Source: Acidilobaceae archaeon
Lineage (GTDB): Archaea; Thermoproteota; Thermoprotei_A; Sulfolobales; Acidilobaceae
Direction: 5' to 3'
Assembly (NCBI GenBank): GCA_027080775.1
Contig: JALWPV010000011.1
Span: 124,001-188,000, forward strand
Length of the DNA stretch: 64,000 nucleotides
Position numbers and translations under genes: made by a program. Positions 1 through 64,000 of this stretch are shown one piece after another. Position 1 is the stretch's first letter; each line of letters starts with the position of its first letter. The notes beneath the pieces were generated by a model. It did not search any database and had not been told where the DNA came from. It worked only from the letters and a program-made list of their open reading frames with translations.

Positions 1-482
1 ACCAGTCCAGCAGTGTTGAAGGGGTCGGCGAATATCTTGTAGAGGGGTAGGTTGAAGGCCCCCGGCTCCGTCTTATCGGCCATGAAGACCACTATCGGCT
101 CGGCAGGCCTCTCGACGAACTCCATCTCAGCCACGCCGGGCCCGAGCCCCCTCACGTTACCACTGAAGGCGTCGCTGAGTAGGTCCTGGCCAGCGGCGTA
201 GAGGCCCAGCTCCTTGGCGACCTTCGTCGCCTCCTTGAATGCCTCCCAGGCAAGGCCGTGTATGTCGGGGCTGTCGACGCCCTTGTAGTGAGTCATTATC
301 AACTGGAGGTCATCGCCGACGTGTGTCACGTAGAAGTCCTTGATGACGCCCTTCTTCTTAGCCTCAGCTAGGACCCTCGAGGCCGCCAGTATCGTGTCTG
401 GGTGAACCTTGTGGTGGCCAGCCAGGCTCCCGATGTCAGCCTTTATGACGCTAACCGTAACCTTCTTCCTCTCCTCTGACAA
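1..482 (-). CDS. fbp: Fructose-1,6-bisphosphate aldolase/phosphatase (5' part; gene runs off the window)
   Basis: The first 160 codons match the archaeal bifunctional FBP aldolase/phosphatase (type V), the cytosolic gluconeogenic enzyme that condenses triose phosphates and removes the C1 phosphate. Seen directly: KADIGS (about 14-19), AGHH (21-24), HVGDD (54-58), an AAGQDLLSD stretch (96-104), and the GLGPG and MADKTEP stretches; acidic residues and His in these motifs bind Mg and substrate in the family. The C-terminal half, including the lysine loop, lies beyond base 1. I chose the TTG at 482 because GGAGGTG sits 9 bases upstream; an in-frame GTG at 491 overlaps that site. A TATA box lies near 531-541. 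Identification is firm. Confidence 0.93.
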   Translation of the reverse strand, partial: MSEERKKVTVSVIKADIGSLAGHHKVHPDTILAASRVLAEAKKKGVIKDFYVTHVGDDLQLIMTHYKGVDSPDIHGLAWEAFKEATKVAKELGLYAAGQDLLSDAFSGNVRGLGPGVAEMEFVERPAEPIVVFMADKTEPGAFNLPLYKIFADPFNTAGL

Positions 483-530
483 GGGGGTCACCACCTCCGC
501 TGTGCTCCCGGTGTGGTTGACGCTCACGCA

Positions 531-541
531 CTTATAATCAT
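531..541 (-). promoter_or_regulatory. TATA box for the FBP aldolase/phosphatase gene
   Basis: On the minus strand an ATTATAAGT stretch lies about 50 bases before the chosen TTG start. A transcript beginning about 25 bases downstream would carry a short leader containing the GGAGGTG ribosome-binding site. Pattern match only; no upstream BRE was scored. Confidence 0.5.
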
Positions 542-694
542 TGTTCCAGGGGAGAGCTGAAATAAGCCCGCTAGGGGGATCAACGCGTATGGTGGGCCGC
601 TGACGCCCCCCGGGCGCGGGGGAGTGTGAGGCTGGCCCCTCCCGGCCTTCACTAAAGAACCCCACTGCTCCTACCGGGTGGGGGCGGTGCAGCC

Positions 695-1801
695 TTGAGT
701 GGGAGCGGCTTCTCCGTTAGGATGATCACACTCCACGCTGGCCGCGTGAAGTGGTGGGAGAGGCTAGAGGAGGTCGAGGACGCGGCGTACGCGCTACTAG
801 AAGCCGTGGACACGGCCGCGGGGGAGGGGTACCCTAGACCCGACTCTGTCAGGCTCACCTTACCGCCCGCCCCCAGTCTTGGAGTTACCGCTGACCTAGC
901 GGATGAACTCGGAGAGAGCGCTGAGCAGGCCGGTGTGCTGGTTAATGCCGGCTACTACCCCAGCTCGATGGGTGATCTGGAGTCCCTTGTGAGGAGTACG
1001 GTCGTTGAGGGCGTCTACATCAGCCTTATCCTAGATAAGGCGTCCTGGGGGCAGGCCAACCGTATAGCCAGGGCGGCCAACCTCGTGGCCGAGGAGGACC
1101 CGGTCGCCGCCACTCGCTTTGGGGTTAACACGCTTGGCACGCCGGTCGAGACTCCCTTCTTCCCGCTGAGCGCCTCCACGGGGCGATCCCTGGTTAGTGT
1201 GGGCTTCACGTACCCCAGCTACCTCTTGTCGGCGTATCTAGAGGGGGGCCTCCCGGCTGTGGAGGATGCCATAGCCCGGGCGGGCTCCCTAGGCGAGGGA
1301 CTCGCTGAGCGGGTAGCGAGCCTCGTCGGCGCCGAAGCCTGGGGTGTGGACCTGAGCATAGCCCCCTGGATGGCCGACTCTAGCTTAGCGTTGGTCGAGG
1401 CCATCTCCGGCACAAGGCTGCCCGAGCCCGGCGTAGCGCTTGGGATATCACTTGCGAACAAGGCCATAGCCAGGGCCTCCGAGAGGTTGAGTAGGACGCT
1501 TGGCTTCAACGAGGTTCAGCTGCCCGTGGCTGAGGACGCTAAGCTAAAGGCCAGGGTAAGCGAGGGCGACACTAGAGCCAGGGATCTCGCCAGGCTCGCG
1601 GGAGCATGCCTGGCCGGGCTCGACATGGTTGTCGTACCATACGATGAGCAGGGAGTCGCTGGCCTTATCTTGGAGGTGGCCTCCTATGCCCTAACTAAGG
1701 GCAGGCCACTCGGGGTCAGGGTCATACCGCTAGAGGGCGTCGAGGCCGGCGATAAGGTCTCTCTAGGCAGGTTCGGGGAAACGCCCGTCATCGACATCTA
1801 G
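695..1801 (+). CDS. DUF711 (UPF0210) family protein
   Basis: The 368-residue product resembles the DUF711/UPF0210 family, whose members are distant relatives of PFL-like glycyl radical proteins but have no settled function. Seen directly: an N-terminal SVRMITLHAG segment, a glycine- and serine-rich GVNTLGTPVETPFFP region, a VDLSIAPWMADSS stretch, and a long C-terminal part that ends RFGETPVIDI. No signal peptide or membrane segment is visible. Start is TTG with GGGGCGGTG about 5 bases upstream. The next gene, a radical SAM protein, begins 13 bases after the stop, so the two are probably one transcript. Family assignment is fairly secure; function is not known. Confidence 0.75.
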   Translation: MSGSGFSVRMITLHAGRVKWWERLEEVEDAAYALLEAVDTAAGEGYPRPDSVRLTLPPAPSLGVTADLADELGESAEQAGVLVNAGYYPSSMGDLESLVRSTVVEGVYISLILDKASWGQANRIARAANLVAEEDPVAATRFGVNTLGTPVETPFFPLSASTGRSLVSVGFTYPSYLLSAYLEGGLPAVEDAIARAGSLGEGLAERVASLVGAEAWGVDLSIAPWMADSSLALVEAISGTRLPEPGVALGISLANKAIARASERLSRTLGFNEVQLPVAEDAKLKARVSEGDTRARDLARLAGACLAGLDMVVVPYDEQGVAGLILEVASYALTKGRPLGVRVIPLEGVEAGDKVSLGRFGETPVIDI

Positions 1802-1814
1802 GGCATGGGGGCCG

Positions 1815-2858
1815 GTGAATACAGGGATGAAGCCAGGAGCCCTAGGCTCGCCGGGTGTGGCGCTTCTATCCCGCGGTCCCCTAGCCCGCGGGTGTGAGCT
1901 ATGCTTCCCGGGGCTTAAGGCAGTCGTATTCGTGACCGGCCTCTGCGATGACGGTTGCTACTACTGCCCCGTCAACAGGGAGAGGCTGGGCAGGGACGTG
2001 CTTTACGTTAACGAGGAAAGGGTTTCCAGCGTGGAGGAGTTACTGGTCGAGGTCTACAGGCAGGGCGCCATGGGGGCCAGCATTACGGGTGGGGATCCTC
2101 TCATCCGCTTCGATTTGACACTACGGGTAATCAGGGCCCTCAAGGATAACTTCTCCGAGTCATTCCACATCCACCTCTACACTAGCGGGCGCTACGCCAC
2201 GAGGCAGGCCCTCATAGCACTCGATAGAGCCGGCCTCGACGAGATAAGGTTCCACCCCACGAGGCCGGGCTTCGAGGAGAGGATAGCCGACGCCGTCAAG
2301 TATACCAGCATGAGTGTGGGCCTCGAGATCCCTATAGCCCCCGGCCTCGAGAAGTGGGCGGTGAGGCTGATAGAGTATAGTGATAGAGTGGGAGCTGACT
2401 TCGTTAACCTCAATGAGATGGAGTTCGTGGAGCCAAACGCCGAGGCCCTACTACTAAGGGGCTACACGGAGGATCCCCGAAGGCCCCACACAGTGAAAGG
2501 CAGCCTGGAGGCCGCCCTGCGCGTTCTCGAGTGGGCGGGGCGTAACGCCTCTATACCTGTCCACTTCTGCCCCGCCGCCTATAAAGACTCGATACAGACA
2601 ATTAACAGGCTTAGGAGAACCGCGCGCCTCGACAGGGCCTGGTTCGAGGAAGCCAAGGGCCCGCTCCTAGTGTGGGGTGAGATACGGCTGGGGGAGGAGA
2701 GGGTCCTGGCGCCCCCGCGGCCCGGGCTCATAGCCGCCCTGGCCGAGGAGGTAAGGGGCGAGGCCTACATACTGGAGGGCTACCCAACTAGGAATAGGAG
2801 GCCCGTAACGCTGGTCGAGAGGGTGTACCCACCGGGAGGGGGAGGCTCGACTCTCTAG
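1815..2858 (+). CDS. Radical SAM protein, COG2108-like
   Basis: A 347-residue radical SAM protein related to the pyruvate formate-lyase activating enzyme group (COG2108). The cluster motif CDDGCYYC (C44, C48, C51; C-x3-C-x2-C) should bind the [4Fe-4S] centre that cleaves S-adenosylmethionine. A GGDPL element near residue 93 resembles the SAM-binding GGE motif. An extra CxxC (C27, C30) precedes it. The start is GTG at 1815, but ATG at 1827 (residue 5) is equally possible. It follows the DUF711 gene by 13 bases, and its 3' end overlaps the convergent cdvB by 4 bases. Substrate is unknown. Confidence 0.8.
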   Translation: MNTGMKPGALGSPGVALLSRGPLARGCELCFPGLKAVVFVTGLCDDGCYYCPVNRERLGRDVLYVNEERVSSVEELLVEVYRQGAMGASITGGDPLIRFDLTLRVIRALKDNFSESFHIHLYTSGRYATRQALIALDRAGLDEIRFHPTRPGFEERIADAVKYTSMSVGLEIPIAPGLEKWAVRLIEYSDRVGADFVNLNEMEFVEPNAEALLLRGYTEDPRRPHTVKGSLEAALRVLEWAGRNASIPVHFCPAAYKDSIQTINRLRRTARLDRAWFEEAKGPLLVWGEIRLGEERVLAPPRPGLIAALAEEVRGEAYILEGYPTRNRRPVTLVERVYPPGGGGSTL

Positions 2859-3781
2859 GCTAGAGCCTCCCCCTGGGGTCTTCTGGGGGCTAGCTTTACT
2901 AGGCCCCTCTTCTCGAGGTGCCTTAGAGCCGCCCGGACGAGGGACGGGCTTAGCCCTAGCTCTTGCGCCGCCTTCTTGACGTTTAGCCTCCCCCCGTTAG
3001 CCTTTATGTACTCTATTAGTCTGGCGGCAGCCTCCTCTATGTCGACCTCCACCTCGCTGGCCTCCCGAGGCTCCTCGGGTAATAGCTTGCTTACATCCTC
3101 GCTGGCCTCCCTCACGGCCTGCCTCAGCACATTCTTGGCCTCCGGGACCAGGTCTAGTATCCCCTTGGTGTCGAGGCCCTGCACCTGTAGGCCTGGCATT
3201 GAGTATAGCCTCTCTATCTCCTCGCGTATCGACGCTATCTGCACCGCCAGCTCGGGGCTCACGTTGGACAGGTAGGGGCTCACACTCCTGAGCACTGCCA
3301 CCACGGGGCCTAGGGCCTTCACGGCCTCCTCAGTAGTCTTCGCGGTCCTTATCCTGGTCACTGCGAGCTTCAGCAGCTTGGACACGAGGCTGAGTGCCTT
3401 GACTATGTTCTTCTTTAGCGCCACCTCGGCGGCGAGCAGCTCAGCGGTCTCACGGTCCCCCTCCTTGACTGATCTGACTATAGCGTCGTATGTCTCCTTG
3501 ATCTCCATTGCAACCATTTCCTTTACCTGCTCTATCTCCATCCTCTTATACTCTAGGTTAGCCATAACGCTATCATAGTCTGCATAATCATCAGTTACTC
3601 CTAGCCCGACACCACTGGTCACATCAGACGCCGCCCTAGCATCCCATACTGGCTGCGAGGCATCCCTCCCTAGGATCCTCCTGATTATGCCTACCACCAC
3701 CCCTAGAGCACCCCGTTTACCTCCTACTCCGAGAGTACTATCTGGGGCCTCTAGGGTATGGGAGGGCTCGCGGAGTAACAC
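2855..3781 (-). CDS. cdvB: CdvB, ESCRT-III-like cell division protein
   Basis: A 308-residue crenarchaeal ESCRT-III homologue, expected to polymerise at mid-cell membrane during division. Domain order: a basic N-terminal segment with a possible amphipathic stretch (about 27-40), a charged helical ESCRT-III core (about 70-200), a proline-containing KLLPEEP stretch at 232-238 that looks like the MIM2 motif bound by the MIT domain of CdvC, and a C-terminal winged helix (about 248-300), the part that binds CdvA in Sulfolobus. The winged helix distinguishes it from shorter CdvB paralogues. The start (GTG) is uncertain because the first 60 residues are weakly structured. cdvC is about 35 kb away, and no cdvA was found in the window. 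Confidence 0.8.
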   Translation of the reverse strand: MLLREPSHTLEAPDSTLGVGGKRGALGVVVGIIRRILGRDASQPVWDARAASDVTSGVGLGVTDDYADYDSVMANLEYKRMEIEQVKEMVAMEIKETYDAIVRSVKEGDRETAELLAAEVALKKNIVKALSLVSKLLKLAVTRIRTAKTTEEAVKALGPVVAVLRSVSPYLSNVSPELAVQIASIREEIERLYSMPGLQVQGLDTKGILDLVPEAKNVLRQAVREASEDVSKLLPEEPREASEVEVDIEEAAARLIEYIKANGGRLNVKKAAQELGLSPSLVRAALRHLEKRGLVKLAPRRPQGEALA

Positions 3782-3843
3782 GAGAGGCCTACGCCCGTGA
3801 CACCGCCGGGGGCCACGGGCCCGTTGTGTTTTTGGAGGTGGCG

Positions 3844-4485
3844 CTAGGGGTAGATTCTCTTGCCGAGGGCTTTGTAGCTGTTATCATAGATCTCCCTTAC
3901 GCGCATGACGACCGCAGGGTACCAGGGGTGGCTCCTATGGCCCTCGGGTACGGCGTGCATGAGGTCATGAACCCTGTTGACGTACTCGTATATCTCGCCG
4001 CCGTCATAGATCTCCACGTCGACCCGCAGCTCATAGGCGCCCCTGTCAGGCGGTAGGAGTATGCCTAGCGAGGCCTCCCTCGTCGCCTTGAGGTTCACCC
4101 ATGTATGTCCCTTACTCATTATGTGTGACGCTAGTGTGAGTGGATCCACCTTCTCTATATTATAGACGTATTCTAGGAGGAACTCGGTCGCAGCCCCCAG
4201 GGCCTCGCGTCCCCGGCCCCAGTACTTGCTCTCCAGCGCCCTGAGCTCCTCTAGGGCCTCGCCGAGGTATTGGGGCCTAACCATGAATGTCACCATGAAG
4301 GGCGCCACGTTGGGGCCCGCGGGCCCGCATGTGGCTAGCATCGGCGATAGGAGGGTGGCAGCCTCGATTAGTTCGCACCCGACTTCATCGAAACTTTTGG
4401 CCCTGGCGAGCTTCTCAACAAGCCTCCTCCGAGCGTAGAAGAATTCATCCAAGAACCTCTGGAAGGCCTCCCCACCAGCCTCCAA
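3844..4485 (-). CDS. Conserved hypothetical protein (upstream of cdvB)
   Basis: A 213-residue soluble, mostly helical protein that I do not recognise. The C-terminal half has mixed strands and helices with HDLMHAVPEGHRSHPW near residues 173-188, a cluster of histidines that might bind metal but matches no motif I know. It contains no signal peptide or membrane segment. The gene lies 62 bases upstream of cdvB on the same strand, so co-transcription is possible. Base composition and codon use look like the neighbours. Confidence 0.65.
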   Translation of the reverse strand: MEAGGEAFQRFLDEFFYARRRLVEKLARAKSFDEVGCELIEAATLLSPMLATCGPAGPNVAPFMVTFMVRPQYLGEALEELRALESKYWGRGREALGAATEFLLEYVYNIEKVDPLTLASHIMSKGHTWVNLKATREASLGILLPPDRGAYELRVDVEIYDGGEIYEYVNRVHDLMHAVPEGHRSHPWYPAVVMRVREIYDNSYKALGKRIYP

Positions 4486-4559
4486 GCCCCACCACCCCCA
4501 CTGGCACTCGGCCGCCAGGCTAATAGCCTCGCATCCCCATGCCCTCGTGGAGAGTGGCG

Positions 4560-4931
4560 ATGACGCTTGAAGGAGTAGAGCGCGGAAGGAAGGCCCTACT
4601 AGGGAGGAGGCTGGGGGCTAGGCTTGTCGGCGGCCTGCTGGGTGCCATAGGCTACGTGCTGAGCCCGCTTAGCTGGTGGAACGATCCAGTCGTGAATATA
4701 CCCATGGCGCTCCTCTTCGCAGCCCTTCTCCACAGGTACGCTGGCGTGAGGCCGGACATAGGCTTCGCCGTGGGGTACTGGGCCACCAACACCGCCGGGA
4801 TCATCCTGTTATTCCTAGGCGGCAACCTCTCGCTTAGGGGGCGCCTGGGGAGGCGTGGCCTCGCCGTCAGCCTAGCGGCCTCTACGGCATACACCATAGC
4901 GGCCGTACTCGTCTACAGGCTCCTCGGCTGA
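4560..4931 (+). CDS. Small integral membrane protein
   Basis: A hydrophobic protein of 123 residues with about four predicted membrane segments (roughly residues 22-38, 46-62, 69-88 and 101-122), separated by short basic loops such as RGRLGRRG. No family was recognised. I chose the ATG at 4560, preceded by GGAGAG, over an in-frame ATG at 4539 that has no ribosome-binding site. Its 3' end overlaps the convergent dUTPase gene by 19 bases. Confidence 0.6.
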   Translation: MTLEGVERGRKALLGRRLGARLVGGLLGAIGYVLSPLSWWNDPVVNIPMALLFAALLHRYAGVRPDIGFAVGYWATNTAGIILLFLGGNLSLRGRLGRRGLAVSLAASTAYTIAAVLVYRLLG

Positions 4932-5419
4932 GCGGCTCTCGTGACGCCCTCCCCCAGGTAGGCTCCCCTATAGAGGCTCGCTGGCGCCTCCTCGAGTCTC
5001 GCTATGACGAGTTGGGCTATGCGGGCCCCCAACTCGATCTCTATTCCCTGCGTATTATACACCGCCAGTAGGGCTGCGCCCCGCCCCCTGTAGCCGGGAT
5101 CCCACACGGCGCATGAGAGCTGGGCGCCCATTCTGAGTAGGCTGCTGCGGGGGAAGCACAGCCCCACGGCCCAGCTCGGCACTCGCACCTCCTCCCTGAA
5201 GCGTACCCTGTAGGCTCCAGGCCCGAGCCTGCACAGGCCCGAGGGGCACTTCAGCCTCACACCCCGAGGCACGCGGCGCTCCGCCCTGCCAAGGAGGCCG
5301 GGCTCTCCGAACTCCTCCACGTAGTCGAGTGTTAGATCCACGCCAGCCGGCTGCTCGGAGGATGGGTCTAGGACGCCGACTATCCCGTCAGCCACTATCT
5401 TGCGGCCGCTAAGGAACAC
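4913..5419 (-). CDS. dut: dUTPase of the dCTP deaminase/dUTPase superfamily
   Basis: A 168-residue trimeric-type nucleotide hydrolase, expected to convert dUTP to dUMP and keep uracil out of DNA. Seen directly: QPAGVDL near 23-29, PRSSLLRMG at 90-98, WDPGYRG at 106-112, GARIAQLVI at 131-139, and a C-terminal YRGAYLGEG. These match the archaeal dUTPase/dCTP deaminase fold. The position that holds the catalytic glutamate of dCTP deaminases, a few residues after the GYRG turn, appears to be hydrophobic, which favours pure dUTPase activity. This last point is an alignment by eye. Confidence 0.8.
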   Translation of the reverse strand: MFLSGRKIVADGIVGVLDPSSEQPAGVDLTLDYVEEFGEPGLLGRAERRVPRGVRLKCPSGLCRLGPGAYRVRFREEVRVPSWAVGLCFPRSSLLRMGAQLSCAVWDPGYRGRGAALLAVYNTQGIEIELGARIAQLVIARLEEAPASLYRGAYLGEGVTRAAQPRSL

Positions 5420-5433
5420 CGAGACCCCTAGGG

Positions 5434-6375
5434 CTAGAGTGTTAGCAGTAGCTTGAGGCCGTCCCAGGCGAGTATTACGTTGGGGAAGACCCTGGAGGCC
5501 TCCCTCTCTATCCTCCGTGCCTCGTAGCCCTCGTACCTGGCACTAACATGCGTCAACACCAGGAGGCTGACGCCAGCCTCCCTGGCCGCCATGGCCGCTT
5601 GGACCCCCGTGCTGTGGCCCCTCTCGCGGGCCTCCTCTGCCAGGTCTTCCGCGAAGGTCGAGTCGTGTATCAGGAGCCTCGCCCCCCTGGCTAGCTCCGC
5701 CACGCTGGCGCAGGGGTACGATGTGTCCCCCGTGTATACTATGGATGCCCCCCTCGCCTCATCCCTGGCTATATCAGACAGCCTGACTACCCTACCATCG
5801 GGGAGGCGGGCCATCCCCCTCTCGAGGACCTCCCCCACTAGGCGGAGGTTTGAGCCGAGGATAGCCTTAACGGCCTCCGGGTCGAGCCTCGGCCTCAGGC
5901 TCCACTCGATCCTATAGGCATAGCTCTCAACGCTGTGGCAAGCGGGGGCCCACGAGAGGGTTACCCTATCACCGCCCCTCTCCCAGAGAGGGTATCCCCC
6001 CCTACCCTCGACTTGAACCCCGACTATTTCGAAGCTGAAATCGTACCTCTCAACCTCTAGCAGATCCCTAAGGAAGCGCATGACGCTTCTGGGCCCGAAG
6101 ACTATGAGTGACTTCGAGCGCTCATACATGTACATTGACTGGAGCAGCCCCGGGAGACCATTGATGTGGTCCCCGTGGGCATGCGTTATGGCTATAACGT
6201 CTATCCTAGTCACCGCCACACCCATCCTCGCCAGCGCGAGCTGCACGCCCTCACCGGCATCCAGGAGTATATTCAATCCATTCCAGTCCCTCACCAGCAC
6301 GGAGGGCAGGCCTCTGGCATGCGTAGGCACGCCGCCTGAGGTGCCGAGGAAGACTACCTCGACGCTCCTAGCCAA
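5434..6375 (-). CDS. rnz: Ribonuclease Z (tRNA 3' endonuclease)
   Basis: A metallo-beta-lactamase-fold nuclease that trims 3' trailers from pre-tRNA. The zinc motif THAHGDH lies near residues 64-70, preceded by FLGTSGG near the N terminus and DAGEG near 39-43; further ligand-bearing segments (PACHSVES, YTGDTS and LTHVSARY) follow in the expected order. Length (about 313) is normal. The TTG at 6375 is chosen because GGAGGTG precedes it by 6 bases; a GTG at 6384 falls inside that site. It lies 12 bases after trmG10 in a likely prs-trmG10-rnz operon. tRNA genes in this window already encode CCA. Confidence 0.9.
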   Translation of the reverse strand: MARSVEVVFLGTSGGVPTHARGLPSVLVRDWNGLNILLDAGEGVQLALARMGVAVTRIDVIAITHAHGDHINGLPGLLQSMYMYERSKSLIVFGPRSVMRFLRDLLEVERYDFSFEIVGVQVEGRGGYPLWERGGDRVTLSWAPACHSVESYAYRIEWSLRPRLDPEAVKAILGSNLRLVGEVLERGMARLPDGRVVRLSDIARDEARGASIVYTGDTSYPCASVAELARGARLLIHDSTFAEDLAEEARERGHSTGVQAAMAAREAGVSLLVLTHVSARYEGYEARRIEREASRVFPNVILAWDGLKLLLTL

Positions 6376-6387
6376 GCCGTCCACCTC

Positions 6388-7440
6388 CTAAGGCGCTCTC
6401 ACCACTATTATCTCTCTAACGAGACTGCCGTGCACGTACATGTAGTGTCTCTCAACAACGTAGTATCCCAGGGAGGAGGCTATCTCGTGGGGCCTCTCCG
6501 CCTCGGGGGCAGCGAAGACGAGATAGGACCCCCTCCTAAGCAACGACAGGGCTGCCTCGAGGAAGCCTTTATAGAGGATCCTCCGCGTACGCCCCCCCAA
6601 TGTAGTGCTCCTCCCGTATGGCGGGTCAGTCGCCACAGCATCGATGCCTCCCCCCACCGGAGGGCTGAGAGCATCTCCAATATAGGAGATGCTGAGAGGC
6701 CCCTGGGAGTAGTGCTTGAGGTTCCTGCGGGATCCGTATGCCATCTCGAAGCTTATGTCGCCGCAGAGACACCTCCCAGCCCCTAGTAGGCAGGCCTCAA
6801 GAGCTATGCCGCCGGTCCCGCAGAAGGGGTCCCAGAAAACGCCGCCTGGCCGGAGCCTCGCCAGGTTTACGAGGGCCCTGGATAGCCTCTGGTCCAGGGG
6901 GCCTGGCTTGAAGAACGGCCTCCTAGCGGGTGAGCGCTCCGCGAAGCCCCTAGTGTCGAGGACCGCCAGCCTGAGGCCTACAGCTATCACGCCCTCAGCG
7001 TAGAGCACTTCTAACACCGTTCGAGACCTCGGCGTCGCACCAACACCACCCTCCTCAAGGAGGGAGGCCAGGAGCCGTGTCACCCTCGCGGTACTAGCCT
7101 CGCGCCAGAGACCAAGGAGTCTGTGGACCTCGACTCTTAGGGGTCCCCCGACGCCATGGCTCGCTAGAGCCTCTAGTATACGGTTAGCCTCCCCTTCCAG
7201 ATGCTCTTCATCAGAGAATAATCCGAGCAGGAGGCCTCCACTCTTGACGAGCCCCGCCCTCCGGATGACGCCGTCAACAACGACACGAGCCGCGCCTCGC
7301 TTGCACTCGACAAGTGCTAGAGGCCTGTAGTAGGCTGTGACCACACTATCTGGCACTGTGGACTCGAGTATAGCTCTAAGCTCTGATAGAGGTAGAGTGG
7401 GATGCTCGCCTGAGAGCCTAAAGTAGCACCGGACCCCCAA
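6388..7440 (-). CDS. trmG10: tRNA (guanine10-N2)-methyltransferase, Trm11/TrmG10 family
   Basis: A 350-residue protein with an N-terminal THUMP-like RNA-binding region (about 1-150) and a C-terminal Rossmann methyltransferase domain. The SAM-binding motif DPFCGTGG is at 204-211, and the catalytic DPPYG motif of N-methyltransferases at 272-276. This arrangement fits archaeal Trm-G10, which forms m2G and m2-2G at position 10 of tRNA. It sits 5 bases after the PRPP synthetase gene and 12 bases before rnz, all on the minus strand. Start is TTG with GGTAGGGG upstream. Confidence 0.85.
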   Translation of the reverse strand: MGVRCYFRLSGEHPTLPLSELRAILESTVPDSVVTAYYRPLALVECKRGAARVVVDGVIRRAGLVKSGGLLLGLFSDEEHLEGEANRILEALASHGVGGPLRVEVHRLLGLWREASTARVTRLLASLLEEGGVGATPRSRTVLEVLYAEGVIAVGLRLAVLDTRGFAERSPARRPFFKPGPLDQRLSRALVNLARLRPGGVFWDPFCGTGGIALEACLLGAGRCLCGDISFEMAYGSRRNLKHYSQGPLSISYIGDALSPPVGGGIDAVATDPPYGRSTTLGGRTRRILYKGFLEAALSLLRRGSYLVFAAPEAERPHEIASSLGYYVVERHYMYVHGSLVREIIVVRAP

Positions 7441-7445
7441 GGCCC

Positions 7446-8342
7446 CTACCTGTTCCCCCTAACTGCTTCCGCCACCGCGGGGGCGGCATCTATTATTATT
7501 GGGGAGCCTGACTGAGGCCTAACAGTGTTAGCAGCATAGACCCGCCTGACGCCAGCCGCCACTATCTTACTCCAAGCGTCTCCCACGAGGAGGGCATGCG
7601 CGGCTACCACGTCGACCCTCCGCGCGCCAGCGGCGCGTAGCATGCTGGCCGATTTGGCTATGGTGCCTCCAGTGCTTATAATATCATCAACTATAATTAC
7701 ATTCCTGCCCTCAACGTTCACCTCCTTGGGTTTGTATGAGACCTCTCCAGTAACCCTATCGCGGGTCTTGACTAAGTAATCGAATTCCACCCCCAGAGCC
7801 TTAGCGAGCCTCTCCGCCCTCCCATACGCTCCCAGGTCGGGGGCTATGATTACCGTGTCAGCATCAACCTCTAAGAACCTTGCCATGTACTCGTAGGGGG
7901 ATACATTCACGGCCTCGCCGTCGAAGTACTTGAGCGGCTCGGCCTTATGGATCTCGACTACGTAGAGCCTCCGCGCGCCGGCTCCTCGGAGGATCCTTAG
8001 CAGGGCCCTAATGCTGACTGCCTCGCCATCGAGGAACTCCCTGTCCTGGCGGGCGTATGCCATGTATGGAATTATGAGGGTCACATCGTGGACCCCCCTC
8101 TCCCTTAGCGCGTCAAGCTCTAGGACGAGTTCCACTACACTCTTATCCTGGGGATGATCCAGGCTTTTCACGAGGCAGACGGATTCGAAGGAGCCAACCT
8201 CCCTCGGGAGCCTCACGTATGACTCGCCGTCCGGGAAGACCTTAGTGTAGACCGTTGAGAACGGTGCGCTAAGCGCTCTGGCCAGCGAGAAAGCGAAGTT
8301 ATCCGATACCCAGCCGCCGCCACCGAGCACGAGGCATTGCAA
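7446..8342 (-). CDS. prs: Ribose-phosphate pyrophosphokinase (PRPP synthetase)
   Basis: A 298-residue enzyme that makes 5-phosphoribosyl-1-pyrophosphate from ribose 5-phosphate and ATP for nucleotide and amino-acid synthesis. Seen directly: the FPDGE motif (36-40), the ATP-binding YARQDR (96-101), VVEIHK near 127-132, and the PRPP-binding loop VDDIISTGGT near 217-226. Length is usual for archaeal Prs. The TTG start follows a purine-rich site (GGGTGCGGTAGGG). It is first of a probable prs-trmG10-rnz transcript. Confidence 0.93.
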   Translation of the reverse strand: MQCLVLGGGGWVSDNFAFSLARALSAPFSTVYTKVFPDGESYVRLPREVGSFESVCLVKSLDHPQDKSVVELVLELDALRERGVHDVTLIIPYMAYARQDREFLDGEAVSIRALLRILRGAGARRLYVVEIHKAEPLKYFDGEAVNVSPYEYMARFLEVDADTVIIAPDLGAYGRAERLAKALGVEFDYLVKTRDRVTGEVSYKPKEVNVEGRNVIIVDDIISTGGTIAKSASMLRAAGARRVDVVAAHALLVGDAWSKIVAAGVRRVYAANTVRPQSGSPIIIDAAPAVAEAVRGNR

Positions 8343-8418
8343 TCCCTACCGCACCCCTGAAGCGCCTGCAACCCCCATCTTTTTAGGCTGGACTCCAGAG
8401 GCACGCGCATGAAGAGCT

Positions 8419-9318
8419 ATGCACAGCATGGGCGTCGCATCTCTCGGATACTCGACGGTGGAGGACATACCTCTGTTCCACGTAGCCCCGGGCGGCTCTG
8501 CTCTGCGTGTAGTGCTGCCAGCCCAAGCCAGGCTCCCGGGAGGCCTCTCGTGTCCCGGGTGGTGTGGTATACTAGGAGAGCTAACAAGGGCCGCTGGCTC
8601 GGAGGAGGCCGTCCAAGTTCCGGTAGGCGACATAGTTTCACTCGCCCGCAGGTGGAGGGTTGACGTGGTTAGCATTGAGGGGGTAGAGCCCGCTCTGGAC
8701 GACCAGCTGGGGGAGCTGGCATCGAAGGCCCGCTCCTCGGGATTGACGGTGGCAGTGAGGACTCAGGGGCTGGCTCCCCCGGACAGCTTAATCGACAGCG
8801 CCGACGTGATAATATTTGATTATATTACATTGATAGATGATCCCGCCTACAAGGTCTCAGCCACCACTAGCCTGGAGGGGCTTGCATCGAGCGGTCTCCT
8901 AGCCGAGGTAAACGTATACATCGACGAACCACTTGTTGAAACTCTAACACCCGTGCTCCACAGCCTCTCACGCAACACCGTGCTCCACCTCCACATAGGC
9001 AACCCCCGTGGGGGCGGGGCTGCCAGGCAGCTCTACGATATCGCGCGGAAGAGGGTCCCCTACACGTATCTCCACGCCCCACCCTACGACAGGCTAGAGA
9101 CCTACTGCCACGAGTGCGGCGCCCTAGTAGCTGTGCGCGAGGCCTCCAGGCTAGTCGCCCTAAAGGCGCCTGGCGGTAGGTGCTGGAGGTGCGGTGCCAA
9201 GCTCCCGCTGAGGGGCCCCCTATATGAGGCCACGAGGGCCACGATACTGAGGAGGAGCGGGGGAGGCACCGTATGGCACGATCCGAGGGTGCTAGTGGGG
9301 GCGACGAGGAACTCCTAA
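8419..9318 (+). CDS. Degenerate radical SAM-like protein, paralogue of the downstream AmmeMemoRadiSam enzyme
   Basis: The 299-residue product follows the layout of the neighbouring radical SAM enzyme: a barrel-like core followed by a C-terminal zinc ribbon (C230-x2-C233 and C255-x2-C258) that lines up with the ribbon of the next gene. The cluster motif has decayed: only C45-x3-C49 remain (CPGWC), and the third cysteine position holds a leucine or isoleucine. A VSIEGVEPALD segment matches the TYTYNEPTIF region of the enzyme. It is therefore unlikely to hold a normal SAM-cleaving cluster. It overlaps the next gene by 46 bases in another frame. Function unknown; a structural or regulatory partner is a guess. 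Confidence 0.7.
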   Translation: MHSMGVASLGYSTVEDIPLFHVAPGGSALRVVLPAQARLPGGLSCPGWCGILGELTRAAGSEEAVQVPVGDIVSLARRWRVDVVSIEGVEPALDDQLGELASKARSSGLTVAVRTQGLAPPDSLIDSADVIIFDYITLIDDPAYKVSATTSLEGLASSGLLAEVNVYIDEPLVETLTPVLHSLSRNTVLHLHIGNPRGGGAARQLYDIARKRVPYTYLHAPPYDRLETYCHECGALVAVREASRLVALKAPGGRCWRCGAKLPLRGPLYEATRATILRRSGGGTVWHDPRVLVGATRNS

Positions 9319-10391
9319 GCAAGCCCTACGTTAGGCTGGCGCGCTTCTGGGAACCCGTGCCCGGCAAGCCGGGCTACGTTAGGTGCAACCTCTGTCATAG
9401 AAGGTGCATCATAGCGCCCGGACGCTACGGCGTGTGCGGGGTGAGGAAGAACATCAATGGGAAGCTATACGTACTCGTCTACGGCCTCCTCACAGCCATG
9501 AACCTGGACCCAATCGAGAAGAAGCCCCTAATGCACTTCTACCCTGGAAGCGAGGTGCTAAGTATATCGACCGTTGGGTGCAACTTCTTCTGCCTCTTCT
9601 GCCAGAACTGGGAGATAAGCCAGAGCAGGCTGGAGAAGGGCCTCTACGGGACATATAAGACTCCCGAGGAGGTAGTGGAAACTGCGCTCAAATACAAGGC
9701 TGACGGGATAACCTACACCTACAACGAGCCGACAATATTCTACGAGTTCATGTACGACACCGCTAGGCTAGCGAAGAAGTACGGCCTCTTCAACACGATG
9801 GTCACGAACGGCTACATGACCCCCGAGGCCGTGAAGGAGCTGGGCCCCTACATGGACGCCGCCACAGTAGACTTCAAGGGTGGGGGCAATAAGGAGTTCT
9901 ACAGGAGATACATAGGGGTACCCGACCCAGAACCCATATTCGAGACGCTCCTAGCCATGAGAGATGCCGGGTGGTGGCTAGAGATAACGAACCTCGTCGT
10001 CCCACAGGTTGGCGATAAGGAGGACGACATCAGGAGGCTTGCGAGATGGATAGTCGAGAACCTAGGCGACGAGACCCCCTTCCACCTACTAAGATTCCAC
10101 CCGGATTACAAGATGCGGAACCTGCCCCCAACCCCTGTGAGCACCCTAGAGAAGCTAGCTAGAATCGCCAGGGAGGAGGGCCTCAAGTACGTCTATATAG
10201 GGAACGTGTGGGGCCATCCGCTGGAGAACACGTACTGCCCGCGCTGCGGCTACCCAGTCATAGAGAGGCAGGGCTTCTTCATAACCGCTTGGAGGCTAAC
10301 GAAGGACAACAGGTGCCCTCGCTGCGGCTACAAGATAAACATACGCGGCGAATACAGGGGCCGCGGCAGAAGGTGGGGTCTCCTGATCTAA
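9273..10391 (+). CDS. AmmeMemoRadiSam system radical SAM enzyme
   Basis: A 372-residue radical SAM protein of the AmmeMemoRadiSam type (PflA-like). The cluster motif CNFFCLFC gives C103, C107 and C110 (C-x3-C-x2-C). An N-terminal cysteine cluster (C38, C41, C45, C55) and a C-terminal zinc ribbon (two CPRCGY motifs) frame the barrel, as usual in the family. The family is widespread in archaea, but its substrate is unsettled; the usual partners AMMECR1 and Memo are not in this window. ATG start with GGGAGG 6 bases upstream. It overlaps the degenerate paralogue before it. Confidence 0.88.
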   Translation: MARSEGASGGDEELLSKPYVRLARFWEPVPGKPGYVRCNLCHRRCIIAPGRYGVCGVRKNINGKLYVLVYGLLTAMNLDPIEKKPLMHFYPGSEVLSISTVGCNFFCLFCQNWEISQSRLEKGLYGTYKTPEEVVETALKYKADGITYTYNEPTIFYEFMYDTARLAKKYGLFNTMVTNGYMTPEAVKELGPYMDAATVDFKGGGNKEFYRRYIGVPDPEPIFETLLAMRDAGWWLEITNLVVPQVGDKEDDIRRLARWIVENLGDETPFHLLRFHPDYKMRNLPPTPVSTLEKLARIAREEGLKYVYIGNVWGHPLENTYCPRCGYPVIERQGFFITAWRLTKDNRCPRCGYKINIRGEYRGRGRRWGLLI

Positions 10392-10486
10392 GCTAGAAGC
10401 CCGTGGAATGCCTCAATCCTTATTAGTCCCCCGCGCGCCGAGGAGAGTGCCCAGCGGAGAGGCCATGGGAGATTGGGGTGATTTTC

Positions 10487-10762
10487 TTGAGGTTCTGCCC
10501 GAAATGTGGAGGCATAATGGTCCCAAAGAAGAAGGAGGACGGCACGGTTGTATTAGTATGCATGCGCTGCGGCTATGAGATGCCGGCAGACGAGAAGACC
10601 CTTGCATCATATAAGGGGGAGAGCAAGCCCACCGAAAGGGTTCTCACAACCAAGGTTGTCTCGAAAGCCAAGAAGCTCAAGGTCAGCAAGGAGGAGCTGG
10701 AGCAAGCCAGAGAGGATTACTACGAGCTTGTACTGGATCAGATAGGTGAGTACGGCGAGTAA
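10487..10762 (+). CDS. Short TFS/RpoM-like protein with a single N-terminal zinc ribbon
   Basis: A 91-residue protein starting RFCPKCGG with a zinc ribbon (C4, C7, C25, C28) of the TFIIS/Rpb9/RpoM type, followed by a charged helical tail rich in lysine and glutamate. The C-terminal zinc ribbon with the catalytic Asp-Glu hairpin that defines cleavage factor TFS is absent; a full TFS gene lies at 59244. It may bind RNA polymerase without stimulating cleavage, but that is inference. TTG at 10487 is preferred because GGGGTGA lies just upstream; an in-frame GTG at 10478 is inside that site. Confidence 0.75.
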   Translation: MRFCPKCGGIMVPKKKEDGTVVLVCMRCGYEMPADEKTLASYKGESKPTERVLTTKVVSKAKKLKVSKEELEQAREDYYELVLDQIGEYGE

Positions 10763-10767
10763 CTCTT

Positions 10768-11499
10768 TCAGGCTGCTGGCTTCACCAGCCCACCCATCTC
10801 CTCTATTTCCCGCGAGGCCTCCTCTAGATCCTTATGCGAGTCTATGCTCCTCCAATAGACCTCCTTCAAGCTATACTTAACAGCTACCAGCTTCCCCTCC
10901 TCGGCTAGCTTGGGTAGAGCAGTCTTCTCCACGTCGCCCCTCTCGGGCATGTAGGGGAGGACATCTGGAGTCATCGCGTAGACGCCGGCGTTGATCCAGT
11001 ACTCGGGTATTATTGGTTTCTCCCTGAAGCTCCTAACCCTGCCATCATCGTCAATGTCTATCACGCCATACGTACTCTTGAGTTCTACAGCGGCTATGGC
11101 AGCTGAGTACGGGGTTTTACCGACTACGTCAATCAACCTTGTGGGGTCGAGGTTTGTTAGTATGTCACCGTTAGTGACGAGGAATCTCTCCCTCTTGGCT
11201 AGTATGTCCTTGACGTTATGGATCGCTCCCCCCGTTCCAAGGGGTTCCTCCTCGACTGCATAGAGTATTGTAACCCCGTACTTCGAGCCGCTGCCAAGCT
11301 CACCAATGATCTTCTCCTTGAGCCAGCCAACAGTTACTACTATCTCGTCGAAGCCGTGGTGCTTGAGCCATTCGATCTGGTGAACTATTATGGGCTTACC
11401 AGCGACGCGCAGGAGAGGCTTGGGAGTAGTCTCGGTTAGGGGCCTTAGCCTCTTCCCATAACCTCCCGCTAGTATTACCGCGAGCGACACGTATGCCAC
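10768..11499 (-). CDS. Sugar-1-phosphate nucleotidyltransferase
   Basis: A 243-residue nucleotidyltransferase. The N-terminal LAVILAGGYGKRLRPLT signature (6-22) binds the nucleotide, TPKPLL follows, and a TNGDILTN stretch near 109-116 supplies the metal-binding aspartate. EKPI and INAGVY segments match the sugar-binding part. It lacks the long C-terminal beta-helix of bifunctional versions, so it should simply make an NDP-sugar such as GDP-mannose or dTDP/UDP-glucose for glycans; the exact substrate cannot be read from sequence. It is convergent with the short TFS-like gene, 5 bases away. Confidence 0.85.
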   Translation of the reverse strand: MAYVSLAVILAGGYGKRLRPLTETTPKPLLRVAGKPIIVHQIEWLKHHGFDEIVVTVGWLKEKIIGELGSGSKYGVTILYAVEEEPLGTGGAIHNVKDILAKRERFLVTNGDILTNLDPTRLIDVVGKTPYSAAIAAVELKSTYGVIDIDDDGRVRSFREKPIIPEYWINAGVYAMTPDVLPYMPERGDVEKTALPKLAEEGKLVAVKYSLKEVYWRSIDSHKDLEEASREIEEMGGLVKPAA

Positions 11500-11517
11500 C
11501 CCCTTTACTTGAGGAGG

Positions 11518-11609
11518 TGGTGCCGCCGGGGGGACTCGAACCCCCGACCACCCGGTATCCGGGATTAGGCTCTCTTCAGCCGGGCGCTCTCCCGCTGAGC
11601 TACGGCGGC
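11518..11609 (-). tRNA. tRNA-Phe (GAA) with a 17-nt intron
   Basis: On the minus strand a full cloverleaf can be drawn: acceptor GCCGCCG paired with CGGCGGC, D arm GCTC/GAGC, anticodon stem CCCGG/CCGGG, T arm GGGGG/CCCCC with TTCGAGT loop, discriminator A, and an encoded CCA at 11518-11520. The anticodon GAA is at 11577-11575. The anticodon loop is 24 bases long rather than 7, leaving a 17-base intron after position 37. The spliced tRNA is 72 bases before CCA. A TATA-like CTATATCC lies about 27 bases upstream. Confidence 0.93.
11557..11573 (-). other. Intron in tRNA-Phe, canonical 37/38 position
   Basis: The extra 17 bases (AGAGCCTAATCCCGGAT) lie between G37 and A38, the standard archaeal site. 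The intron contains CCCGG, which can pair with the CCGGG of the anticodon stem, so a bulge-helix-bulge fold for the splicing endonuclease is plausible. Shifting the boundary by one base gives the same spliced product. Confidence 0.8.
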
Positions 11610-11685
11610 ACCCTTATGCCGGTATGCCTGGTGTGGGATATAGCGTTTTATCCCTTACCCGGCTCGGCCCCTCGGGGGTTTTGGG

Positions 11686-12252
11686 TTGGCTATAGTCGAG
11701 GTAATCATAGTTCCCATAGGCTCGTTCCCGATATCCGAGGCTGCCCTCGTCACTGACGTCCTAGGGGAGCGATTTCCCGAGGGGGTGAGGTTTAGACTCT
11801 TGCCCTCGAGGCTCCACGTTCCCCTGACGCTGTTTGACTGGAGTAGAGCCCAATACCGTGCGGGCGAGGTCGCGCTCCACCTAGCAGGCTCCCTGGGAAT
11901 ACTAGATCCCCCGAGGATATTGGCGCTAGGCTTAAGCGAGGCCGATGCATTTGTCGAAGGCCTTAACTTTGTCTTCGGCGTAGCACTACCGACTGCCGGG
12001 GCAGCAGTAGTATTCTCGAGGAGACTCTATGCTAGGGACCGGAACCTCTACCTAGAACGCCTAATCAAGGAAAGCATGCATGAGGTAGGCCACCTCCTAG
12101 GCCTAGACCACTGCCCCAACCCTAGGTGCGTTATGAGTTTTAGCAACAGCATACACGACGTCGACAGAAAAGAGGCCGCCTTCTGCGAGGCCTGCCTAAC
12201 CAAGCTTGAGGACTACATCAGCAGGCTGGGCAGGTCTCTAGGTAGCAGATGA
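11686..12252 (+). CDS. amzA: Archaemetzincin family metalloprotease
   Basis: A 188-residue zinc protease. The metzincin motif HEVGHLLGLDH is at 132-142, followed by C143, C148 and M150, then a CxxC (FCEAC) near 167-171, matching the archaemetzincin signature HExxHxxGxxHC-x4-CxM-x17-CxxC, which binds catalytic and structural zinc ions. No signal peptide, so it is cytosolic. Substrates are not established for the family. Start is TTG; the leader is short if the TTTTAT box near 11646 is used. The stop codon overlaps a 21-codon micro-ORF. Confidence 0.9.
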   Translation: MAIVEVIIVPIGSFPISEAALVTDVLGERFPEGVRFRLLPSRLHVPLTLFDWSRAQYRAGEVALHLAGSLGILDPPRILALGLSEADAFVEGLNFVFGVALPTAGAAVVFSRRLYARDRNLYLERLIKESMHEVGHLLGLDHCPNPRCVMSFSNSIHDVDRKEAAFCEACLTKLEDYISRLGRSLGSR

Positions 12253-12327
12253 GGCCTGCAACATTTCCGGAAATCATAAGGGAGCCCGAGTACATGAGAG
12301 GGCTGTCATTATAGGAGGATTGCGTGC

Positions 12328-12771
12328 CTATATGTCGGGTACGAACTGGAGTTGCCAGCAGCCTCCTCGCTTCTCGATACTCATCTCAGCGTAGGTCATT
12401 GCTTTTACTATTGTCCTATGCTCGTATCTTGTAGGATCAAACTTGTCGCCCCACGCGTAGGCTAGTAGCTCGTATCCATCGCCGGTCTCGTCTATTCTGC
12501 AGACGCGGATGAGCCTCGAGAAAACCATGCCCTCAGCGTCTGTATGGTAGAGCAGCTCTTCTATATAATTATAGAGCAGGTTCTCCAGGTCTATCCCGGA
12601 GACCCTTACCTCAATTCTCATCTCGGGTTTCACTTTTGTCGTGTCAGTCATTATCTCATAGACAGCTACTGCCGCCCACTCGAAGGCTTCCTCCAAGGTG
12701 CGCCCCCTAGCTCTTACCAGGACATCGGCAGTATGCTCACCGAACTCGAAGCCGGGACATGCCTGCTCCAC
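12328..12771 (-). CDS. Archease
   Basis: A 147-residue archease, the small chaperone that activates the RtcB RNA ligase in tRNA splicing. Seen directly: the N-terminal GFEFGEHTADVLVRARG stretch with the conserved His and Asp that bind metal, a YNYIEELLYHTDAEG core, and the C-terminal HRTIVKAMTYAEM and FVPDI segments. Length is typical. The tRNA-Phe intron 1 kb away is the kind of substrate whose halves RtcB joins. Divergent from nth with a 70-base gap. Confidence 0.9.
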   Translation of the reverse strand: MEQACPGFEFGEHTADVLVRARGRTLEEAFEWAAVAVYEIMTDTTKVKPEMRIEVRVSGIDLENLLYNYIEELLYHTDAEGMVFSRLIRVCRIDETGDGYELLAYAWGDKFDPTRYEHRTIVKAMTYAEMSIEKRGGCWQLQFVPDI

Positions 12772-12841
12772 GTCGACTCCCTTTTTGGGGTAGAAATTAT
12801 CTAGTGCTAAAAACCCTTAGAGGCCAAGGGAGCGTGCGACG

Positions 12842-13624
12842 ATGCCGCTGGAGGCCGCTGGAGACAGCAGTTGCAGCATAGCCTCGCGGGCGCCTGGAGA
12901 TGTAGTATTCGATATCTTGAAGAGTAATCTGAAGGTTGACTGGAGAGACTATGTGGTATTAGTCGCCGATAAATTCGACGGTAACCCCTTCGCGGTCCTC
13001 GCTGCCATAATCCTCAGCCAGAATACCTCGGATAAGAACTCGATTAAGGCCTACGAGAGACTTAGAGAAAAGATCGGCGTCCACCCCCAGGACATAGTGA
13101 GGACGCCGTTGCACAATATAATAGAAGCCATTAGGCCTGCAGGGCTACCCAAGCAGAAGGCGGAGGCTTTGATCGGGGTTGCACGCCTTGTATTAGAGCA
13201 TGGAGGCGAGAAATGGCTTGTACAGGCCCCGCCTGAAGAGCTACGGAGGGAGCTACTCAAGGTAAAGGGCGTGGGGAAGAAGACTGTTGACGTGTTCCTA
13301 AGCTTTTACAGGCGGTATAGAGGAGTGTTTGCCGTAGACACCCACGCTGCCCGCATTGCTAAGCGCTGGGGTCTAGTTCGAGAAAAAGCCACATACGACG
13401 AGGTATCTAGGGCCCTCCTGGAGTACTTTGGCCCCGATAAGGCCGAGGAGGCGCATAGGCTATTGATAGCCCTGGGCAGGCGGTACTGCAGAGCAAAGAA
13501 TCCCCGCTGCGACAAGTGCCCACTAAGGGGGCTCTGCCCTTGGCCCGAGAAGGCTGTCCAAGCGGGCTCGCGACAGCTAAGCCGAGGAGGGAGCGGTGGG
13601 CGCTCGAAGAACTCTGGGACATAG
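12842..13624 (+). CDS. nth: Endonuclease III-type DNA glycosylase/AP lyase
   Basis: A 260-residue base-excision repair enzyme for oxidised pyrimidines. It has LSQNTSD (58-64), the helix-hairpin-helix KGVGKK with the catalytic lysine at about 147, the catalytic aspartate in VDTHAARIAKRWG (D166), and the C-terminal 4Fe-4S loop C216-x6-C223-x2-C226-x5-C232. The last 25 residues are a basic, low-complexity tail. The stop overlaps the 5' end of the following frame. Assignment is secure; the pyrimidine versus mismatch-specific subfamily is not decided. Confidence 0.92.
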   Translation: MPLEAAGDSSCSIASRAPGDVVFDILKSNLKVDWRDYVVLVADKFDGNPFAVLAAIILSQNTSDKNSIKAYERLREKIGVHPQDIVRTPLHNIIEAIRPAGLPKQKAEALIGVARLVLEHGGEKWLVQAPPEELRRELLKVKGVGKKTVDVFLSFYRRYRGVFAVDTHAARIAKRWGLVREKATYDEVSRALLEYFGPDKAEEAHRLLIALGRRYCRAKNPRCDKCPLRGLCPWPEKAVQAGSRQLSRGGSGGRSKNSGT

Positions 13625-14037
13625 TGGTTGAGGCAGACCCCGATGGAAGCGTTGAGGAGACCCCCTATAGGGGCGTCTACCTCCTCTATGCGGGGCCGTG
13701 GAGACTGGCTAGGATTGCTTCGCGTTCGACCCCAGCATTCGTCAAGTCGCTTGTTGTAACGAGTAGATGCTTAAGGATACCCTCGGGAGTGGAGAATCTG
13801 AGAGTCCTCCTAGAGGGCGCGTGCTTGGGTAGCCTCCACCTAAGAGGTAACTCGAAGATTCTTCTACGCCTGCTCGAGGAAACCGGGATTCACCGAAACC
13901 GCAGTACGTGCAGAGGCAACACCGGATTCATCGAGGGGGTTGACGACATTGTGTTAGTAGCCCTCGGCGAGGCGAGGCACTGCGGCTACTGCTGCAGGCT
14001 CATCATCGATACAGGATTGCTGGGCAGCTCGCCCTAA
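13540..14037 (+). CDS. Conserved hypothetical protein after nth (possibly THUMP-like)
   Basis: An open frame in the +1 phase overlapping the end of nth. The convincing part starts near base 13590 (RWALEELWDIVVEADPDG) and runs to a C-terminal HCGYCC motif. The strand-rich ETPYRGVYLLY and FVKSLVVTSRCLRI segments are reminiscent of THUMP RNA-binding domains, but the match is weak. No ATG, GTG or well-placed TTG begins the conserved part; the TTG at 13540 is used, and the true start is unsettled. Function unknown. Confidence 0.55.
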   Translation: MAREGCPSGLATAKPRRERWALEELWDIVVEADPDGSVEETPYRGVYLLYAGPWRLARIASRSTPAFVKSLVVTSRCLRIPSGVENLRVLLEGACLGSLHLRGNSKILLRLLEETGIHRNRSTCRGNTGFIEGVDDIVLVALGEARHCGYCCRLIIDTGLLGSSP

Positions 14038-14098
14038 ATATGGTATTATCCGGTACACTACTGAATGGTTGTGCAGCGGATCGCCGGAAGGTGGGAGG

Positions 14099-15301
14099 TT
14101 GGCATCTATAATAACTGACATGCAGGTCTTCAACGACAACTACATACCACCGCGGCTTATTGTAAGGGCGGAGGAGGCAGATAGGATAGTGTGGCGCATC
14201 GTAAACAAGATACTGAAAAGCGGTAATCTACTCGACCTTACAATGATATACGGCCAGATTGGGAGGGTTGGCATTGGGAAGACCACGCTAGCAAGGTACT
14301 CAGCCTTAAAGGCCAGCGAGGAGTTGAAGGCCAGAGGTGTAAGACTCAGATACGCCATGGTTAACGCCTACGGCGCTCCCAGCCTAATTGACATACTTAG
14401 TGCGGTCGTCAACTCACTGGGTCTCCGTATACCAGTCAGAGGTGCTTCCTTCATAGAGACTATGAAGTCTCTAACGGATTATCTGATGATTAAGGATGAG
14501 TATCTCCTCATAATATTAGACGAGTTCCAGGGCATCCTCTTGTCAAACAAGATATCTGCTGATGACCTATACAGGCTCCTAAGAGTCTACGAGGAAGTAC
14601 CTGCTAGCGATGGAATAAGCAGGATAGGGTACATCCTGGTAGCCAACGATGTCCGAGCCCTGGCATACATGCGCGAGAAGATCCCCCAGGTTGAGTCGCA
14701 GATAGACTTCATGCTCCACCTGAGGGCCTATAGCAGCTACGACCTCTACAGGATATTAGAGCAGAGAGCCGAGCTAGGCCTCGCCCATGACTCCTACTCC
14801 CCTTATGTGCTGGAGATGATAGCTGACCGCTACGGCGAAGACAAGGGAGGGGAGGGAAGCGCCCGGAAGGCCATCAAAGCTCTGCAGAGGGCCGCGGAGA
14901 GAGCCGAGATGAGGGGATCCCCTCGGATAGAGGAGGATGACGTCAGACACGCGCTGGCCCAAGACTCCTATGCAAGCGTCGATCTAAGATTGCTGAGAGG
15001 CCTCGATACACATATGCTGTTAGTGCTATATGCCCTAGCGAGGGCCACGGGCAGGAGAGGCGGATGGGTGCAGACCTCACTCCTCAGGGCTGAGTACGAG
15101 AGCGCCTCCGAGACCTTCGGCGAGAGACCTCGGAGGCACACGCAATTCTACGAGTACATAAACACCCTGAGTAGGCTGGGCCTAATAGAGAAGGGCGCCG
15201 AGAAGGGTAAAATGGGCCGGGTGAGGCTGGCGCCTGAAATCCCTGTAGACGTCCTCCTCGAGGTACTGGACCATATACTTATCGATAGGATGAGCGGATA
15301 G
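14099..15301 (+). CDS. Orc1/Cdc6-like AAA+ ATPase (divergent)
   Basis: A 400-residue AAA+ ATPase with a C-terminal winged helix, in the style of archaeal Orc1/Cdc6 origin-binding proteins. Seen: YIPPRL near the start, Walker A GRVGIGKTT (55-63), Walker B LLIILDEF (136-143), a sensor-1-like ILVAND, a lid region, and a winged helix in the last 90 residues. The region before Walker A (YGQIGRVG) is unlike the classical Cdc6 YGxxGTGKT, so it may be a divergent paralogue and not the main initiator. I saw no clear origin recognition boxes around it. TTG at 14099 follows GGTGGGAGG; an upstream TTG at 14069 is possible. A winged-helix gene follows. Confidence 0.72.
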   Translation: MASIITDMQVFNDNYIPPRLIVRAEEADRIVWRIVNKILKSGNLLDLTMIYGQIGRVGIGKTTLARYSALKASEELKARGVRLRYAMVNAYGAPSLIDILSAVVNSLGLRIPVRGASFIETMKSLTDYLMIKDEYLLIILDEFQGILLSNKISADDLYRLLRVYEEVPASDGISRIGYILVANDVRALAYMREKIPQVESQIDFMLHLRAYSSYDLYRILEQRAELGLAHDSYSPYVLEMIADRYGEDKGGEGSARKAIKALQRAAERAEMRGSPRIEEDDVRHALAQDSYASVDLRLLRGLDTHMLLVLYALARATGRRGGWVQTSLLRAEYESASETFGERPRRHTQFYEYINTLSRLGLIEKGAEKGKMGRVRLAPEIPVDVLLEVLDHILIDRMSG

Positions 15302-15320
15302 ATGGGAACGGTGTTAAGCC

Positions 15321-15581
15321 ATGGATCTAGAGAGGCTCTTACGGAGCCCTGGAAGGGTTCGCGTGCTTAAGTTAATATTAAAGTATGGCCAGATAAATAT
15401 AACCAGGCTTGCCCGGGAGAGCGGGCTGCATCACCGCCTAGTCTCCAGGTACGTCGGCGAGCTAGAGGAGGAGGGTGTAGTCACGATTAGGAGGATAGGG
15501 AGGCTTCGTATAATAGAGGCAAACCTCTATAAGCCTGAGGTAGCCCTTTTACGCGACCTCATGGAGAGTCTAGGTGAGTAG
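15321..15581 (+). CDS. Winged-helix DNA-binding protein
   Basis: An 86-residue protein that is almost entirely one winged helix: helices in LLRSPGRVRVLKLILKYG, a recognition helix in LHHRLVSRYVGELEEEG, and a beta wing around VVTIRRIGRLRIIE. It resembles ArsR/MarR-type archaeal regulators. It has no ligand or metal motif. It lies 19 bases after the Orc1/Cdc6-like gene and 3 bases before moaC, so it is probably co-transcribed with both; its target is unknown. Confidence 0.75.
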   Translation: MDLERLLRSPGRVRVLKLILKYGQINITRLARESGLHHRLVSRYVGELEEEGVVTIRRIGRLRIIEANLYKPEVALLRDLMESLGE

Positions 15582-15584
15582 GAT

Positions 15585-16031
15585 ATGGGCAGTGGAATGG
15601 TTGACATATCGTCAAAAGAGATTGTAGCTAGGGAGGCTAAGGCCTGCGGCAGGATATACCTCAAGCCTTCCACGGTAGAGGCGATAAGAGGGGGCAGTAT
15701 AAGCAAGGGTGACGTCTTCGAGGTCACCAAGGCTGTAGCTCTGAACGCTGTCAAGGATACGAGCCGCATCCTCCCGTTCTGCCACCCGATACCTATTGAG
15801 TGGATAGGCTTCGAGTACAGCCTAGGCGATAACTATGTTGAGGTCTGCGTTAGCGTTAAGGCTAGAGCCAAGACTGGCGTGGAGATGGAGGCATTGACTG
15901 GCGTGCTTCTAGCCCTCGATAACATATGGGATATGGTGAAGAGCCTCGAGAAAAACGAGCAGGGCCAGTACGAGAGCACGAGGATAGGGGATGTGAGGGT
16001 CGTATACAAGATTAAGGAAGCAATCGCCTAG
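15585..16031 (+). CDS. moaC: Cyclic pyranopterin monophosphate synthase MoaC
   Basis: A 148-residue enzyme of molybdenum/tungsten cofactor synthesis that converts the MoaA product to cPMP. It shows MVDIS at the N terminus, LPFCHPIP near 63-70, TGVEMEAL at 97-104, and DMVKS with the catalytic lysine near 119. Length is normal. It starts 3 bases after the winged-helix gene and overlaps the convergent rfcL by 4 bases. Tungsten- or molybdenum-dependent oxidoreductases are expected elsewhere in the genome. Confidence 0.94.
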   Translation: MGSGMVDISSKEIVAREAKACGRIYLKPSTVEAIRGGSISKGDVFEVTKAVALNAVKDTSRILPFCHPIPIEWIGFEYSLGDNYVEVCVSVKARAKTGVEMEALTGVLLALDNIWDMVKSLEKNEQGQYESTRIGDVRVVYKIKEAIA

Positions 16032-17434
16032 AAGAGGGTCCTCTGCCTCCTCCTGCGGCCCACTCCACGTCCTCCTCCAGGCCCACTCCTAGCGCCTGAG
16101 GCCCCAGTATGCGCCTCGGTGGCCGCGCTTGCCGATGCCTGGGCTTTCCTTATTTTCTCGATCGCCCTTAAGACCTCCCTGTAGCGGGGACCCGCTAGGA
16201 ACTTGACCTCTCTCTCGCTAAGGCCGTATGATAGTGCCAGTGAAGCCGCTGGTATAGGCGTGGGGGCCTCTCTAAATATCACCAGTAGATATGGTAGGAC
16301 CTCGGACTTCACTATTGCCTTACTTGTTAGAAGCCTCTCAGACAGCTTGGCTGCGAGGGCCTCGCGGACCTCCCGCACCTCTCTCAGCTGTGCGAGGAGC
16401 TTGATCCTCTGGGGGTAGTGGTACCTACCCCTGCCGTGTTGGTGCTTGCGTGCGAATGCAACGCCGGGGCCCATCAGGTCGAATACGTAGGAGAGCAGGC
16501 TCCAGTCGCCCCCATACTTCGCCCTGTTCAAGAATAGGGTGGCCCTTGCTAGCGCGTCATAGGCCCTGAATAGGTCCTCTGGGTGCTGGTACTTGGCAGG
16601 TATGTTGTCGTTGATCCACGCTATGAGGGTCTCGTAGTCCTCCTCCGAGTTAGAGACCGCCCTCTTGACGGCCCAGGAGTACTTGCCGTAGAATACCTCG
16701 CTGAGTGTCCTCCAGAGGGTGACCTTCTTCTCCCTGCCCCTAACTACCTCCCTCACTATACCTATCGTAACCTTACCATAGCCCTCCGCGACCGCCTGGA
16801 GATCATTTATCGCCGCCCTCACGTCGCCCTCACTCTTCTCCGCTATGTACGAGAGCGCCTCTCTATCGCATAGCAGTCCCTCGAGCCTGCATATCCTCTC
16901 GAGGAGTGCCACTATATCCCTCTTACCGAGGGGCTTGAACTCTACCATCAATGATACCTCGCGGAGGGGCCTCAGTTGATCCTTCCAGGGATCATTCGCA
17001 GTCATCACGATTGGATTCCTGCTCTCGGGTATGATCCTGAGTAGCTCGCTGAGGCCCCCGGCGTCCTCGCGAGGAGATATACCGTCTATCTCGTCGAGCA
17101 GTATAATGACTCCTCTGCCCCAGAGGGGCCTCTTAAAGGCGGCGACCCCGACGGTTCTACGTATATCAGATGCCCTCCTATAATCGCTGGCGTTTAATTC
17201 GACCATCTCAAATTTGAACTCGTTGGCTATAGCCTCGACAAGACTGGTTTTCCCAACCCCCGGGGGGCCGTAGAGGAGGGCTGCCCTCTTATGAGGTATT
17301 CTCCCCTCCGCCCACTGTTTAAACCATGGTATGAGTATATCCTTCGCCTGATCCTGGTTGACTACCTCATCTATCCTTTTGGGCCTGTACTTTATGACCC
17401 AGGGAGTCCTGCCTCTCCCCCGGATGGGCGGCAA
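16028..17434 (-). CDS. rfcL: Replication factor C large subunit
   Basis: The clamp-loader large subunit that, with four small subunits, opens and loads PCNA. It has the RFC box PWVIKYRPKR, Walker A GPPGVGKTS (about 56-64), Walker B ILLDEID, and a sensor-1-like TAND. The C-terminal tail is basic and ends RRRRQRTLF, a PIP-like peptide likely to touch PCNA. The TTG at 17434 is chosen because GGTGGT lies 5 bases upstream and the start then falls just after the rfcS stop; the longest frame starts at 17473. Convergent with moaC. Confidence 0.94.
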   Translation of the reverse strand: MPPIRGRGRTPWVIKYRPKRIDEVVNQDQAKDILIPWFKQWAEGRIPHKRAALLYGPPGVGKTSLVEAIANEFKFEMVELNASDYRRASDIRRTVGVAAFKRPLWGRGVIILLDEIDGISPREDAGGLSELLRIIPESRNPIVMTANDPWKDQLRPLREVSLMVEFKPLGKRDIVALLERICRLEGLLCDREALSYIAEKSEGDVRAAINDLQAVAEGYGKVTIGIVREVVRGREKKVTLWRTLSEVFYGKYSWAVKRAVSNSEEDYETLIAWINDNIPAKYQHPEDLFRAYDALARATLFLNRAKYGGDWSLLSYVFDLMGPGVAFARKHQHGRGRYHYPQRIKLLAQLREVREVREALAAKLSERLLTSKAIVKSEVLPYLLVIFREAPTPIPAASLALSYGLSEREVKFLAGPRYREVLRAIEKIRKAQASASAATEAHTGASGARSGPGGGRGVGRRRRQRTLF

Positions 17435-17436
17435 CT

Positions 17437-19143
17437 CTAACCACCAAGCGATTTGCCGATCTGCGACAGCCATGCTAGGAAGGCGCTCAGCTGTATGTCA
17501 TCGTCGCTCCCCTCGACAAGCCTGAAGTGTATCTCCCCCAGATAGTCCGCTACGAGCACTCTAACCTCTTCGGGTAGCTTCACCTCTTGCCCGAATATTT
17601 CCCTGTGGATCTGCTTAACGACATCGGTGCCACTGAGGCCGTACTCTATCATTAACTTCCGCAGCATCTCCCTAGCCAGTGTGAAGTCCCCCCGCAGGGC
17701 AGCCTGTATCATCTCCCTGACTTCCTTGGGCCTGGCCATACCCACGACCTTGTAGACGGTGTCCACCGTTACCTTCCCCAGGTAGGCTGATGATTGTAAT
17801 ATGTTGATCGCCTTCCTCATATCGCCCTCACTGATCTCGTATATGGCCTCTAATGCCTCCTCGTCATACTCGACGCCCTCGTTATCCGCTATGTACTTCA
17901 GCCTGGCTATGACGTCCTCCTTCCTTAGAGGCGTGAAGCGGAAGAATGCACAACGACTCTGTATGGGATCTATTATTTTGGACGGGTAGTTCGCTATCAA
18001 TATAAAACGCGTTGACACCGTGAAGAGCTCCATGAGCCTTCTGAGAGCCTGCTGAGCGTCAGCTGTCATGTTATCGGCTTCGTCTAGAAGTATTATCTTG
18101 AATGGGATCCCGGGTGGCGTACGACTTCTCGCGAATTCCTTCACCTTCTCCCTGATCACATTGATTCCTCTCTCGTCGCTGTTATGGAGCAGTATTGGGA
18201 TCTCACCCGCGAAGAAGTTCTCGGTTCCCGGGACTGAGAGGTCGTAGACGAGGAGAGGCTTATTAATAATCTCGATACTCTCTATCTCGATGTAATCGAG
18301 TCCCTTGTACTGAGCACTCTCAACGACGACGGAGTCGCCAGTAAGGTATGACTTGTAACCCGTTACCCTGGCAAGCCAGGCGCTCGCTGGAGCTCCTCCC
18401 CGAGCACTCTTCACGCGTACCACGTCTAGGAGGGCCTCACGCTCGTGCAGTGTGTAATCAAAGGATTCACCACTTATGCCGGCTCTGAGAGCATTGACCA
18501 TGCTGTTATTTAGATCTGTGTGGCTGGACGTCGAACTCGTTATCTGCTGGGCGAATGACACAAGCCTATCTCCGACCCTTAAATCGGATGCGCTTACAAG
18601 CTTCAGTTCGCCATCCTCATGAATGTAAACGGAGTGGTTACCTGTGAGCTTTAGCTCACCGCCGTTCCTAAGGCGGAGTCTTAGATAAGCGGGAGCTACG
18701 TGACGCGCTAGATATGAGACCCTCCTCCAGACCACATGACCGTTTTTGTCTAATGAGAGTACCTCCAGGTCGCCAACCTTAACATAGTCACTGTTGCCCG
18801 CCCTCATGGGCTTCTGCAGATCCATATAGTAGTCGACTAGCTCCCCCACCTTGACAAGTCTAACCCTGCCCCCCCTCCGGACTAGTATGGGTGTGTCGCC
18901 GCTTATTGAGGCGTTGAGTTCTAGCATGTACTGCTTATAATTATCTCCGTAGAGATCATGCGCTAGGGCGTGGGCTGCAGTAGTTTTCCCTGTACCCGGG
19001 GGACCCGCGAATAATAAGTGGGGCATATTCTTCTCTTCAACAAACTTCTTGAGCCTCTCAACTATCTCTTTCTGATCTACTATCTCGTCGAGGCTCTTAG
19101 GCCTGTATTTCTCAACCCATAGTATCTCTAGCGCGGATGACAC
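17437..19143 (-). CDS. rfcS: Replication factor C small subunit with an in-frame intein
   Basis: Clamp-loader small subunit precursor of 568 residues. After removal of the 243-residue intein, the host protein is 325 residues, normal for the family. Host motifs: EKYRPKSLDEIV, Walker A GPPGTGKTT (47-55), LELNA joined to SDERGI at the intein site, Walker B LLDEADNMT, and the SRC box with arginine finger (QSRCAFFRF). The intein interrupts the conserved ELNASDERG motif. rfcL follows directly, and an unrecognised gene (19186-19686) precedes it on the same strand. Confidence 0.95.
   Translation of the reverse strand: MSSALEILWVEKYRPKSLDEIVDQKEIVERLKKFVEEKNMPHLLFAGPPGTGKTTAAHALAHDLYGDNYKQYMLELNASISGDTPILVRRGGRVRLVKVGELVDYYMDLQKPMRAGNSDYVKVGDLEVLSLDKNGHVVWRRVSYLARHVAPAYLRLRLRNGGELKLTGNHSVYIHEDGELKLVSASDLRVGDRLVSFAQQITSSTSSHTDLNNSMVNALRAGISGESFDYTLHEREALLDVVRVKSARGGAPASAWLARVTGYKSYLTGDSVVVESAQYKGLDYIEIESIEIINKPLLVYDLSVPGTENFFAGEIPILLHNSDERGINVIREKVKEFARSRTPPGIPFKIILLDEADNMTADAQQALRRLMELFTVSTRFILIANYPSKIIDPIQSRCAFFRFTPLRKEDVIARLKYIADNEGVEYDEEALEAIYEISEGDMRKAINILQSSAYLGKVTVDTVYKVVGMARPKEVREMIQAALRGDFTLAREMLRKLMIEYGLSGTDVVKQIHREIFGQEVKLPEEVRVLVADYLGEIHFRLVEGSDDDIQLSAFLAWLSQIGKSLGG
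18181..18909 (-). mobile_element. Intein (243 residues) inserted in RFC small subunit
   Basis: Residues 79-321 of the rfcS product. The first splicing block is SISGDTPILV, with Ser1 as nucleophile. Block B is LTGNHSVYIH (a TxxH motif), block F is VYDLSVPGTENFFAG, and the intein ends in HN followed by a +1 serine. Splicing would rebuild ELNASDERG exactly. The roughly 95 residues between block B and block F show no clear LAGLIDADG pair, so the homing endonuclease is either degenerate or absent. Codon use resembles the host gene. Confidence 0.93.
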
Positions 19144-19185
19144 GCTACCTACCCCGTCCGGCCTAGGGTGTGACTATGCGGGGCC

Positions 19186-19686
19186 TTAAGGGGTTGAAGC
19201 CCCACGTATTAGGCCCTTGTCATAGTAGAGAGTAAGGCGTGCCAACTCCCTTAGAACTTTCTCCCTGAAGTCCTCGATGCGGCGCCACGCATCCCCATCT
19301 CCCAGTGACTTACGGATGTACTCTTCGACGAGCGAGTACTTCTTGAACTTCTCGTTGAGCTCCCTCCATGGGATGCCCTTTAGACTGTCCTCAACCCCGC
19401 TATCCCTCGGGAGGATGCCCGCCACCATCATTACTGCTATTATAGGATAGCCCACGTAGCCCCTATAAACCGTGCCATTGTCGTTGCTGTATACATGCAA
19501 CACACTGGGGCCGCGCCTAGAAACTACTACCTGGTACTCGCGGGATGCATCGGAACTCACAACCCTAGCAACCACTAGGCCGGGCTGCGATGATGTCAGG
19601 ATAACCCTTCCATCGCCGAGGGCCCCGGCGGCCTCCAATACCTTTATCCGAGGCGGGCGCCGGAGCCTGCGGAGCTTGCCGGGCAA
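19186..19686 (-). CDS. Conserved hypothetical protein upstream of rfcS
   Basis: A 166-residue protein not recognised. The N-terminal half looks strand-rich (RVILTSSQPGLVVARVVSS, YQVVVSRRG) with a GYPIIAVMMVAGILP segment in the middle that is hydrophobic but probably part of a soluble core. The C-terminal half is helical and charged. It starts at TTG, and lies 42 bases upstream of rfcS on the same strand, which hints at co-expression with the clamp loader. Confidence 0.6.
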   Translation of the reverse strand: MPGKLRRLRRPPRIKVLEAAGALGDGRVILTSSQPGLVVARVVSSDASREYQVVVSRRGPSVLHVYSNDNGTVYRGYVGYPIIAVMMVAGILPRDSGVEDSLKGIPWRELNEKFKKYSLVEEYIRKSLGDGDAWRRIEDFREKVLRELARLTLYYDKGLIRGASTP

Positions 19687-19776
19687 GCCTAGCCCCCATC
19701 CACTAAGCTTGACTGTACGGCTAGAGTCTTAACCTTACAAGCATCCCCTAAGCCTCTAGGGGGAGAGTGCACAGCT

Positions 19777-20301
19777 ATGTCGACCAGCGAGTTCGAAGTC
19801 GTGGGGGCGGATGAGTTCAAGAAGATGGTCGAGAGTCTCCGGGAGAAGCTGAAAGAACGGTTCGATAAAGTCGCTGCCTTGGAGGAGGCCTCCAAGATAG
19901 CCGAGCACCTAATGAGTAAGGGCTTTAAGGTTGAGGCCGTTGAGACGGAGCCTGAGCTGCCCCCTATTTACCGCGTTGAACTCAGCAAGGCCGTGGTCTA
20001 CATTATAGTGTACCCTCAAAGATACGACCTCTTAGCGGGAGAGGCCAGCAAGCCGGCCTCCTACATCCTCTTCGGGCCGCCAGCCGAAGCCGACTCCGGC
20101 AAGTACGTGGTCCTCATATACTTCACGAGACACGGGAAACTCGGGCCAGCCGCCTACCTATACCTAGGCATGCTCATAGAGGAGTTTAACATAGGAGTAC
20201 TCTTCGTGAATGGCACCGAAGACGAGGTATATGAGATACTGGTCTCCCTGGATAAAAGTGGGAAATATGAGCCCCCCGACGACGAGGTAGTCCCCCTCTA
20301 A
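19777..20301 (+). CDS. Conserved hypothetical protein
   Basis: A 174-residue soluble protein. The first 50 residues form a charged amphipathic helix or coiled coil (EFKKMVESLREKLKERFDK), followed by a mixed alpha/beta domain with YRVELSKAVVYIIVYPQ and KYVVLIYFTRHGK strands. No catalytic motif was recognised. The ATG is preceded by GGGGGAGAG. It is divergent from the rfcS operon across a 90-base gap that has TATA-like sequence near 19728. Confidence 0.6.
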   Translation: MSTSEFEVVGADEFKKMVESLREKLKERFDKVAALEEASKIAEHLMSKGFKVEAVETEPELPPIYRVELSKAVVYIIVYPQRYDLLAGEASKPASYILFGPPAEADSGKYVVLIYFTRHGKLGPAAYLYLGMLIEEFNIGVLFVNGTEDEVYEILVSLDKSGKYEPPDDEVVPL

Positions 20302-20341
20302 GCCTCAGCTACTCTGGCGTCGGGAGCGCAGAATGTAGAGC

Positions 20342-22789
20342 CTAGTGGTTCTGCGTGAGCTTCTCAAGTAGTATCTTCTTCTCTATGCTTGCAACGAGTC
20401 TCCTGACGCGCACGACCGCGTCGGGGTTCACGCTTATACTATCGATACCCTTCCTAACCAGGAACTCCACTAGCTCGGGGTAGACGCTTGGGGCCTGGCC
20501 GCATATGCTTACTGTTATTCCATTGCGCTTCGCTGCATCTATGAGCATCTCCAGAGCCCTCAGGACTGCTGGATCCCTCTCGTCGAAGTAGCCCATCTTA
20601 TAGAGTAGCCCGCTATCCCTATCAACGCCAAGCACTAGCTGTGTGAGGTCGTTGCTCCCTATACTGAAGCCGTCCACTAGTTTCGCGAACTCGTCAGCTA
20701 GGAATACAGTGCTTGGTACCTCAACCATCATCCATACCTTGAAGTCCCTGGTGCGCTCTAGGCCCTCATCCTCTAGTATCTTAATGGCCTTTCTGAGTTC
20801 CCAGGTGGTCCTGACGAAGGGGAACATGACCCACACATTCTTCAGGCCCCACTCCTCCCTGACCTTCTTTATAGCCCTAACCTCAAGGCGGAATGCTGGC
20901 TCGTAGATTGGGTGTATGTACCTGGATACACCGCGCCATCCTATCATCGGATTCCTCTCCTCGAAGGTCTCATACTTCTCTCCGCCCTTGAGCCTCCTGT
21001 ACTCGTTGCTCTTGAAGTCGCTGAACCTTACGACCACGGGCCTCGGGTATATGGCGCTCGCTACCTTCGCTATCCCCTCAGCCAGCTTGTCCACAAAGAA
21101 GACTCCCCTACCCTGCTCGAGTAGGTAGAGCGGATGATACCCTATCCAGCTAGATATAATGAACTCTATCCTCATGAGGCCTATGCCATCGAAGGGCAAG
21201 TGCTTGTATTTCTCAACCTCGTCAGGGTGGCCGAGGTTCATGTATATCTTGGTCGCCGTCACTGGGTATAGGTTAACTACTACATCGACTGGAAGGCCGA
21301 CGCCTGCAGCGGCAGGTTTCTCCTCAACCTTCTTCGCCTCCTCCCTCCTCACCTCGCCAAGCATGACAACGCCACGGCTGCCGTCAACGGTTACGACCAT
21401 CCCATCCTTGAGTACCTGTGTAGCGTTACCGGTGCCGACGACGGCTGGTATGCCAAGCTCTCTAGCCACGATGGCTGCGTGTGCAGTTAAGCCACCCTCA
21501 TCAGTTACTATGGCTGAGGCCAGTTTCATGTAGGGCACCCAGTCGGGATCAGTCATCTTGGTGACTAGGATGTCGCCACGTTTGATCTTCCTAGAAGCCT
21601 CCTCGACCGTCAAAGCTACCTTGACGGGGCCTACTGCAACGCCAGGGCTCGCCGGTATGCCCTTGACTATTACCTTGCCTACCTCCTCTCCGACCTCTTT
21701 GGCCGGGCGGCTCTCCTCCTTGAGTGTTGTTACAGGCCTAGCCTGCACTACGAATATGTTATCCGGCGCCTCGATGTCCATGTCAATTGCCCACTCCACA
21801 TCAACAGGCTTCCCGAAGTGCTTCTCGATTCTCAACCCTATCTCTGCCAGCCTTCTGACCTCGTCGTCGCTCAGACTAGGGCTCTCAGCGTACATGGAGA
21901 ACTTCCTGATCACCCTAGCTATTGATGGGAAGAGCCTCTCTATCCTATCTAAATCACTCTCGTCGGATGGAAGCTCTACCCCCACATTAACCCTAGCCTC
22001 GTCATTGTAGAATAGCGCCTTGTCTTTGCGGCGTATCCTCCTCTCAACTATCTCCAGGGTGTCCTTGCTTACTATGAACTGATCCGGTGTCACCTTACCC
22101 TCAACAACATACTCTCCCAAACCCCAGGCACTCTCGATGACTATCTTGTCACGCTCGCCTGTGACGGGGTGTACTGTAAACATTACGCCCGCGCTCCTCG
22201 AGTTAACCATCTTCTGGACTAGGACCGCCATGAAAGCCTTCTCATGCTCTATGTTGAGCGAGTCCCTATAGCTCAGCGCCCTCGCCGTCCACAGGCTGGC
22301 CCAGACCCTCTTAACATGCTCTACCAGCTCCTCCTCACCCACTATGTTTAGATACGTGTCCTGCTGCCCAGCGAAGCTAGCCTCAGGCAGATCCTCGACT
22401 GTGGCACTGCTCCTAACCGCAACCCTCGGCTTCTCAACCCCTATCCTCTTGGCCAGTTCCCTGTAGGCGCTTATGATCGCCTCGTGAAGCACATGCGGCA
22501 TGGTACTCCTCATGAACTTCGATCTTATAAGCTCCGCTGCCTTCTCGTACTCGCTAGGCGAGCCTGTCTGTATTATCTCATCTATAACGTTGTAGATGTA
22601 GGACGCTATCCCAGTCTCCTCCACGAAGAGGCGATAGGCCTCGCTTGTGACAACGAAGCCTGGAGGCACTGGAATACCAGCCTTTACCAGTCTTGCTAGG
22701 CCAACCGCCTTCCCGCCAGCTAACATTTGATCTAGAGCTTTCTCATCCTCCAGCCAGATAATGAGTGGCTTTCCATACAAAAGGTCCAC
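20342..22789 (-). CDS. ppsA: Phosphoenolpyruvate synthase
   Basis: An 815-residue enzyme converting pyruvate and ATP to phosphoenolpyruvate, AMP and phosphate, feeding gluconeogenesis (compare the FBP aldolase/phosphatase at the window start). Domain order: N-terminal ATP-grasp nucleotide-binding part ([29 protein letters not shown]), central phosphohistidine domain with the swivelling histidine in [15 protein letters not shown], and a C-terminal PEP/pyruvate TIM barrel with [15 protein letters not shown] and SICGQAPS, carrying the catalytic cysteine. The GTG start appears almost leaderless given the TATA box 30 bases upstream. Confidence 0.96.
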
Positions 22790-22814
22790 CCAATGAGCGG
22801 GGGCCCTCTAATCC

Positions 22815-22822
22815 CTTAAAAG
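22815..22822 (-). promoter_or_regulatory. TATA box for ppsA
   Basis: On the minus strand CTTTTAAG is centred about 29 bases before the GTG start of ppsA. Transcription starting about 25 bases downstream would give a transcript with almost no leader, a common archaeal arrangement. No strong ribosome-binding site precedes the start, which agrees. Confidence 0.55.
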
Positions 22823-22875
22823 CATTCTCCATTTACCATAGATATCCTACTACACATTACAATTCCCCTATATTG

Positions 22876-24189
22876 CTAGCCCACAAATCCCCCTAGAATA
22901 CTACTTAGCTCTGCCTCCGATAGCGAGACCGTGACCCTCTCACCCGTCTCTGTATTATAGAATGTGACTGTTCCCGATCTCTCCTCTTGAGCCCCAATGT
23001 AGGCGAGTACTTTGATGCCTAGCCTTCTTGCCTTCTTTCTCTGGGCCTTCTCGCTTAGCCGAGCCAGGTCAATCGAGACGTTATAGCCGAGGTTCCTGAT
23101 TTTGTCGGCGACCCGCCAGGCATAGGAGTAGGAGGATCTATCCAAGACTATGACCTGGACCTGCGTGTAGGTTCTCTTCGAGAGGTTGTAGATTCCCAAC
23201 TCGAGGCCGGCATCGATAATCCGTTCTATCCCTATACTGACACCTGTGGCTGGTATGCTCCTACCTAGGAATATGCCTATTAGGTTGTCATATCTACCCC
23301 CACCAGCCACACTACCTATACGTGGCTCTCTAAGCACAACCTCTACTATGGGGCCTGTGTAGTAGTCTAGGCCTCTCACGAGGCTCATGTCAAGCACTAT
23401 GTTAGCGTCGCTCTTTATATATGAGGCCATCTCGTCTAGGTGGTCTAGCGCCTCTATAATGTGGTTGTTAGCGTTGCCGCCGTAGCGCGACCTTATCTCG
23501 GCTATACCCTCGTGGAGAGGCAGTTTAATCGTTATGAGGCTGAGCACCTTCTCTACTATTCCCTGGGCAAGGCCTAGCCTCTCCAGCTCCTTCCTGACGC
23601 CCTCCACGCCTATCTTGTCGAGCTTATCTATTACCCTATAGAGGGGGGTAGGATCGCTGACGCCTAAGTCAACCTCGTAGATGCCTCTTAAGAGTCTCCT
23701 ATCGTTTATTCTGACCTCGAAGCCCTCCTCGAAGCCGAGCGCTTTAAGGGCATCAACCGCTAGGTTTACGATCTCAGCATCAGCCTCCGGGTAAGGGCTC
23801 CCGACGATGTCTGCGTCGCACTGGTAGAACTCCCTGTAGCGTCCTCTTTGGGGCTCTTCGTGCCTCCAGACCGGGCCTATATGGTATCTCTTGAATGGGA
23901 GTGTAATGTCTCTGTGCGATGCTATAAAGCGCGCTAGGGGTACGGTGAGATCATATCTGAGGGCGTACTCGCGGCCACTCCACGGATCCTCGAACCTCCA
24001 GATGAGCCTGTTCTCCGCCTCCTCTCCATACTTGCCTGCGAGGGTTTCCCAGTACTCGAGGGCTGGGGTATCTATAGGGTCATACCCGTATCTTCTGAAG
24101 ACCCTCTCGAGCCTTGCAATGAGGTCTTTCCTTAGTATCATTATATCGGGTGTGAAGTCCCTGAAGCCCCGCGGAGGCCTAACCTTCAA
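22876..24189 (-). CDS. hisS: Histidyl-tRNA synthetase
   Basis: A 437-residue class II aminoacyl-tRNA synthetase. Motif 1 is in the GFRDFTPD region; motif 2 appears in FKRYHIGPVWRHEEPQRGRYREFYQCDADI; the histidine-specific LVRGLDYYTG loop and a motif 3 GGGRYDNL-GVSIGIERI region follow; the C-terminal anticodon-binding domain ends the protein. Length is usual. ATG start overlaps the stop of the upstream ABC ATPase by 4 bases, suggesting translational coupling. Confidence 0.96.
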   Translation of the reverse strand: MKVRPPRGFRDFTPDIMILRKDLIARLERVFRRYGYDPIDTPALEYWETLAGKYGEEAENRLIWRFEDPWSGREYALRYDLTVPLARFIASHRDITLPFKRYHIGPVWRHEEPQRGRYREFYQCDADIVGSPYPEADAEIVNLAVDALKALGFEEGFEVRINDRRLLRGIYEVDLGVSDPTPLYRVIDKLDKIGVEGVRKELERLGLAQGIVEKVLSLITIKLPLHEGIAEIRSRYGGNANNHIIEALDHLDEMASYIKSDANIVLDMSLVRGLDYYTGPIVEVVLREPRIGSVAGGGRYDNLIGIFLGRSIPATGVSIGIERIIDAGLELGIYNLSKRTYTQVQVIVLDRSSYSYAWRVADKIRNLGYNVSIDLARLSEKAQRKKARRLGIKVLAYIGAQEERSGTVTFYNTETGERVTVSLSEAELSSILGGFVG

Positions 24190-24947
24190 CTCTCCCCTCC
24201 CGGGGCGTCGACGGGGCTGGGGAGTAATATTACCCCTGCACCAGTCTCAATGGTTGCTAGGCTCGCGTCATACGCCTCCTCTATCACCTCGAGGTACCCC
24301 TCTATTTCGGATGGCGGTATATCGAATAGCTTGACTCCATCCTTTAGCAGAACCACCCTGTCGGCTATAGCTGATAGCAGGTGCAACTCGTGCATCGCCA
24401 CTACTATGAGCCTACCTTTACTCGCCTCCTCCTTTAGCATCCGGAGCACTAGCGCCTGCCTCGACACGTCTAGGTGGGTGAAAGGCTCGTCTAGGAGGAG
24501 GATCCTCCTACTCGATGCTATGCCTCTAAGTAGGCACACGAGCTTCTCCTCTCCCGAGCTGAGCTCGCGCATCCTTCTAGGTAAGAACTCGTCAAGCCCT
24601 GGGAAGTAGCGGCGCGCCTTGTCAAGGCTAGCGCCTGACACTTTGAATAGCTCCTCCACTCTAGCATAGGGGTCCGCCTGGGGCTCCGCTGGGACGTAAT
24701 CGACTAGGCCGCCGCGCCCCGGGGTAGCTGGCGCGGGGTTGCCACAGTATCTGACCTCCCCCCTATGGGGTATTAGCCCTGCTATTAGGCGTAGTAGCGT
24801 TGTCTTCCCGCCTCCATTCGGGCCTATAACCACTGTTACCCTACCCGCTTCCAGGGCCAAGCTTACGGGGCCTAGGTGGAAGGAGCCCACGCGAGCCTCG
24901 ACGCCTGCAAGCTCTACTATACAGGGAGGCGCCCTCTCTACCTCCAA
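24186..24947 (-). CDS. ABC transporter ATP-binding protein (FecE/BtuD type)
   Basis: A 253-residue ATPase with Walker A GPNGGGKTTL, a signature motif ELSSGEEKLVC, Walker B ILLLDEPFTH and a switch histidine (VAMHELHLL). It pairs with the FecCD-type permease encoded just upstream, whose 3' end it overlaps by 10 bases. Such pairs import iron chelates, cobalamin or related metal complexes. No substrate-binding protein is nearby, so the cargo cannot be named. Confidence 0.9.
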   Translation of the reverse strand: MEVERAPPCIVELAGVEARVGSFHLGPVSLALEAGRVTVVIGPNGGGKTTLLRLIAGLIPHRGEVRYCGNPAPATPGRGGLVDYVPAEPQADPYARVEELFKVSGASLDKARRYFPGLDEFLPRRMRELSSGEEKLVCLLRGIASSRRILLLDEPFTHLDVSRQALVLRMLKEEASKGRLIVVAMHELHLLSAIADRVVLLKDGVKLFDIPPSEIEGYLEVIEEAYDASLATIETGAGVILLPSPVDAPGGES

Positions 24948-25948
24948 GCGCTCGACCCCCTTAGTTTCACCATTATGTATATGATGAATGGCACGCCTAC
25001 GAATGACATTATCGCCGTGAGCGGCAGCTCAACAGGGCCGCCGAGGAGCCTAGCAGTGACATCGCTGAATAGCACCAGCGACGAACCCCAAACCACCGTG
25101 GAGGCGATGAAGCCAGCGTAGAGAGTTGTGCCGGTCAGCCTCGCTATCCAAGGCGCGACCAGGCCCACGAACCCGACGGGCCCGGCCATGGCGGTCGCCG
25201 CGGCCGTGGCTACGCCCGAGAGAACCGTTAGCTCTAGGAGTGCCCTCCTATAAGGAGTGCCATAGATCGCTGATACCTCCTCCCCGAGGAGTAGTCTTGA
25301 ATACCTCCTGTGAAGCGATAGCGCTACGGCCAGCACGGCGATCACAACTATGAGTGAGATGCGCAACTCCGCTGAGTCGATGTAGGCTAGTGTGCCGAAT
25401 AGCCATATGGCGCTGTAGTGGGCGCGAGGCCCCATCTCGAGGACAAGGATCATGGACATGGCCCACAACAGGTATCCTATGCCGACACCTGCAACTATGT
25501 AGGAGAACGCCGTACCGCCGCCCAAGACGCCGCCAGCCGCTACTAGCGCTAGAGCAGCGATTGCCCCTAGAGAGGCCGCTGTATAGAGCGCCATGGGAGA
25601 GGCTTGACCCCAGTATAGTGATAGTATCACGCCTAAGGCGGCCCCACTAGCTATCCCGAATATGTAGGGGTCGGCTAGGGGGTTCCTGAACACGTATTGG
25701 AGGCTAGCCCCCGAAAAAGCTAGAGCGGCGCCTACGATTACGCCTGCCAGCGTTCTGAGGAGGCGTACGTGGATTATTGCAGCGTAAATCGGTGGCACCC
25801 TCTTGCTATGGAGGACGTACTCGAGTACTGTGTAGAGGGAGACCTTCCTATAGGCTCCTATACTCATCGAGGCCAGTGAGAGCGCTAGGAGCACGAGAAG
25901 CGCTGCTGAGAGGCTCAGCACCCACCTCGGAGCATGGCTTTGGACCAT
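24938..25948 (-). CDS. FecCD/BtuC family ABC transporter permease
   Basis: A 336-residue membrane protein with about nine or ten hydrophobic segments and hallmarks of the FecCD family: RLLRTLAGVIVGAALAFSGASLQYVFRNPLADPYIFGI (broken here only by description), GPVGFVGLVAPWIARL, and a basic loop that should contact the ATPase. It probably imports a metal chelate such as ferric siderophore or cobamide. It lies between taw3 (48 bases upstream) and the ATPase, and no binding-protein gene is present. Confidence 0.9.
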   Translation of the reverse strand: MVQSHAPRWVLSLSAALLVLLALSLASMSIGAYRKVSLYTVLEYVLHSKRVPPIYAAIIHVRLLRTLAGVIVGAALAFSGASLQYVFRNPLADPYIFGIASGAALGVILSLYWGQASPMALYTAASLGAIAALALVAAGGVLGGGTAFSYIVAGVGIGYLLWAMSMILVLEMGPRAHYSAIWLFGTLAYIDSAELRISLIVVIAVLAVALSLHRRYSRLLLGEEVSAIYGTPYRRALLELTVLSGVATAAATAMAGPVGFVGLVAPWIARLTGTTLYAGFIASTVVWGSSLVLFSDVTARLLGGPVELPLTAIMSFVGVPFIIYIMVKLRGSSAWR

Positions 25949-25995
25949 GTGGGTCCCCGCTGGCTAGCCTATCCAGGCTCCAAACCCTGCATCTT

Positions 25996-26586
25996 CTATA
26001 AGTGCCTACACCGCTCCTTCAGGGACTCAATGCAGGTCTTGAACCTCTCGAGTCTCTCCTTATACCTAGCCATCACGGAGCAGAGGGCGCTCACCACAGT
26101 ACAGTCCACTGGGAGGGTCACATGCAGTTTATCGTGGACAGCCACCTCGACAAAGTAGTAGCCCCCAGCCTCCTTCCTATAACACGATCTTATAAAGCCG
26201 CTCTCCCTAGCACATCTTACTATCTCGAGCGCCCACCCCTCATCAATGGATAAGAAGTGGAGTATAGGGGGCTGAAGGCTCAGCCACGAAAGCCTAGAGC
26301 CCATCGCAGCCAGCTCGCTTAGGGGGATCCTGCATATATCGAGGCACTCGCGAGCATCATGAGTGACCCAAAGGCTTCTCGCGCCAGCCTTGTCAAGTAG
26401 GCTAGTCGCTGACTCCAGCAGGACGAGCCTACCGCTGCAACTGCTGGTGGTGAAGAAGCAAGCATTATCCTCGTTAATGCGTAGAAGCCAATCCTCTATA
26501 TCAGAGTCCACCAGGCCCTCGGAGACGTGCCTCCTAAGCCTCTCGAGGGCTTCGCGTCTTCTGCTATACCAGGCTGCTGGCTGCAA
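25996..26586 (-). CDS. taw3: tRNA wybutosine-synthesis protein Taw3 (Tyw3)
   Basis: A 196-residue enzyme that methylates N4 of the 7-aminocarboxypropyl-demethylwyosine precursor at G37 of tRNA-Phe. The family signature FFTTSSCSGR lies near residues 44-53, then LWVTHDA and LQPPILHF segments. tRNA-Phe itself is encoded in the window at 11518. Its gene leads a run with the FecCD permease, ABC ATPase and hisS; relation to transport is probably only positional. Confidence 0.85.
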   Translation of the reverse strand: MQPAAWYSRRREALERLRRHVSEGLVDSDIEDWLLRINEDNACFFTTSSCSGRLVLLESATSLLDKAGARSLWVTHDARECLDICRIPLSELAAMGSRLSWLSLQPPILHFLSIDEGWALEIVRCARESGFIRSCYRKEAGGYYFVEVAVHDKLHVTLPVDCTVVSALCSVMARYKERLERFKTCIESLKERCRHL

Positions 26587-26681
26587 AGCTAGAGATGCCC
26601 CTCCCCAGCTCTGGCAGCCTGGCGTGTCTCTGAACCCCTAATAACCTCGCCCTATAATCTAAGACCGCGGGTGGCGCTGGT

Positions 26682-26843
26682 ATGAGGAGACTAGAGGAGG
26701 AAGAGGAAGAGGAACTAGAGGAGGAAGAATACTGGCTCGACGAGGAAGAAGAGTTAGAGGACCTAGAGGAGGAAGAGTACCTAGAAGAGGAGTTCGAGGA
26801 GGAAGAAGAGTTAGAGGAGGACTTGGAGGAGGAAGAGGAATAA
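26682..26843 (+). CDS. Ultra-acidic, glutamate-rich 53-residue protein
   Basis: A short frame with ATG and TAA encodes 53 residues of which about 37 are Glu or Asp, with regularly placed Leu, Tyr, Trp and Phe between acidic runs (for example LEEEEYWLDEEEELE). Only two basic residues occur, both in the first three positions (MRR). A GGTGGCG ribosome-binding site lies 6 bases before the ATG, a CTATAATCT box is 25-30 bases upstream, and a T5 tract lies 30 bases downstream. The alternating GAG/GAA codons with Leu every few residues suggest an acidic helix. Function unknown; a DNA-mimic or a partner of a basic protein is a guess. Confidence 0.65.
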   Translation: MRRLEEEEEEELEEEEYWLDEEEELEDLEEEEYLEEEFEEEEELEEDLEEEEE

Positions 26844-26872
26844 CACCCGCGTGGAAACAGCTTATCGCCCCC

Positions 26873-26877
26873 TTTTT
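26873..26877 (+). terminator. Possible T-rich terminator after the acidic micro-gene
   Basis: A T5 tract sits 30 bases after the stop of the acidic micro-gene in the gap before the convergent DUF211 gene. Archaeal termination often uses short T tracts, but this is a weak signal. Confidence 0.25.
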
Positions 26878-26950
26878 CCTAGGCTAGCTTTGTATTGCAG
26901 TTGAATATGAATCCGAGGAGCGCGGGTATAAGCTTACTCTCCCTCTGCTC

Positions 26951-27241
26951 TTACTCTTCGATGTCTGGCTCTTCAACTATTTTTTCCCCTGCCACCACCT
27001 GGTCTATGCTGTGTATGGCACATCCAAGCTCTTCTAATCTCTCGCTGAATGACTCGAAGTCTATGTCGTCGCCTTCAACAGTTATGCTTAGTGTTATTGT
27101 CTCGACGTCTATCTCCTTTACCGTTATGTTGACCCCGCTAACGCCTTTGATTGACGCCAGTTCCCTGGCGACATCCACTATTGAGGGGCCCTTCATAGGT
27201 TTTAGCACGTCCAATACTAGCCTCCTGAGGGGCGCAGACAC
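26951..27241 (-). CDS. DUF211 family protein
   Basis: A 96-residue archaeal protein of the DUF211 (ferredoxin-fold) family. It shows RRLVLDVLKPMKGPSI at the N terminus, VNITVKEIDVETITLSI in the middle, and IHSIDQVVAGEKIVEEPD at the C terminus. Related structures form ring oligomers and bind metal ions, but the cellular role is unknown. It starts 6 bases after the AGOG stop on the same strand and is convergent with the acidic micro-gene. Confidence 0.85.
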   Translation of the reverse strand: MSAPLRRLVLDVLKPMKGPSIVDVARELASIKGVSGVNITVKEIDVETITLSITVEGDDIDFESFSERLEELGCAIHSIDQVVAGEKIVEEPDIEE

Positions 27242-27247
27242 CCAGGC

Positions 27248-28162
27248 TCACCCACGCGTTCCAGGGGAGGATCCCGCCCTCTTGGAGCGCTTGCATAGCC
27301 TAGTTATAAGCTCGGTTGCGAGTCTCGCTGCTAGGTCCTGCCCCACGTATCTTGAAAGGAGCTCTCTGGCCTTTGCACGGGCTTCTTCGAGAGAGCGTAT
27401 ATCCCTGGGGATCCAGCCCAGCCTCCATGCCAGGGCGTCTAGGTTGATAGGGCTAATCTTGGACTCGCTCGCAACGATCTCCCATGCCCTCTGAGCCTGT
27501 TGGGGCTTCGAGATTAGCTTCTCATATGAGGGTGCGTCACATAGCCTCGATGAGTACGTCAGGCATGCCACTCTCGAGTCCACCGGCATTGGCGTGGTGG
27601 CCCCCCTCAAGCTATGTGGATCGATACCAGCCGCTCTGGCAACGTAGTATCCCATCTTTATCGAGAACACGATGGTCTTTGCGTCGGACCTCTGGCCTAG
27701 AGCCCTTGCTAGGGAGAGCTGGAGCTTGCCCAACGACTCTGGGAAGCTCTTAATGTCGGCGGCGACCATGTATATGAGCCCCCCGGCGCCTTTTAACGCC
27801 CGGTGTATCCTACGCATCCGCTGGGTCAGCATAGAGCTCTTACCACATATCTTTAGAAAGTGTTCTATAAAGCCCTCTATATCCTCAGGCTCCAGGCTCT
27901 CTGGAGGCTCCTCCTCGGCGAGCCGTGCTAGGCATGACCACCACTCCTCGCCTCTCACGGGGAGACGGTAGGATACTAGCGCTATGAGGAGCACGACCAC
28001 GAATGCCCTGGCTGGCCCTAGCTCTTCTACTATACTCCTAACGGCGCTGAACTGCGGGTCGTCCTCCTCGATCCTATATATTGCCCCGTTCACGAGGGAT
28101 ACGAGCATCCCTAGCTCGCGGGCCCTCTCCTCATAGCAGGTTATTTCACCGGCCTCCCGCAA
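27248..28162 (-). CDS. N-glycosylase/DNA lyase, archaeal GO glycosylase (AGOG)
   Basis: A 304-residue 8-oxoguanine DNA glycosylase of the AGOG family, typical of hyperthermophilic crenarchaea. Seen: a DPQFSAVRSIVEELG helix, the VSYRLPVRGEEWW segment, a helix-hairpin-helix-like core with KTIVFSIKMGYYVARAAG carrying the likely catalytic lysine, and PVDSRVACLT with the catalytic aspartate. The second oxidised-base enzyme in the window is Nth. Start TTG at 28162 is not well supported by a ribosome-binding site. DUF211 follows immediately. Confidence 0.82.
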   Translation of the reverse strand: MREAGEITCYEERARELGMLVSLVNGAIYRIEEDDPQFSAVRSIVEELGPARAFVVVLLIALVSYRLPVRGEEWWSCLARLAEEEPPESLEPEDIEGFIEHFLKICGKSSMLTQRMRRIHRALKGAGGLIYMVAADIKSFPESLGKLQLSLARALGQRSDAKTIVFSIKMGYYVARAAGIDPHSLRGATTPMPVDSRVACLTYSSRLCDAPSYEKLISKPQQAQRAWEIVASESKISPINLDALAWRLGWIPRDIRSLEEARAKARELLSRYVGQDLAARLATELITRLCKRSKRAGSSPGTRG

Positions 28163-28234
28163 GAAGCCTCACCGGGCCTGTGAGGAGGAGCCATCCATTA
28201 CCGAGTGGTGACGAGCACGCCCTTCCCTGAGGCC

Positions 28235-28702
28235 CTAGTCCAGGGGGCCCGCGTTAGGGTATCCTTGCCGTAGCCCCTGACCAGCCCAACGCGTAAGGTA
28301 TCCCGGCCCCCTCGAAAGCATTAACGCGAGGTTCCTAGCGTGGTCGCGGGCCCTCTCAAGGGCTATCCTCTTCAACTCCCGGGGGTCCTCGGCCTCATCC
28401 TCATGCACCGTCACATCAACTACTATACGATCCGTTAGTAGTGAAACCATTATCAGCCCCACGCTCATGGCTAGGTAGCTCAGCTTGTCTACCTCCTTTC
28501 TCCCAACCCAGCCCAGTGTTATGACGGCTTCGCACCCCGAGTCTAGCATCCTCTTAGCAGCTCCCGGGAGATCCTTTATACCGGGGACGGTCCACCGCTG
28601 AATCCTGTAACCTGGCAGCTCTTCTCTAAGCACACGTACCGCTTCCGCGCCCATGTCAACCCTCGAGAAGGTGGTATCAATCACTCCCACACAACCCTGC
28701 AT
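28235..28702 (-). CDS. ribC: Riboflavin synthase, archaeal type
   Basis: A 155-residue archaeal riboflavin synthase, which dismutates two 6,7-dimethyl-8-ribityllumazines to riboflavin. It shares VGVIDTTFSRVDMG at the N terminus, a PGIKDLPGAAKRML stretch, TLGWVG and a VHEDEAEDP segment with the family, which is closer to lumazine synthase than to bacterial RibE. It overlaps ribB by 26 bases in the longest reading; a GTG four codons in would shorten the overlap. Together with ribB it covers two steps of flavin synthesis. Confidence 0.9.
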   Translation of the reverse strand: MQGCVGVIDTTFSRVDMGAEAVRVLREELPGYRIQRWTVPGIKDLPGAAKRMLDSGCEAVITLGWVGRKEVDKLSYLAMSVGLIMVSLLTDRIVVDVTVHEDEAEDPRELKRIALERARDHARNLALMLSRGPGYLTRWAGQGLRQGYPNAGPLD

Positions 28703-29369
28703 CCTTACACGCCTCCACTATCTGGGATCCCTCGAGTAGGGGCCACCCGTTTTTCTCGGAGAGCGCCTCGGCCTCCGCAACGCTAAGCCTGCCACCCCTT
28801 GTGAGCATCTCGGCGAAGACCACGCTTGGCTCCAGGCCTGCAAGCAGCGCGAGGGTTATCGAGAGTTCGGTATGCCCCCGCCTCTCCCTTAGGGGCCTAG
28901 CCGCTAGAAGGGGCACGTGGCCGGGGCTCTGGAACTCCCTCCTAAACATTAAGCGGGCCCTCTCCTTCTCTCCGGCGAGCACAAGCCTCGTCACCTCGTG
29001 GAGCTTGCTGACCGTCACGGCCCTATCGCTGTCTGTGATGCCAGTCTTAGTTGAGACATGGTTTACCCACAGAACAAACGCCGGCCTATCCCCATAGCTG
29101 GGCGTCTTAGCCGAGAGATCCTTGTAGACGCCACCAAGTCTCTCCATGATATTGTCCATGAAGTCTAGTCCCAGGGCCTCCACCACGCCCTGCGTCGTAG
29201 CGTAACATATGAGGCCGCCAGCCCGCGTTCTGAGCATGTATATAATATCGGGGTTCACTCTACCAGCATAGTATATGAGGTCGACCTCGTTCTCACGGCT
29301 ACTGGAGTCGTGTATCATAACCGGTAATCCCCTTTTGAAGGCCTTAACCGCCTCGTCTACACCCCACAT
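28677..29369 (-). CDS. ribB: 3,4-Dihydroxy-2-butanone 4-phosphate synthase
   Basis: A 230-residue enzyme that converts ribulose 5-phosphate to the four-carbon precursor of riboflavin. Motifs: SRENEVDL with the acidic metal ligands, STKTGITDSDRA, and GHTELS. The monofunctional length is usual in archaea. I chose the ATG at 29369, preceded by GGTGAGAGC, over an ATG at 29423; the start still overlaps the upstream gene by 13 bases. ribC follows. Confidence 0.92.
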   Translation of the reverse strand: MWGVDEAVKAFKRGLPVMIHDSSSRENEVDLIYYAGRVNPDIIYMLRTRAGGLICYATTQGVVEALGLDFMDNIMERLGGVYKDLSAKTPSYGDRPAFVLWVNHVSTKTGITDSDRAVTVSKLHEVTRLVLAGEKERARLMFRREFQSPGHVPLLAARPLRERRGHTELSITLALLAGLEPSVVFAEMLTRGGRLSVAEAEALSEKNGWPLLEGSQIVEACKDAGLCGSD

Positions 29370-29959
29370 GCTCTCACCAGCACTGCGAGCGCCCAGGCGG
29401 CGGCCAATAATACTAGTATCCAAACCCCCGAGGGCCCTGTGACCCTCTCACTTACAGGCTCTACATACTCCTGGCCAGCGCTATACCGCTTGGCACCCGG
29501 TGCCTCGCGGATCCCCGGAGCGCCCGACTGAGGTGTTGCCACGGTGTTCGGCTGTCCTATCTCCAAGTTTAAGATTCCTCTACAGAGTGCCACCCCATGG
29601 CGTCGAACGGAATAGGAGATCGCCACCACGCCGGGCCCTCTCGGGAAAAGGTACGGCTCATACCTCTCGTCGATTACGAGTGCGCCGCCGCAAGTACTCC
29701 TGTTTAATTCCACAGTTGAACCGTCAATTCGAAGGTAACCTATATAAACACAATCCGAGAGGTTGGTAGGAGCGATAACTATCTTATGAAGACCCGTGGC
29801 ATAAGTATAGATCACCACCCGGATACAATCCTGGCTATACGTTTTTGTCCAATATAAATTAGTTGCTGAGTGAGTTTCAAGTGGGAGAAGCATAGAGGGG
29901 TAGGCTAGGATTACCATAAGGCAGGCTATTACAGAGAGTCGTAGAGGAACCTTCATCAC
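29357..29959 (-). CDS. Secreted or surface protein with C-terminal membrane anchor
   Basis: A 200-residue protein with a signal-peptide-like N terminus (hydrophobic segment about 6-28), an extracellular domain with paired cysteines (QDCIRV, SDCVYI, STCGGA, ALCRG), and a C-terminal hydrophobic segment (about 179-197) after a proline/glycine/glutamate-rich stretch. It therefore looks like a tail-anchored surface protein facing outward. No family recognised. It overlaps the eIF2B-like gene by 4 bases and ribB by 13, so it is within a tightly packed transcript; why is unclear. Confidence 0.65.
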   Translation of the reverse strand: MMKVPLRLSVIACLMVILAYPSMLLPLETHSATNLYWTKTYSQDCIRVVIYTYATGLHKIVIAPTNLSDCVYIGYLRIDGSTVELNRSTCGGALVIDERYEPYLFPRGPGVVAISYSVRRHGVALCRGILNLEIGQPNTVATPQSGAPGIREAPGAKRYSAGQEYVEPVSERVTGPSGVWILVLLAAAWALAVLVRACGV

Positions 29960-30846
29960 AGCTCCTCCCCAACCACGTTCTGTATGGCAGCCTGCATGAA
30001 TTCTAGGGATTCCTCCTCCACATCGAGGGTGGAGGGATCTTTTACCCCCTTCTCATATATTACTATGGAGGCCAAGTCGAGTGGTACCTTATCATATAGG
30101 GCTCTCGAGACATAATCTTTAATATCATTCATATAGACTTTAACGCTCGCCCCCGGTATATAATCCTCTGAGGAGAGTGCAGCCGAGAATGCCGCGGAGT
30201 GGGTGAGTGCTATCACATCAACGCTTCTCTCAGCTGCGGCTAGAAGTAAGGGTTTAACGCCCATCCTCACTATTGACGCCCCATCGTAAGTCACGGCGTC
30301 TAGAGTTACTATTACTGCATCTGACTCTTCCACAACCTGCTGGACTGCGTAATCCGGGACTAGGACAGACCCAATGCCACGTGAGCCTAACTCTCGGAAG
30401 AGTACCATACCATCGCCATCAGGCCTTGCCTCCAGCACGTTAACCCTAGCTATCCCCCTCTTCGCCGAGGCTATGCAGCGAGCGATGGCCTCACTATAAC
30501 CCATCACTGCGACATGCGCCCTTCTACGAGAGCGTAGCCGCGAAGAGCAAGCATCTACTATGTAATTAAGTGAGTAGTCCAGCAGCCTTGCTAGATAAGC
30601 GTACAACTTAGAGGCCCGTGTTGCGGTGTCGCCCTCCCCTATGTCAGCCAGTTCGCTGAGCACCGCGACAATGTTAGCCCATACAGGGTTAAACGATGTC
30701 CCCCTATCTATGCGTGATGCTAGCAACCCTAAGTCTACGGCTGAGCGAGTCCTTAGTAAGGCCACGAGCCTCCTCAGGTTGTGGAGCGCCTCCCGGTACA
30801 TATCGAAGACGTCCTTATAGGGTGGGGGAGGCCCACTCTTAGCCAA
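29956..30846 (-). CDS. eIF2B/MtnA/ribose-1,5-bisphosphate isomerase family protein
   Basis: A 296-residue protein with the eIF-2B alpha/beta/delta-like fold. Conserved-looking elements are VNVLEARPDGDGMVLFREL, VPDYAVQQVVEESDAVIVTLDAVTYDGA, and VRMGVKPLLLAAAE. In archaea this family covers translation-factor-like proteins, methylthioribose-1-phosphate isomerase and ribose-1,5-bisphosphate isomerase; the acidic Asp in the VTLDAV region agrees, but which one cannot be told. TTG start; shares a divergent promoter region with DUF2192. Confidence 0.75.
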   Translation of the reverse strand: MAKSGPPPPYKDVFDMYREALHNLRRLVALLRTRSAVDLGLLASRIDRGTSFNPVWANIVAVLSELADIGEGDTATRASKLYAYLARLLDYSLNYIVDACSSRLRSRRRAHVAVMGYSEAIARCIASAKRGIARVNVLEARPDGDGMVLFRELGSRGIGSVLVPDYAVQQVVEESDAVIVTLDAVTYDGASIVRMGVKPLLLAAAERSVDVIALTHSAAFSAALSSEDYIPGASVKVYMNDIKDYVSRALYDKVPLDLASIVIYEKGVKDPSTLDVEEESLEFMQAAIQNVVGEEL

Positions 30847-30933
30847 AGCAGGACCCCCGAGCGCTACGCGCCGGCGGGCTCTTAGCCCCCATACGCTACT
30901 TACACGATCGCTCGATGGAAGACCCCATACACT

Positions 30934-30943
30934 CTTTATAAAA
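30934..30943. promoter_or_regulatory. Palindromic TATA box between eIF2B-like and DUF2192 genes
   Basis: TTTATAAA at 30935-30942 reads the same on both strands, flanked by CTC and AGC. Transcription starting about 25 bases either side would lead toward 30968 on the plus strand (DUF2192) or 30910 on the minus strand (eIF2B-like). Direction of use is not decided. Confidence 0.5.
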
Positions 30944-31001
30944 GCGCTTTCTGGCTACCAACTTCTGGTAGAGCCGAGGAATCGCTAGACCAAAAAGCAC
31001 G

Positions 31002-31832
31002 GTGATGGCTTTGACACGGAAAGCGGACGATGCAAGGAGGAGGCTCCAAGTCCTCATGGACCTATGGCTGAAGATTATTAGCCTCTGGGAGTCCGGCGAG
31101 TCGCTCTCCCGTGAAACTGTTGTGGAGATGCTTAGGGATACATATGGCAAATACAACATAGAACCCCTTAGAGGCGCTAGCGTGCCAGAAGACCTCTATG
31201 ACAAGGAGCTTAGTAGTCTCTATGTAGTGGGTAAGTATGGCATGGGCCTCGAGAGACAGTACCCAGACCTCTTCGATAAAATATTTGTTAGGGAGATAAA
31301 GTATGAGGAGGCTCTCAACGTCCTCTCAAGCGACTCCCGAGAAGCGGAAGGTTCCAGCTCGGAGAAGGTAGAGGCCATACTGTCAGCGATCCTAGGATCC
31401 ATCACGGATAACGACTTGGCGAGGATGCTGAGGCTCAAGCTCACTCAGGTCTACTTCGGCTTCGCCGAGGAGCGAGAGCTACTTAGGTTGATCAGGAGTG
31501 TATATGAGAACCTACCGGACAGGAGGAGGCTCGCCGTTAAGTATGCTAGGTTCTTCATCGCATTCAAGGTGGCCTCAGACATAGCGCGGGGGAGGATTAG
31601 AAACAAAATAGTAAAAGAGATCACCAAGCAGGCGCTCGCACTCGAGTTATCCGACATACATGGCGTGCTCCCCGATGATTCCTATATAGCAGCGATAGCT
31701 AAGGGCGTGTTTCACGTGAGTGATAGAATTCTGAGAAGCGTCTTAACCCTCGGAAAAGGTGAGGCCAAGCGGAGGGCCCGCGAGAGGGAAGAGGGAGGTA
31801 AGCCCCACGAAGAAGTCAGGACGAGCGAATAA
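31002..31832 (+). CDS. DUF2192 family protein
   Basis: A 276-residue protein of the crenarchaeal DUF2192 family, of unknown function. The N-terminal RRRLQVLMDLWLKIISLWESGE segment is highly helical, and most of the chain is predicted helical with a basic, serine-rich C-terminal tail. No enzyme motif seen. The GTG at 31002 and the ATG at 31005 are both possible starts. A palindromic TATA box lies near 30938. Confidence 0.7.
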   Translation: MMALTRKADDARRRLQVLMDLWLKIISLWESGESLSRETVVEMLRDTYGKYNIEPLRGASVPEDLYDKELSSLYVVGKYGMGLERQYPDLFDKIFVREIKYEEALNVLSSDSREAEGSSSEKVEAILSAILGSITDNDLARMLRLKLTQVYFGFAEERELLRLIRSVYENLPDRRRLAVKYARFFIAFKVASDIARGRIRNKIVKEITKQALALELSDIHGVLPDDSYIAAIAKGVFHVSDRILRSVLTLGKGEAKRRAREREEGGKPHEEVRTSE

Positions 31833-31872
31833 AACTCTTGCTAAATAGAGAATTCTGCACTGTTCCACATTT

Positions 31873-31882
31873 GCATATATAC
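31873..31882 (+). promoter_or_regulatory. TATA box for the HTH-CBS gene
   Basis: GCATATATAC lies in the 102-base gap between DUF2192 and the HTH-CBS gene, 53 bases before its TTG start. It predicts a transcript start near 31904 and a leader of about 30 bases. Confidence 0.5.
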
Positions 31883-31934
31883 TCCACTACCCTAACCCTC
31901 CTGAGAGCAGGGAGGGCCCGCGAGGTGCGCACTA

Positions 31935-32828
31935 TTGAGGCTCACGGGCGTGCAACGCGAGGTGCTCGAGGCCCTGCTCAGGCTCTACGAGGAGAAGGGG
32001 CGCATGGTCAAGAGTAAGGAAGTCGCGGCGGTCCTAGGGAAGGATGAGGGCACAGTCCGAAACATCATTCTTGGACTTAAATCGCTCGGACTCGTGACAA
32101 GCAGAACCGGGCCCAATGGCGGCTACGCACCCACGCTCAAGGCCTATGAGTTCGCCCAGAGGGGAGGCGCTCTAGGCCTAGGCTACGGGAGAGTCATAGT
32201 GAAGGGGCCCCGTGGGAGCGCGGAGCTGGTAGCTGTTAGCGTGGAGCTGATAGGCCTCTTTTCCCCCGGCTCCGTTAAGGCCGTAATCACGGTCGCAGGC
32301 TCTACCGATAAGCTCGTTGAGGGAGCCAAGGTCCGCGTTGAGAGCACTCCATACCCGAACATAGTCTTAGAAGGCATCATAGCTAAAGTCAATGAGATGC
32401 CGCTCCAGATCCTAGCGGAGATTACAAGACTGAGCATCATCCCCAACGTCACTATAGGGAGGATAGTTAAGCGCAAGCTGATAACGATTCCCGCTGATAG
32501 CTCAATAAAAGAGGCGGCCAGGATCCTATACGTTAATGGTATCCGCGGCGCCCCGGTAGTCGACGATGGAGGAGGCGTTGTAGGTTTCATAACGACCACT
32601 GATATAGCCAAACTCGTGGCAGAGGGGGTGGACATGGACGAGTCCGTGGGGCGTTACTCAAGGAAGAACGTGTTCAGCATAAGCGTAAACGATACCGTTA
32701 TGGACGCTATAAAACTCATGGAGGCCTATGATATAGGTAGGCTACTAGTCCTAGGCTCTCGGGGAGAGCCCGTCGGTATAATAACGAGGACGGATCTCCT
32801 GAGGTACATCACTGGCCTGAAGCGCTAA
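31935..32828 (+). CDS. HTH-CBS domain protein (probable transcription regulator)
   Basis: A 297-residue protein with an N-terminal winged helix (about 1-75; recognition helix GKDEGTVRNIILGLKSLGLV), a middle domain of about 90 residues, and a C-terminal pair of CBS motifs (about 178-290; ITIPADSSIKEAARILY and FSISVNDTVMDAIKLMEAYD). CBS pairs bind adenylate nucleotides or S-adenosylmethionine, so it may switch transcription with energy state; this is inferred. The TTG start lies after a CGAGGTG site. Its 3' end overlaps the convergent lhr gene by 20 bases. Confidence 0.82.
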   Translation: MRLTGVQREVLEALLRLYEEKGRMVKSKEVAAVLGKDEGTVRNIILGLKSLGLVTSRTGPNGGYAPTLKAYEFAQRGGALGLGYGRVIVKGPRGSAELVAVSVELIGLFSPGSVKAVITVAGSTDKLVEGAKVRVESTPYPNIVLEGIIAKVNEMPLQILAEITRLSIIPNVTIGRIVKRKLITIPADSSIKEAARILYVNGIRGAPVVDDGGGVVGFITTTDIAKLVAEGVDMDESVGRYSRKNVFSISVNDTVMDAIKLMEAYDIGRLLVLGSRGEPVGIITRTDLLRYITGLKR

Positions 32829-35466
32829 CCGCGCGACTTGAGCCTATGTACTGCATCACCTTCTCGTGGAGCAGCTGGAGTATCCTCCTCTTATCCTCCA
32901 TTAATACTACATCGCTGTAGAGCTTCACTATTATACCATGGGCGAAGGGCGAGGGAGCCGGTAGGGGCCCCTTGACCTCGACGCGTATCGAACCATCACG
33001 AATACCCTGGAGAATTTTCCGGGCATTCTTCACGTCCATATAGTCCTCCATTATCTCCCTTAGAGTCTCCCTGAGGACCGGGTTATCAGGCTCCAGCTCC
33101 AGTATAGCATTAAGTATCCTCTGAGCGCTTAACTGCATCCTCTCCGGGCTCCGCTCCCTACCCCTATACCTCCTCAGAATCATGAAGCTCCTCTGGGCCA
33201 CGTGGCGGAACCTCCTCTTCAAGAGCTCGGTCTTCATTATCGCCCTCCTGAGCTTCTCCTCGATATTATCGGGTCCAACCGCTTCCAGTAGCTTGATAAT
33301 CGTGTCCCTCGAGAGACTGGCCTCTGGCGGGAGGCGTAGGGCGAACCCGTTATCCGAGACCGTAAGCCTCACCGGGTAGCCTGAGAGCCTCGTTAGCTCG
33401 TAGGCGTAAGCCCTCGAGAGAGCATCTACTACACGCCTACCATAGAGGGCGTGGAACACTATTACCCTGTCTCCATCGTCGTCCGTGAACCACTCTACAA
33501 GTATCAGGTCGTGGCATGGCACGACCCCGACATACTCGAGTTGCTCCCTCACATACGAGACTATGCTCTCGGCAGCGTGTAGGTCTAGGTTGTAATCACT
33601 CATGAGGATCCTAATTACGTCGCTCTCCCGCCCGCTCCTGATGCCCTCCGCAACCCAGCACCTAAACCTGCCGACCTCCAGAGCACTATCGAAGCTCAGA
33701 GGCAGCATCTCGCTGAACCAGCTTGGAACGGTAGGCTTCGCCCCCTCGGCTTCCTCGACTACCACCGTCATCCCCTTAGATCTTAGGAATCTGTATGTCC
33801 TCCCACCCAAGACGAATACGTCGCCGGGCGCCAGTATCTCGACGAACTCCTCCTCCAGGGATCCAACATAGCGGCCGTCCAAGGTCCTAACCTTAATTTT
33901 GGCCTCGTCCGGTATGGTACCAGCGTTTAACTGGTATATCATACGGGCAGCCTTCTTCCTCCCGAATACGCCATCCGCCTCGTCAAACCATATCTTAGAG
34001 TAGACGCCCTCATCCTCCAGGCCATGCTTGCCCGCGAGGAACCTGACAACCTCCATGAACTCCTCGAAGCTTAGATCCCTGAAGTTGTAGGCCCTCCTAA
34101 CGACTCTATAGGCCTCGTCTATTCTCCACTTCCTCTCGACGGACATGCCGACTACGTGCTGAGCCAGCACGTCCAGGGGCTTCCTGGGGATACGCACCCT
34201 GTCTATCTTGCGGTCCATCGCTAGCTTGGCTAGGACACTACACTCTACCAGATCGTCCCTGTCAACTACTATCATCCTACCCTTACTCACATCATCGATC
34301 CTATGACCGCTCCTCCCAACCCTCTGGAGGAGCCTGCTCACGCTCTTCGGACTCGAGAGTAGGACCACTAAGTCTATCGAGCCTATATCTATCCCTAGCT
34401 CCAGGCTCGTACTAGACACTACAACCCTCAGCTCGCCTCTCTTGAGTCTCTCCTCCACGCTCAGCCTGAGCTCTCGTGAGAGGCTGCTGTGATGCGCCTC
34501 TATCTCGTCAAGATCTAGGAGGCCCTCACCCTCCATGAGCTTCTTGAGCCTGTACACCACGCGCTCCGTGGCGCTGCGTGTATTAGTGAACACGAGGGTG
34601 GTCTTATGCCTCTTTATCAGGTCAACGAGTATCTCGTATATAGCATTGTTCACCTCCTCAGCGCTAGCGTGTATGAGGTCTATGTTAGGAGCCAGTACCC
34701 TGATGTCGATGGGCTTCGAGAACCTGGCATCAACTATCTCCACGGGCCTTGGGGTGCCATCGTCGTTGTAGCCGCCTATGAACCTCGCAACCTCCTTGAG
34801 GGGGGCTATGGTAGCCGAGAGACCTATCCTCTGGAGCCTACCACCGTGCTCTCTAACGAGTTCCTCCAGCCTCTCGAGGCTGAGGGCCAGGTGAGCCCCT
34901 CTCTTGCTGGATGCGAGCTCGTGAACCTCGTCAACAACAACCCACCGGGCAGTAGCAAGCCGCTCGCGGAAGCGGGGGGCCACGAGGGCTATTGCCAGGG
35001 ACTCCGGCGTCGTTATGAGTATGTGCGGGGGCCTGCGGAGCATTCTCTGCTTCTCGCTGGGGGAGGTATCACTGGTACGCACCCCCACCCTGATATCGGC
35101 TACACTGAAGCCCATCTCCCGGGCGACACTTCTAATCCCATCGAGGGGGGCCATTAGGTTCCTCCTCATATCATTATTTAGGGCCCTTAGGGGGGAGATG
35201 TAGATGGCGTATACCTCATCCTCTAGGCGCTCCTCCTCAGAGAGCCTGTAGAGCTCATCTATTATCCCAAGGAAAACGGCTAGAGTCTTACCGGTACCGG
35301 TCGGCGACGAGACCAGCACGTTGGCGCCGCGCTTGATCAAGGGTATAGCCTTAAGCTGGGGCTCGGAGAACCTGCAGTAGCGGCGCCTGAACCACTCGGC
35401 TACATAGGGGCGTAGCAGCTTGTAGACCTCCTCGTCTTGCCGCCTTGGCCTGCAGTCGGCCCCCAT
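32809..35466 (-). CDS. Lhr-type ATP-dependent DNA helicase
   Basis: An 885-residue superfamily 2 helicase of the large helicase-related (Lhr) group. Motifs: Walker A SPTGTGKT, PTPESLA region (TTPESLAIAL), DEXH box VVDEVHEL, SATI, and the helicase C motifs including VSSTSLELGIDIG and QRVGRSGHR. The long C-terminal part beyond residue 450 is usual for Lhr. It probably unwinds damaged or recombining DNA. I chose ATG at 35466, preceded by GGAGGCGGTG; a frame without a start site continues to 35532. Confidence 0.9.
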   Translation of the reverse strand: MGADCRPRRQDEEVYKLLRPYVAEWFRRRYCRFSEPQLKAIPLIKRGANVLVSSPTGTGKTLAVFLGIIDELYRLSEEERLEDEVYAIYISPLRALNNDMRRNLMAPLDGIRSVAREMGFSVADIRVGVRTSDTSPSEKQRMLRRPPHILITTPESLAIALVAPRFRERLATARWVVVDEVHELASSKRGAHLALSLERLEELVREHGGRLQRIGLSATIAPLKEVARFIGGYNDDGTPRPVEIVDARFSKPIDIRVLAPNIDLIHASAEEVNNAIYEILVDLIKRHKTTLVFTNTRSATERVVYRLKKLMEGEGLLDLDEIEAHHSSLSRELRLSVEERLKRGELRVVVSSTSLELGIDIGSIDLVVLLSSPKSVSRLLQRVGRSGHRIDDVSKGRMIVVDRDDLVECSVLAKLAMDRKIDRVRIPRKPLDVLAQHVVGMSVERKWRIDEAYRVVRRAYNFRDLSFEEFMEVVRFLAGKHGLEDEGVYSKIWFDEADGVFGRKKAARMIYQLNAGTIPDEAKIKVRTLDGRYVGSLEEEFVEILAPGDVFVLGGRTYRFLRSKGMTVVVEEAEGAKPTVPSWFSEMLPLSFDSALEVGRFRCWVAEGIRSGRESDVIRILMSDYNLDLHAAESIVSYVREQLEYVGVVPCHDLILVEWFTDDDGDRVIVFHALYGRRVVDALSRAYAYELTRLSGYPVRLTVSDNGFALRLPPEASLSRDTIIKLLEAVGPDNIEEKLRRAIMKTELLKRRFRHVAQRSFMILRRYRGRERSPERMQLSAQRILNAILELEPDNPVLRETLREIMEDYMDVKNARKILQGIRDGSIRVEVKGPLPAPSPFAHGIIVKLYSDVVLMEDKRRILQLLHEKVMQYIGSSRAVSASGQ

Positions 35467-35651
35467 TACACCGCCTCCCCCGCCACTACGCAAAGCCAGT
35501 TTAAGGGGTGGAGCGCTGTATTCCGCATGCAAGAATGCCCCGGGAAACCCTCTGCCTCCTCTTCCAACGAAGCAGCCATGAGTCTCTGTAACGGGTAGGG
35601 CCTAGGGGTGGAGCCTCCCGCGGTCACGGCGCCCAGGCACTCTGGGCCCCA

Positions 35652-36614
35652 CTACCGCGGGCTCGAGAGATCCCTTGGGCCGCGGGGAGCTTTAGCCTTG
35701 TCCCCCGCCTCTACCCTATAGTAGTGGTAGACTCTACCGACCTCCACGCCCATATCCTTCAATATAGAGAGCAACGCCGCTATCACCTCGTCGGGCGCAT
35801 CTATCTTAGCCGCTATCCAGCCTGGTCCACTCCTCCTAGGCGCTAGCGTGCAGGCCACAGGGGGCGCCACAGGTAGGGCGTTCGCCAGCCTCAGAGGCTC
35901 GGGGGCTCGGAGTAGCACTAGAACACCGCGGCCGGGCATGTAGGGGGCCCTCCAGAGGCCGTAGCGCATTATGACCCCCCTTCTCCAGAGAGAGCGTATC
36001 CCACGCTGCGCGGCGCTCGCATTAACGCCGAGGATCCTAGCTATTGACGAAACGGGTTCGAGGCCATGACCAGCTATCATGAGAGCCAGCAGCCGAATTG
36101 TGGAGGCGCGCGCCTTGTAGCGGCGTCCCCAGATACCCTGTGGGGGGGACTCTAGGAGAGCCTCCTTCAGGGCCTCAGCCGTACGGCTCCTAAGCTCGGG
36201 CGTTAGATCGCCTTTGAGCCAGCGCTCGACCGGCCCTAGCCTAGCTAGGAGGGGCCTCGACGCCATATACACCTCCCCATGGAAGGTGTAGCCACTACCC
36301 CGAGGGCTCTGAGTCTTACCAGCAGGCACTAGCGCCAGCCTGAGTCTCGTGCCGTCAACGAGGCTGTAGGACTCTACGGTTTCCCCTTCCTGGCCCTCGG
36401 TGAGTACCACAGCGTATCCCATGCGGGCCAGATTAACCGATAGTGAGAATGAGAAGCCTGCACCTCTAATCCTCGCCAGTAGCCTGTAGGCATTCCTCTC
36501 GCCAAGGCCCAGACTGGCGGCGAGGACCCTCAGCGAGAGCCTCTTAGACCCTCCTCGGGGTTCCGTGTTAGTTATCGCCTCTATTAGCCTCGCCATCATA
36601 TACGTGATATTCAT
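35652..36614 (-). CDS. Putative HTH transcription regulator (two HTH motifs)
   Basis: A 320-residue protein with two helix-turn-helix-like stretches: LSLRVLAASLGLGERNAYRL (about 27-46) and SSIARILGVNASAAQRGIRS (about 189-208). A basic region and an alpha/beta C-terminal domain follow. It resembles crenarchaeal HTH proteins of unclear target. No metal or ligand site was seen. The upstream gap (36615-36710) carries a TTATAA-like box near 36709 on the minus strand that would belong to a gene beyond this one, so its own promoter is not identified. Confidence 0.6.
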   Translation of the reverse strand: MNITYMMARLIEAITNTEPRGGSKRLSLRVLAASLGLGERNAYRLLARIRGAGFSFSLSVNLARMGYAVVLTEGQEGETVESYSLVDGTRLRLALVPAGKTQSPRGSGYTFHGEVYMASRPLLARLGPVERWLKGDLTPELRSRTAEALKEALLESPPQGIWGRRYKARASTIRLLALMIAGHGLEPVSSIARILGVNASAAQRGIRSLWRRGVIMRYGLWRAPYMPGRGVLVLLRAPEPLRLANALPVAPPVACTLAPRRSGPGWIAAKIDAPDEVIAALLSILKDMGVEVGRVYHYYRVEAGDKAKAPRGPRDLSSPR

Positions 36615-36710
36615 GCGCCACGACCACCACCCTCACGCATCGGCAACTATCGTATCTAGACTTTCGAACCCGTAAGACGCTGCGCTATACAACCGCTCGA
36701 GAAACCCCTA

Positions 36711-38294
36711 TTATAAAGCACATGCATACTCGAAACCCCTACTGGGAAGAGGTGTACCCCAGAGAGCCCTGGGCGAGTGAACCCCTCCTACCCTGACGCT
36801 CCCCAGGAAGGTGCCCCGAGGGAGCCTGCATGGCACGTATACCATCACTGGGTAGCTGCCCTGCTGCCTGGCATAGCAGTAGCTTCCGCGGCACTCCTCG
36901 ACCCAGAGGCTCTTCAGGATAGTACCAGGCGGCGCTATCCTGGAGAGCATGCGCCTATCGAAGACCCTCCGCGTCCACCTCACGAAGGCTCTAGCGGCGG
37001 CCTCGACTCGGGGGTTGATGCCCCTCCACATCCTCGAGAGCCTGGTGGCCGGTATCACCATGACCCTCCTGATATTGACCCTCCTGACTAGGAGCCCCTC
37101 CCCCATTATCCTCTCGAGTAGCTCCCTGTTCAGCCTATAGGTCTCCCTGGTCTCGCCGGGAAGGCCTATGATGAAGTTCAGCCCGGGAAGCAGATGCGGG
37201 AGGCCCCGAGGACCGCGGTGGGCCCCCACCTCATTTATGATTCTGACCGCTGTGAGAACGTCCTCGGCTGTAGCGTTGAGGTTGTTAATCCTAGCCACCC
37301 TTGGATCCGCGGTTTCCACGCCGAGCGCGGCGACGTCGCCATCCGTATGGTATCTCACTATGACCCTGAGGGCCTCTCTAGACTCGCGGGGGTAACGGGC
37401 TATCGTCCCCGGGTTAACGTTGTCTATATGCAAGACCTCGAGGCCCGGGGCAGCGTTGCGTATCCCCACTAGTAGCCTCTCGAGCGCCTGGGGGTCAGGT
37501 CTAGGCCACTCCTCGGAGCCCAGCTCCCGTGATCCATACACCAGAATGTCCGCCTGCCTCCCGAGCCTCAGCGCCCGGGCACCCCAGCGGTAGAGGCTGC
37601 CCGCCTCCCTGGCTATGGCCTCGGGGCTCCTCTGCACGGGGCGCCCCCTGAGGGGTTCAACGCAGAAGCTGCAGCCGCCGCTTATCCAGCGGGCGCAGCC
37701 CCTGTAGGTCTCCAGCTCTACTATCAGGTTCCTGCCATAGCTTGGGTGCTGCCTTATCACCCTGGAGCCCCTGACGAGTGCCTCGTCTGCTAGCCTGTAG
37801 TCGGATCTTACGGCATTAGGTCTAGCCCTCTCGACCCCGTGCCGAACAGCCTCGTAGAAGAATATCTCGGCGTCGCCTCTCACCAGGAGGAAGCCAGCCT
37901 TCTCGAATCTATGCGGGGGCACAGCAGGCCTCCCGCCTTCCAGGCCAAGGCCCCACCTGGCCGCGGGCCCTAGGAGCACCGCGAGTGTCGCCCGGGATAG
38001 CAGGCGGCCCCATAGCATTAGCTCCTCGGCGTTAGCGGGCTCCGCCGCTATGTAACGGCCTGGCACGACCACCCCGGCTATGAAGGCTACTAGGTCGTAG
38101 GAGGTGGCTCTGCGGAGCCACACGGTGGATGCTCTAAACTCGTCCACGGTCACATAGTCGACCCTGACCGTTTTATCGGCGAGCCAGGCGGCGCCAGCTA
38201 TCAGCCTTGGGTATACGTCGATGTAGGGTGGAACGCCGAGGCCTCCTGGTTCGTCGTTGTACCCGTCTACGATTAGGATACTCCTGACACCCAA
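36711..38294 (-). CDS. Radical SAM protein, COG1031-like
   Basis: A 527-residue radical SAM protein. The cluster motif lies in ETYRGCARWISGGCSFC: C-x7-C-x2-C rather than the usual C-x3-C-x2-C, which is the form found in the archaeal COG1031 group. The N-terminal part resembles a B12-binding-like fold (VDGYNDEPGG, LIAGAAWLADKTVRVDYVT), then the radical SAM barrel, then a C-terminal segment containing CRGSYC. A methylthiotransferase-like or B12-linked chemistry is possible, but function is unknown. Confidence 0.75.
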   Translation of the reverse strand: MGVRSILIVDGYNDEPGGLGVPPYIDVYPRLIAGAAWLADKTVRVDYVTVDEFRASTVWLRRATSYDLVAFIAGVVVPGRYIAAEPANAEELMLWGRLLSRATLAVLLGPAARWGLGLEGGRPAVPPHRFEKAGFLLVRGDAEIFFYEAVRHGVERARPNAVRSDYRLADEALVRGSRVIRQHPSYGRNLIVELETYRGCARWISGGCSFCVEPLRGRPVQRSPEAIAREAGSLYRWGARALRLGRQADILVYGSRELGSEEWPRPDPQALERLLVGIRNAAPGLEVLHIDNVNPGTIARYPRESREALRVIVRYHTDGDVAALGVETADPRVARINNLNATAEDVLTAVRIINEVGAHRGPRGLPHLLPGLNFIIGLPGETRETYRLNRELLERIMGEGLLVRRVNIRRVMVIPATRLSRMWRGINPRVEAAARAFVRWTRRVFDRRMLSRIAPPGTILKSLWVEECRGSYCYARQQGSYPVMVYVPCRLPRGTFLGSVRVGGVHSPRALWGTPLPSRGFEYACAL

Positions 38295-38379
38295 GAGCCC
38301 CTATGCCTCACAGCGTCTCTCAGGCCCCGACCCCCCATAAACCTGGCCTTAAAGGCCCTCAGTATGGGTGGCCGCTGGC

Positions 38380-39525
38380 TTGTCCTCTGCGAGGGAGATG
38401 CTCCTAGGTGCAGCGAGGAAGTACGCGCTCGCCTTTAAGGAGGCCGAGAAGAATGGCGACTATGAGAGCGCTATAGTAAACCTCAGGAGGGCCATAGAGG
38501 CCCTCGAGGAATACGTGCGGCTGTACCCAGATGACGTGTTTAGTAGGAGGCTAAGATCCCTCATACGCCAGTACAGGGCCAAGCTTAGGAGCCTGGAGAG
38601 GGAGGCGGTGCAGGCTATAGCCGAGGCCGAGGAGTATGACGTTGAGGTTAAGGGTGACGGAGACGACATAGCACCTGAGTTCGTCCTAAAGGAGAAGCCG
38701 AACGTAACATTTGACGACATAGCAGGCCTCGAGGACGCTAAGCGTGCCATTAGGGAGGCCATAGTCTACCCGATACAGAGGCCCGACCTCTTCCCCCTAG
38801 GCTGGCCCCGGGGGATCCTCCTCTTCGGTCCGCCCGGCACCGGTAAGACCACCCTCGCCGCGGCCGTCGCGAACGAGGTGGATGCAGAGTTCCTCTACGT
38901 CGATGCAGCCATGATTATGAGTAAGTGGCTCGGGGAAGCCGAGAAGAACGTCAGGAAACTATTCTCCTACGCGCGCTCGAGGGCCCAGAAGGGGATGCCA
39001 GTAATAATATTCATAGACGAGGTCGACGCCCTGCTAGGGGTTCACACTAACGAGATAGGGGGAGAGGTTAGGGTTAGAAACCAGTTCCTCAAGGAAATGG
39101 ATGGTATACAAGACAAGAGCAGTAACCTACACGTCTACGTCATAGGAGCCACCAACAAGCCCTGGAAGCTGGACGAGCCCTTCATAAGGAGGTTCCAGAA
39201 GAGGATCTACGTCCCGCTACCCGACCTCAGGGCCAGGCGGAGGCTACTCGAGATACTAACCAGGAACATAAGACTAGCCAGCGACGTGGACCTAGACAGG
39301 CTTGCGGAGATGCTAGAGAGCTACTCAGGCAGTGACATAAGAGACATAGTTCAGAGTGCGTATATCAGAACGGTTAGAGAGTTCTTCGAGAGCGGCGCCA
39401 CAGGTAACCCGAGGCCCGTCAGCATGAATGACTTCCTCGAGGTCATAAAGACCAGGAAGCCCAGTGTCGACCCGGAGGCGCTTAAGGCCTACGAGGAGTG
39501 GTACGAGAAGTACAAGGCCCTCTAG
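38380..39525 (+). CDS. cdvC: CdvC, Vps4-like AAA+ ATPase
   Basis: A 381-residue ATPase that disassembles CdvB (ESCRT-III) filaments during division. It has an N-terminal MIT domain (about 1-80: LLGAARKYALAFKEAEKNGDYESA), then the AAA module with NVTFDDIAGL, Walker A FGPPGTGKTT (about 149-158), Walker B IIFIDEVDALLG, and the arginine-finger region FIRRFQKRIYVPLPD. The MIT domain should bind the MIM2-like stretch of CdvB. The TTG at 38380 is preferred, with GGGTGG 8 bases upstream; the longest frame starts at a GTG inside that site. tRNA-Gln follows on the other strand. Confidence 0.92.
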   Translation: MSSAREMLLGAARKYALAFKEAEKNGDYESAIVNLRRAIEALEEYVRLYPDDVFSRRLRSLIRQYRAKLRSLEREAVQAIAEAEEYDVEVKGDGDDIAPEFVLKEKPNVTFDDIAGLEDAKRAIREAIVYPIQRPDLFPLGWPRGILLFGPPGTGKTTLAAAVANEVDAEFLYVDAAMIMSKWLGEAEKNVRKLFSYARSRAQKGMPVIIFIDEVDALLGVHTNEIGGEVRVRNQFLKEMDGIQDKSSNLHVYVIGATNKPWKLDEPFIRRFQKRIYVPLPDLRARRRLLEILTRNIRLASDVDLDRLAEMLESYSGSDIRDIVQSAYIRTVREFFESGATGNPRPVSMNDFLEVIKTRKPSVDPEALKAYEEWYEKYKAL

Positions 39526-39562
39526 CAGGACGCCGGCACACCCTAGAGGGGTGGTAGGGGCT

Positions 39563-39638
39563 TGGTAGCCGGGCGGGGATTCGAACCCCGGTCACGGGGG
39601 CCAGAGCCCCGCATCCTGGGCCGCTAGACGACCCGGCT
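39563..39638 (-). tRNA. tRNA-Gln (CTG)
   Basis: Minus strand. Acceptor AGCCGGG pairs with CCCGGCT, D arm GTCT/GGAT, anticodon stem CGGGG/CCCCG with loop CTCTGGC (anticodon CTG), variable loop TGAC, T arm CGGGG/CCCCG with TTCGAAT, discriminator A, encoded CCA at 39563-39565. The body is 73 bases without intron. Confidence 0.92.
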
Positions 39639-39670
39639 ACCCCAGGGGATAGTGTATTGCCTGCGCCCGG

Positions 39671-39677
39671 CTTTTAA
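39671..39677. promoter_or_regulatory. TATA box shared by tRNA-Gln and the PriX-like gene
   Basis: CTTTTAA centred near 39674 lies 37 bases from the 5' end of tRNA-Gln (minus strand) and about 34 bases before the TTG of the plus-strand gene. It is near palindromic and could serve either, with TSS near 39649 or 39700. Confidence 0.45.
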
Positions 39678-39708
39678 GCGCTATCCACGCCTCCCTTAGG
39701 GGGGAGCA

Positions 39709-40155
39709 TTGCCTAGGTGGACCCGCGTTCTCGAGGAGTGCGCTGCCGGAAACTGTAGAGAAGCCCGCGAGTTCCTTGAGTCGCTATGCCGTGATAGGAG
39801 CGAATGCGCGCCCTCCAGGGGGGGAGCTGCGAGGTATGAGTGGGTGGAGGCGATTATTAGGAGGGGGGTCCCCGATGGTAGGTCGAGGCTCATACTATAC
39901 GTTATATCGAGGTACCTGGTGAACATCAGGGGCCTCAGCGATGATGAGGCGCTAGCCGAGGTCCAGGGCTTCCTGCAGGCCTCATGCTCCAACTATGGTA
40001 ACTGCAGTAAAATCTATACCTCCTGGATACGGAATGTACTCAAGCACGTAAGACGGGGCGGGTGGAGGCCCTGGAGCCTCGAGAGGATGAGGAGGGAGGA
40101 CCCCGAGCTATACTCTATAATAGAGAAGGTTGTGGGGCTGGGGGGTAATGGCTAG
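39709..40155 (+). CDS. PriX-like DNA primase subunit
   Basis: A 148-residue helical protein with a VPDGRSRLILYVISRYLVNIRGLS segment (about 55-78) and a C-terminal helical region ending in DPELYSIIEKV. This pattern is that of PriX, the third subunit of crenarchaeal primase, and of the C-terminal primase-associated domain found in some primase-polymerases. It may hold initiating nucleotide for the PriS catalytic subunit encoded at 60691. Recognition rests on one motif, so it is moderate. TTG start with GGGGGGAG upstream. UPF0248 overlaps its 3' end. Confidence 0.6.
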   Translation: MPRWTRVLEECAAGNCREAREFLESLCRDRSECAPSRGGAARYEWVEAIIRRGVPDGRSRLILYVISRYLVNIRGLSDDEALAEVQGFLQASCSNYGNCSKIYTSWIRNVLKHVRRGGWRPWSLERMRREDPELYSIIEKVVGLGGNG

Positions 40156-40432
40156 GAGGAGGAGTAGGATCAAACAGGAGATTAACAGGCTCCTCTACTC
40201 GGGCGACCCCTCACGCTATACAATATACTACATCGACAGGCCCCCAGGAATGGGAGCCTCGAGGCTGGCGCCACTGAGTGCTTCGAGGATCAGGAGCGTT
40301 AATGAGTGGGCCATGCTACTCGATGATGGAGAGACACTGATACCACTGCACAGGGTCGTCGAGATCCGCGACAGAGAGGGTAGGTTACTGTGGAGTAGGA
40401 GGCATGGCGGGCGAGAGGGATCCTCAGGGTAG
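40148..40432 (+). CDS. UPF0248 (DUF504) protein
   Basis: A 94-residue protein of UPF0248/DUF504. It has a basic N terminus (ARRRSRIKQEINRLLYS), a TIYYIDRPPG strand, and the conserved MLLDDGETLIPLHRVVEIRD. Its function is unknown. It follows and slightly overlaps the PriX-like gene by 8 bases. The ATG at 40148, with GGGGGG just before it, is favoured over a GTG at 40130. Confidence 0.8.
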   Translation: MARRRSRIKQEINRLLYSGDPSRYTIYYIDRPPGMGASRLAPLSASRIRSVNEWAMLLDDGETLIPLHRVVEIRDREGRLLWSRRHGGREGSSG

Positions 40433-41122
40433 CCCTATGGCCCTCCTGAAGAGCTTATTCACCCTAGCTAGGCGCTCCACCGCCTCCTCAACACTAGAGC
40501 CTGGGGGGACCTCGACCTCGAGGAACACACCAGTGCGGCCCACGCGGCGGCGCCTAGAGAGCACCCTCACCCTCTCCTCCACGGTCTCCAGGCTAACGCC
40601 GAGTATCCTCGCCGCGTACCCCTCCCTCCCCATGACCCCGAGTTCAATGTGGCCCCACGGCTTTGGTATGACAAGCTTCAACTCCTTGTTAACGCCTGGA
40701 ACCCTCAGCCCCCCACGCAGCCCCTCCACGTCGAGCTCCCCGCCCCAGCGGTAGAACTCCCTTTCCCGGGGCTTGAGCCTTGCCAGGGGATAGCTCACCA
40801 CCACCTCCTCGCGCCAGTCCAGGTAGTAGTAAACCTTCGGCGTATAGCCTGGTGTGGCCTGGACTATCACTCTCTTAGCCACTTCATAGCCGAGCGACTC
40901 TAATACTATGTCGAGGATCCCGGGGGGCCTGGGGGTCTCAAGTATCACGATATCCACGTCACTATCAGGCCTCACGTCCCCGCGGGCCACGCTCCCATGG
41001 GTTATCACGGGTAGCCTCAGGCTCCTCTCGAGGGCCTCCATCAGCACTATGGCCTTACGCCTCTTCTCCTCTAGGACCTGCCACCTCTCTCTACTATAGA
41101 ATACCTCCCTGTAGTCCTCCAT
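40424..41122 (-). CDS. Nucleotidyltransferase (MJ0435-like, COG2413)
   Basis: A 232-residue protein with a minimal nucleotidyltransferase signature: GSVARGDVRPDSDVDIV (about 43-59), including the GSxxRG and two metal-binding aspartates. A C-terminal region with a helical bundle and the basic segment SRRRRVGRTG follows. Members transfer nucleotides to proteins or RNA, but this subgroup has no settled substrate. ATG at 41122 is preferred over 41164. Next upstream on the strand is the frameshifted cupin. Confidence 0.7.
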   Translation of the reverse strand: MEDYREVFYSRERWQVLEEKRRKAIVLMEALERSLRLPVITHGSVARGDVRPDSDVDIVILETPRPPGILDIVLESLGYEVAKRVIVQATPGYTPKVYYYLDWREEVVVSYPLARLKPREREFYRWGGELDVEGLRGGLRVPGVNKELKLVIPKPWGHIELGVMGREGYAARILGVSLETVEERVRVLSRRRRVGRTGVFLEVEVPPGSSVEEAVERLARVNKLFRRAIGLP

Positions 41123-41144
41123 GGTGATCCCTGCCGCGGGAGCC

Positions 41145-41536
41145 CTAGCATTGCATGGGCTCATCCCGTTTCTCGGCCGTGGGCTCCTTCGGTATCATGC
41201 ACAGGAACCTGAGGCCCTCATCCCCGGCCCAGTACTCGTGCTCAACATTAGGCGGTATGAATACCACATAACCAGCCTGGACCTCGTGGATCCTCCCCCT
41301 ATCCTGACCCGGCCGGAGCCCTCTAGCACGTAGATCTCGTGCTCCCAAGGGTGGAAATGCGCGTTAATGTGACCCCCCGGGTCGACCTCGAACATTCTCA
41401 TATAGAACAGGGGCGGCTCGTCGCTGGGCCCTATGAGCCATCTTATCCTAGTGGCGGTGGCCATGTCGGGCGATACGGGCTCGGCCTTGACGCTGGAGTA
41501 ATGTACGACCTTACCGCAGGGCTCCGTCTCAACCAC
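41145..41536 (-). pseudogene. Cupin protein broken by a frame break
   Basis: The first frame (from 41536) encodes a cupin start with AHFHPWEHEIYVLEGSGRVRIGG, containing metal-binding His and Glu. It then runs into an unrelated tail after a GGGGG tract at 41295-41299, whereas the adjacent frame continues with HEVQAGYVVFIPPNVEHEYWAGDE to base 41145. Restoring one G gives a continuous cupin fold of about 130 residues. So either the gene carries a real single-base loss, or the assembly has, or polymerase slippage on G5 rescues it. The 3' neighbour is the nucleotidyltransferase; the 5' one, overlapped by 8 bases, is Clp1-like. Confidence 0.75.
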
Positions 41537-42677
41537 CCAGGCTTATGTCGACCCTCGCCTCACCTATAAGGAGTGCCCTGGCCGGGCCCTCGTAGCGCGT
41601 TCTAACGGTGAACACTCTCGACCTATAGTTTACCCTCTCCACTAGCCCTATGTGGTGGTTGCCGTCATCGCCTAGGACCGCGGCGATTCTGTTCCTCTCC
41701 CAGCCCTCCTCGAGCACGAGCAGCCTACCCTGCCTCCTCGGCTTAGGCGGTTTCTTAACGACCACCACGACCCTGTCACCGCAGTCTTCACTGTATACCA
41801 CGGGTCCCATGTGACCCTTGCTCTCGCAGTTGAAGACTGGGCTGCCGACCAGGACAGTCTCGACTGCCCTGATAGGCCTCGGCCTCGAGCCTACTAGCCT
41901 CGCGGCTAGGAGCCTCTCCCTGTGCACCCTCCTCTCCTCCCTGTCCTTGCGCCTCACCCCTAGGTCTCCGAGGCTCAGGACATGCGCCGCCCCAGCTGCT
42001 CTGGCTAGCGAGTCACCGTAATCCCTCGGCAGGCCGAGGGTGACAACGTAATCGGCCCCCACCGCCTCGGCTAGGGAGACCTTGGAGGCGAAGCCCTCGG
42101 GTCTAGCTACCCACCCATCCGTATCAACCACAACGTCTCCCGGAGCCAACCTGGAGAGCCTCGAGGCACACGCTATGTAACGCCCGTGGCTCCTCGAGGG
42201 GGTGAATGAGCCCACGAAGCACGTCGAGAGCGAGCCGCCCGCGGCGAGGCCCGGGAGTAGAGCTCCGCCAGGCAGTAGGGCCTCGAACGCTGGGGCGTAG
42301 TACTCGTTCTGCCCCACATCAACTGTTAGGAGCCGCGCTTTACCGCCGAGCAAGTTGACCGCCCAAGCCGCGAGCGTGCTCTTCCCGGAGTCTGTGGGCC
42401 CCACGAGGAGGATCCTGCCGCCGAGCCCGGCAACCTTCCTAGCGGCTTCCTCGAGGCGCCTGTAAACATCTAGTGAGCCCCTCTCAACGCGGCCGCCCGA
42501 TACTAGAACCCTAGCCCCCCGGAAGAGGACAGGCACCCTCCTACCGAGCGGCACCACGAGCCGCTGCCCCTCCCCGACGCTGACCCCGAGCGCCTCGGCC
42601 TCGCCGGACACCATCTCGAGACCCGCGGGACCCACTACTAGATAGACACCATCTAGTCTTTCAATGCTGCCCGCCAC
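41529..42677 (-). CDS. Clp1/Grc3-type polynucleotide 5'-hydroxyl kinase
   Basis: A 382-residue protein with an N-terminal beta domain, a Walker A motif GPTDSGKST (93-101), VDVGQNEYYAPA (the QNEYY stretch typical of archaeal Clp1-like kinases), DTDGW, and a C-terminal beta-rich domain. It should phosphorylate 5'-OH ends of RNA or DNA, in the way of Pyrococcus Clp1. RNA repair or tRNA splicing with archease/RtcB is a plausible setting. Start is GTG directly beside the tRNA-Asp TATA box. Confidence 0.85.
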   Translation of the reverse strand: MAGSIERLDGVYLVVGPAGLEMVSGEAEALGVSVGEGQRLVVPLGRRVPVLFRGARVLVSGGRVERGSLDVYRRLEEAARKVAGLGGRILLVGPTDSGKSTLAAWAVNLLGGKARLLTVDVGQNEYYAPAFEALLPGGALLPGLAAGGSLSTCFVGSFTPSRSHGRYIACASRLSRLAPGDVVVDTDGWVARPEGFASKVSLAEAVGADYVVTLGLPRDYGDSLARAAGAAHVLSLGDLGVRRKDREERRVHRERLLAARLVGSRPRPIRAVETVLVGSPVFNCESKGHMGPVVYSEDCGDRVVVVVKKPPKPRRQGRLLVLEEGWERNRIAAVLGDDGNHHIGLVERVNYRSRVFTVRTRYEGPARALLIGEARVDISLGG

Positions 42678-42678
42678 G

Positions 42679-42686
42679 CTTTTAAC
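42679..42686 (+). promoter_or_regulatory. TATA box for tRNA-Asp
   Basis: CTTTTAAC is centred about 29 bases before the first base of tRNA-Asp, the usual archaeal spacing for a start at or just before the tRNA. A transcript running on would include the metallopeptidase gene 43 bases downstream. Confidence 0.6.
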
Positions 42687-42711
42687 CTCCCCCCAGGCTA
42701 GCTCGCTGGGA

Positions 42712-42788
42712 GCCGCGGTAGTATAGCCGGGCTAGTATGCGGGCCTGTCAAGCCCGTGACCCGGGTTCAAATCCCGGCCGCGGCGCCA
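42712..42788 (+). tRNA. tRNA-Asp (GTC)
   Basis: Plus strand. Acceptor GCCGCGG pairs with CCGCGGC, anticodon stem CGGGC/GCCCG with loop CTGTCAA (anticodon GTC), T arm CCGGG/CCCGG with TTCAAAT, discriminator G, encoded CCA at 42786-42788. Body 74 bases, no intron. Confidence 0.93.
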
Positions 42789-42819
42789 CTCCTACTACCC
42801 TATGCCTCCCAGGGCGCCG

Positions 42820-42826
42820 GGTGAGG
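42820..42826 (+). promoter_or_regulatory. Ribosome-binding site GGTGAGG preceding the ATA start
   Basis: GGTGAGG is a strong match to the archaeal anti-Shine-Dalgarno sequence. It is 4 bases from the ATA at 42831, in the frame of the metallopeptidase. Its position is the chief reason for choosing that start codon. Confidence 0.55.
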
Positions 42827-42830
42827 CGTC

Positions 42831-43256
42831 ATAGTCCGAGTCAAATACGAGAGGGCCCCTGACGTCTGCAAGCTCGTATCACTACTGACAAACCTAAAGG
42901 AGTTATCACACATAGACCCATCGAGGATCCGCTGCGTTAAGAGCACCGGTGCAAAAACGAGGGCCATAGCAAGGATATACGGCCTGCCCGGCGCTTGGAT
43001 AGCGGCTGGCCTCGAGCCAGGCTACGTCATAGAGGTTGTTACCGAGAGGTTCTATAGGCTGCCACCTGAGGAGAGAGTGAGGGTCATAATACACGAGCTG
43101 CTCCATATACCGAGAACCTTTAGTGGAGCCCTAAGGCCCCACAACCCCTACGTGAGTGAGGCCAGAGTAGAGGGGCTGTATCGCCTTGCCCAAGAGAGGC
43201 TTGGCATAGCTGAGAGGGCGCGAGAGCTATGGCAAACCAATGGCCAGACTAAGTAA
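42831..43256 (+). CDS. Putative metallopeptidase (HELLH) with a non-canonical start
   Basis: An open frame of 141 residues that has no ATG, GTG or TTG before its core; the first such codon lies only in the last 60 residues. It encodes HELLHIPRTFSGALRPH, the HExxH zinc motif of an archaeal putative metallopeptidase family, preceded by VIEVVTERFYRLPPEERVRV. Coding character is clear. An in-frame stop at 42822-42824 leaves only ATA 42831 or GTC 42834 as starts, with GGTGAGG upstream. So it begins at a rare ATA/GTC or a sequencing change hides an ATG. It lies 43 bases after tRNA-Asp. Confidence 0.75.
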   Translation: MVRVKYERAPDVCKLVSLLTNLKELSHIDPSRIRCVKSTGAKTRAIARIYGLPGAWIAAGLEPGYVIEVVTERFYRLPPEERVRVIIHELLHIPRTFSGALRPHNPYVSEARVEGLYRLAQERLGIAERARELWQTNGQTK

Positions 43257-43388
43257 TACTTAATAATATAATGCCCACACAAAATATCGCATCCACACTT
43301 TTCTGTAGAGACTTTATCTTATTGTGCGAATTCAATGTAAGATTAATATCCTCACACTCCACTCTCACTGCGCTCGAGAGTGGGGGGT

Positions 43389-44471
43389 ATGTACAAGCCC
43401 GTCACCCGAGGCGAGACCCTAGCATTCATAAAGATATATGAGTTTAACAGGCTCCTCAGGTTCCTGGATGAGAACCCGCATTTCACAGGCAGGCTCTCAG
43501 GCATGCTGAAACTAGCCAATGGCGAGAAAGAATTCTCCATCCTAGTTAGCAAGGGTAACGTGCTTCTCGCAGTTGTAGATGATAAGGTCATTGAACCTGC
43601 AAGACTCGATGCCTATATTAGAGAGGCCGAAGACGGCTTCATAGAGATAGAGTCTCTCGATAACAATAAGATAAACCTTGAGATAGAATACGCGAAGGAA
43701 GCTGGTTTAGAGCTAGGCTCGTGGAGCCTGAAAAACCTCCTAGATGTACTCAGGAAGGCTAGTGAGACACGGGAAAGCCAGAGAGTCCCTCTAGGCCGAG
43801 AGCGCTCGGAGCCTCAGAAGCCTAGGGCCGAGGAGTCTAGGGAGCCCCTCGGTTTTAAGAAAGAGGCAAGTGATAGAGGGTCCCCCGGTGAAGTGCGCGC
43901 GGGCGAGGAGCCCGCTTCTAAAGCCTCCCCGGTTAACAATGCAAGTGCTCCAAGGGAGACCCTACAAAGCGCGGAGGCAGAGGAATCGCTTATAGATAGG
44001 CTCCTGGAGATTCTGGAGGTAAACAGTATGTCCATCGAGAGATTAAACAGGATATATTATAATAAATATAATGAAATATTACGCGTGGCTGAGCACTATG
44101 CCGTGGCGAGGAGGAGGATGAAGCCCCGCAGTCTAGAGGTGTTCCTACACGACGTCCTAGCCAGGCTCTCCAGCGAGCACTATACAGTATTGCGGTATTA
44201 CTATCTAGACTCCGAGTACCTCCTCGTATTCAGGGGAACTAGGGTATGCCTAACACTCGAGAAGAGCCGGGGAACAGTTAAACAGGCCGGCAGGAGCTTG
44301 AAGGAGGTGCTGTCAAGAGTGCCTGACGAGTACGTCATATATAGTGTAGATACTGATAAGCTCGACCGCATGCTAACAGTCTGTGTACCCCCCAAGGAGA
44401 GAGGCAGGATCGTAAACCGCCAGCCCTCGGGTATAGGGGGATTCCTCCGGAGAATCCTAGGTGGAGGCTAG
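43389..44471 (+). CDS. Uncharacterised protein, helical and linker-rich
   Basis: A 360-residue protein with three parts. The N-terminal alpha/beta domain of about 120 residues ends in EIEYAKEAGLELGSWSLKNL. A low-complexity, charged and serine-rich linker (about 125-205) with many Glu, Arg, Ser and Pro residues follows. The C-terminal domain of about 155 residues includes YAVARRRMKPRSLEVFLHD. No catalytic motif. It precedes a roadblock protein on the same strand, and the pair may act together in small-GTPase-type regulation, but no GTPase gene is next to them. ATG at 43389 follows a GTGGGGGG site; GTG at 43380 also possible. Confidence 0.6.
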   Translation: MYKPVTRGETLAFIKIYEFNRLLRFLDENPHFTGRLSGMLKLANGEKEFSILVSKGNVLLAVVDDKVIEPARLDAYIREAEDGFIEIESLDNNKINLEIEYAKEAGLELGSWSLKNLLDVLRKASETRESQRVPLGRERSEPQKPRAEESREPLGFKKEASDRGSPGEVRAGEEPASKASPVNNASAPRETLQSAEAEESLIDRLLEILEVNSMSIERLNRIYYNKYNEILRVAEHYAVARRRMKPRSLEVFLHDVLARLSSEHYTVLRYYYLDSEYLLVFRGTRVCLTLEKSRGTVKQAGRSLKEVLSRVPDEYVIYSVDTDKLDRMLTVCVPPKERGRIVNRQPSGIGGFLRRILGGG

Positions 44472-44546
44472 GAGGCAAAAGCATTTGAACAAACTTTTAC
44501 AGATAAGAACTAGGCAGATCAGATTCATATGCAGCTAGCGACTAAA

Positions 44547-44554
44547 ATTATATA
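44547..44554 (+). promoter_or_regulatory. TATA box for the roadblock gene
   Basis: ATTATATA precedes the start at 44601 by about 50 bases, giving a transcript start near 44575 and a leader of about 25 bases with a GGTG site. It lies after the stop of the upstream gene and supports the shorter start for the roadblock protein. Confidence 0.5.
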
Positions 44555-44600
44555 CCTGCCCCAGAGTTTCGTTTTCGTCGGTGCAAAAAGAGTGGCTGGT

Positions 44601-44954
44601 GTGAGCCCCGTAAGGAGAGTTCTTAGTGAGATAGCCAAGCTGGAGGGCGTTAGGGGAGTACTGGTAGTAAGTAAGGATGGATTCGTTATTGACGCAGTCA
44701 TACCTGCTGCGGGGGTTAATAAGGATGCTGTGGCCGCCATGGTTACTTCCATGTTTGACGCCGCAACCAACTTCTCGAGGGAGTTCGGCCTCGGCGACCT
44801 CAGCCTAATGACCATAGAGTACGCCAACAGCCTAGCCCTAGGAGCCCCCGTGGGCGACGCCTACCTAGTAGTGCTAGCGGAGAGCGGCGCAACCATAGGA
44901 AGAATACGCTACGAAATACAAAAACAAAAAGACAGACTAAAGGCAGCCCTCTAA
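44601..44954 (+). CDS. Roadblock/LC7 domain protein
   Basis: A 117-residue protein of the roadblock/LC7 family, with VRGVLVVSKDGFVIDAV (strand-helix start), FSREFGLGDLSLMTIEYAN and LVVLAESGATIGRIRYEI. Archaeal versions often partner small Ras-like GTPases and modulate their nucleotide state. The GTG at 44601 is supported by a TATA box near 44550; the longer frame to 44529 would start within the promoter. It follows the helical protein on the same strand. Confidence 0.8.
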   Translation: MSPVRRVLSEIAKLEGVRGVLVVSKDGFVIDAVIPAAGVNKDAVAAMVTSMFDAATNFSREFGLGDLSLMTIEYANSLALGAPVGDAYLVVLAESGATIGRIRYEIQKQKDRLKAAL

Positions 44955-45003
44955 GGAGCAGTATTCTCCAGCTCAGGGCGCCCTCTCTTTTATCTTATGT
45001 TCT

Positions 45004-46348
45004 CTATGTTCCACCCTTTCCTCCTTCACAGTTAGTTTCCTCTATCAAATCCTTAATGGTGCTATGTAGCGGTGCATCCCCTACTCTATTAGCTATTGCA
45101 TAGACGTGCCCCCCAGCTAGCTGGGCCAGCCTTGACGCCTTGCCTAGTATATCTTCAAGCGAGGGCCTTCGCATTCTTGACCCTTTAGGCGCAGGGATGT
45201 ACTGTTCTAGCACGTCACCACTCTCTAGGCGAATCCTGATGAAGGCTGGCTGCCTCTCTGGGTATTGCCGCGTGAACTCTGGATCCTCGGCTACCCTTGT
45301 TTTCTCAAAGAGTGCGCGCACCCGGGGATCTCCTATCGCCTCTCTCAGGCTCTCGAAGCTCGGCGTCCCCCGGGCGAGGGCTACCGCTACGAGGAAGCGG
45401 AGACTGAAGCGGGCCTCTTCGAGGCTCCTAGGCCAGCCAAGGCCAGCCACCCTAGCGGCCTCCCCGAACACTCTAACCTCAACACTGCTTACGATATCGG
45501 GTGTAGGCACTCTACCTGAGAGGCGCTCCGCAGCCTCTATGGCGCTGTGGGTATGGCGGCAGGTTGGATAGAACTTATACTCATTAAAGAGTATACCCGG
45601 CTCGCCGCCTCGACTCGGGGCAGGGGACTCGCTGACGAGTAGGTGTACCACCTCTCTCAGGGCGTCACTGCAGTTAGAAGGCCTTTCCAGGGCCGCCTTG
45701 GCGGCTAGGTAGCCCGTGGCCACGGCGTTAGCGGGGGATAGCGGCTTGTAGAAGGGCTCCGTCCTCAAAGCGCTCCAGAAGCCTCCAGCATAGTTCAGCG
45801 CGAGGCACAGGGCTGATGAGAGCGCTGCCGGGTCGCCATTCCCGGGAGATGAGAGCGCTGTGACCGCTGCTGCAGCAGCTGCTCCTGCGGTGGCTGTCGA
45901 GTGCCACCTCTCGTAGTGCCCGCGCCCCAAGAGGGCGCCAGCCTGGTATGCAGCCTCGTAGCCAGCCACTATTAGCCTGAGCGCCTCTGAGAGGGGCTTC
46001 TCGAATGCTAGCGAGAGCGTGAGTGGCACCACTATGGAGCCCGCGTGAACGTAGGCTGGGGGGAGCCAGTCGTCGTACTCTATGCTATGGGCCAGGATGG
46101 CGTTAGCTAGGGCCGCCTCTAAAGGCGGCGCGGCCTCCGCGAGGCCGAGGATAGGGACAGCGCCGCGCTGCCCCGCTATGCTCAACGCTAGCCTGGCAGC
46201 CTGCGGGTTTAGGCGTGGGGCCGCGGCTGCAACTGCTAGTGTGTCGGCTAGGGCCTTGCGCCTCCTCCAGCGCTTCTCGCGGGGGGTTATCATAGAGGGA
46301 TAGTATCCTCTCCGATGCCTCGCGCAGCCAATCTCTGGCGCCGCTCAA
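45004..46348 (-). pseudogene. MmgE/PrpD family protein with a frame break
   Basis: From 46293 the frame encodes 429 residues of a PrpD/MmgE-type protein (2-methylcitrate dehydratase fold): IEYDDWLPPAYVHAGSIVVPL, YEAAYQAGALLGRGHYERWHSTATAGA, and a YPTCRHTHSAIEAAERL motif. The natural N terminus, LREASERILSLYDNPPREALEEA, is read from 46348 in another frame. Its TTG overlaps the stop of DUF4387 as TTGA. Joining the frames near 46254-46262 restores REALEEA-KALADTLAV. The enzyme may be inactive, or the base is an error. Substrate unknown. Confidence 0.7.
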
Positions 46349-46665
46349 CAGTTCTCGACCTCCACCTCAATCATTCCTAGGGGCACGTGCTGCTGGGCCC
46401 CATAGACGTCGGTGTCGCCAGGCTCCCCGGCGGGCACACTCCTACGGATGTTAATCTTCAGGGCATTCAATACCGGGTACTGCACTATACCCAGCACGGC
46501 TCCCGGGTCGAGCCTATAGGCCCTAGCCACAACCTCTGGGGTGAGCTGCGATGCCACCTCCTCGAAGCACTCGCGGGTCGGCAGTATGACATCCAGGGTT
46601 ATCGCGAAGGGCCCAGCGTTCTTGCTCCTCAACACCCTCGCTATGTCGATTAAGCGCCTCCTCAA
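46345..46665 (-). CDS. DUF4387 family protein
   Basis: A 106-residue protein of DUF4387: IARVLRSKNAGPFAITLDVILPT near its N terminus, then ALKINIRRSVPAGEPGDTDVYGAQQH at its end. The TTG start overlaps the AtuA-like stop as TTGA, and its stop overlaps the PrpD-like start the same way. The family commonly neighbours DUF1446/AtuA-type genes; the role is unknown. Longer frames to 46746 run inside the AtuA-like gene. Confidence 0.8.
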   Translation of the reverse strand: MRRRLIDIARVLRSKNAGPFAITLDVILPTRECFEEVASQLTPEVVARAYRLDPGAVLGIVQYPVLNALKINIRRSVPAGEPGDTDVYGAQQHVPLGMIEVEVENC

Positions 46666-48020
46666 GGCTCTTCGCCCCACTCCCAGGAGACGGGGGCCCC
46701 TATCTCGAGGGGATCGCTTAGCTCGACCAAGTGCCAGACGCTCCACCTGTAGGCCCTGCCAGCATATAGGTCGCTGGGGCTAAGGGGGAAGGCGACATTG
46801 CCAGCAGTGGTCTTCCTGCCGGGCCAGCCCGCGTGGAGTAGCGAGGCCCTAAGTAGGGATGCCACGCCCTTAGCCTTCGAGGGCGTGTCGGCGACTACCT
46901 CGATTAGAATACATACCTCATGGCAGGGCTTGCCCTCGGGTTCTGAGGGGCCTAGGATCGCGTCGCGCCCATAGACTCTAGTGTAGACCTCGTAGCCGCC
47001 GTCGGGGTATGTCCTGCGGGCTCTTTCCTCGGCTTCCCCTAGGATGTCGTCGAGCCTCGAGATGAAGTCGGGATCCCTAGCGCCAGCGATCGTTACCACT
47101 CGGTAGCCAGCGAGTCTCACCCCCTCGATCTTGACCATGTACCGGTCAAGGGGGACCCAGCGCGCCCCCCTTACTATGACTGAGTCCCCAGCCTCCTCGT
47201 ACTCCACTGCTGAGAGGTCAACGTATCCCCCTGGTAGGTACTCGCGGTACGGGTCAGTCCTTTCGTAGAGAGAGTGCTCGGCCACCGAGACGATGGTAGC
47301 CTTTCTCGCCGGGTTGAGCGGCCTTACCTCAAACTCAGTCCCCCTAAGTATACCGAGCATTCCGTCGGACCCGCTCCCAGGCTCGGCGGCTATTGCCCCG
47401 CACTCGAGGATTTTGGCCATGTGCAGTGCTAGACCCCTATCGGCGCCTCGTGCGATGGGGAGGGCTGCAAAGGGGGCTACGTCGACGGCCCTCCCACCAA
47501 CCACAACATCAGCGTTAGTCTTCAGCGCCTCTATAAAGGGCTCTACACCCAGCTGCGCGACCATCCTAGACGAGCCCCTAATCGCCTCCTCCGTGAGAGG
47601 CCCAAGCCCTGGCTCTAGGGGCTCTACTTGGGCCCCCGACTTTATCTTAGATAAGAGCCAGTCGGAGTCAACGTCGCTCCAGATGACTGCAACGCGGGGC
47701 CGTCGGGGCATCTTCTCAGCGACTCTACCTAGTATGCGCAGGAAGCGCTCTACATGAGGCCTCGCACCCGAGCCCCCGGCGCTACTGATCACCAGGGGAA
47801 TCCCATGCTCCAGGGATGCCCTTAGGAGGTAGTAGAGATCCCTCTCAACATTTGAGTCCTCAACAAACGGGATCCCCTCGCCCAGGTAGTAGGGACCTGG
47901 GTCAGTGGAGCCAGCATCCACTCCTATGACGTCAGGCTCCCAGCCAAGCCCCCTCTTAAGGCTCTCCATGGGAAATCCATAACCCAGTATGGCTGTGGGT
48001 GAGAGTACCCTCACCTCCAA
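46662..48020 (-). CDS. DUF1446 / AtuA-like protein
   Basis: A 452-residue protein of the DUF1446 family, which includes AtuA of acyclic terpene use. It carries GVDAGSTDPGPYYLG at the start, VISSAGGSGARPHVERFL, and VVGGRAVDVAPFAALPI in the middle, typical of the family. The mechanism is unknown; no cofactor motif is obvious. It is first in a coupled minus-strand run with DUF4387 and the PrpD-like gene, suggesting one pathway for a small organic acid or terpenoid acid, but the substrate cannot be read. TTG start, no clear upstream ribosome-binding site. Confidence 0.75.
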   Translation of the reverse strand: MEVRVLSPTAILGYGFPMESLKRGLGWEPDVIGVDAGSTDPGPYYLGEGIPFVEDSNVERDLYYLLRASLEHGIPLVISSAGGSGARPHVERFLRILGRVAEKMPRRPRVAVIWSDVDSDWLLSKIKSGAQVEPLEPGLGPLTEEAIRGSSRMVAQLGVEPFIEALKTNADVVVGGRAVDVAPFAALPIARGADRGLALHMAKILECGAIAAEPGSGSDGMLGILRGTEFEVRPLNPARKATIVSVAEHSLYERTDPYREYLPGGYVDLSAVEYEEAGDSVIVRGARWVPLDRYMVKIEGVRLAGYRVVTIAGARDPDFISRLDDILGEAEERARRTYPDGGYEVYTRVYGRDAILGPSEPEGKPCHEVCILIEVVADTPSKAKGVASLLRASLLHAGWPGRKTTAGNVAFPLSPSDLYAGRAYRWSVWHLVELSDPLEIGAPVSWEWGEEP

Positions 48021-48080
48021 GACGGTAAGCGCCTCCGCCAGCCAAACCCGGGCTTATGGCCTGGGAAAAGAGTGTTCCCT

Positions 48081-48722
48081 CTACACTGGCGTAACTCCTA
48101 GACCCCTATCCCCGGCATCGCCGAGGCCAGGGACTATGAAGAACTTGTCATTCAATCCCTTATCGATAGCTAGTGTGTAGAGGACGGCGCTGGGAGAGGC
48201 TTCAGCCAGCCTCTTAATGCCCTCAGGGGCCGCTATACATGCCAGTACTACGATCTTGGTGGCCCCGATGTTCTGGAGCCTCTTTGCTACCGAGGAGAGG
48301 GTGAGACCTGTGGCTAGCATTGGATCCACAAGCATGACGGGACCCCTCCAGCTTGCTGGCAGCCTCTCATACCCTACCTCTACCCTGACGGTCTTCCCCT
48401 CCTCGATCCTTCTAGCGGCTACGAGCGCGAGGGGCGCTGATGGATATGCGTCTAGAACCCCCTCAACCATTGGGAGGCTGGCCCCGAGTACCCCTACAAT
48501 TAGGGGCTCCGAAGCAGGCTCCAGCTCTCTGGCCCTCGCCTCCAGGGGAGTCTGGACGTCCAGGCTTCTCCACTCGAGCTCCTCTGAAGCCTCCATCGCT
48601 AGGAGCGTGCCCGCCTTCCTGAGGGCCCAGCGGAACCTCTCGAGGCTGGTGGTCTTGTCTCGGAGTATCCTTAGGAGCCAGCGAGCGTAGGGCACCTCCT
48701 CGCCCAATACCCGCACTATCAT
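48081..48722 (-). CDS. upp: Uracil phosphoribosyltransferase
   Basis: A 213-residue enzyme that converts uracil and PRPP to UMP. The PRPP loop is in VMLVDPMLATGLTLSS, with GVLGASLPMVEG and the C-terminal VPGLGDAGDRG typical of Upp. Length is normal. The ATG at 48722 is preceded by GGAGC; a start at 48761 would run into the Pus10 promoter. It is divergent from pus10. Confidence 0.92.
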   Translation of the reverse strand: MIVRVLGEEVPYARWLLRILRDKTTSLERFRWALRKAGTLLAMEASEELEWRSLDVQTPLEARARELEPASEPLIVGVLGASLPMVEGVLDAYPSAPLALVAARRIEEGKTVRVEVGYERLPASWRGPVMLVDPMLATGLTLSSVAKRLQNIGATKIVVLACIAAPEGIKRLAEASPSAVLYTLAIDKGLNDKFFIVPGLGDAGDRGLGVTPV

Positions 48723-48760
48723 GGACGCCGCTCCTGACAGCGCATTATAGGGGGGACCCA

Positions 48761-48769
48761 CATTATATC
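48761..48769 (+). promoter_or_regulatory. TATA box for pus10
   Basis: CATTATATC is centred about 25 bases upstream of the ATG of pus10, predicting a transcript that starts at or near the codon (leaderless). No ribosome-binding site is visible, which agrees. Confidence 0.55.
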
Positions 48770-48790
48770 CTTACCCGTGGGACTAGTGTT

Positions 48791-50116
48791 ATGAGCGAGG
48801 AGGATGTTGTAGCAAAGGCTAAGAGGATCCTGGCTGACGTGCCCCTATGCGATAGGTGCCTCGGCAGGCTCTTCGCCCTCCTCGGATACGGCTGGTCTAA
48901 CAAGGAGCGTGGCGACGCCATCAAGAGAGTCATAGTGATGGAGCTCCACAAGAAGTACAGGATCACGGGCACGCTTTCCGAGGAGGATTTCAAAGTCCTT
49001 GAGAACATAGGCGGCCAAGCACTCCCACTCCTCAGGCTCATAGCGCCTGAAAGGGCTGAGAGACTCTCGGCTCAGGGACGGCGCTGCGCTATATGCTCTG
49101 GAGAACTCGACAGCACCATAGAGAGGGCTGCCCGCGAGGGCCTCAAGCTCCTAAGGGCGTATGATATCAGAAAATTCGTCGTTGGCGCCAGGGTCAGCGA
49201 GGGCGTGACACGCGTTGAGGAGGATCTCAAGCTACGCTACGGCCTCGCATTTAGCGAGAGCCTGAAGGCCGAACTTAGGAGGGAGGTTGGCAAACTCATA
49301 CAAAAACTCGATCCAAGCGTGGAGGCCGACTTCGAGGAGCCCGAGGCTACTCTCCTCGTATCATTCCCAGAGGGCAACGTAGACATACAGGTAAACAGCC
49401 TCTTCCTGGCTGGCCGTTACTGGAAACTCGGCCGGCTGATAAGCCAGGCCTATTGGCCCTCCCCCACGGGCCCCCGATACTTCAGCGTCGAGCAGGCCGC
49501 TTGGGGGCTCCTCAGGCTCACCGGCGGCGAGAGACTCGTGGTCCACGCCGCTGGCAGGGAGGACGTTGATGCCAGGATGCTGGGCACTGGCAGGCCCCTC
49601 ATAGTCGAGATTAAAGCTCCGCGTAAGAGGCATCTGCCTCTCGAAAAGCTCGAGAGCCACGCAAACGCTGACTCCAAGGGCCTTGTCGAGTTTAGATTCG
49701 AGAAGGTGGCGCGGCGCCGTGACGTGAGGCTCTACAAGGAGGAGAGCGCGAGACTGCGGAAGACCTACAAGGCACTAATAGTATCGCTGGAGGAGCCCCT
49801 CAGCGGCGCCGACCTGGAGCGACTGGAGAGGGAGTTCTCCGGGAGGCGCGTGATGCAGAGAACACCCAGGCGGGTCCTTCACAGGAGACCCGACATAACC
49901 CGAGCTAGAACGGTCTACAAGATAAGGTGCAGGCGCCTCCTAGGGGAGGCTGTGGAGTGCCTAGTGCTGGCTGAGGGCGGGCTCTACATAAAAGAGCTGG
50001 TAGACGGCGATGCAGGCAGGACCACGCCATCCTTCAGCGAAGTTCTAGGTAAGGCCCTGCAGTGCGTTGAACTCGATGTGATCGGCGTAGAGGGTCCCCT
50101 AGGCCTTGGAAGTTGA
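48791..50116 (+). CDS. pus10: tRNA pseudouridine synthase Pus10
   Basis: A 441-residue enzyme forming pseudouridine 54 and 55 in archaeal tRNA. The N-terminal part has zinc-binding-like cysteines (CDRCLG and CAICSG), followed by a THUMP-type region. The C-terminal catalytic domain has HAAGREDVDARMLGTGRPLIVEIKAP, with the catalytic aspartate in the GREDVDARM stretch, and YKIRCRRLLG near the end. Length is usual for archaeal Pus10. A TATA box 25 bases upstream suggests a leaderless message. Confidence 0.93.
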   Translation: MSEEDVVAKAKRILADVPLCDRCLGRLFALLGYGWSNKERGDAIKRVIVMELHKKYRITGTLSEEDFKVLENIGGQALPLLRLIAPERAERLSAQGRRCAICSGELDSTIERAAREGLKLLRAYDIRKFVVGARVSEGVTRVEEDLKLRYGLAFSESLKAELRREVGKLIQKLDPSVEADFEEPEATLLVSFPEGNVDIQVNSLFLAGRYWKLGRLISQAYWPSPTGPRYFSVEQAAWGLLRLTGGERLVVHAAGREDVDARMLGTGRPLIVEIKAPRKRHLPLEKLESHANADSKGLVEFRFEKVARRRDVRLYKEESARLRKTYKALIVSLEEPLSGADLERLEREFSGRRVMQRTPRRVLHRRPDITRARTVYKIRCRRLLGEAVECLVLAEGGLYIKELVDGDAGRTTPSFSEVLGKALQCVELDVIGVEGPLGLGS

Positions 50117-50130
50117 GCGTGTGGGGGCTA

Positions 50131-50140
50131 GTTTTTATAG
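50131..50140 (+). promoter_or_regulatory. TATA box for the L21e/Rpo4 run
   Basis: GTTTTTATAG lies about 42 bases before the ATG of L21e, predicting a short leader with an AGGGTG site. It is the best promoter candidate for the long run that follows. Confidence 0.5.
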
Positions 50141-50176
50141 GGTACGGCCGACCGGCGGCTCTAGGGTGTGCAGCTA

Positions 50177-50476
50177 ATGGTTAAGGCCCCAAGGGGCTAT
50201 AGGCACCGCACGCGCAAGCTGTTGAGGAAGAAGGTTAGGGAGAAGGGCGCGGTACCCAAGCTTAGCGTCATACTCCGGGAGTATAAGATAGGCGAGAAAG
50301 TAGCGATAAAGATAGACCCCTCCTTCCATTACGCCATGCCTCACCGGAGGTTCCACGGGCTCACGGGAACCATCATAGGCAGGAGGGGAAGAGCCTACCT
50401 TATAGAGGTATACCTCGGCAATAAGAGGAAGATAGTCATAACCACGCCAGAGCACATCAGGCCCTTGAACGGATGA
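50177..50476 (+). CDS. rpl21e: Large-subunit ribosomal protein L21e
   Basis: A 99-residue ribosomal protein of the L21e family, bound to 23S rRNA. It starts VKAPRGYRHRTRKLLRKK, has IKIDPSFHYAMPHRRFHG and a GRAYLIEVYLGNKRK strand, and ends TPEHIRPL. The ATG at 50177 is chosen over a GTG at 50168. It begins the run L21e-Rpo4-DUF655-KsgA. Confidence 0.95.
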   Translation: MVKAPRGYRHRTRKLLRKKVREKGAVPKLSVILREYKIGEKVAIKIDPSFHYAMPHRRFHGLTGTIIGRRGRAYLIEVYLGNKRKIVITTPEHIRPLNG

Positions 50477-50530
50477 AGCGCCACCGGAAAAGAAGTGCCC
50501 ACAGCCCCCTAAACCCCCGGGGAGAGCTGT

Positions 50531-50884
50531 ATGGAGAGGGAGTTGATATCCCAGAGGTACGTGCCCTACAGCCTCGCTAGGAGCCTTATGTACAAGAGAG
50601 TCGTTGATGGAGAATTAGGTATGCTCCAGGAGAGGGTATGGGACTACCTTAGGGAGTTCGGCGAGGGTGACGCTGAGCTAGCGGCAAAAGCATTCTCCAA
50701 GCTCCTGGAGCGCGGGATCCCAGAGCACGTGGCTGCCGTGATCCTCAGCATATGCCCCCGCTCGCGGGGGGAGCTTCTATCCATATTCCAAATGGACAAG
50801 GAGTTCAAGCCGGGAGACGAACTCTTCGACGAGGTGTTAAGTGATATAGAAGAGTTCTGCAGAACCACGCCATACTATGAGTAG
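50531..50884 (+). CDS. rpo4: RNA polymerase subunit Rpo4 (RpoF)
   Basis: A 117-residue subunit that forms the RNA polymerase stalk with Rpo7. It has the YVPYSLARSLMYKRV start and the HRDC-like helical core with KAFSKLLERGIPEHVAAVILSICP. Length matches archaeal Rpo4. It lies between L21e and DUF655, in the order common to crenarchaea. ATG start after GGGAG. Confidence 0.9.
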   Translation: MERELISQRYVPYSLARSLMYKRVVDGELGMLQERVWDYLREFGEGDAELAAKAFSKLLERGIPEHVAAVILSICPRSRGELLSIFQMDKEFKPGDELFDEVLSDIEEFCRTTPYYE

Positions 50885-50964
50885 GGTAGGCGGGGCCCGG
50901 GTCTGGGTGCCTTATTTATCCGATGCAAAGCCTGATACTAAAGCGAAGGAGCAGGGTGAACCTC

Positions 50965-51840
50965 ATGCAGCAGAGGCGCCACGGCCATGGCAAGCGACCG
51001 CAGAGGCCACGCATCGACATAGCCCAGCTCGAGAGGGTGGGCATCGTACTCGACTTCCTGCCCTTCGGTAATAGGAGAGACCCCCACAAGCACCACCAAA
51101 AGGAGCCCGTTGTACAGGCCCTCGGATATCGCAGGTTCACGCTATTAGATGGTATACCGCTTAACTTCAACGACATCGACTTCCTCGAAAGAGTCTCATT
51201 ACTATCGGAGGTGCTTAAGACCATCATAAGACTCCACGATACCAGGAGGGGCCTCCGCTCCAACGTAGTGCTAGCATGCTATAAGGAGAGGGATTCCTCC
51301 ACGTGCTTCCCCGTGACCCCCATTGAGGAGGATGACGTAGAGCTACTAGTCAAAGCATTCGATGAGAGGGAGCGTGTGAACATAGTCTTAGACTTCGAAG
51401 CCATAGAAAGGATGCTCGAAGATAAGTCCCTTCCGAAGCTGGCGATTCGAGTACCGCCGACTCCGATACACTATGAAGACCTAACCCCCACAGCCAGGGA
51501 CAATCTGAGGGCTGCTGTAGAGCGTATTGTGCAAGAGCGTGAGGCTGAGTTTGTGGAATTCTTCAACATGGCTGAGCCAATTAACATTAGGCTCCACGCC
51601 ATAGAACTGCTGCCCGGAATCGGGAAGAAGACTCTGAGGAAGGTGCTTCAATACCGTACCCGGAAGAGATTCGAATCCTACGAGGAGATACACAGTATCA
51701 TTAAGATGGATCCCGTCCAGGCCCTCACCGAGAAGATCCTGGAGGAGCTGGAGGGGAGGGCCTCGTACTACCTCTTCGTGAAGCCCCGCGAGAGGGGCAA
51801 ACCCTTCCTAGACTACCTCGGCAGGCTGACGGCCCATTGA
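50965..51840 (+). CDS. DUF655 protein with an internal insertion
   Basis: A 291-residue protein. The N-terminal GIVLDFLPFGNR and the C-terminal YEDLTPTARDNLRAAVERI, FVEFFNMAEPINIRLHAIELLPGIGKKTLRKVLQYR (helix-hairpin-helix-like) are DUF655. Between them lies a stretch of about 90 residues (roughly 70-160), including LRSNVVLACYKERDSSTCFPVTP, that replaces the short link I expect in the family. DUF655 is probably nucleic-acid binding. ATG at 50965 has GGGTGA upstream. Overlaps ksgA by 4 bases (TTGA). Confidence 0.75.
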   Translation: MQQRRHGHGKRPQRPRIDIAQLERVGIVLDFLPFGNRRDPHKHHQKEPVVQALGYRRFTLLDGIPLNFNDIDFLERVSLLSEVLKTIIRLHDTRRGLRSNVVLACYKERDSSTCFPVTPIEEDDVELLVKAFDERERVNIVLDFEAIERMLEDKSLPKLAIRVPPTPIHYEDLTPTARDNLRAAVERIVQEREAEFVEFFNMAEPINIRLHAIELLPGIGKKTLRKVLQYRTRKRFESYEEIHSIIKMDPVQALTEKILEELEGRASYYLFVKPRERGKPFLDYLGRLTAH

Positions 51841-52682
51841 GGGCCCTGGACAGGCTTGCCAGTAGCCCCTGCGAGGCGTCGAGGTCGCGGAGGACCCTCA
51901 CATCCTGGACCCATGGGATCCTCCGCGACCTAAGTCTCAGACCGCGAAAGTCTCTCGGCCAGAACTTCCTTGTAGAGCCCCGGGTGCTGAGGCTCTTCGA
52001 AAGGGCTACCCCACACTCTAGCGATGTACTAGAGGTAGGCACGGGCCTGGGCGTACTGACTTGCACGCTCTCCGGGATCTCGAGGAGAGTTCTCTCAGTC
52101 GAACTAGACCCCATCCTAGCAGGGGCGGCCTCGAGGCTGCTCGACGGCTTTGATAACGTCCATATCGTGAACGCTGATGGAGTAGACATTGCGGGAACCG
52201 CTAGGGTCGAGGGTCTCGTCTCTAACCTACCCTACAGCGCGGCCTCTCAGGTGATCGTGAAGGCAATCACTAATAATCGTATTGGGTGGATGGTGGTTAT
52301 GATACAGAAAGAGCTGGCGGACAAGCTGGCCGCAAGGCCTGGCTCCAGGGCCTACGGGCGCCTCACCGTGGTAGTGAGGCTGTACTTCGATGTTGACGTA
52401 CTAGCCGCGTTCCCCCCCTCAGCCTTCACTCCAAGGCCGGAGGTCTGGAGCAGCCTCGTGAAGTTGCGGCGCATCAGGAGGTGGGAGGAGGACAGCGGGA
52501 CCCGGCTTGTTGAGATGGCTAGGTGCTTATTCAGCTATAAGAACAAGAGGGTATCAAAGAGCCTGAGGCTATGCGGCTACATTGCGGGTGAGTGCGGCCT
52601 ACCACCTAGGATCTTGGAGGGACGCGTGCGCGAGCTAACGCCTGAGGAAGTGCTACTACTGTCAGAGCACTGCGTGGGGTGA
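51837..52682 (+). CDS. ksgA: 16S rRNA dimethyladenosine transferase KsgA/Dim1
   Basis: A 281-residue rRNA methyltransferase that dimethylates two adenosines near the 3' end of 16S rRNA. It shows LGQNFLVEPRVL, the SAM-binding VLEVGTGLGVLT and ELDP, NADGVD, and the catalytic motif SNLPYSAASQ. The TTG start overlaps the DUF655 stop as TTGA, and the stop is joined to the next gene as GTGA. N-terminal 35 residues before LGQNF may be non-native. Confidence 0.94.
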   Translation: MRALDRLASSPCEASRSRRTLTSWTHGILRDLSLRPRKSLGQNFLVEPRVLRLFERATPHSSDVLEVGTGLGVLTCTLSGISRRVLSVELDPILAGAASRLLDGFDNVHIVNADGVDIAGTARVEGLVSNLPYSAASQVIVKAITNNRIGWMVVMIQKELADKLAARPGSRAYGRLTVVVRLYFDVDVLAAFPPSAFTPRPEVWSSLVKLRRIRRWEEDSGTRLVEMARCLFSYKNKRVSKSLRLCGYIAGECGLPPRILEGRVRELTPEEVLLLSEHCVG

Positions 52683-53296
52683 GCGGCTTCGTGGACGCCC
52701 GGACTCGCTGTGTGTACGAGCCCTCCGAGGACACGTATCTACTAGTAGAGACGGCTAGGGCCCTGAGTCGAGTACTTGCCTGCAGGGTGCACTCTATCGT
52801 GGAGGTGGGCTCGGGTTCTGGTATAGCCTCGAGGAAGCTATCAGGCATCTTCAAGACAGCTAGGATAGTGGCCGTTGACTTATCACCGTACGCTGTCGCT
52901 GCCTCGGCTAAGACCCTCTCAGGCCTCCCCCAGTGCTTGGTTGTTCACTGTAACGCCGGCCAATGTATACATAGGGCCGAGCTAGCCGTGTTCAACCCAC
53001 CATACCTACCCCCTGGGGAGTTCGATGAGCTACTCGCTAGCGAGTGCGGGGGCTGGCTTCTGAGGGCCATACGGGACCCGGAGGCGATGCGTCTCATGTG
53101 CTTAGAGGCCACCCGCTTCTCCGCGCTCGCCGTGGTGGCTGTGTACTCCAGTCTCTCCCCCGTTAACCTGGAGGCATGCCTCGAGGAGAGGGGGTTCAGG
53201 GTCGTCCTACGCAGGATCGCCCCCTTCTTCTTTGAGAAGCTCATAGGAGTGGCGGCTATTAAGAGGGGGGCATTGGAGGGTTGCGTGTCAGAATAG
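52679..53296 (+). CDS. HemK2/Mtq2-like methyltransferase
   Basis: A 205-residue methyltransferase with IVEVGSGSGIASRKL (SAM-binding), VAVDLSP, and NPPYLPPG. The NPPY motif fits modification of a glutamine in a release factor, so release factor aRF1 is the likely substrate by family. GTG start overlaps the ksgA stop (GTGA), and the 3' end overlaps trmJ by 16 bases. Confidence 0.85.
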   Translation: MSGFVDARTRCVYEPSEDTYLLVETARALSRVLACRVHSIVEVGSGSGIASRKLSGIFKTARIVAVDLSPYAVAASAKTLSGLPQCLVVHCNAGQCIHRAELAVFNPPYLPPGEFDELLASECGGWLLRAIRDPEAMRLMCLEATRFSALAVVAVYSSLSPVNLEACLEERGFRVVLRRIAPFFFEKLIGVAAIKRGALEGCVSE

Positions 53297-53985
53297 TGCT
53301 CGTCGGGGTAGAGGGACCCATCAACTTAGGCTTTATAGCTAGGCTACTCGACAACTTCGACGTTGACGAATTCTACCTAGTCTCACCCAGAGCCGATCTA
53401 GCCGAGGCGAGCAGGTATGCAGCAAGAGCAGCCCATAGGCTCGAGGAGGCCATTGTAGTTGACTCCCTAGACGAGGCCATAAGGGGCGCCTCACTGGCTG
53501 CCTGTACGAGCGCCCACGCCTCCACGGGCAGGGACGTGCTGAGGGTGGCCATGTCGCCCTGGGAGTTCGCGGCCAGGGCCCTCGAGGAGGAGCTTGTGGC
53601 CCTGGTTATGGGCCGCGAGAGCACAGGGCTCACGAGGGAGGAGATAAGTAAGTGTGGCGTCCTCGTGACCATACCCACCAGTGAGAAGTACAGGGCGTTG
53701 AACCTGTCCAATGCAACGGCTATATTGTTATATGAACTCTACAAAGCTAGGATCCTGAGCGCCGCTAGGCCCTGGGAGCCCCGTGTGAGGCCTGACGAGC
53801 AGCGCCTAGCACTCCTCTACAAGTACGCCTCCCTCCTAGCAGGGGAGGTGGCACCCACCAGGCGCGACCACATACTCAGGGCCATCCGAAACATCATAGA
53901 GCGCTCAGGAGCCAGCAGGGAGGAGGTAGATGCCCTGCTATTTCTATTCTCCAGGCTGGCGGGGAGACTGGTGCGGGGGAATTGA
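53281..53985 (+). CDS. trmJ: tRNA 2'-O-methyltransferase, TrmJ (SPOUT)
   Basis: A 234-residue SPOUT-family methyltransferase with a VGVEGPINLGFIARLLDNF start, VALVMGRESTGLTREEI (SAM-binding knot), and IPTSEKYRALNLSNATAILLYE. This matches TrmJ, which 2'-O-methylates position 32 in tRNA. TTG start. Its stop overlaps the following trm14-like gene as TTGA. Confidence 0.88.
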   Translation: MRVRIVLVGVEGPINLGFIARLLDNFDVDEFYLVSPRADLAEASRYAARAAHRLEEAIVVDSLDEAIRGASLAACTSAHASTGRDVLRVAMSPWEFAARALEEELVALVMGRESTGLTREEISKCGVLVTIPTSEKYRALNLSNATAILLYELYKARILSAARPWEPRVRPDEQRLALLYKYASLLAGEVAPTRRDHILRAIRNIIERSGASREEVDALLFLFSRLAGRLVRGN

Positions 53986-55052
53986 CGGGAGAGACGGTCG
54001 TGCTCTTGAGAGGCAACCCCGGCACGGAGGACTTAATCGCCGAGGAGGCCTTGGAGGAGTTATACGCGGCCAGCATTATCGAGACCCGCAAGGGCCACGG
54101 CAGGGTCGTCGCTGAGGTACCGGAAGCCTTCATCGAGAGGGTATACTCGATGAGAAGCATACACTCGGCCACCCTGCTGTTATTAATGCGCGATGGTATA
54201 ACCCCTCGAAGGGAAAGCCTGGATATTGTTAGGGACGCCATACTCGATAGCCCCGTATCCGATATGGTACCCCTTGGGGGAACCTTCGCCGTGAGGGTCG
54301 TTAGAACTGGCGAGCACGAGTTCACATCGCTAGACCTAGCACGCGTTGCCGGTGACGCGGTGAGGGCCGCGGTCCGCAGTAAGAGGGGCTTCGACCCCGA
54401 GGTAAGGCTCGAGGCTCCGTCGGTGGTACTGGAACTCGATGTTATAGAGGATAAACTCTACTTCGGCGTGTCACTCACGGGTGAGCGCTCCCTTCACCGT
54501 AGGGGCATCCGCGTGTACGACCACCCGGCGGCCCTGAAGCCGACCCTCGCCTACGTAATGCTCCGCCTAGCATCCGCTCGGGACGGCGAGGCGGTAGCTG
54601 ACCCCATGTGTGGAGGCGGTACTGTGGCCATCGAAGCCGCTTACCTGTATCCTACATCACGCATTGTCTGCATGGACAAGAACCCCCGCCACGTGCGCGG
54701 AGCCATGATGAATGCCGAGGCCGCCAGGGTCAGAAAGAGGATAGAGTTTATCACGGGAGATGCTAGGGAGATGGATAGAATACTGGGAGAGGACTCCATT
54801 GACGTCGTAGTTACCAACCCACCCTACGGCCTCAGACTCGGAGACCCTAGAAGTGTGAGGTCCCTCTACAGGAGCTTCATAGGAGCCCTCTACAGGGTCC
54901 TACGCCCTGGTGGGAGAGCAGCTGTAATCACTACGGAGGCCGAGTATACCAGTAGAAGGGCGAGGGAGGTGGGGTTCGAGGTGACTCATGTCAGGAGAGT
55001 CAGACACGGAGACCTCTGGGTTTCCATTATAATCTTAGAGAAGGGTGCATGA
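53982..55052 (+). CDS. THUMP-domain tRNA methyltransferase (Trm14-like)
   Basis: A 356-residue protein with an N-terminal THUMP domain (about 1-160) and a C-terminal methyltransferase domain with DPMCGGGTVAIEA, MDKNPRH and NPPYGLRLGD. The order and motifs match Trm14, which makes m2G6 in tRNA. TTG start overlaps the trmJ stop as TTGA. Ends just before the L10e promoter. Confidence 0.85.
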   Translation: MTGETVVLLRGNPGTEDLIAEEALEELYAASIIETRKGHGRVVAEVPEAFIERVYSMRSIHSATLLLLMRDGITPRRESLDIVRDAILDSPVSDMVPLGGTFAVRVVRTGEHEFTSLDLARVAGDAVRAAVRSKRGFDPEVRLEAPSVVLELDVIEDKLYFGVSLTGERSLHRRGIRVYDHPAALKPTLAYVMLRLASARDGEAVADPMCGGGTVAIEAAYLYPTSRIVCMDKNPRHVRGAMMNAEAARVRKRIEFITGDAREMDRILGEDSIDVVVTNPPYGLRLGDPRSVRSLYRSFIGALYRVLRPGGRAAVITTEAEYTSRRAREVGFEVTHVRRVRHGDLWVSIIILEKGA

Positions 55053-55067
55053 GACGCCCCATATACC

Positions 55068-55076
55068 ATTTAAGCC
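55068..55076 (+). promoter_or_regulatory. TATA-like box for L10e
   Basis: ATTTAAGCC lies about 40 bases before the GTG start of L10e; a second ATATACC box overlaps it. Moderate match; the gap of 57 bases between genes holds nothing else. Confidence 0.4.
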
Positions 55077-55109
55077 TCCAGACCGGCAGGCCCCTATGGG
55101 GATTAGAAG

Positions 55110-55625
55110 GTGCCTCTGAGGCCTGCCAGGTGCTATACGCACTTCTCGGGCCCACCCTATACTAGGAAGGAGTATATCCACGGTATACCACAGCCAAAGA
55201 TAACGAAGTTCGAGATGGGAAACAGGGCTATGATGGAGGAGGCCGAGATAAAGGGAGAGCTAATAGTGCTGGAGGCCGGGCAGATACGCCACAACGCCCT
55301 CGAGGCTGCTAGGGTAGCTGTCAACAAGTACCTCTCCACAAGCGTGGGCGACGCCAACTTCTACTTCCGCGTAAGAGTCTACCCCCACCATGTACTACGC
55401 GAGAACAAGATGATGGCATTCGCTGGCGCAGACCGTCTCCAAGAGGGGATGAGACAGGCCTTCGGCAAGCCTGTGGGCACGGCTGCAAGGGTTTACCCAG
55501 GCCACATCGTCCTGGAGGTGTGGGCGCGCGAGAAAGATGCAGAACACGTAAAGGAGGCCCTGAGGAGAGGCGGCAGCAAGCTCCCCCTACCGACTCGTGT
55601 TATCATTAAGAAGCTCAAGAAGTAA
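55110..55625 (+). CDS. rpl10e: Large-subunit ribosomal protein L10e (L16)
   Basis: A 171-residue protein of the L10e/L16 family, binding 23S rRNA near the peptidyl-transferase centre. It begins [22 protein letters not shown] and contains [28 protein letters not shown] and [21 protein letters not shown] start. Its 3' end is 22 bases before the dph2 start. Confidence 0.95.
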
Positions 55626-55647
55626 TCCCTCCCAGAGGAGGGCCCCC

Positions 55648-56694
55648 TTGGAGTGCGTGTTAGGGGGGTTCTACTCGGTAGATCTATCCCCTCTCGAATC
55701 GAAACTCAGGGATGGAGGCTTCTCGCTGCTCATACTGCAGTTACCTGATGGCCTGAAGAGATTCTTCCCTGATCTAGTCAACTGTATTTCAAGGCTTGGC
55801 CACGAAAACATTATCATACATGGCGATAGCGTGTATGGTGCTTGCGACTTACAACTTGGCAAGTTATCCCTCCTCGGGGACTTGGATAGGCTGCTCGTAG
55901 TCCACGTGGCCCACACGCCTTACCCACCCGAGCTGGCCTCGGTGAGGGTGGCCTCGGAGAATGTTGTCTACCTAGGTGCTCGTAGTTTAGTTGCCATAGA
56001 CGAGGCTCTCCTCGAGGATACCGCACGTACACTCAAGGATCTCGGCGCGCGTAGAGTGGCGCTTGTCGCCACAGCCCAGCACCTCCACGAGCTAGGGGCT
56101 ATAGCCGGGTTCCTAGCTGCGAGGGGTTTCAAAGCCGTCGTGCCGCGCGGCAGGCCTCCCTACCTGCTCGACGGTCAGGTTATCGGCTGCGACTACAGGG
56201 TCGCTAGATCCGCGGGAACCGTGGACTCCTATGTCATTGTCTCTGGGGGCTTCTTTCACCCCCTAGGCCTGTACCTGGCCACTCTACGCCACGTCGTGCA
56301 CTTGGATCCGTACGAGTCCAAGGTCAAACTCGTGGACGAGGAGGGGGAGCGCGTTCTGAGGAGGAGACTCTACCTGGTGTCAAAGGCTATGGAGGGATCC
56401 ACAGTCGGAATAATCATAGGCCTGAAGGAGGGACAGTACAGGCCCCGGCTCCTGCAGAGCCTAATAGAATCAGCTAGGCGCAAGGGACTACAAGCCGTGC
56501 TTATCGCCGCTGAGTACACGAGCCCGGAGACACTCGATAACATTGACAACAATCTCATCGACTTCTACGTTATAACGAGTTGCCCCAGGCTCGCCATAGA
56601 CGACCTGGGCGACTACAGGAAGCCCGTGCTCACACCAGGCGAGGCATTCATGGCGCTTGAGGGCTCCCTCCACCCATACAGGTTCCCCTGGTAG
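55648..56694 (+). CDS. dph2: Diphthamide synthase Dph2 (2-(3-amino-3-carboxypropyl)histidine synthase)
   Basis: A 348-residue enzyme that begins diphthamide synthesis on elongation factor 2 by transferring the 3-amino-3-carboxypropyl group from SAM. Three cysteines expected to bind the [4Fe-4S] cluster appear in YGACDLQ, GCDYRV and TSCPRLAIDD. TTG at 55648 has GGAGG 6 bases upstream; a longer frame overlaps L10e and seems wrong. Followed by a METTL5-like methyltransferase 12 bases on. Confidence 0.9.
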   Translation: MECVLGGFYSVDLSPLESKLRDGGFSLLILQLPDGLKRFFPDLVNCISRLGHENIIIHGDSVYGACDLQLGKLSLLGDLDRLLVVHVAHTPYPPELASVRVASENVVYLGARSLVAIDEALLEDTARTLKDLGARRVALVATAQHLHELGAIAGFLAARGFKAVVPRGRPPYLLDGQVIGCDYRVARSAGTVDSYVIVSGGFFHPLGLYLATLRHVVHLDPYESKVKLVDEEGERVLRRRLYLVSKAMEGSTVGIIIGLKEGQYRPRLLQSLIESARRKGLQAVLIAAEYTSPETLDNIDNNLIDFYVITSCPRLAIDDLGDYRKPVLTPGEAFMALEGSLHPYRFPW

Positions 56695-56705
56695 GGGCTT
56701 GGGGG

Positions 56706-57332
56706 ATGCGTCTCAGGAGGCTAGCCGCCACACTAGAGAGGATCTCGCCCCCCATGCCCGCTCCCAGAGCCAAGCTCGAGCAGTACACAACGCCTGCAGA
56801 ACTAGCGCTCAAGGCCTCACTGGTTGCATTGGAGAGAACCGGGTATAGGGGAGCCTACGCGGATCTGGGCTCTGGCACGTGCAGGATAGCCCTAGCTCTC
56901 GCCCTCCTTGGGGCCCCGAGGGTCATCGCAGTAGAGGCGGATGAGAGGCTATGCCCCATCTGCCTCGAGGCCTCCCGCACCGTCTCCTTGGAGGGCGTAA
57001 TAGAGCCCGTATGCTCCTATATAACAAGCAATACGGGACCCCTACGTCGAGGGGCTATAACGGCCGTGGTAATGAATCCACCCCATGGAGTCCAGAGGAG
57101 GGGGGCCGACAGAGAGTTCCTAGAATATGCATTCAGCCTAGAAGCCAGCTACATCGTTGCCATAGTTAAGGCTGGAAACGTTGGATTCCACCGTAGAGTC
57201 GCGGAGAGCCGCGGGTACGAAGCCGAGCTGCTCTGGAGAGATTTAATAGAGATACCCGCCTCTATGCCGCATCATAGGAGTAGGCTGAGAAGGGTGGCAG
57301 TTGATGTCATCGAGTTCCACAGAAGGAAGTAG
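56706..57332 (+). CDS. METTL5-like RNA methyltransferase
   Basis: A 208-residue methyltransferase. It shows KLEQYTTPAELALKAS (the LEQY-TP start of METTL5-like proteins), ADLGSGTCRIA (SAM binding) and NPPHGVQRRGADREF (N-methyltransferase NPPF/Y-like). In archaea such enzymes are candidates for m6A in 16S rRNA; the target here is not proven. Overlaps csl4 by about 29 bases. Confidence 0.8.
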   Translation: MRLRRLAATLERISPPMPAPRAKLEQYTTPAELALKASLVALERTGYRGAYADLGSGTCRIALALALLGAPRVIAVEADERLCPICLEASRTVSLEGVIEPVCSYITSNTGPLRRGAITAVVMNPPHGVQRRGADREFLEYAFSLEASYIVAIVKAGNVGFHRRVAESRGYEAELLWRDLIEIPASMPHHRSRLRRVAVDVIEFHRRK

Positions 57333-57954
57333 GCTAGTTGCCCCCGGCGAGCCCATAGGGGTTGTTGAAGAGTTTAACCCGGGCGAGGGCGTCTACGTTG
57401 ACGAGAGCGGACTACTCCGGCCAGAGGTAATGGGCCTGCTCAGAGTAGACGCTCTGAGACACACCGTCAGCGTCGCGCCCCTTAGAATTAGATACTTGCC
57501 TCCACCGAGGCACGGCGAGGTAGTACTGGGAATAGTAACTAATGTTAGACACGACCTGATAATAGTAGAGATCCACGCGAAGGTATCCATAATGAAGGGT
57601 GTGCCCTCCATCACGGGTGAGTATAAGGGGAAACTCACGGGAGCAATACCTATCTCGCAGATAGCGGATGAGAGGATAGACGACACCTACAACTACTTCA
57701 GGCTAGGAGATCTAATAGTGGCTCGCACCCTAAACTCGACAAACCCCTATACGCTTTCCACGCGCGAGCCGCAACTAGGCGTGGTCTACGCTGAATGCGC
57801 CAAGTGCGGGGCCCCCCTTAAACCCGTGTCCAACAGGGTCATGCAGTGCACCCGCTGCGGCAATAGAGAGAGGAGGAAAGTCTCAACTCTAGCGGGGCAC
57901 CGCGGCTTCGCCGAGGGAATAAAGTGGTGGCTCCTGGTCACACATAGACTATAA
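57304..57954 (+). CDS. csl4: Exosome subunit Csl4
   Basis: A 216-residue exosome cap protein with an N-terminal domain (GEPIGVVEEFNPGEGVYVDE), a central S1-type RNA-binding domain (EVVLGIVTNVRHDLIIVEI), and a C-terminal zinc ribbon (CAKC and CTRC). It probably recruits RNA to the phosphorolytic core. ATG at 57304 lies 6 bases after GGGTGG; a TTG at 57301 is equally in frame. Overlaps the methyltransferase. Confidence 0.9.
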   Translation: MSSSSTEGSRLVAPGEPIGVVEEFNPGEGVYVDESGLLRPEVMGLLRVDALRHTVSVAPLRIRYLPPPRHGEVVLGIVTNVRHDLIIVEIHAKVSIMKGVPSITGEYKGKLTGAIPISQIADERIDDTYNYFRLGDLIVARTLNSTNPYTLSTREPQLGVVYAECAKCGAPLKPVSNRVMQCTRCGNRERRKVSTLAGHRGFAEGIKWWLLVTHRL

Positions 57955-57991
57955 GCCCTCCACTCCTAACTCCCCGTAGTCCCCCTGGGGT

Positions 57992-58621
57992 ATGAGCATG
58001 CCGAGAAAACTCTATAGAAGAGTATTCCGTGTACGCATACCGCCAGCTGCTAAGGGAGAACTGGAGAGGTTTCTGGAGGCGCTCTACAAGGCCATACGCT
58101 CCTATGGAGCCGTGTTGCGGATCAAGGGTGATCAGCTGGTAATAGAGGTGTATGGGGATAGAGCAATGATCCTCGACTCTTGGACCCGCATAAAGGAACT
58201 CATTAGCGACTACTCAAGAGTGGAGTCGAGCACCTACCCAGCGAGGCTTATATTCAAGGAGGTCGGCCTCGCCCTACCACTCGATATCATAGCCGAGGTC
58301 CTATCGCTTAAGGGCTACAGTGCTGCCATTGAAGAGGAGGATCTCAGGACTGACGCCCCATATGATGAGGTGATATCCACTGCTCTCAGCGTTAAGGAGG
58401 CATTAGAGGACACTAAACTCCTCTATGCCACGAGAACCGCTAAGAAGCTGGTAGTCGCAGCTTCAGCCCTACTCGAGGAGGACCCGCATAGCGTGATTGA
58501 GAGAGCTATTGAACTGGGACTGGCGAGATTTGACGAGGAGGGCAAGTTTGAACTATTAAAGCCTTGGAGGGAAGCACTCCGCGAGCTAGTGGGGAGGACT
58601 AGGGTTGAGCATAGTGGTTAG
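57992..58621 (+). CDS. DUF2067 family protein
   Basis: A 209-residue crenarchaeal protein that begins RKLYRRVFRVRIPPAAKGELERFLEAL, with strand-rich segments (VLRIKGDQLVIEVYGD) that suggest a small alpha/beta domain. The C-terminal half is helical with KEALEDTKLLYATRTAKKLV. Function unknown. Sits between csl4 and rpo11, as in related genomes; overlaps rpo11 by 17 bases. Confidence 0.7.
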   Translation: MSMPRKLYRRVFRVRIPPAAKGELERFLEALYKAIRSYGAVLRIKGDQLVIEVYGDRAMILDSWTRIKELISDYSRVESSTYPARLIFKEVGLALPLDIIAEVLSLKGYSAAIEEEDLRTDAPYDEVISTALSVKEALEDTKLLYATRTAKKLVVAASALLEEDPHSVIERAIELGLARFDEEGKFELLKPWREALRELVGRTRVEHSG

Positions 58622-58910
58622 GATTCTAGAGAGGAGCGATAACAAGGCCGTATACGAGATTGAAGGCGAGGATCACACCCTGGGTAACCTGCTGGAGAAG
58701 CTTCTAGTAGGTGATGACAGGGTCTCCTTCGCATCCTATGAGAACCCTCACCCCCTAGAGAATAAAATAGTAGTCACGATAGTAACGAAGGGCGAACCCC
58801 CCGACAAGCTCCTCAGAGAAGCGTTGGAAAGGATTATAGAGATGGCCAGGGAGTTTAGGGAGGATTACCTGAAGGCTCTCGAGAGGGCTGGCATTAGGCT
58901 TGAAGAGTGA
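58605..58910 (+). CDS. rpo11: RNA polymerase subunit Rpo11 (RpoL)
   Basis: A 101-residue subunit that dimerises with Rpo3 in the RNA polymerase platform. It has HTLGNLLEKLLVGDDRVSFASYENPHPLENKIVV, the family core, and a helical tail (LREALERIIEMAREF). TTG start. Its 3' end overlaps the next gene by 11 bases. Confidence 0.95.
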   Translation: MSIVVRILERSDNKAVYEIEGEDHTLGNLLEKLLVGDDRVSFASYENPHPLENKIVVTIVTKGEPPDKLLREALERIIEMAREFREDYLKALERAGIRLEE

Positions 58911-59199
58911 AACCCGGATCCTGGTCTCGGCGTGTACCGCTAGCTCTTGTGTAGGCATAGTCCTCAGAGGCACGGGCGTAGACGGTGCAGTCTCGGGCTC
59001 CAGCTGCGCTGAGCTATGCAGGGACGCGGCCAGACGCGGGCTTCTCGGCGAGACAAGGTACTTCCTTGGAGACTGCCCCTGTGGCCTAAGGGAGGCTCCA
59101 CTAGTGCCTATTCATGCCCTGGCCTGGCTAAGGCTCCTATATAACATAGCCGCGAAGGCCTCAACGATTAAACAGGCACACTGCTCGGGGAAGGGCTAA
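58900..59199 (+). CDS. Small cysteine-rich protein between rpo11 and tfs
   Basis: A 99-residue protein that I do not recognise. It has seven or eight cysteines, including ACTASSCVG, SSCAELCRD, DCPCG, and a C-terminal AHC. The spacing hints at metal or cluster binding, or disulphides in this hot organism. A hydrophobic ALAWLRLLYNIA segment follows. TTG start overlaps rpo11 by 11 bases. It lies in a transcription-gene neighbourhood; its role is unknown. Confidence 0.6.
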   Translation: MKSETRILVSACTASSCVGIVLRGTGVDGAVSGSSCAELCRDAARRGLLGETRYFLGDCPCGLREAPLVPIHALAWLRLLYNIAAKASTIKQAHCSGKG

Positions 59200-59243
59200 G
59201 CGTTTAGGGTGCTGCTCACCCCCTGACGCCAGGGGGTGCAGCC

Positions 59244-59597
59244 TTGAAGTTCTGCCCGCGCTGTGGGGGTCTAATGAGACCCGCGAAGATAAACGGAAAG
59301 TACTACTGGGTCTGCATAAAGTGTGGCTATCGCGAGGAGATCAAGGATCCGAAAGAGATAGAGGCATACAGAAGAACGCTGAAAGTAACTAGGAGCCCGC
59401 GCGACAAACTGGTAGTCATAGAGGGTAAGAACAACGTACCCGTCGGCGCCACACTAATCAAGGGAAGCGTTAGATGCCCCAGATGCGGCTCCGACGAGGT
59501 CTACATATGGATGGTACAGACCAGATCCGCCGACGAGCCCCCGACACGGTTCTATCGGTGCGCAAAGTGTGGCTATACATGGAGGGAGTACGCTTGA
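59244..59597 (+). CDS. tfs: Transcript cleavage factor TFS (TFIIS-like)
   Basis: A 117-residue factor that rescues backtracked RNA polymerase by stimulating RNA cleavage. Two zinc ribbons are visible: N-terminal CPRCGG and CIKCGY; C-terminal CPRCGSDE and CAKCGYTW. The catalytic acidic pair is in RSADEPPT on the C-terminal ribbon hairpin. TTG start. Its stop overlaps the next small gene as TTGA. Compare the short paralogue at 10487. Confidence 0.93.
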   Translation: MKFCPRCGGLMRPAKINGKYYWVCIKCGYREEIKDPKEIEAYRRTLKVTRSPRDKLVVIEGKNNVPVGATLIKGSVRCPRCGSDEVYIWMVQTRSADEPPTRFYRCAKCGYTWREYA

Positions 59598-59812
59598 GCC
59601 TCGCTGATAACGAGTGCAGCCTCAGCATAGAGGTGGCTCGACGCGGGCTCAGGAAGGCCTTGAACCTACTCCTAGAGGCCGCCGATAGGACGCCGCCGAC
59701 AATAGCCTCTAGGTCCTTAATTGAGGCCTCAATGAATTTCCTGCTGGGGGCACTCGCCGCCTTAGAGTCCCCGGCTTGCAGGTCCCACCAGGAGGGATCA
59801 GTAAGGCCCTAG
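59594..59812 (+). CDS. Small helical protein coupled to tfs
   Basis: A 72-residue frame whose TTG overlaps the tfs stop (TTGA). It contains LSIEVARRGLRKALNLLLEAAD and ASMNFLLGALAALES, two amphipathic helices. No family was recognised; translational coupling is the main support. Confidence 0.5.
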   Translation: MSLADNECSLSIEVARRGLRKALNLLLEAADRTPPTIASRSLIEASMNFLLGALAALESPACRSHQEGSVRP

Positions 59813-59854
59813 CATTCAGGATCGCCCCCTAAGTATCGCGGGGCACGCCCCCTC

Positions 59855-59864
59855 CCCTTTAAGA
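59855..59864 (+). promoter_or_regulatory. TATA box for PCNA
   Basis: CCTTTAAGAG is centred about 43 bases ahead of the GTG start of PCNA. It predicts a transcript start near 59884 and a leader with a GGGGGTG site. The 90-base gap holds little else. Confidence 0.5.
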
Positions 59865-59902
59865 GGAGGCTGGAATGCCTCTCCTCCTGGGGGTGTCCCA
59901 TA

Positions 59903-60667
59903 GTGGCGGAACTGGAGCTACGCTTCAGGGACGCTAGGGTTTGGCGCTACGCGGTGTCCTCTATAGAGAAGATCATTGATGAGGGGGTATTCATAGCCGA
60001 TGATAAGGGACTCAGGCTTAGGGCCCTCGATACAAGTCACGTGGCAATGGTCGACTTCAACTTCCCTCGTGAGGCGTTCTCGGAGTACGAGCTAAGCGAT
60101 AGTGAGGTTGCATTCGGTGTTTCGTTTAAGGAGTTCCTCAAGGTACTTAGGAGGGCACTGAAGGATGACGAGCTAGTGTTGAAGGTCGAAGGAAATAATG
60201 TAGTGATAGTCTTTGAGTCCTTCCAGAGAGGCAAGAGGATGTTCAGGATCCCACAGATACATCTAACGGTAGAGAAGCTGGGGGAGCCGAGAATAGAGTT
60301 CACCGTCAAAGCTAAGATGCTTGGCACCACGTTCAGGGATTCAATAAAGGATCTAGAAGTAATTGGAGAGACTCTCAGGATCCAGGCTTCCGAGGACGAG
60401 AGGAAGATAATAATGACCTCCGTAGGGGACATTGAGAACGCCGAGGTCGAGCTGAGCGTCGATACTCAGAGCCTCCTAGATCTCGAGGTTCTCGAACCCG
60501 AGGTTGCAGCCTCCTACTCCCTAGAGTACTTCTCCGAGATGCTATCCGCCGCGCAGGTTGCGGACTCCGTTAGCCTTCTCTATGCGAGCTACGCGCCAGC
60601 GCGTGTAGACATAGAATACGGGGCCGGGGGTAGGCTGACCTTCTATGTGTCACCAAGGGAGGAGTAG
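59903..60667 (+). CDS. pcn: DNA sliding clamp PCNA
   Basis: A 254-residue sliding clamp with RFRDARVWRYAVSSI at the start, LRLRALDTSHVAMVDFNFPREAF, and the interdomain and C-terminal parts of the two-domain fold (VELSVDTQSLLDLEV, YASYAPARVDIEYG). It tethers polymerases, with rfcS/rfcL (16-19 kb) loading it. GTG start. First in PCNA-PriS-GINS-like. Confidence 0.94.
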   Translation: MAELELRFRDARVWRYAVSSIEKIIDEGVFIADDKGLRLRALDTSHVAMVDFNFPREAFSEYELSDSEVAFGVSFKEFLKVLRRALKDDELVLKVEGNNVVIVFESFQRGKRMFRIPQIHLTVEKLGEPRIEFTVKAKMLGTTFRDSIKDLEVIGETLRIQASEDERKIIMTSVGDIENAEVELSVDTQSLLDLEVLEPEVAASYSLEYFSEMLSAAQVADSVSLLYASYAPARVDIEYGAGGRLTFYVSPREE

Positions 60668-60690
60668 GGTGCTTCCTGGGAGTAGGCCCC

Positions 60691-61764
60691 ATGCCCCGCG
60701 TTGAAGTAAAGGGAGAGGGTAATAGAGCCATCTTCCAAGTGTTTAAAGCCTACTACTCACTAAGACCGGAGCTCTTCCTACCCGAGGATTTCGCCATGAG
60801 AGAATTCGCGTTCCAGCCCTGGGGGTCACCAGGCTACACTAGGCATATATCCTTCCGAACAATAGAAGAGGTATACGAGTACCTCCAAAGCAAGGTCCCC
60901 CTACACGCCTACTATTCCCTGGCACGCTACGAGCTGCCTGAGGCACCGTCAATGGAGGAGAAGGGCTTCCTCGGCGCAGATCTGATGTTCGACATAGACG
61001 CCGATCACCTAGAGGGCTGCAGCACCGCTATCGTTGGAGACGAGTGCATAAGGAGGGCCGGACGCCTCATACACAGGCTAGCGCGCATACTAAAGAGGGA
61101 CTTCTCAATAAGAGATTACATTATATACTTCACAGGCCATAGAGGGTTCCACCTCATAGCCAGGTGTGAGGGGTGTGAGGGGCTTGGGAGAGAGGAGAGA
61201 CTAGAAATAGCCCACTACGTAGCCGCTGAGGGGCTCGATCTGAGCCTCATCTTTCCATCGAGACCCGGCGAGGAGGCGGCAGTGCCCAGCACAGATGACC
61301 CCGGATGGAGAGGCTGGATAGCGGAGTGGCTAGCCTTTAGGGGGATACTCAATCTAGGGAGGGGATTGAGGGAGATCCTTGGAGCGGAGTGGAGGAGGAG
61401 GCTCCAGGAAGCAGTTGCGGGCCAGGCAGTGCCTATTGATATGCAGGTAACGCAGGATACGAGCAGGCTCGTCCGCATAGGAGGCACCCTCCACGGGAAG
61501 ACGGGCCTCAAGGTTACCGTAGTCGAGGACCCGCTTAGATTCAAGCCCACACCAGCCTTATCGCCCGTGCGGGGCGAAGCCCTTGTTGAGGCGGTAGAGG
61601 ATGTAGAGGTAGACTCCCTCCTGGGCTCACCTATATCGCTCAGGAGGGGGCGGAGGTACCGCCTCGAAGCACCTATAGGGATCCTGCTAGCCCTGAAGGG
61701 CATGGCAAAGCTGCTGGAGGTGAATGGAGTTGTCAAAGTCGATACCAGCAGGGGGTCCCTATAA
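60691..61764 (+). CDS. priS: DNA primase small (catalytic) subunit PriS
   Basis: A 357-residue primase that makes RNA/DNA primers. The metal-binding DxD is in LMFDIDADH, followed by FTGHRGFHL. The N-terminal FAFQPWG segment and the C-terminal DTSRLVRIGGTLHGKTGLKV match archaeal PriS. Its partner PriL is not in the window. Overlaps the following GINS-like gene by 35 bases. Confidence 0.94.
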   Translation: MPRVEVKGEGNRAIFQVFKAYYSLRPELFLPEDFAMREFAFQPWGSPGYTRHISFRTIEEVYEYLQSKVPLHAYYSLARYELPEAPSMEEKGFLGADLMFDIDADHLEGCSTAIVGDECIRRAGRLIHRLARILKRDFSIRDYIIYFTGHRGFHLIARCEGCEGLGREERLEIAHYVAAEGLDLSLIFPSRPGEEAAVPSTDDPGWRGWIAEWLAFRGILNLGRGLREILGAEWRRRLQEAVAGQAVPIDMQVTQDTSRLVRIGGTLHGKTGLKVTVVEDPLRFKPTPALSPVRGEALVEAVEDVEVDSLLGSPISLRRGRRYRLEAPIGILLALKGMAKLLEVNGVVKVDTSRGSL

Positions 61765-62272
61765 GGCCGCTGTAGGGCTCCACGAGCCCCTCACGGCAGC
61801 ATCACTCAGTGCTTCGAGGAAGGCGCTACTCAGCTATTGCGCCTCCGGAGGCAGGCTGGCATACTGCAACAAGTACCTAGACCTAGTCACCAGGGTGTCC
61901 CGTGATATAGCCAGAGCTAGATTTGAGGACCTGCTCTTCGATAGCGAATATCAGGGCGCAGACTCGCGCCTCTTCGCCGTAATAAGGAGGACGCTCGAGT
62001 TCTACGCCGACCTGTTGGCGGGAAAACTAGGCGTTTATGGTGACCGCATCCTAGTCAGGACACGATACCCTCTCCGCTACCACAGCCTCACCCTGGAGAA
62101 GGGCGAGGTAGCCCTCATACCCATACCAGAGGCATTACTTTTAGCGGCTATAGGGCTCCTCGAGCCCCTGGAGAGCAACCTTCTTAAGTTGGCCTCTGCA
62201 GTGGAGGCCGGGGTGGCTGGTAGAGGCGCTGAGGGTGAGGTGCGGAGAGGTGAAGTTCCCAAAGAAGATTAG
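61730..62272 (+). CDS. GINS-type replication protein (Gins51/Gins15-like)
   Basis: A 180-residue protein with a helical N-terminal domain (CNKYLDLVTRVSRDIARARFEDLLF, described by parts) and a C-terminal small beta-type domain (EKGEVALIPIPEALLLAAIGLLEPL), the GINS A/B arrangement. It would be part of the CMG helicase accessory complex with MCM. The GGAGGTGA site lies 6 bases before the TTG at 61730; an ATG at 61724 directly abuts it. Assigned by layout and neighbours, so medium. Confidence 0.6.
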   Translation: MSKSIPAGGPYKAAVGLHEPLTAASLSASRKALLSYCASGGRLAYCNKYLDLVTRVSRDIARARFEDLLFDSEYQGADSRLFAVIRRTLEFYADLLAGKLGVYGDRILVRTRYPLRYHSLTLEKGEVALIPIPEALLLAAIGLLEPLESNLLKLASAVEAGVAGRGAEGEVRRGEVPKED

Positions 62273-62537
62273 GACGTACTGCCCCCGGTGTAAGACGCAC
62301 ACCATCCATACCGTGATGGTGTACAAGCATGGTAAGAGGAGGAGTATGGCCCTAGGCCAGAGGAGGTATATGCGGAAGCAGGAGGGCTACGGTAGCCAGA
62401 GGAAGCCCGAGCAGAAGAGGTTCGCGAAGGTCACTAAAAAGGTGACCCTCAAGATCAGGTGCACGCAGTGCGGCTATGAGAGGCACATACTAAACATAAG
62501 GCTAAAGAAGATAGAGCTAGTCGAGACCGTGAGGTGA
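62250..62537 (+). CDS. rpl44e: Large-subunit ribosomal protein L44e
   Basis: A 95-residue zinc ribosomal protein. It shows KFPKKIRTYCPRCKTHTIHTV at the N terminus and a second CTQCGY near the C terminus, which bind zinc. The GTG at 62250 (residue 6 of the longest frame) has a GGAGAG site. Overlaps the GINS-like gene by 23 bases. Confidence 0.95.
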   Translation: MKFPKKIRTYCPRCKTHTIHTVMVYKHGKRRSMALGQRRYMRKQEGYGSQRKPEQKRFAKVTKKVTLKIRCTQCGYERHILNIRLKKIELVETVR

Positions 62538-62543
62538 TGCGCC

Positions 62544-62756
62544 ATGGCGACCTTCGGGGTCCCTAGGCGTAAGATCCTCGTGCCGGAACCCCGCAGCCGG
62601 TTCCTACTCGTGAGGTGCCCTAACTGCGGTAACAGGATGGTTGTGTTCAGCCACGCAACGTTCCCCGTGAGATGCCTCTTCTGCAATACGCCATTAGTCA
62701 AGCCGACGGGTGGCAAGGCTAAGATACTTGGGATAATAGAGAAGGTCCTAGGCTAG
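62544..62756 (+). CDS. rps27e: Small-subunit ribosomal protein S27e
   Basis: A 70-residue zinc ribosomal protein with CPNCGN and CLFC cysteine pairs and SHATFPVRC. It starts at ATG, 7 bases after the L44e stop, and lies 64 bases before the aIF2-alpha start. The pair L44e-S27e is a common archaeal order. Confidence 0.95.
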
Positions 62757-62820
62757 CCCTCTGGAGCTGCTCTTAACTCCTCCAACGGTGCCTCCTGCAT
62801 TGGGAGGAGCGTGAATATCC

Positions 62821-63654
62821 ATGAGCGAGGGCAAGCAGCGGAAGATAGAAGTGAAGCCTCGGAAGCCTCTCCCGGATGTCGGAGAACTCGTGGTTGGCAC
62901 CGTACGCGAGATCTACGACTATGGGGCATACCTGACCCTTGACGAGTACGGAGGCATTAGGGCCTTCCTCCCATGGAGTGAGGTAGCATCTAGGATGGTC
63001 AGGAACATACGCCACGTCCTGCGGGAGGGACAGAAGGTTGTAGTGAAGGTAATCAGAGTTTACAGAAAGAGAAGACAAGTGGATGTGAGCCTCAAGAGGG
63101 TCTCCGAGGGCGAGCGCCGCAGAAAGATGATATGGTGGAAGCGCACATTGAAAGCCGCTATGATAGCCGAGATGGCGGCCGAGAAACTCGGCAAGGACTC
63201 CAAAGCTGCCTACGACGAAGTAGTATGGAAGCTCGACGACTACTACGGGGACGCGCTCACAGGGCTCGAGCAGGCAATAATCTATGGGGCTGACGCACTT
63301 AAGGAGGCCGGGATACCCGAGGAGTGGATCAAGCCGCTGCTAGATGAGGCGCGAGGAAGAGTAGAGGTCAAGAGGGTCCAAATCTCTGGCATACTAACCC
63401 TCCAGAGCCTAGCGGGCGATGGGGTCGAGAGGATACGAAAGATCCTGAAGGACGCCGAGGAAGCAGCAAAGAAAATTGATCCCCAATCGCTCAAGGTAAG
63501 GCTCTATACAATAGGAGCCCCCAAGTATCGGGTTGACATTTCAAGCCACGACTACAAGATAATAGAGAAGGCCATTAAGGCCCTAGTAAGTACCGCCGAG
63601 CACGAATCTAGGAAGCTCGATGTAAACTTTGCGTTCCAGAGGCTCAAGACGTAA
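62821..63654 (+). CDS. Translation initiation factor 2 subunit alpha
   Basis: A 277-residue aIF2-alpha with an N-terminal S1 domain (VGTVREIYDYGAYLTLDEYGG, described by parts; WSEVASRMVRNIRHVL), a helical central domain, and a C-terminal alpha/beta domain. It joins the aIF2 ternary complex that brings initiator tRNA to the ribosome. ATG start. Nop10 follows 23 bases downstream. Confidence 0.94.
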   Translation: MSEGKQRKIEVKPRKPLPDVGELVVGTVREIYDYGAYLTLDEYGGIRAFLPWSEVASRMVRNIRHVLREGQKVVVKVIRVYRKRRQVDVSLKRVSEGERRRKMIWWKRTLKAAMIAEMAAEKLGKDSKAAYDEVVWKLDDYYGDALTGLEQAIIYGADALKEAGIPEEWIKPLLDEARGRVEVKRVQISGILTLQSLAGDGVERIRKILKDAEEAAKKIDPQSLKVRLYTIGAPKYRVDISSHDYKIIEKAIKALVSTAEHESRKLDVNFAFQRLKT

Positions 63655-63677
63655 TCCCCAAGGAGAGGTGGAACACC

Positions 63678-63854
63678 GTGAAGTGGCTACTGCGTCGCTG
63701 CACCAGGTGCGGACGCTACACACTCCGCAGAGATAAGTGCCCTGTATGCGGCGCCCCCGTCAGAGTGCCCCATCCCCCGAGGTTCTCACCGGATGATAGA
63801 TACCTCAAGTATAGGTACATGCTCAAGAAGAGAATGGGCCTTATACCACCCTAG
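63678..63854 (+). CDS. nop10: Nop10 (H/ACA ribonucleoprotein protein)
   Basis: A 58-residue zinc protein of H/ACA snoRNPs that supports pseudouridylation. It has CTRCGRYTL near the N terminus, CPVCG with the third and fourth zinc ligands, and PPRFSPDDRY, the usual Nop10 pattern. Start GTG follows GGAGAGGTGG. Absent from a 60-residue-limited frame list, so easily missed. In many archaea it follows aIF2-alpha, as here. Confidence 0.92.
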   Translation: MKWLLRRCTRCGRYTLRRDKCPVCGAPVRVPHPPRFSPDDRYLKYRYMLKKRMGLIPP

Positions 63855-63891
63855 CCGCTCCATGGGCTCCCTAATCGTGGGGGTTTGAAGC

Positions 63892-64000
63892 CTACCAGGG
63901 CACCTCCTTTAAGCCTAGTTTAAAGGCTATATAGTTCGTGGCGATGTGCAACGCCACTATGAGACCTGCGAACGCGGCTGTTACAATAGTATCGAGCCTG
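63892..64000 (-). CDS. C-terminus of a membrane protein (gene runs off the window)
   Basis: The minus strand holds an open frame ending in TAG at 63892-63894 that encodes a hydrophobic stretch (IVTAAFAGLIVALHIATNYIAF), likely one transmembrane helix, then a short LGLKEVPW tail. The gene enters from beyond base 64000, convergent with nop10. Too little is visible to identify it. Confidence 0.5.
   Translation of the reverse strand, partial: RLDTIVTAAFAGLIVALHIATNYIAFKLGLKEVPW

Follow-up and report, generated by a model that had tools for sequence, protein, structure and literature searches.

ABCE1 is assisted by eIF3j (PMC7196836), in whose N-terminal acidic domain a Trp binds a pocket of eIF3b (PMC2824034), and Lto1, the maturation adaptor of ABCE1, has an essential C-terminal Trp (PMC4523923). 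Work on S. solfataricus ribosomes indicates unstable subunit association in crenarchaea and lineage-specific 30S proteins (PMC11698992), which together make an extra recycling factor plausible. The gene compared here with these systems encodes a small acidic protein and lies in a 64-kb stretch of DNA (the window), whose nearest named records are Acidilobaceae MAGs. It is best explained as a relocated member of a Thermoproteota-wide family, the commonest position of which is directly upstream of abce1 on the same strand. Handles beginning with G, C, L, f and g stand for genomes, contigs, loci, families and genera, respectively.

The gene and its surroundings

The features of the locus, in positions of the window, were as follows.
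25996-26586, minus strand: gene for a Taw3-like protein (NCBIfam NF047731), divergent neighbour
26630-26652, plus strand: conserved block CTGAACCCCTAATAACCTCGCCC, putative promoter, the same in a congener with both flanking sides differing
26660-26681, plus strand: conserved 5' leader, the same in the congener, with a putative ribosome-binding-like site GGTGGCG at 26670-26676
26682-26843, plus strand: microprotein gene with 53 codons and a stop codon; its product is 72% Glu/Asp and falls in the Thermoproteota family of acidic-aromatic microproteins
26869-26879, plus strand: conserved C/T tract CCCCTTTTTCC, kept in the congener, putative terminator
26951-27241, minus strand: gene for a DUF211-like protein (name taken from the earlier sequence-only reading), convergent neighbour

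The ORF starts with ATG at 26682, stops with TAA at 26841-26843, and encodes the 53-residue product MRRLEEEEEEELEEEEYWLDEEEELEDLEEEEYLEEEFEEEEELEEDLEEEEE. The sequence-only reading had described a Glu-rich chain of this length with almost no basic residues past the first three, and both statements hold: Glu and Asp make up 38 of the 53 residues (72%), and R2 and R3 are the only basic residues, with none after R3, giving a charge of about -35. The hydrophobic residues are 8 Leu, 2 Tyr, 1 Trp and 1 Phe; Gly is absent and the C-terminal residue is Glu. No other ORF of the same make-up was found in the 64-kb window, and a strict poly-Glu pattern matched a single place in the window's genome, namely this ORF.

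The congener (G002/L034) carries the ORF at the same place, within about 10 kb of surrounding DNA that is 85% identical. Between the genes, GAACCCCTAATAACCTCGCCC, TAAGACCGCGGGTGGCGCTGGTATGAGGA and the CCCCCTTTTTCC tract past the stop are the same in both genomes, and the remaining intergenic DNA has diverged. The conserved block upstream of the ORF, GAACCCCTAATAACCTCGCCC, ends at about 26652, and the promoter block includes a BRE/TATA-like TAATAA at 26639-26644; GAACCCCTAATAACCTCGCCC is the likelier promoter candidate than the TATA-like CTATAATC named by the earlier reading, which is present at 26652-26659 but is not kept in the congener. The gene's own GGTGGCG site and T tract, also named there, are both present (26670-26676 and 26873-26877), and the C/T tract CCCCTTTTTCC is a probable transcription terminator. 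An inverted repeat of 8 bases, CGCGGGTG/CACCCGCG (26667-26674 and 26844-26851), flanks the ORF and overlaps the ribosome-binding site; it is disrupted in the congener.

The Taw3-like protein, a relative of the tRNA wybutosine methyltransferase, matched NF047731 with an E value of 4.5e-18 and 65.6 bits, the family cut-off being 200. Another Taw3-like gene is located at G000:C28:153752 of the same genome, the copy at 25996-26586 being a divergent second paralogue, and several other Acidilobaceae genera have relatives of the latter with 35-47% identity. The DUF211-like gene is conserved within Acidilobaceae, and the microprotein gene adjoins it in the window's genus only; no microprotein ORF was found beside DUF211 or Taw3-like genes in other genera.

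Selection on the reading frame

Insertions and deletions between the window ORF and that of the congener are single codons only, and the frame is kept, a test on which the earlier reading had made the reality of the ORF depend. The residues following the start are RRL and RIR, respectively. Among codons aligned under guidance of the protein, a procedure that favours matches, 14 synonymous and 1 non-synonymous differences were counted; a fairer test is given by five gap-free family pairs outside the window (L262/L263, L285/L287, L213/L214, L217/L218 and L290/L291), which in sum showed 28.5 synonymous and 2.5 non-synonymous differences, with pN/pS of about 0.01. Purifying selection on the reading frame, taken as a mark of membership, is thus found in the window ORF also, and the comparison indicates that 26682-26843 is a genuine protein-coding gene under strong purifying selection.

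That a chance low-complexity, purine-rich tract has been mistaken for an ORF is scarcely credible. Poly-GAR DNA and the short length might suggest it, but frame, start, ribosome-binding site and stop are kept with synonymous drift, and such ORFs recur across the phylum with near-zero reversed-pattern controls. Chance low complexity was rejected on the conservation of the reading frame.

Distribution of the family

A protein search with the window ORF returned the congener as the sole match, because low-complexity sequence of this kind is biased in composition. A genus-restricted orphan, first suggested by the lack of orthologues at the same locus elsewhere, was overturned by searches with DNA patterns for Glu runs interrupted by a hydrophobic residue (EEE-[aromatic/L]-x-EEE), in which the first relatives came from Aeropyrum-like genomes and other Acidilobaceae. 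Within the class, the pattern matched 146 of 229 genomes, as a rule with 2-4 clustered matches at one place (about 15 matches for the reversed-pattern control); across the phylum, it matched 217 of 398 sampled genomes. These counts contain some false matches (e.g. f18), vary with the pattern and are too low for diverged forms.

A family member was defined as an ORF of less than about 70 aa with about 60% D/E or more, interspersed W/F/Y/L, and almost no K/R in the acidic part. ORFs were read at 137 loci (two counted twice) in 37 GTDB families, one such ORF per locus, giving 131 distinct sequences; the start codons of some were guessed as the nearest start ahead of the acidic run. Members have 15-68 aa, about 70% D/E, and a W, F, Y or L roughly every five residues, as in MFEEEWWEEEEEEEWWEEEEEWEEEEW (L256) and MVFEEDWEEDFDEFDEEEDWEEEEDWEEEEW (L287). 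No second ORF of this make-up was found in 758 kb of loci around members. Two gene copies at different places were seen in G186 (L208, L209), G229 (L325, L326) and G032 (L240, L241).

The window ORF has the composition of the family (53 aa, 72% D/E, Y/W/F/L interspersed, no K/R after residue 3) and would be one member of a family present nearly throughout the class and in much of the phylum Thermoproteota. The mean number of Trp per member is 4.9 outside Acidilobaceae and 2.9 inside. A C-terminal Trp, common in the family rather than defining, occurs in 96 of the 137 members; Glu is the last residue of the window member and of 12 of the 20 distinct Acidilobaceae members. That the Leu-rich window member is homologous to the Trp-rich, ABCE1-linked ones is argued from composition and from bridging Acidilobaceae sequences (MKYLEEEEEEYWEEEEEWDELEEEWEEIEEEEEWEEEEEDEFWEEEEE, L231; MARRKFEEEEEYEEEFDEEELEEEEEEEEYWEEEEEEEYWEEEEEEEEE, L238), alignment being unable to prove it, and a likeness through convergence is possible.

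No match was obtained in Pfam for the window, f2, f11 and f21 members or in NCBIfam for the window and f2 members, tests that HMMER bias filters weaken, nor in the PDB for the window, f11 and f2 members, which agrees with the failure of the sequence-only reading to recall a matching family. No description was found in the literature searched, and the acidic-aromatic microprotein family is apparently undescribed; some members may be annotated as hypothetical proteins in arCOG or UniProt.

A recognisable copy was not found in some genera, of f6 and of f18, the latter a family that we take to be Nitrosopumilaceae-like; matches in f18 were rejected as stretches of other, longer proteins, or nothing. 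A viral origin was rejected, as the one viral-contig match was part of a long, unrelated protein, terminase-like by our own reading of its sequence. E/W tails also occur as parts of fusion proteins, with a LysW-like zinc ribbon in f36 (PF21344, E 3e-6) and with a different zinc-finger-like domain in f69. The ORFs of these zinc-ribbon/finger fusions were the following.
L339, 2944-3216, minus strand
L340, 2827-3105, plus strand
L331, 2923-3174, minus strand

Linkage to abce1

When flanking proteins were clustered, one neighbour stood out, a protein with Fer4_RLI and two ABC domains, i.e., the ribosome-recycling ATPase ABCE1. In 58 loci, its gene directly follows the microprotein gene on the same strand. 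After removal of 14 loci fetched via ABCE1, this arrangement was found in 44 of 123 loci and 17 families, and abce1 lay no more than three genes away in 66 of the 123; for any one gene, such adjacency would arise by chance about 1 time in 1500. Where the first pattern gave no match, scans of the region ahead of ABCE1 revealed diverged members in Sulfolobaceae-like f11 and F/L-rich members in f15 (L356, L358, L359). Judged by synteny, the link of the family to ABCE1 is well supported. The earlier statement that position gives no clue therefore stands for the window but not for its relatives, whose adjacency to abce1 is a strong clue.

Other recurring neighbours include a Cgi121-like KEOPS protein (E 5e-5 in NCBIfam, under the cut-off) and proteins that, mostly by our own reading of their sequences, are ubiquitin-like, a phosphoribosyltransferase and an RPB9-like zinc ribbon, so that ABCE1 is not the sole possible partner. 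The RPB9-like single zinc ribbon is seen repeatedly, its gene lying between the microprotein gene and abce1 or next to them (L217, L343, L346, L347, L357, L360); in f16 it has itself a poly-Glu tail, possibly a fusion. A theme of tRNA-37 modification (Taw3-like, e-MtaB and Cgi121-like neighbours) is present, but these genes are often divergent or convergent, and it was set aside as weaker than the ABCE1 link.

The position directly upstream of abce1, with short gaps of 3-385 nt in many lineages, could point to a cis-acting leader peptide, the acidic nascent chain of which would pause or destabilise ribosomes and set the translation of abce1, with feedback linking ABCE1 supply to ribosome recycling. 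Ribosomes are destabilised or paused by acidic nascent chains in bacteria and eukaryotes (PMC9718836, PMC11282234), and a translation-aborting small ORF controls a Mg2+ transporter of Salmonella (PMC8092293). Such a leader is nonetheless judged distinctly unlikely, as the protein is kept under strong selection with its own promoter or on the opposite strand, far from abce1, in the window, f1, f4, f5, f8 and f9, and N-terminal ribosome destabilisation needs no conserved C-terminal Trp dozens of residues on.

In the window's genome, abce1 is located at G000:C11:114207-116009, about 35 kb from the microprotein gene, and a scan beside it revealed no microprotein. Location beside abce1, again common in the family rather than defining, was found at 0 of 21 Acidilobaceae loci. 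The gene is likewise not beside ABCE1 in f4, f5 and f8, and in f9 it lies a few hundred bases off on the opposite strand; the make-up is kept in f1, f4, f5, f8 and f9 despite a gene distant from abce1 or on the opposite strand. Such loss of linkage with retention of the gene argues for a trans-acting protein, since a cis leader would not be expected to survive it, and action in trans is the likeliest mode for the Acidilobaceae microprotein. Within f11, three genomes of genus g39 (G226, G080, G163; L292-L294) have no copy upstream of ABCE1, and a fourth (G225, L277) has a clear copy at a different site, which makes a further independent relocation.

At 12 Acidilobaceae loci the microprotein gene adjoins the gene of the t6A37 methylthiotransferase (radical-SAM e-MtaB), and at most of these a methyltransferase gene is on its other side. 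In L234-L243 and others (g6, g8, g12, g14), its neighbours are the genes of a SAM methyltransferase, divergent, and of a t6A37 methylthiotransferase, convergent.

These neighbours bear on a role as an Fe-S maturation adaptor for ABCE1, and possibly for further Fe-S enzymes such as e-MtaB, in which the C-terminal aromatic residue would bring in a cluster carrier, on the model of Lto1 and yeast Rli1. ABCE1 has two 4Fe-4S clusters, the radical-SAM e-MtaB is a neighbour in 12 Acidilobaceae loci, 96 of 137 members end in Trp, and yeast Lto1, which serves Rli1, requires its C-terminal Trp (PMC4523923, PMC10623007). The role is nevertheless quite improbable: the window member and most Acidilobaceae members have no C-terminal Trp, the e-MtaB adjacency is convergent and forms no operon, and archaeal PRIM1 homologues were reported to be without the CIA C-terminal signal (PMC10623007).

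Shape of the peptide

The hydrophobic residues of the 131 distinct sequences showed no 100-degree periodicity (z about 0.4) and no 160-180-degree (beta) signal; they avoid spacings of 2-4 and favour about 5 and 10. With neither an alpha-helical nor a beta signal, the peptide is best pictured as an acidic spacer bearing stickers, and the 'amphipathic rhythm' of the sequence-only reading proved to be a spacing near five, not a helical one. AlphaFold2 with the single sequence drew one 51-residue helix with pLDDT of 95, probably a poly-Glu artefact of the model; poly-Glu commonly yields a long predicted helix. An amphipathic helix was rejected on periodicity despite this drawing.

The extreme charge, the loss of synteny in several families, and a sequence fixed in nothing but composition and spacing are what a general-purpose polyanion would show, i.e., a metal or polyamine buffer, a chaperone-like hydrotrope or a nucleic-acid mimic, for which the synteny with ABCE1 would be merely historical. 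This is thought rather unlikely, because costly Trp and Phe, unneeded by a plain polyanion, are strictly kept, there is usually one very short copy, and the linkage to one gene is repeated across 17 families.

Proposed function

The reading put forward, at somewhat under an even chance, is a trans-acting, disordered acidic/aromatic partner of ABCE1 or of the post-splitting 30S, which would operate in the manner of the Trp-bearing acidic motif of eIF3j. The product would be a mostly extended polyanion with aromatic or aliphatic 'stickers' every five residues or so and usually a C-terminal Trp, serving the ribosome-recycling machinery in trans as its ligand or cofactor. Docking of the stickers may take place in hydrophobic pockets, either on ABCE1 or on the 30S platform that ABCE1 leaves behind, and the Glu spacers may mimic rRNA or compete for it, by which ABCE1 loading, ABCE1 release or subunit reassociation would be modulated. 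We infer co-transcription with abce1, a physical contact between the product and ABCE1/30S, and which way the effect runs. Of three functions guessed at in the sequence-only reading, a ribosome-tail-like factor comes closest; a histone antagonist or DNA mimic gained no support here from sequence or synteny.

More broadly, and more tentatively, Thermoproteota may possess a conserved, unrecognised trans-acting ABCE1 cofactor, a 20-60-residue acidic-Trp peptide whose gene precedes abce1 in many lineages and which would control splitting or reassociation of their loosely coupled ribosomal subunits as a functional counterpart of eIF3j. Archaea are not known to have eIF3, nor eIF3b, the partner of eIF3j. 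Through the ABCE1 linkage, the question of what assists ribosome recycling in archaea without eIF3 becomes testable. A family nearly universal in the class, widespread in the phylum, strongly selected and missing from curated libraries is an annotation blind spot, in which shortness and low complexity have probably defeated gene finders and profile searches. It is also one of the simplest natural acidic-aromatic sticker-and-spacer peptides, and occurs in hyperthermophiles.

Comparison with known systems

Like the microprotein, aS33 and aS34, which belong to the small subunit of Thermoprotei, were previously unannotated and are lineage-specific; unlike it, the two proteins are ordered on the 30S, and aS34 carries two zinc ions (PMC11698992). 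Identity with them was rejected, as they are different proteins and the PDB search gave no match to the microprotein. The MgtL-type and EttA-dependent acidic leader peptides of bacteria share with the family a short ORF, early acidic codons and a position upstream of another gene in many lineages, but several lineages have, unlike the case of these leaders, retained the family with no linkage to the downstream gene, which implies a trans product.

Lto1 (ORAOV1), the Fe-S adaptor of Rli1/ABCE1, resembles the family in its dedication to ABCE1 and its conserved C-terminal Trp (PMC4523923), and differs in having a deca-GX3 domain and a Yae1 partner; the window protein, having no Gly and ending in Glu, shows neither the deca-GX3 domain nor the C-terminal Trp of an Lto1/CIA protein. 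In eIF3j/Hcr1 of eukaryotes, a Trp lies likewise within a short acidic stretch, and the protein acts on the small subunit and aids ABCE1 recycling (PMC2824034, PMC7196836); eIF3j is a larger protein, and the likeness is one of composition and context, with homology or membership not claimed. The small Zn ribbons of f36 (PF21344) and f69 carry the same E/W tail in fused form, and the window protein corresponds to the tail alone.
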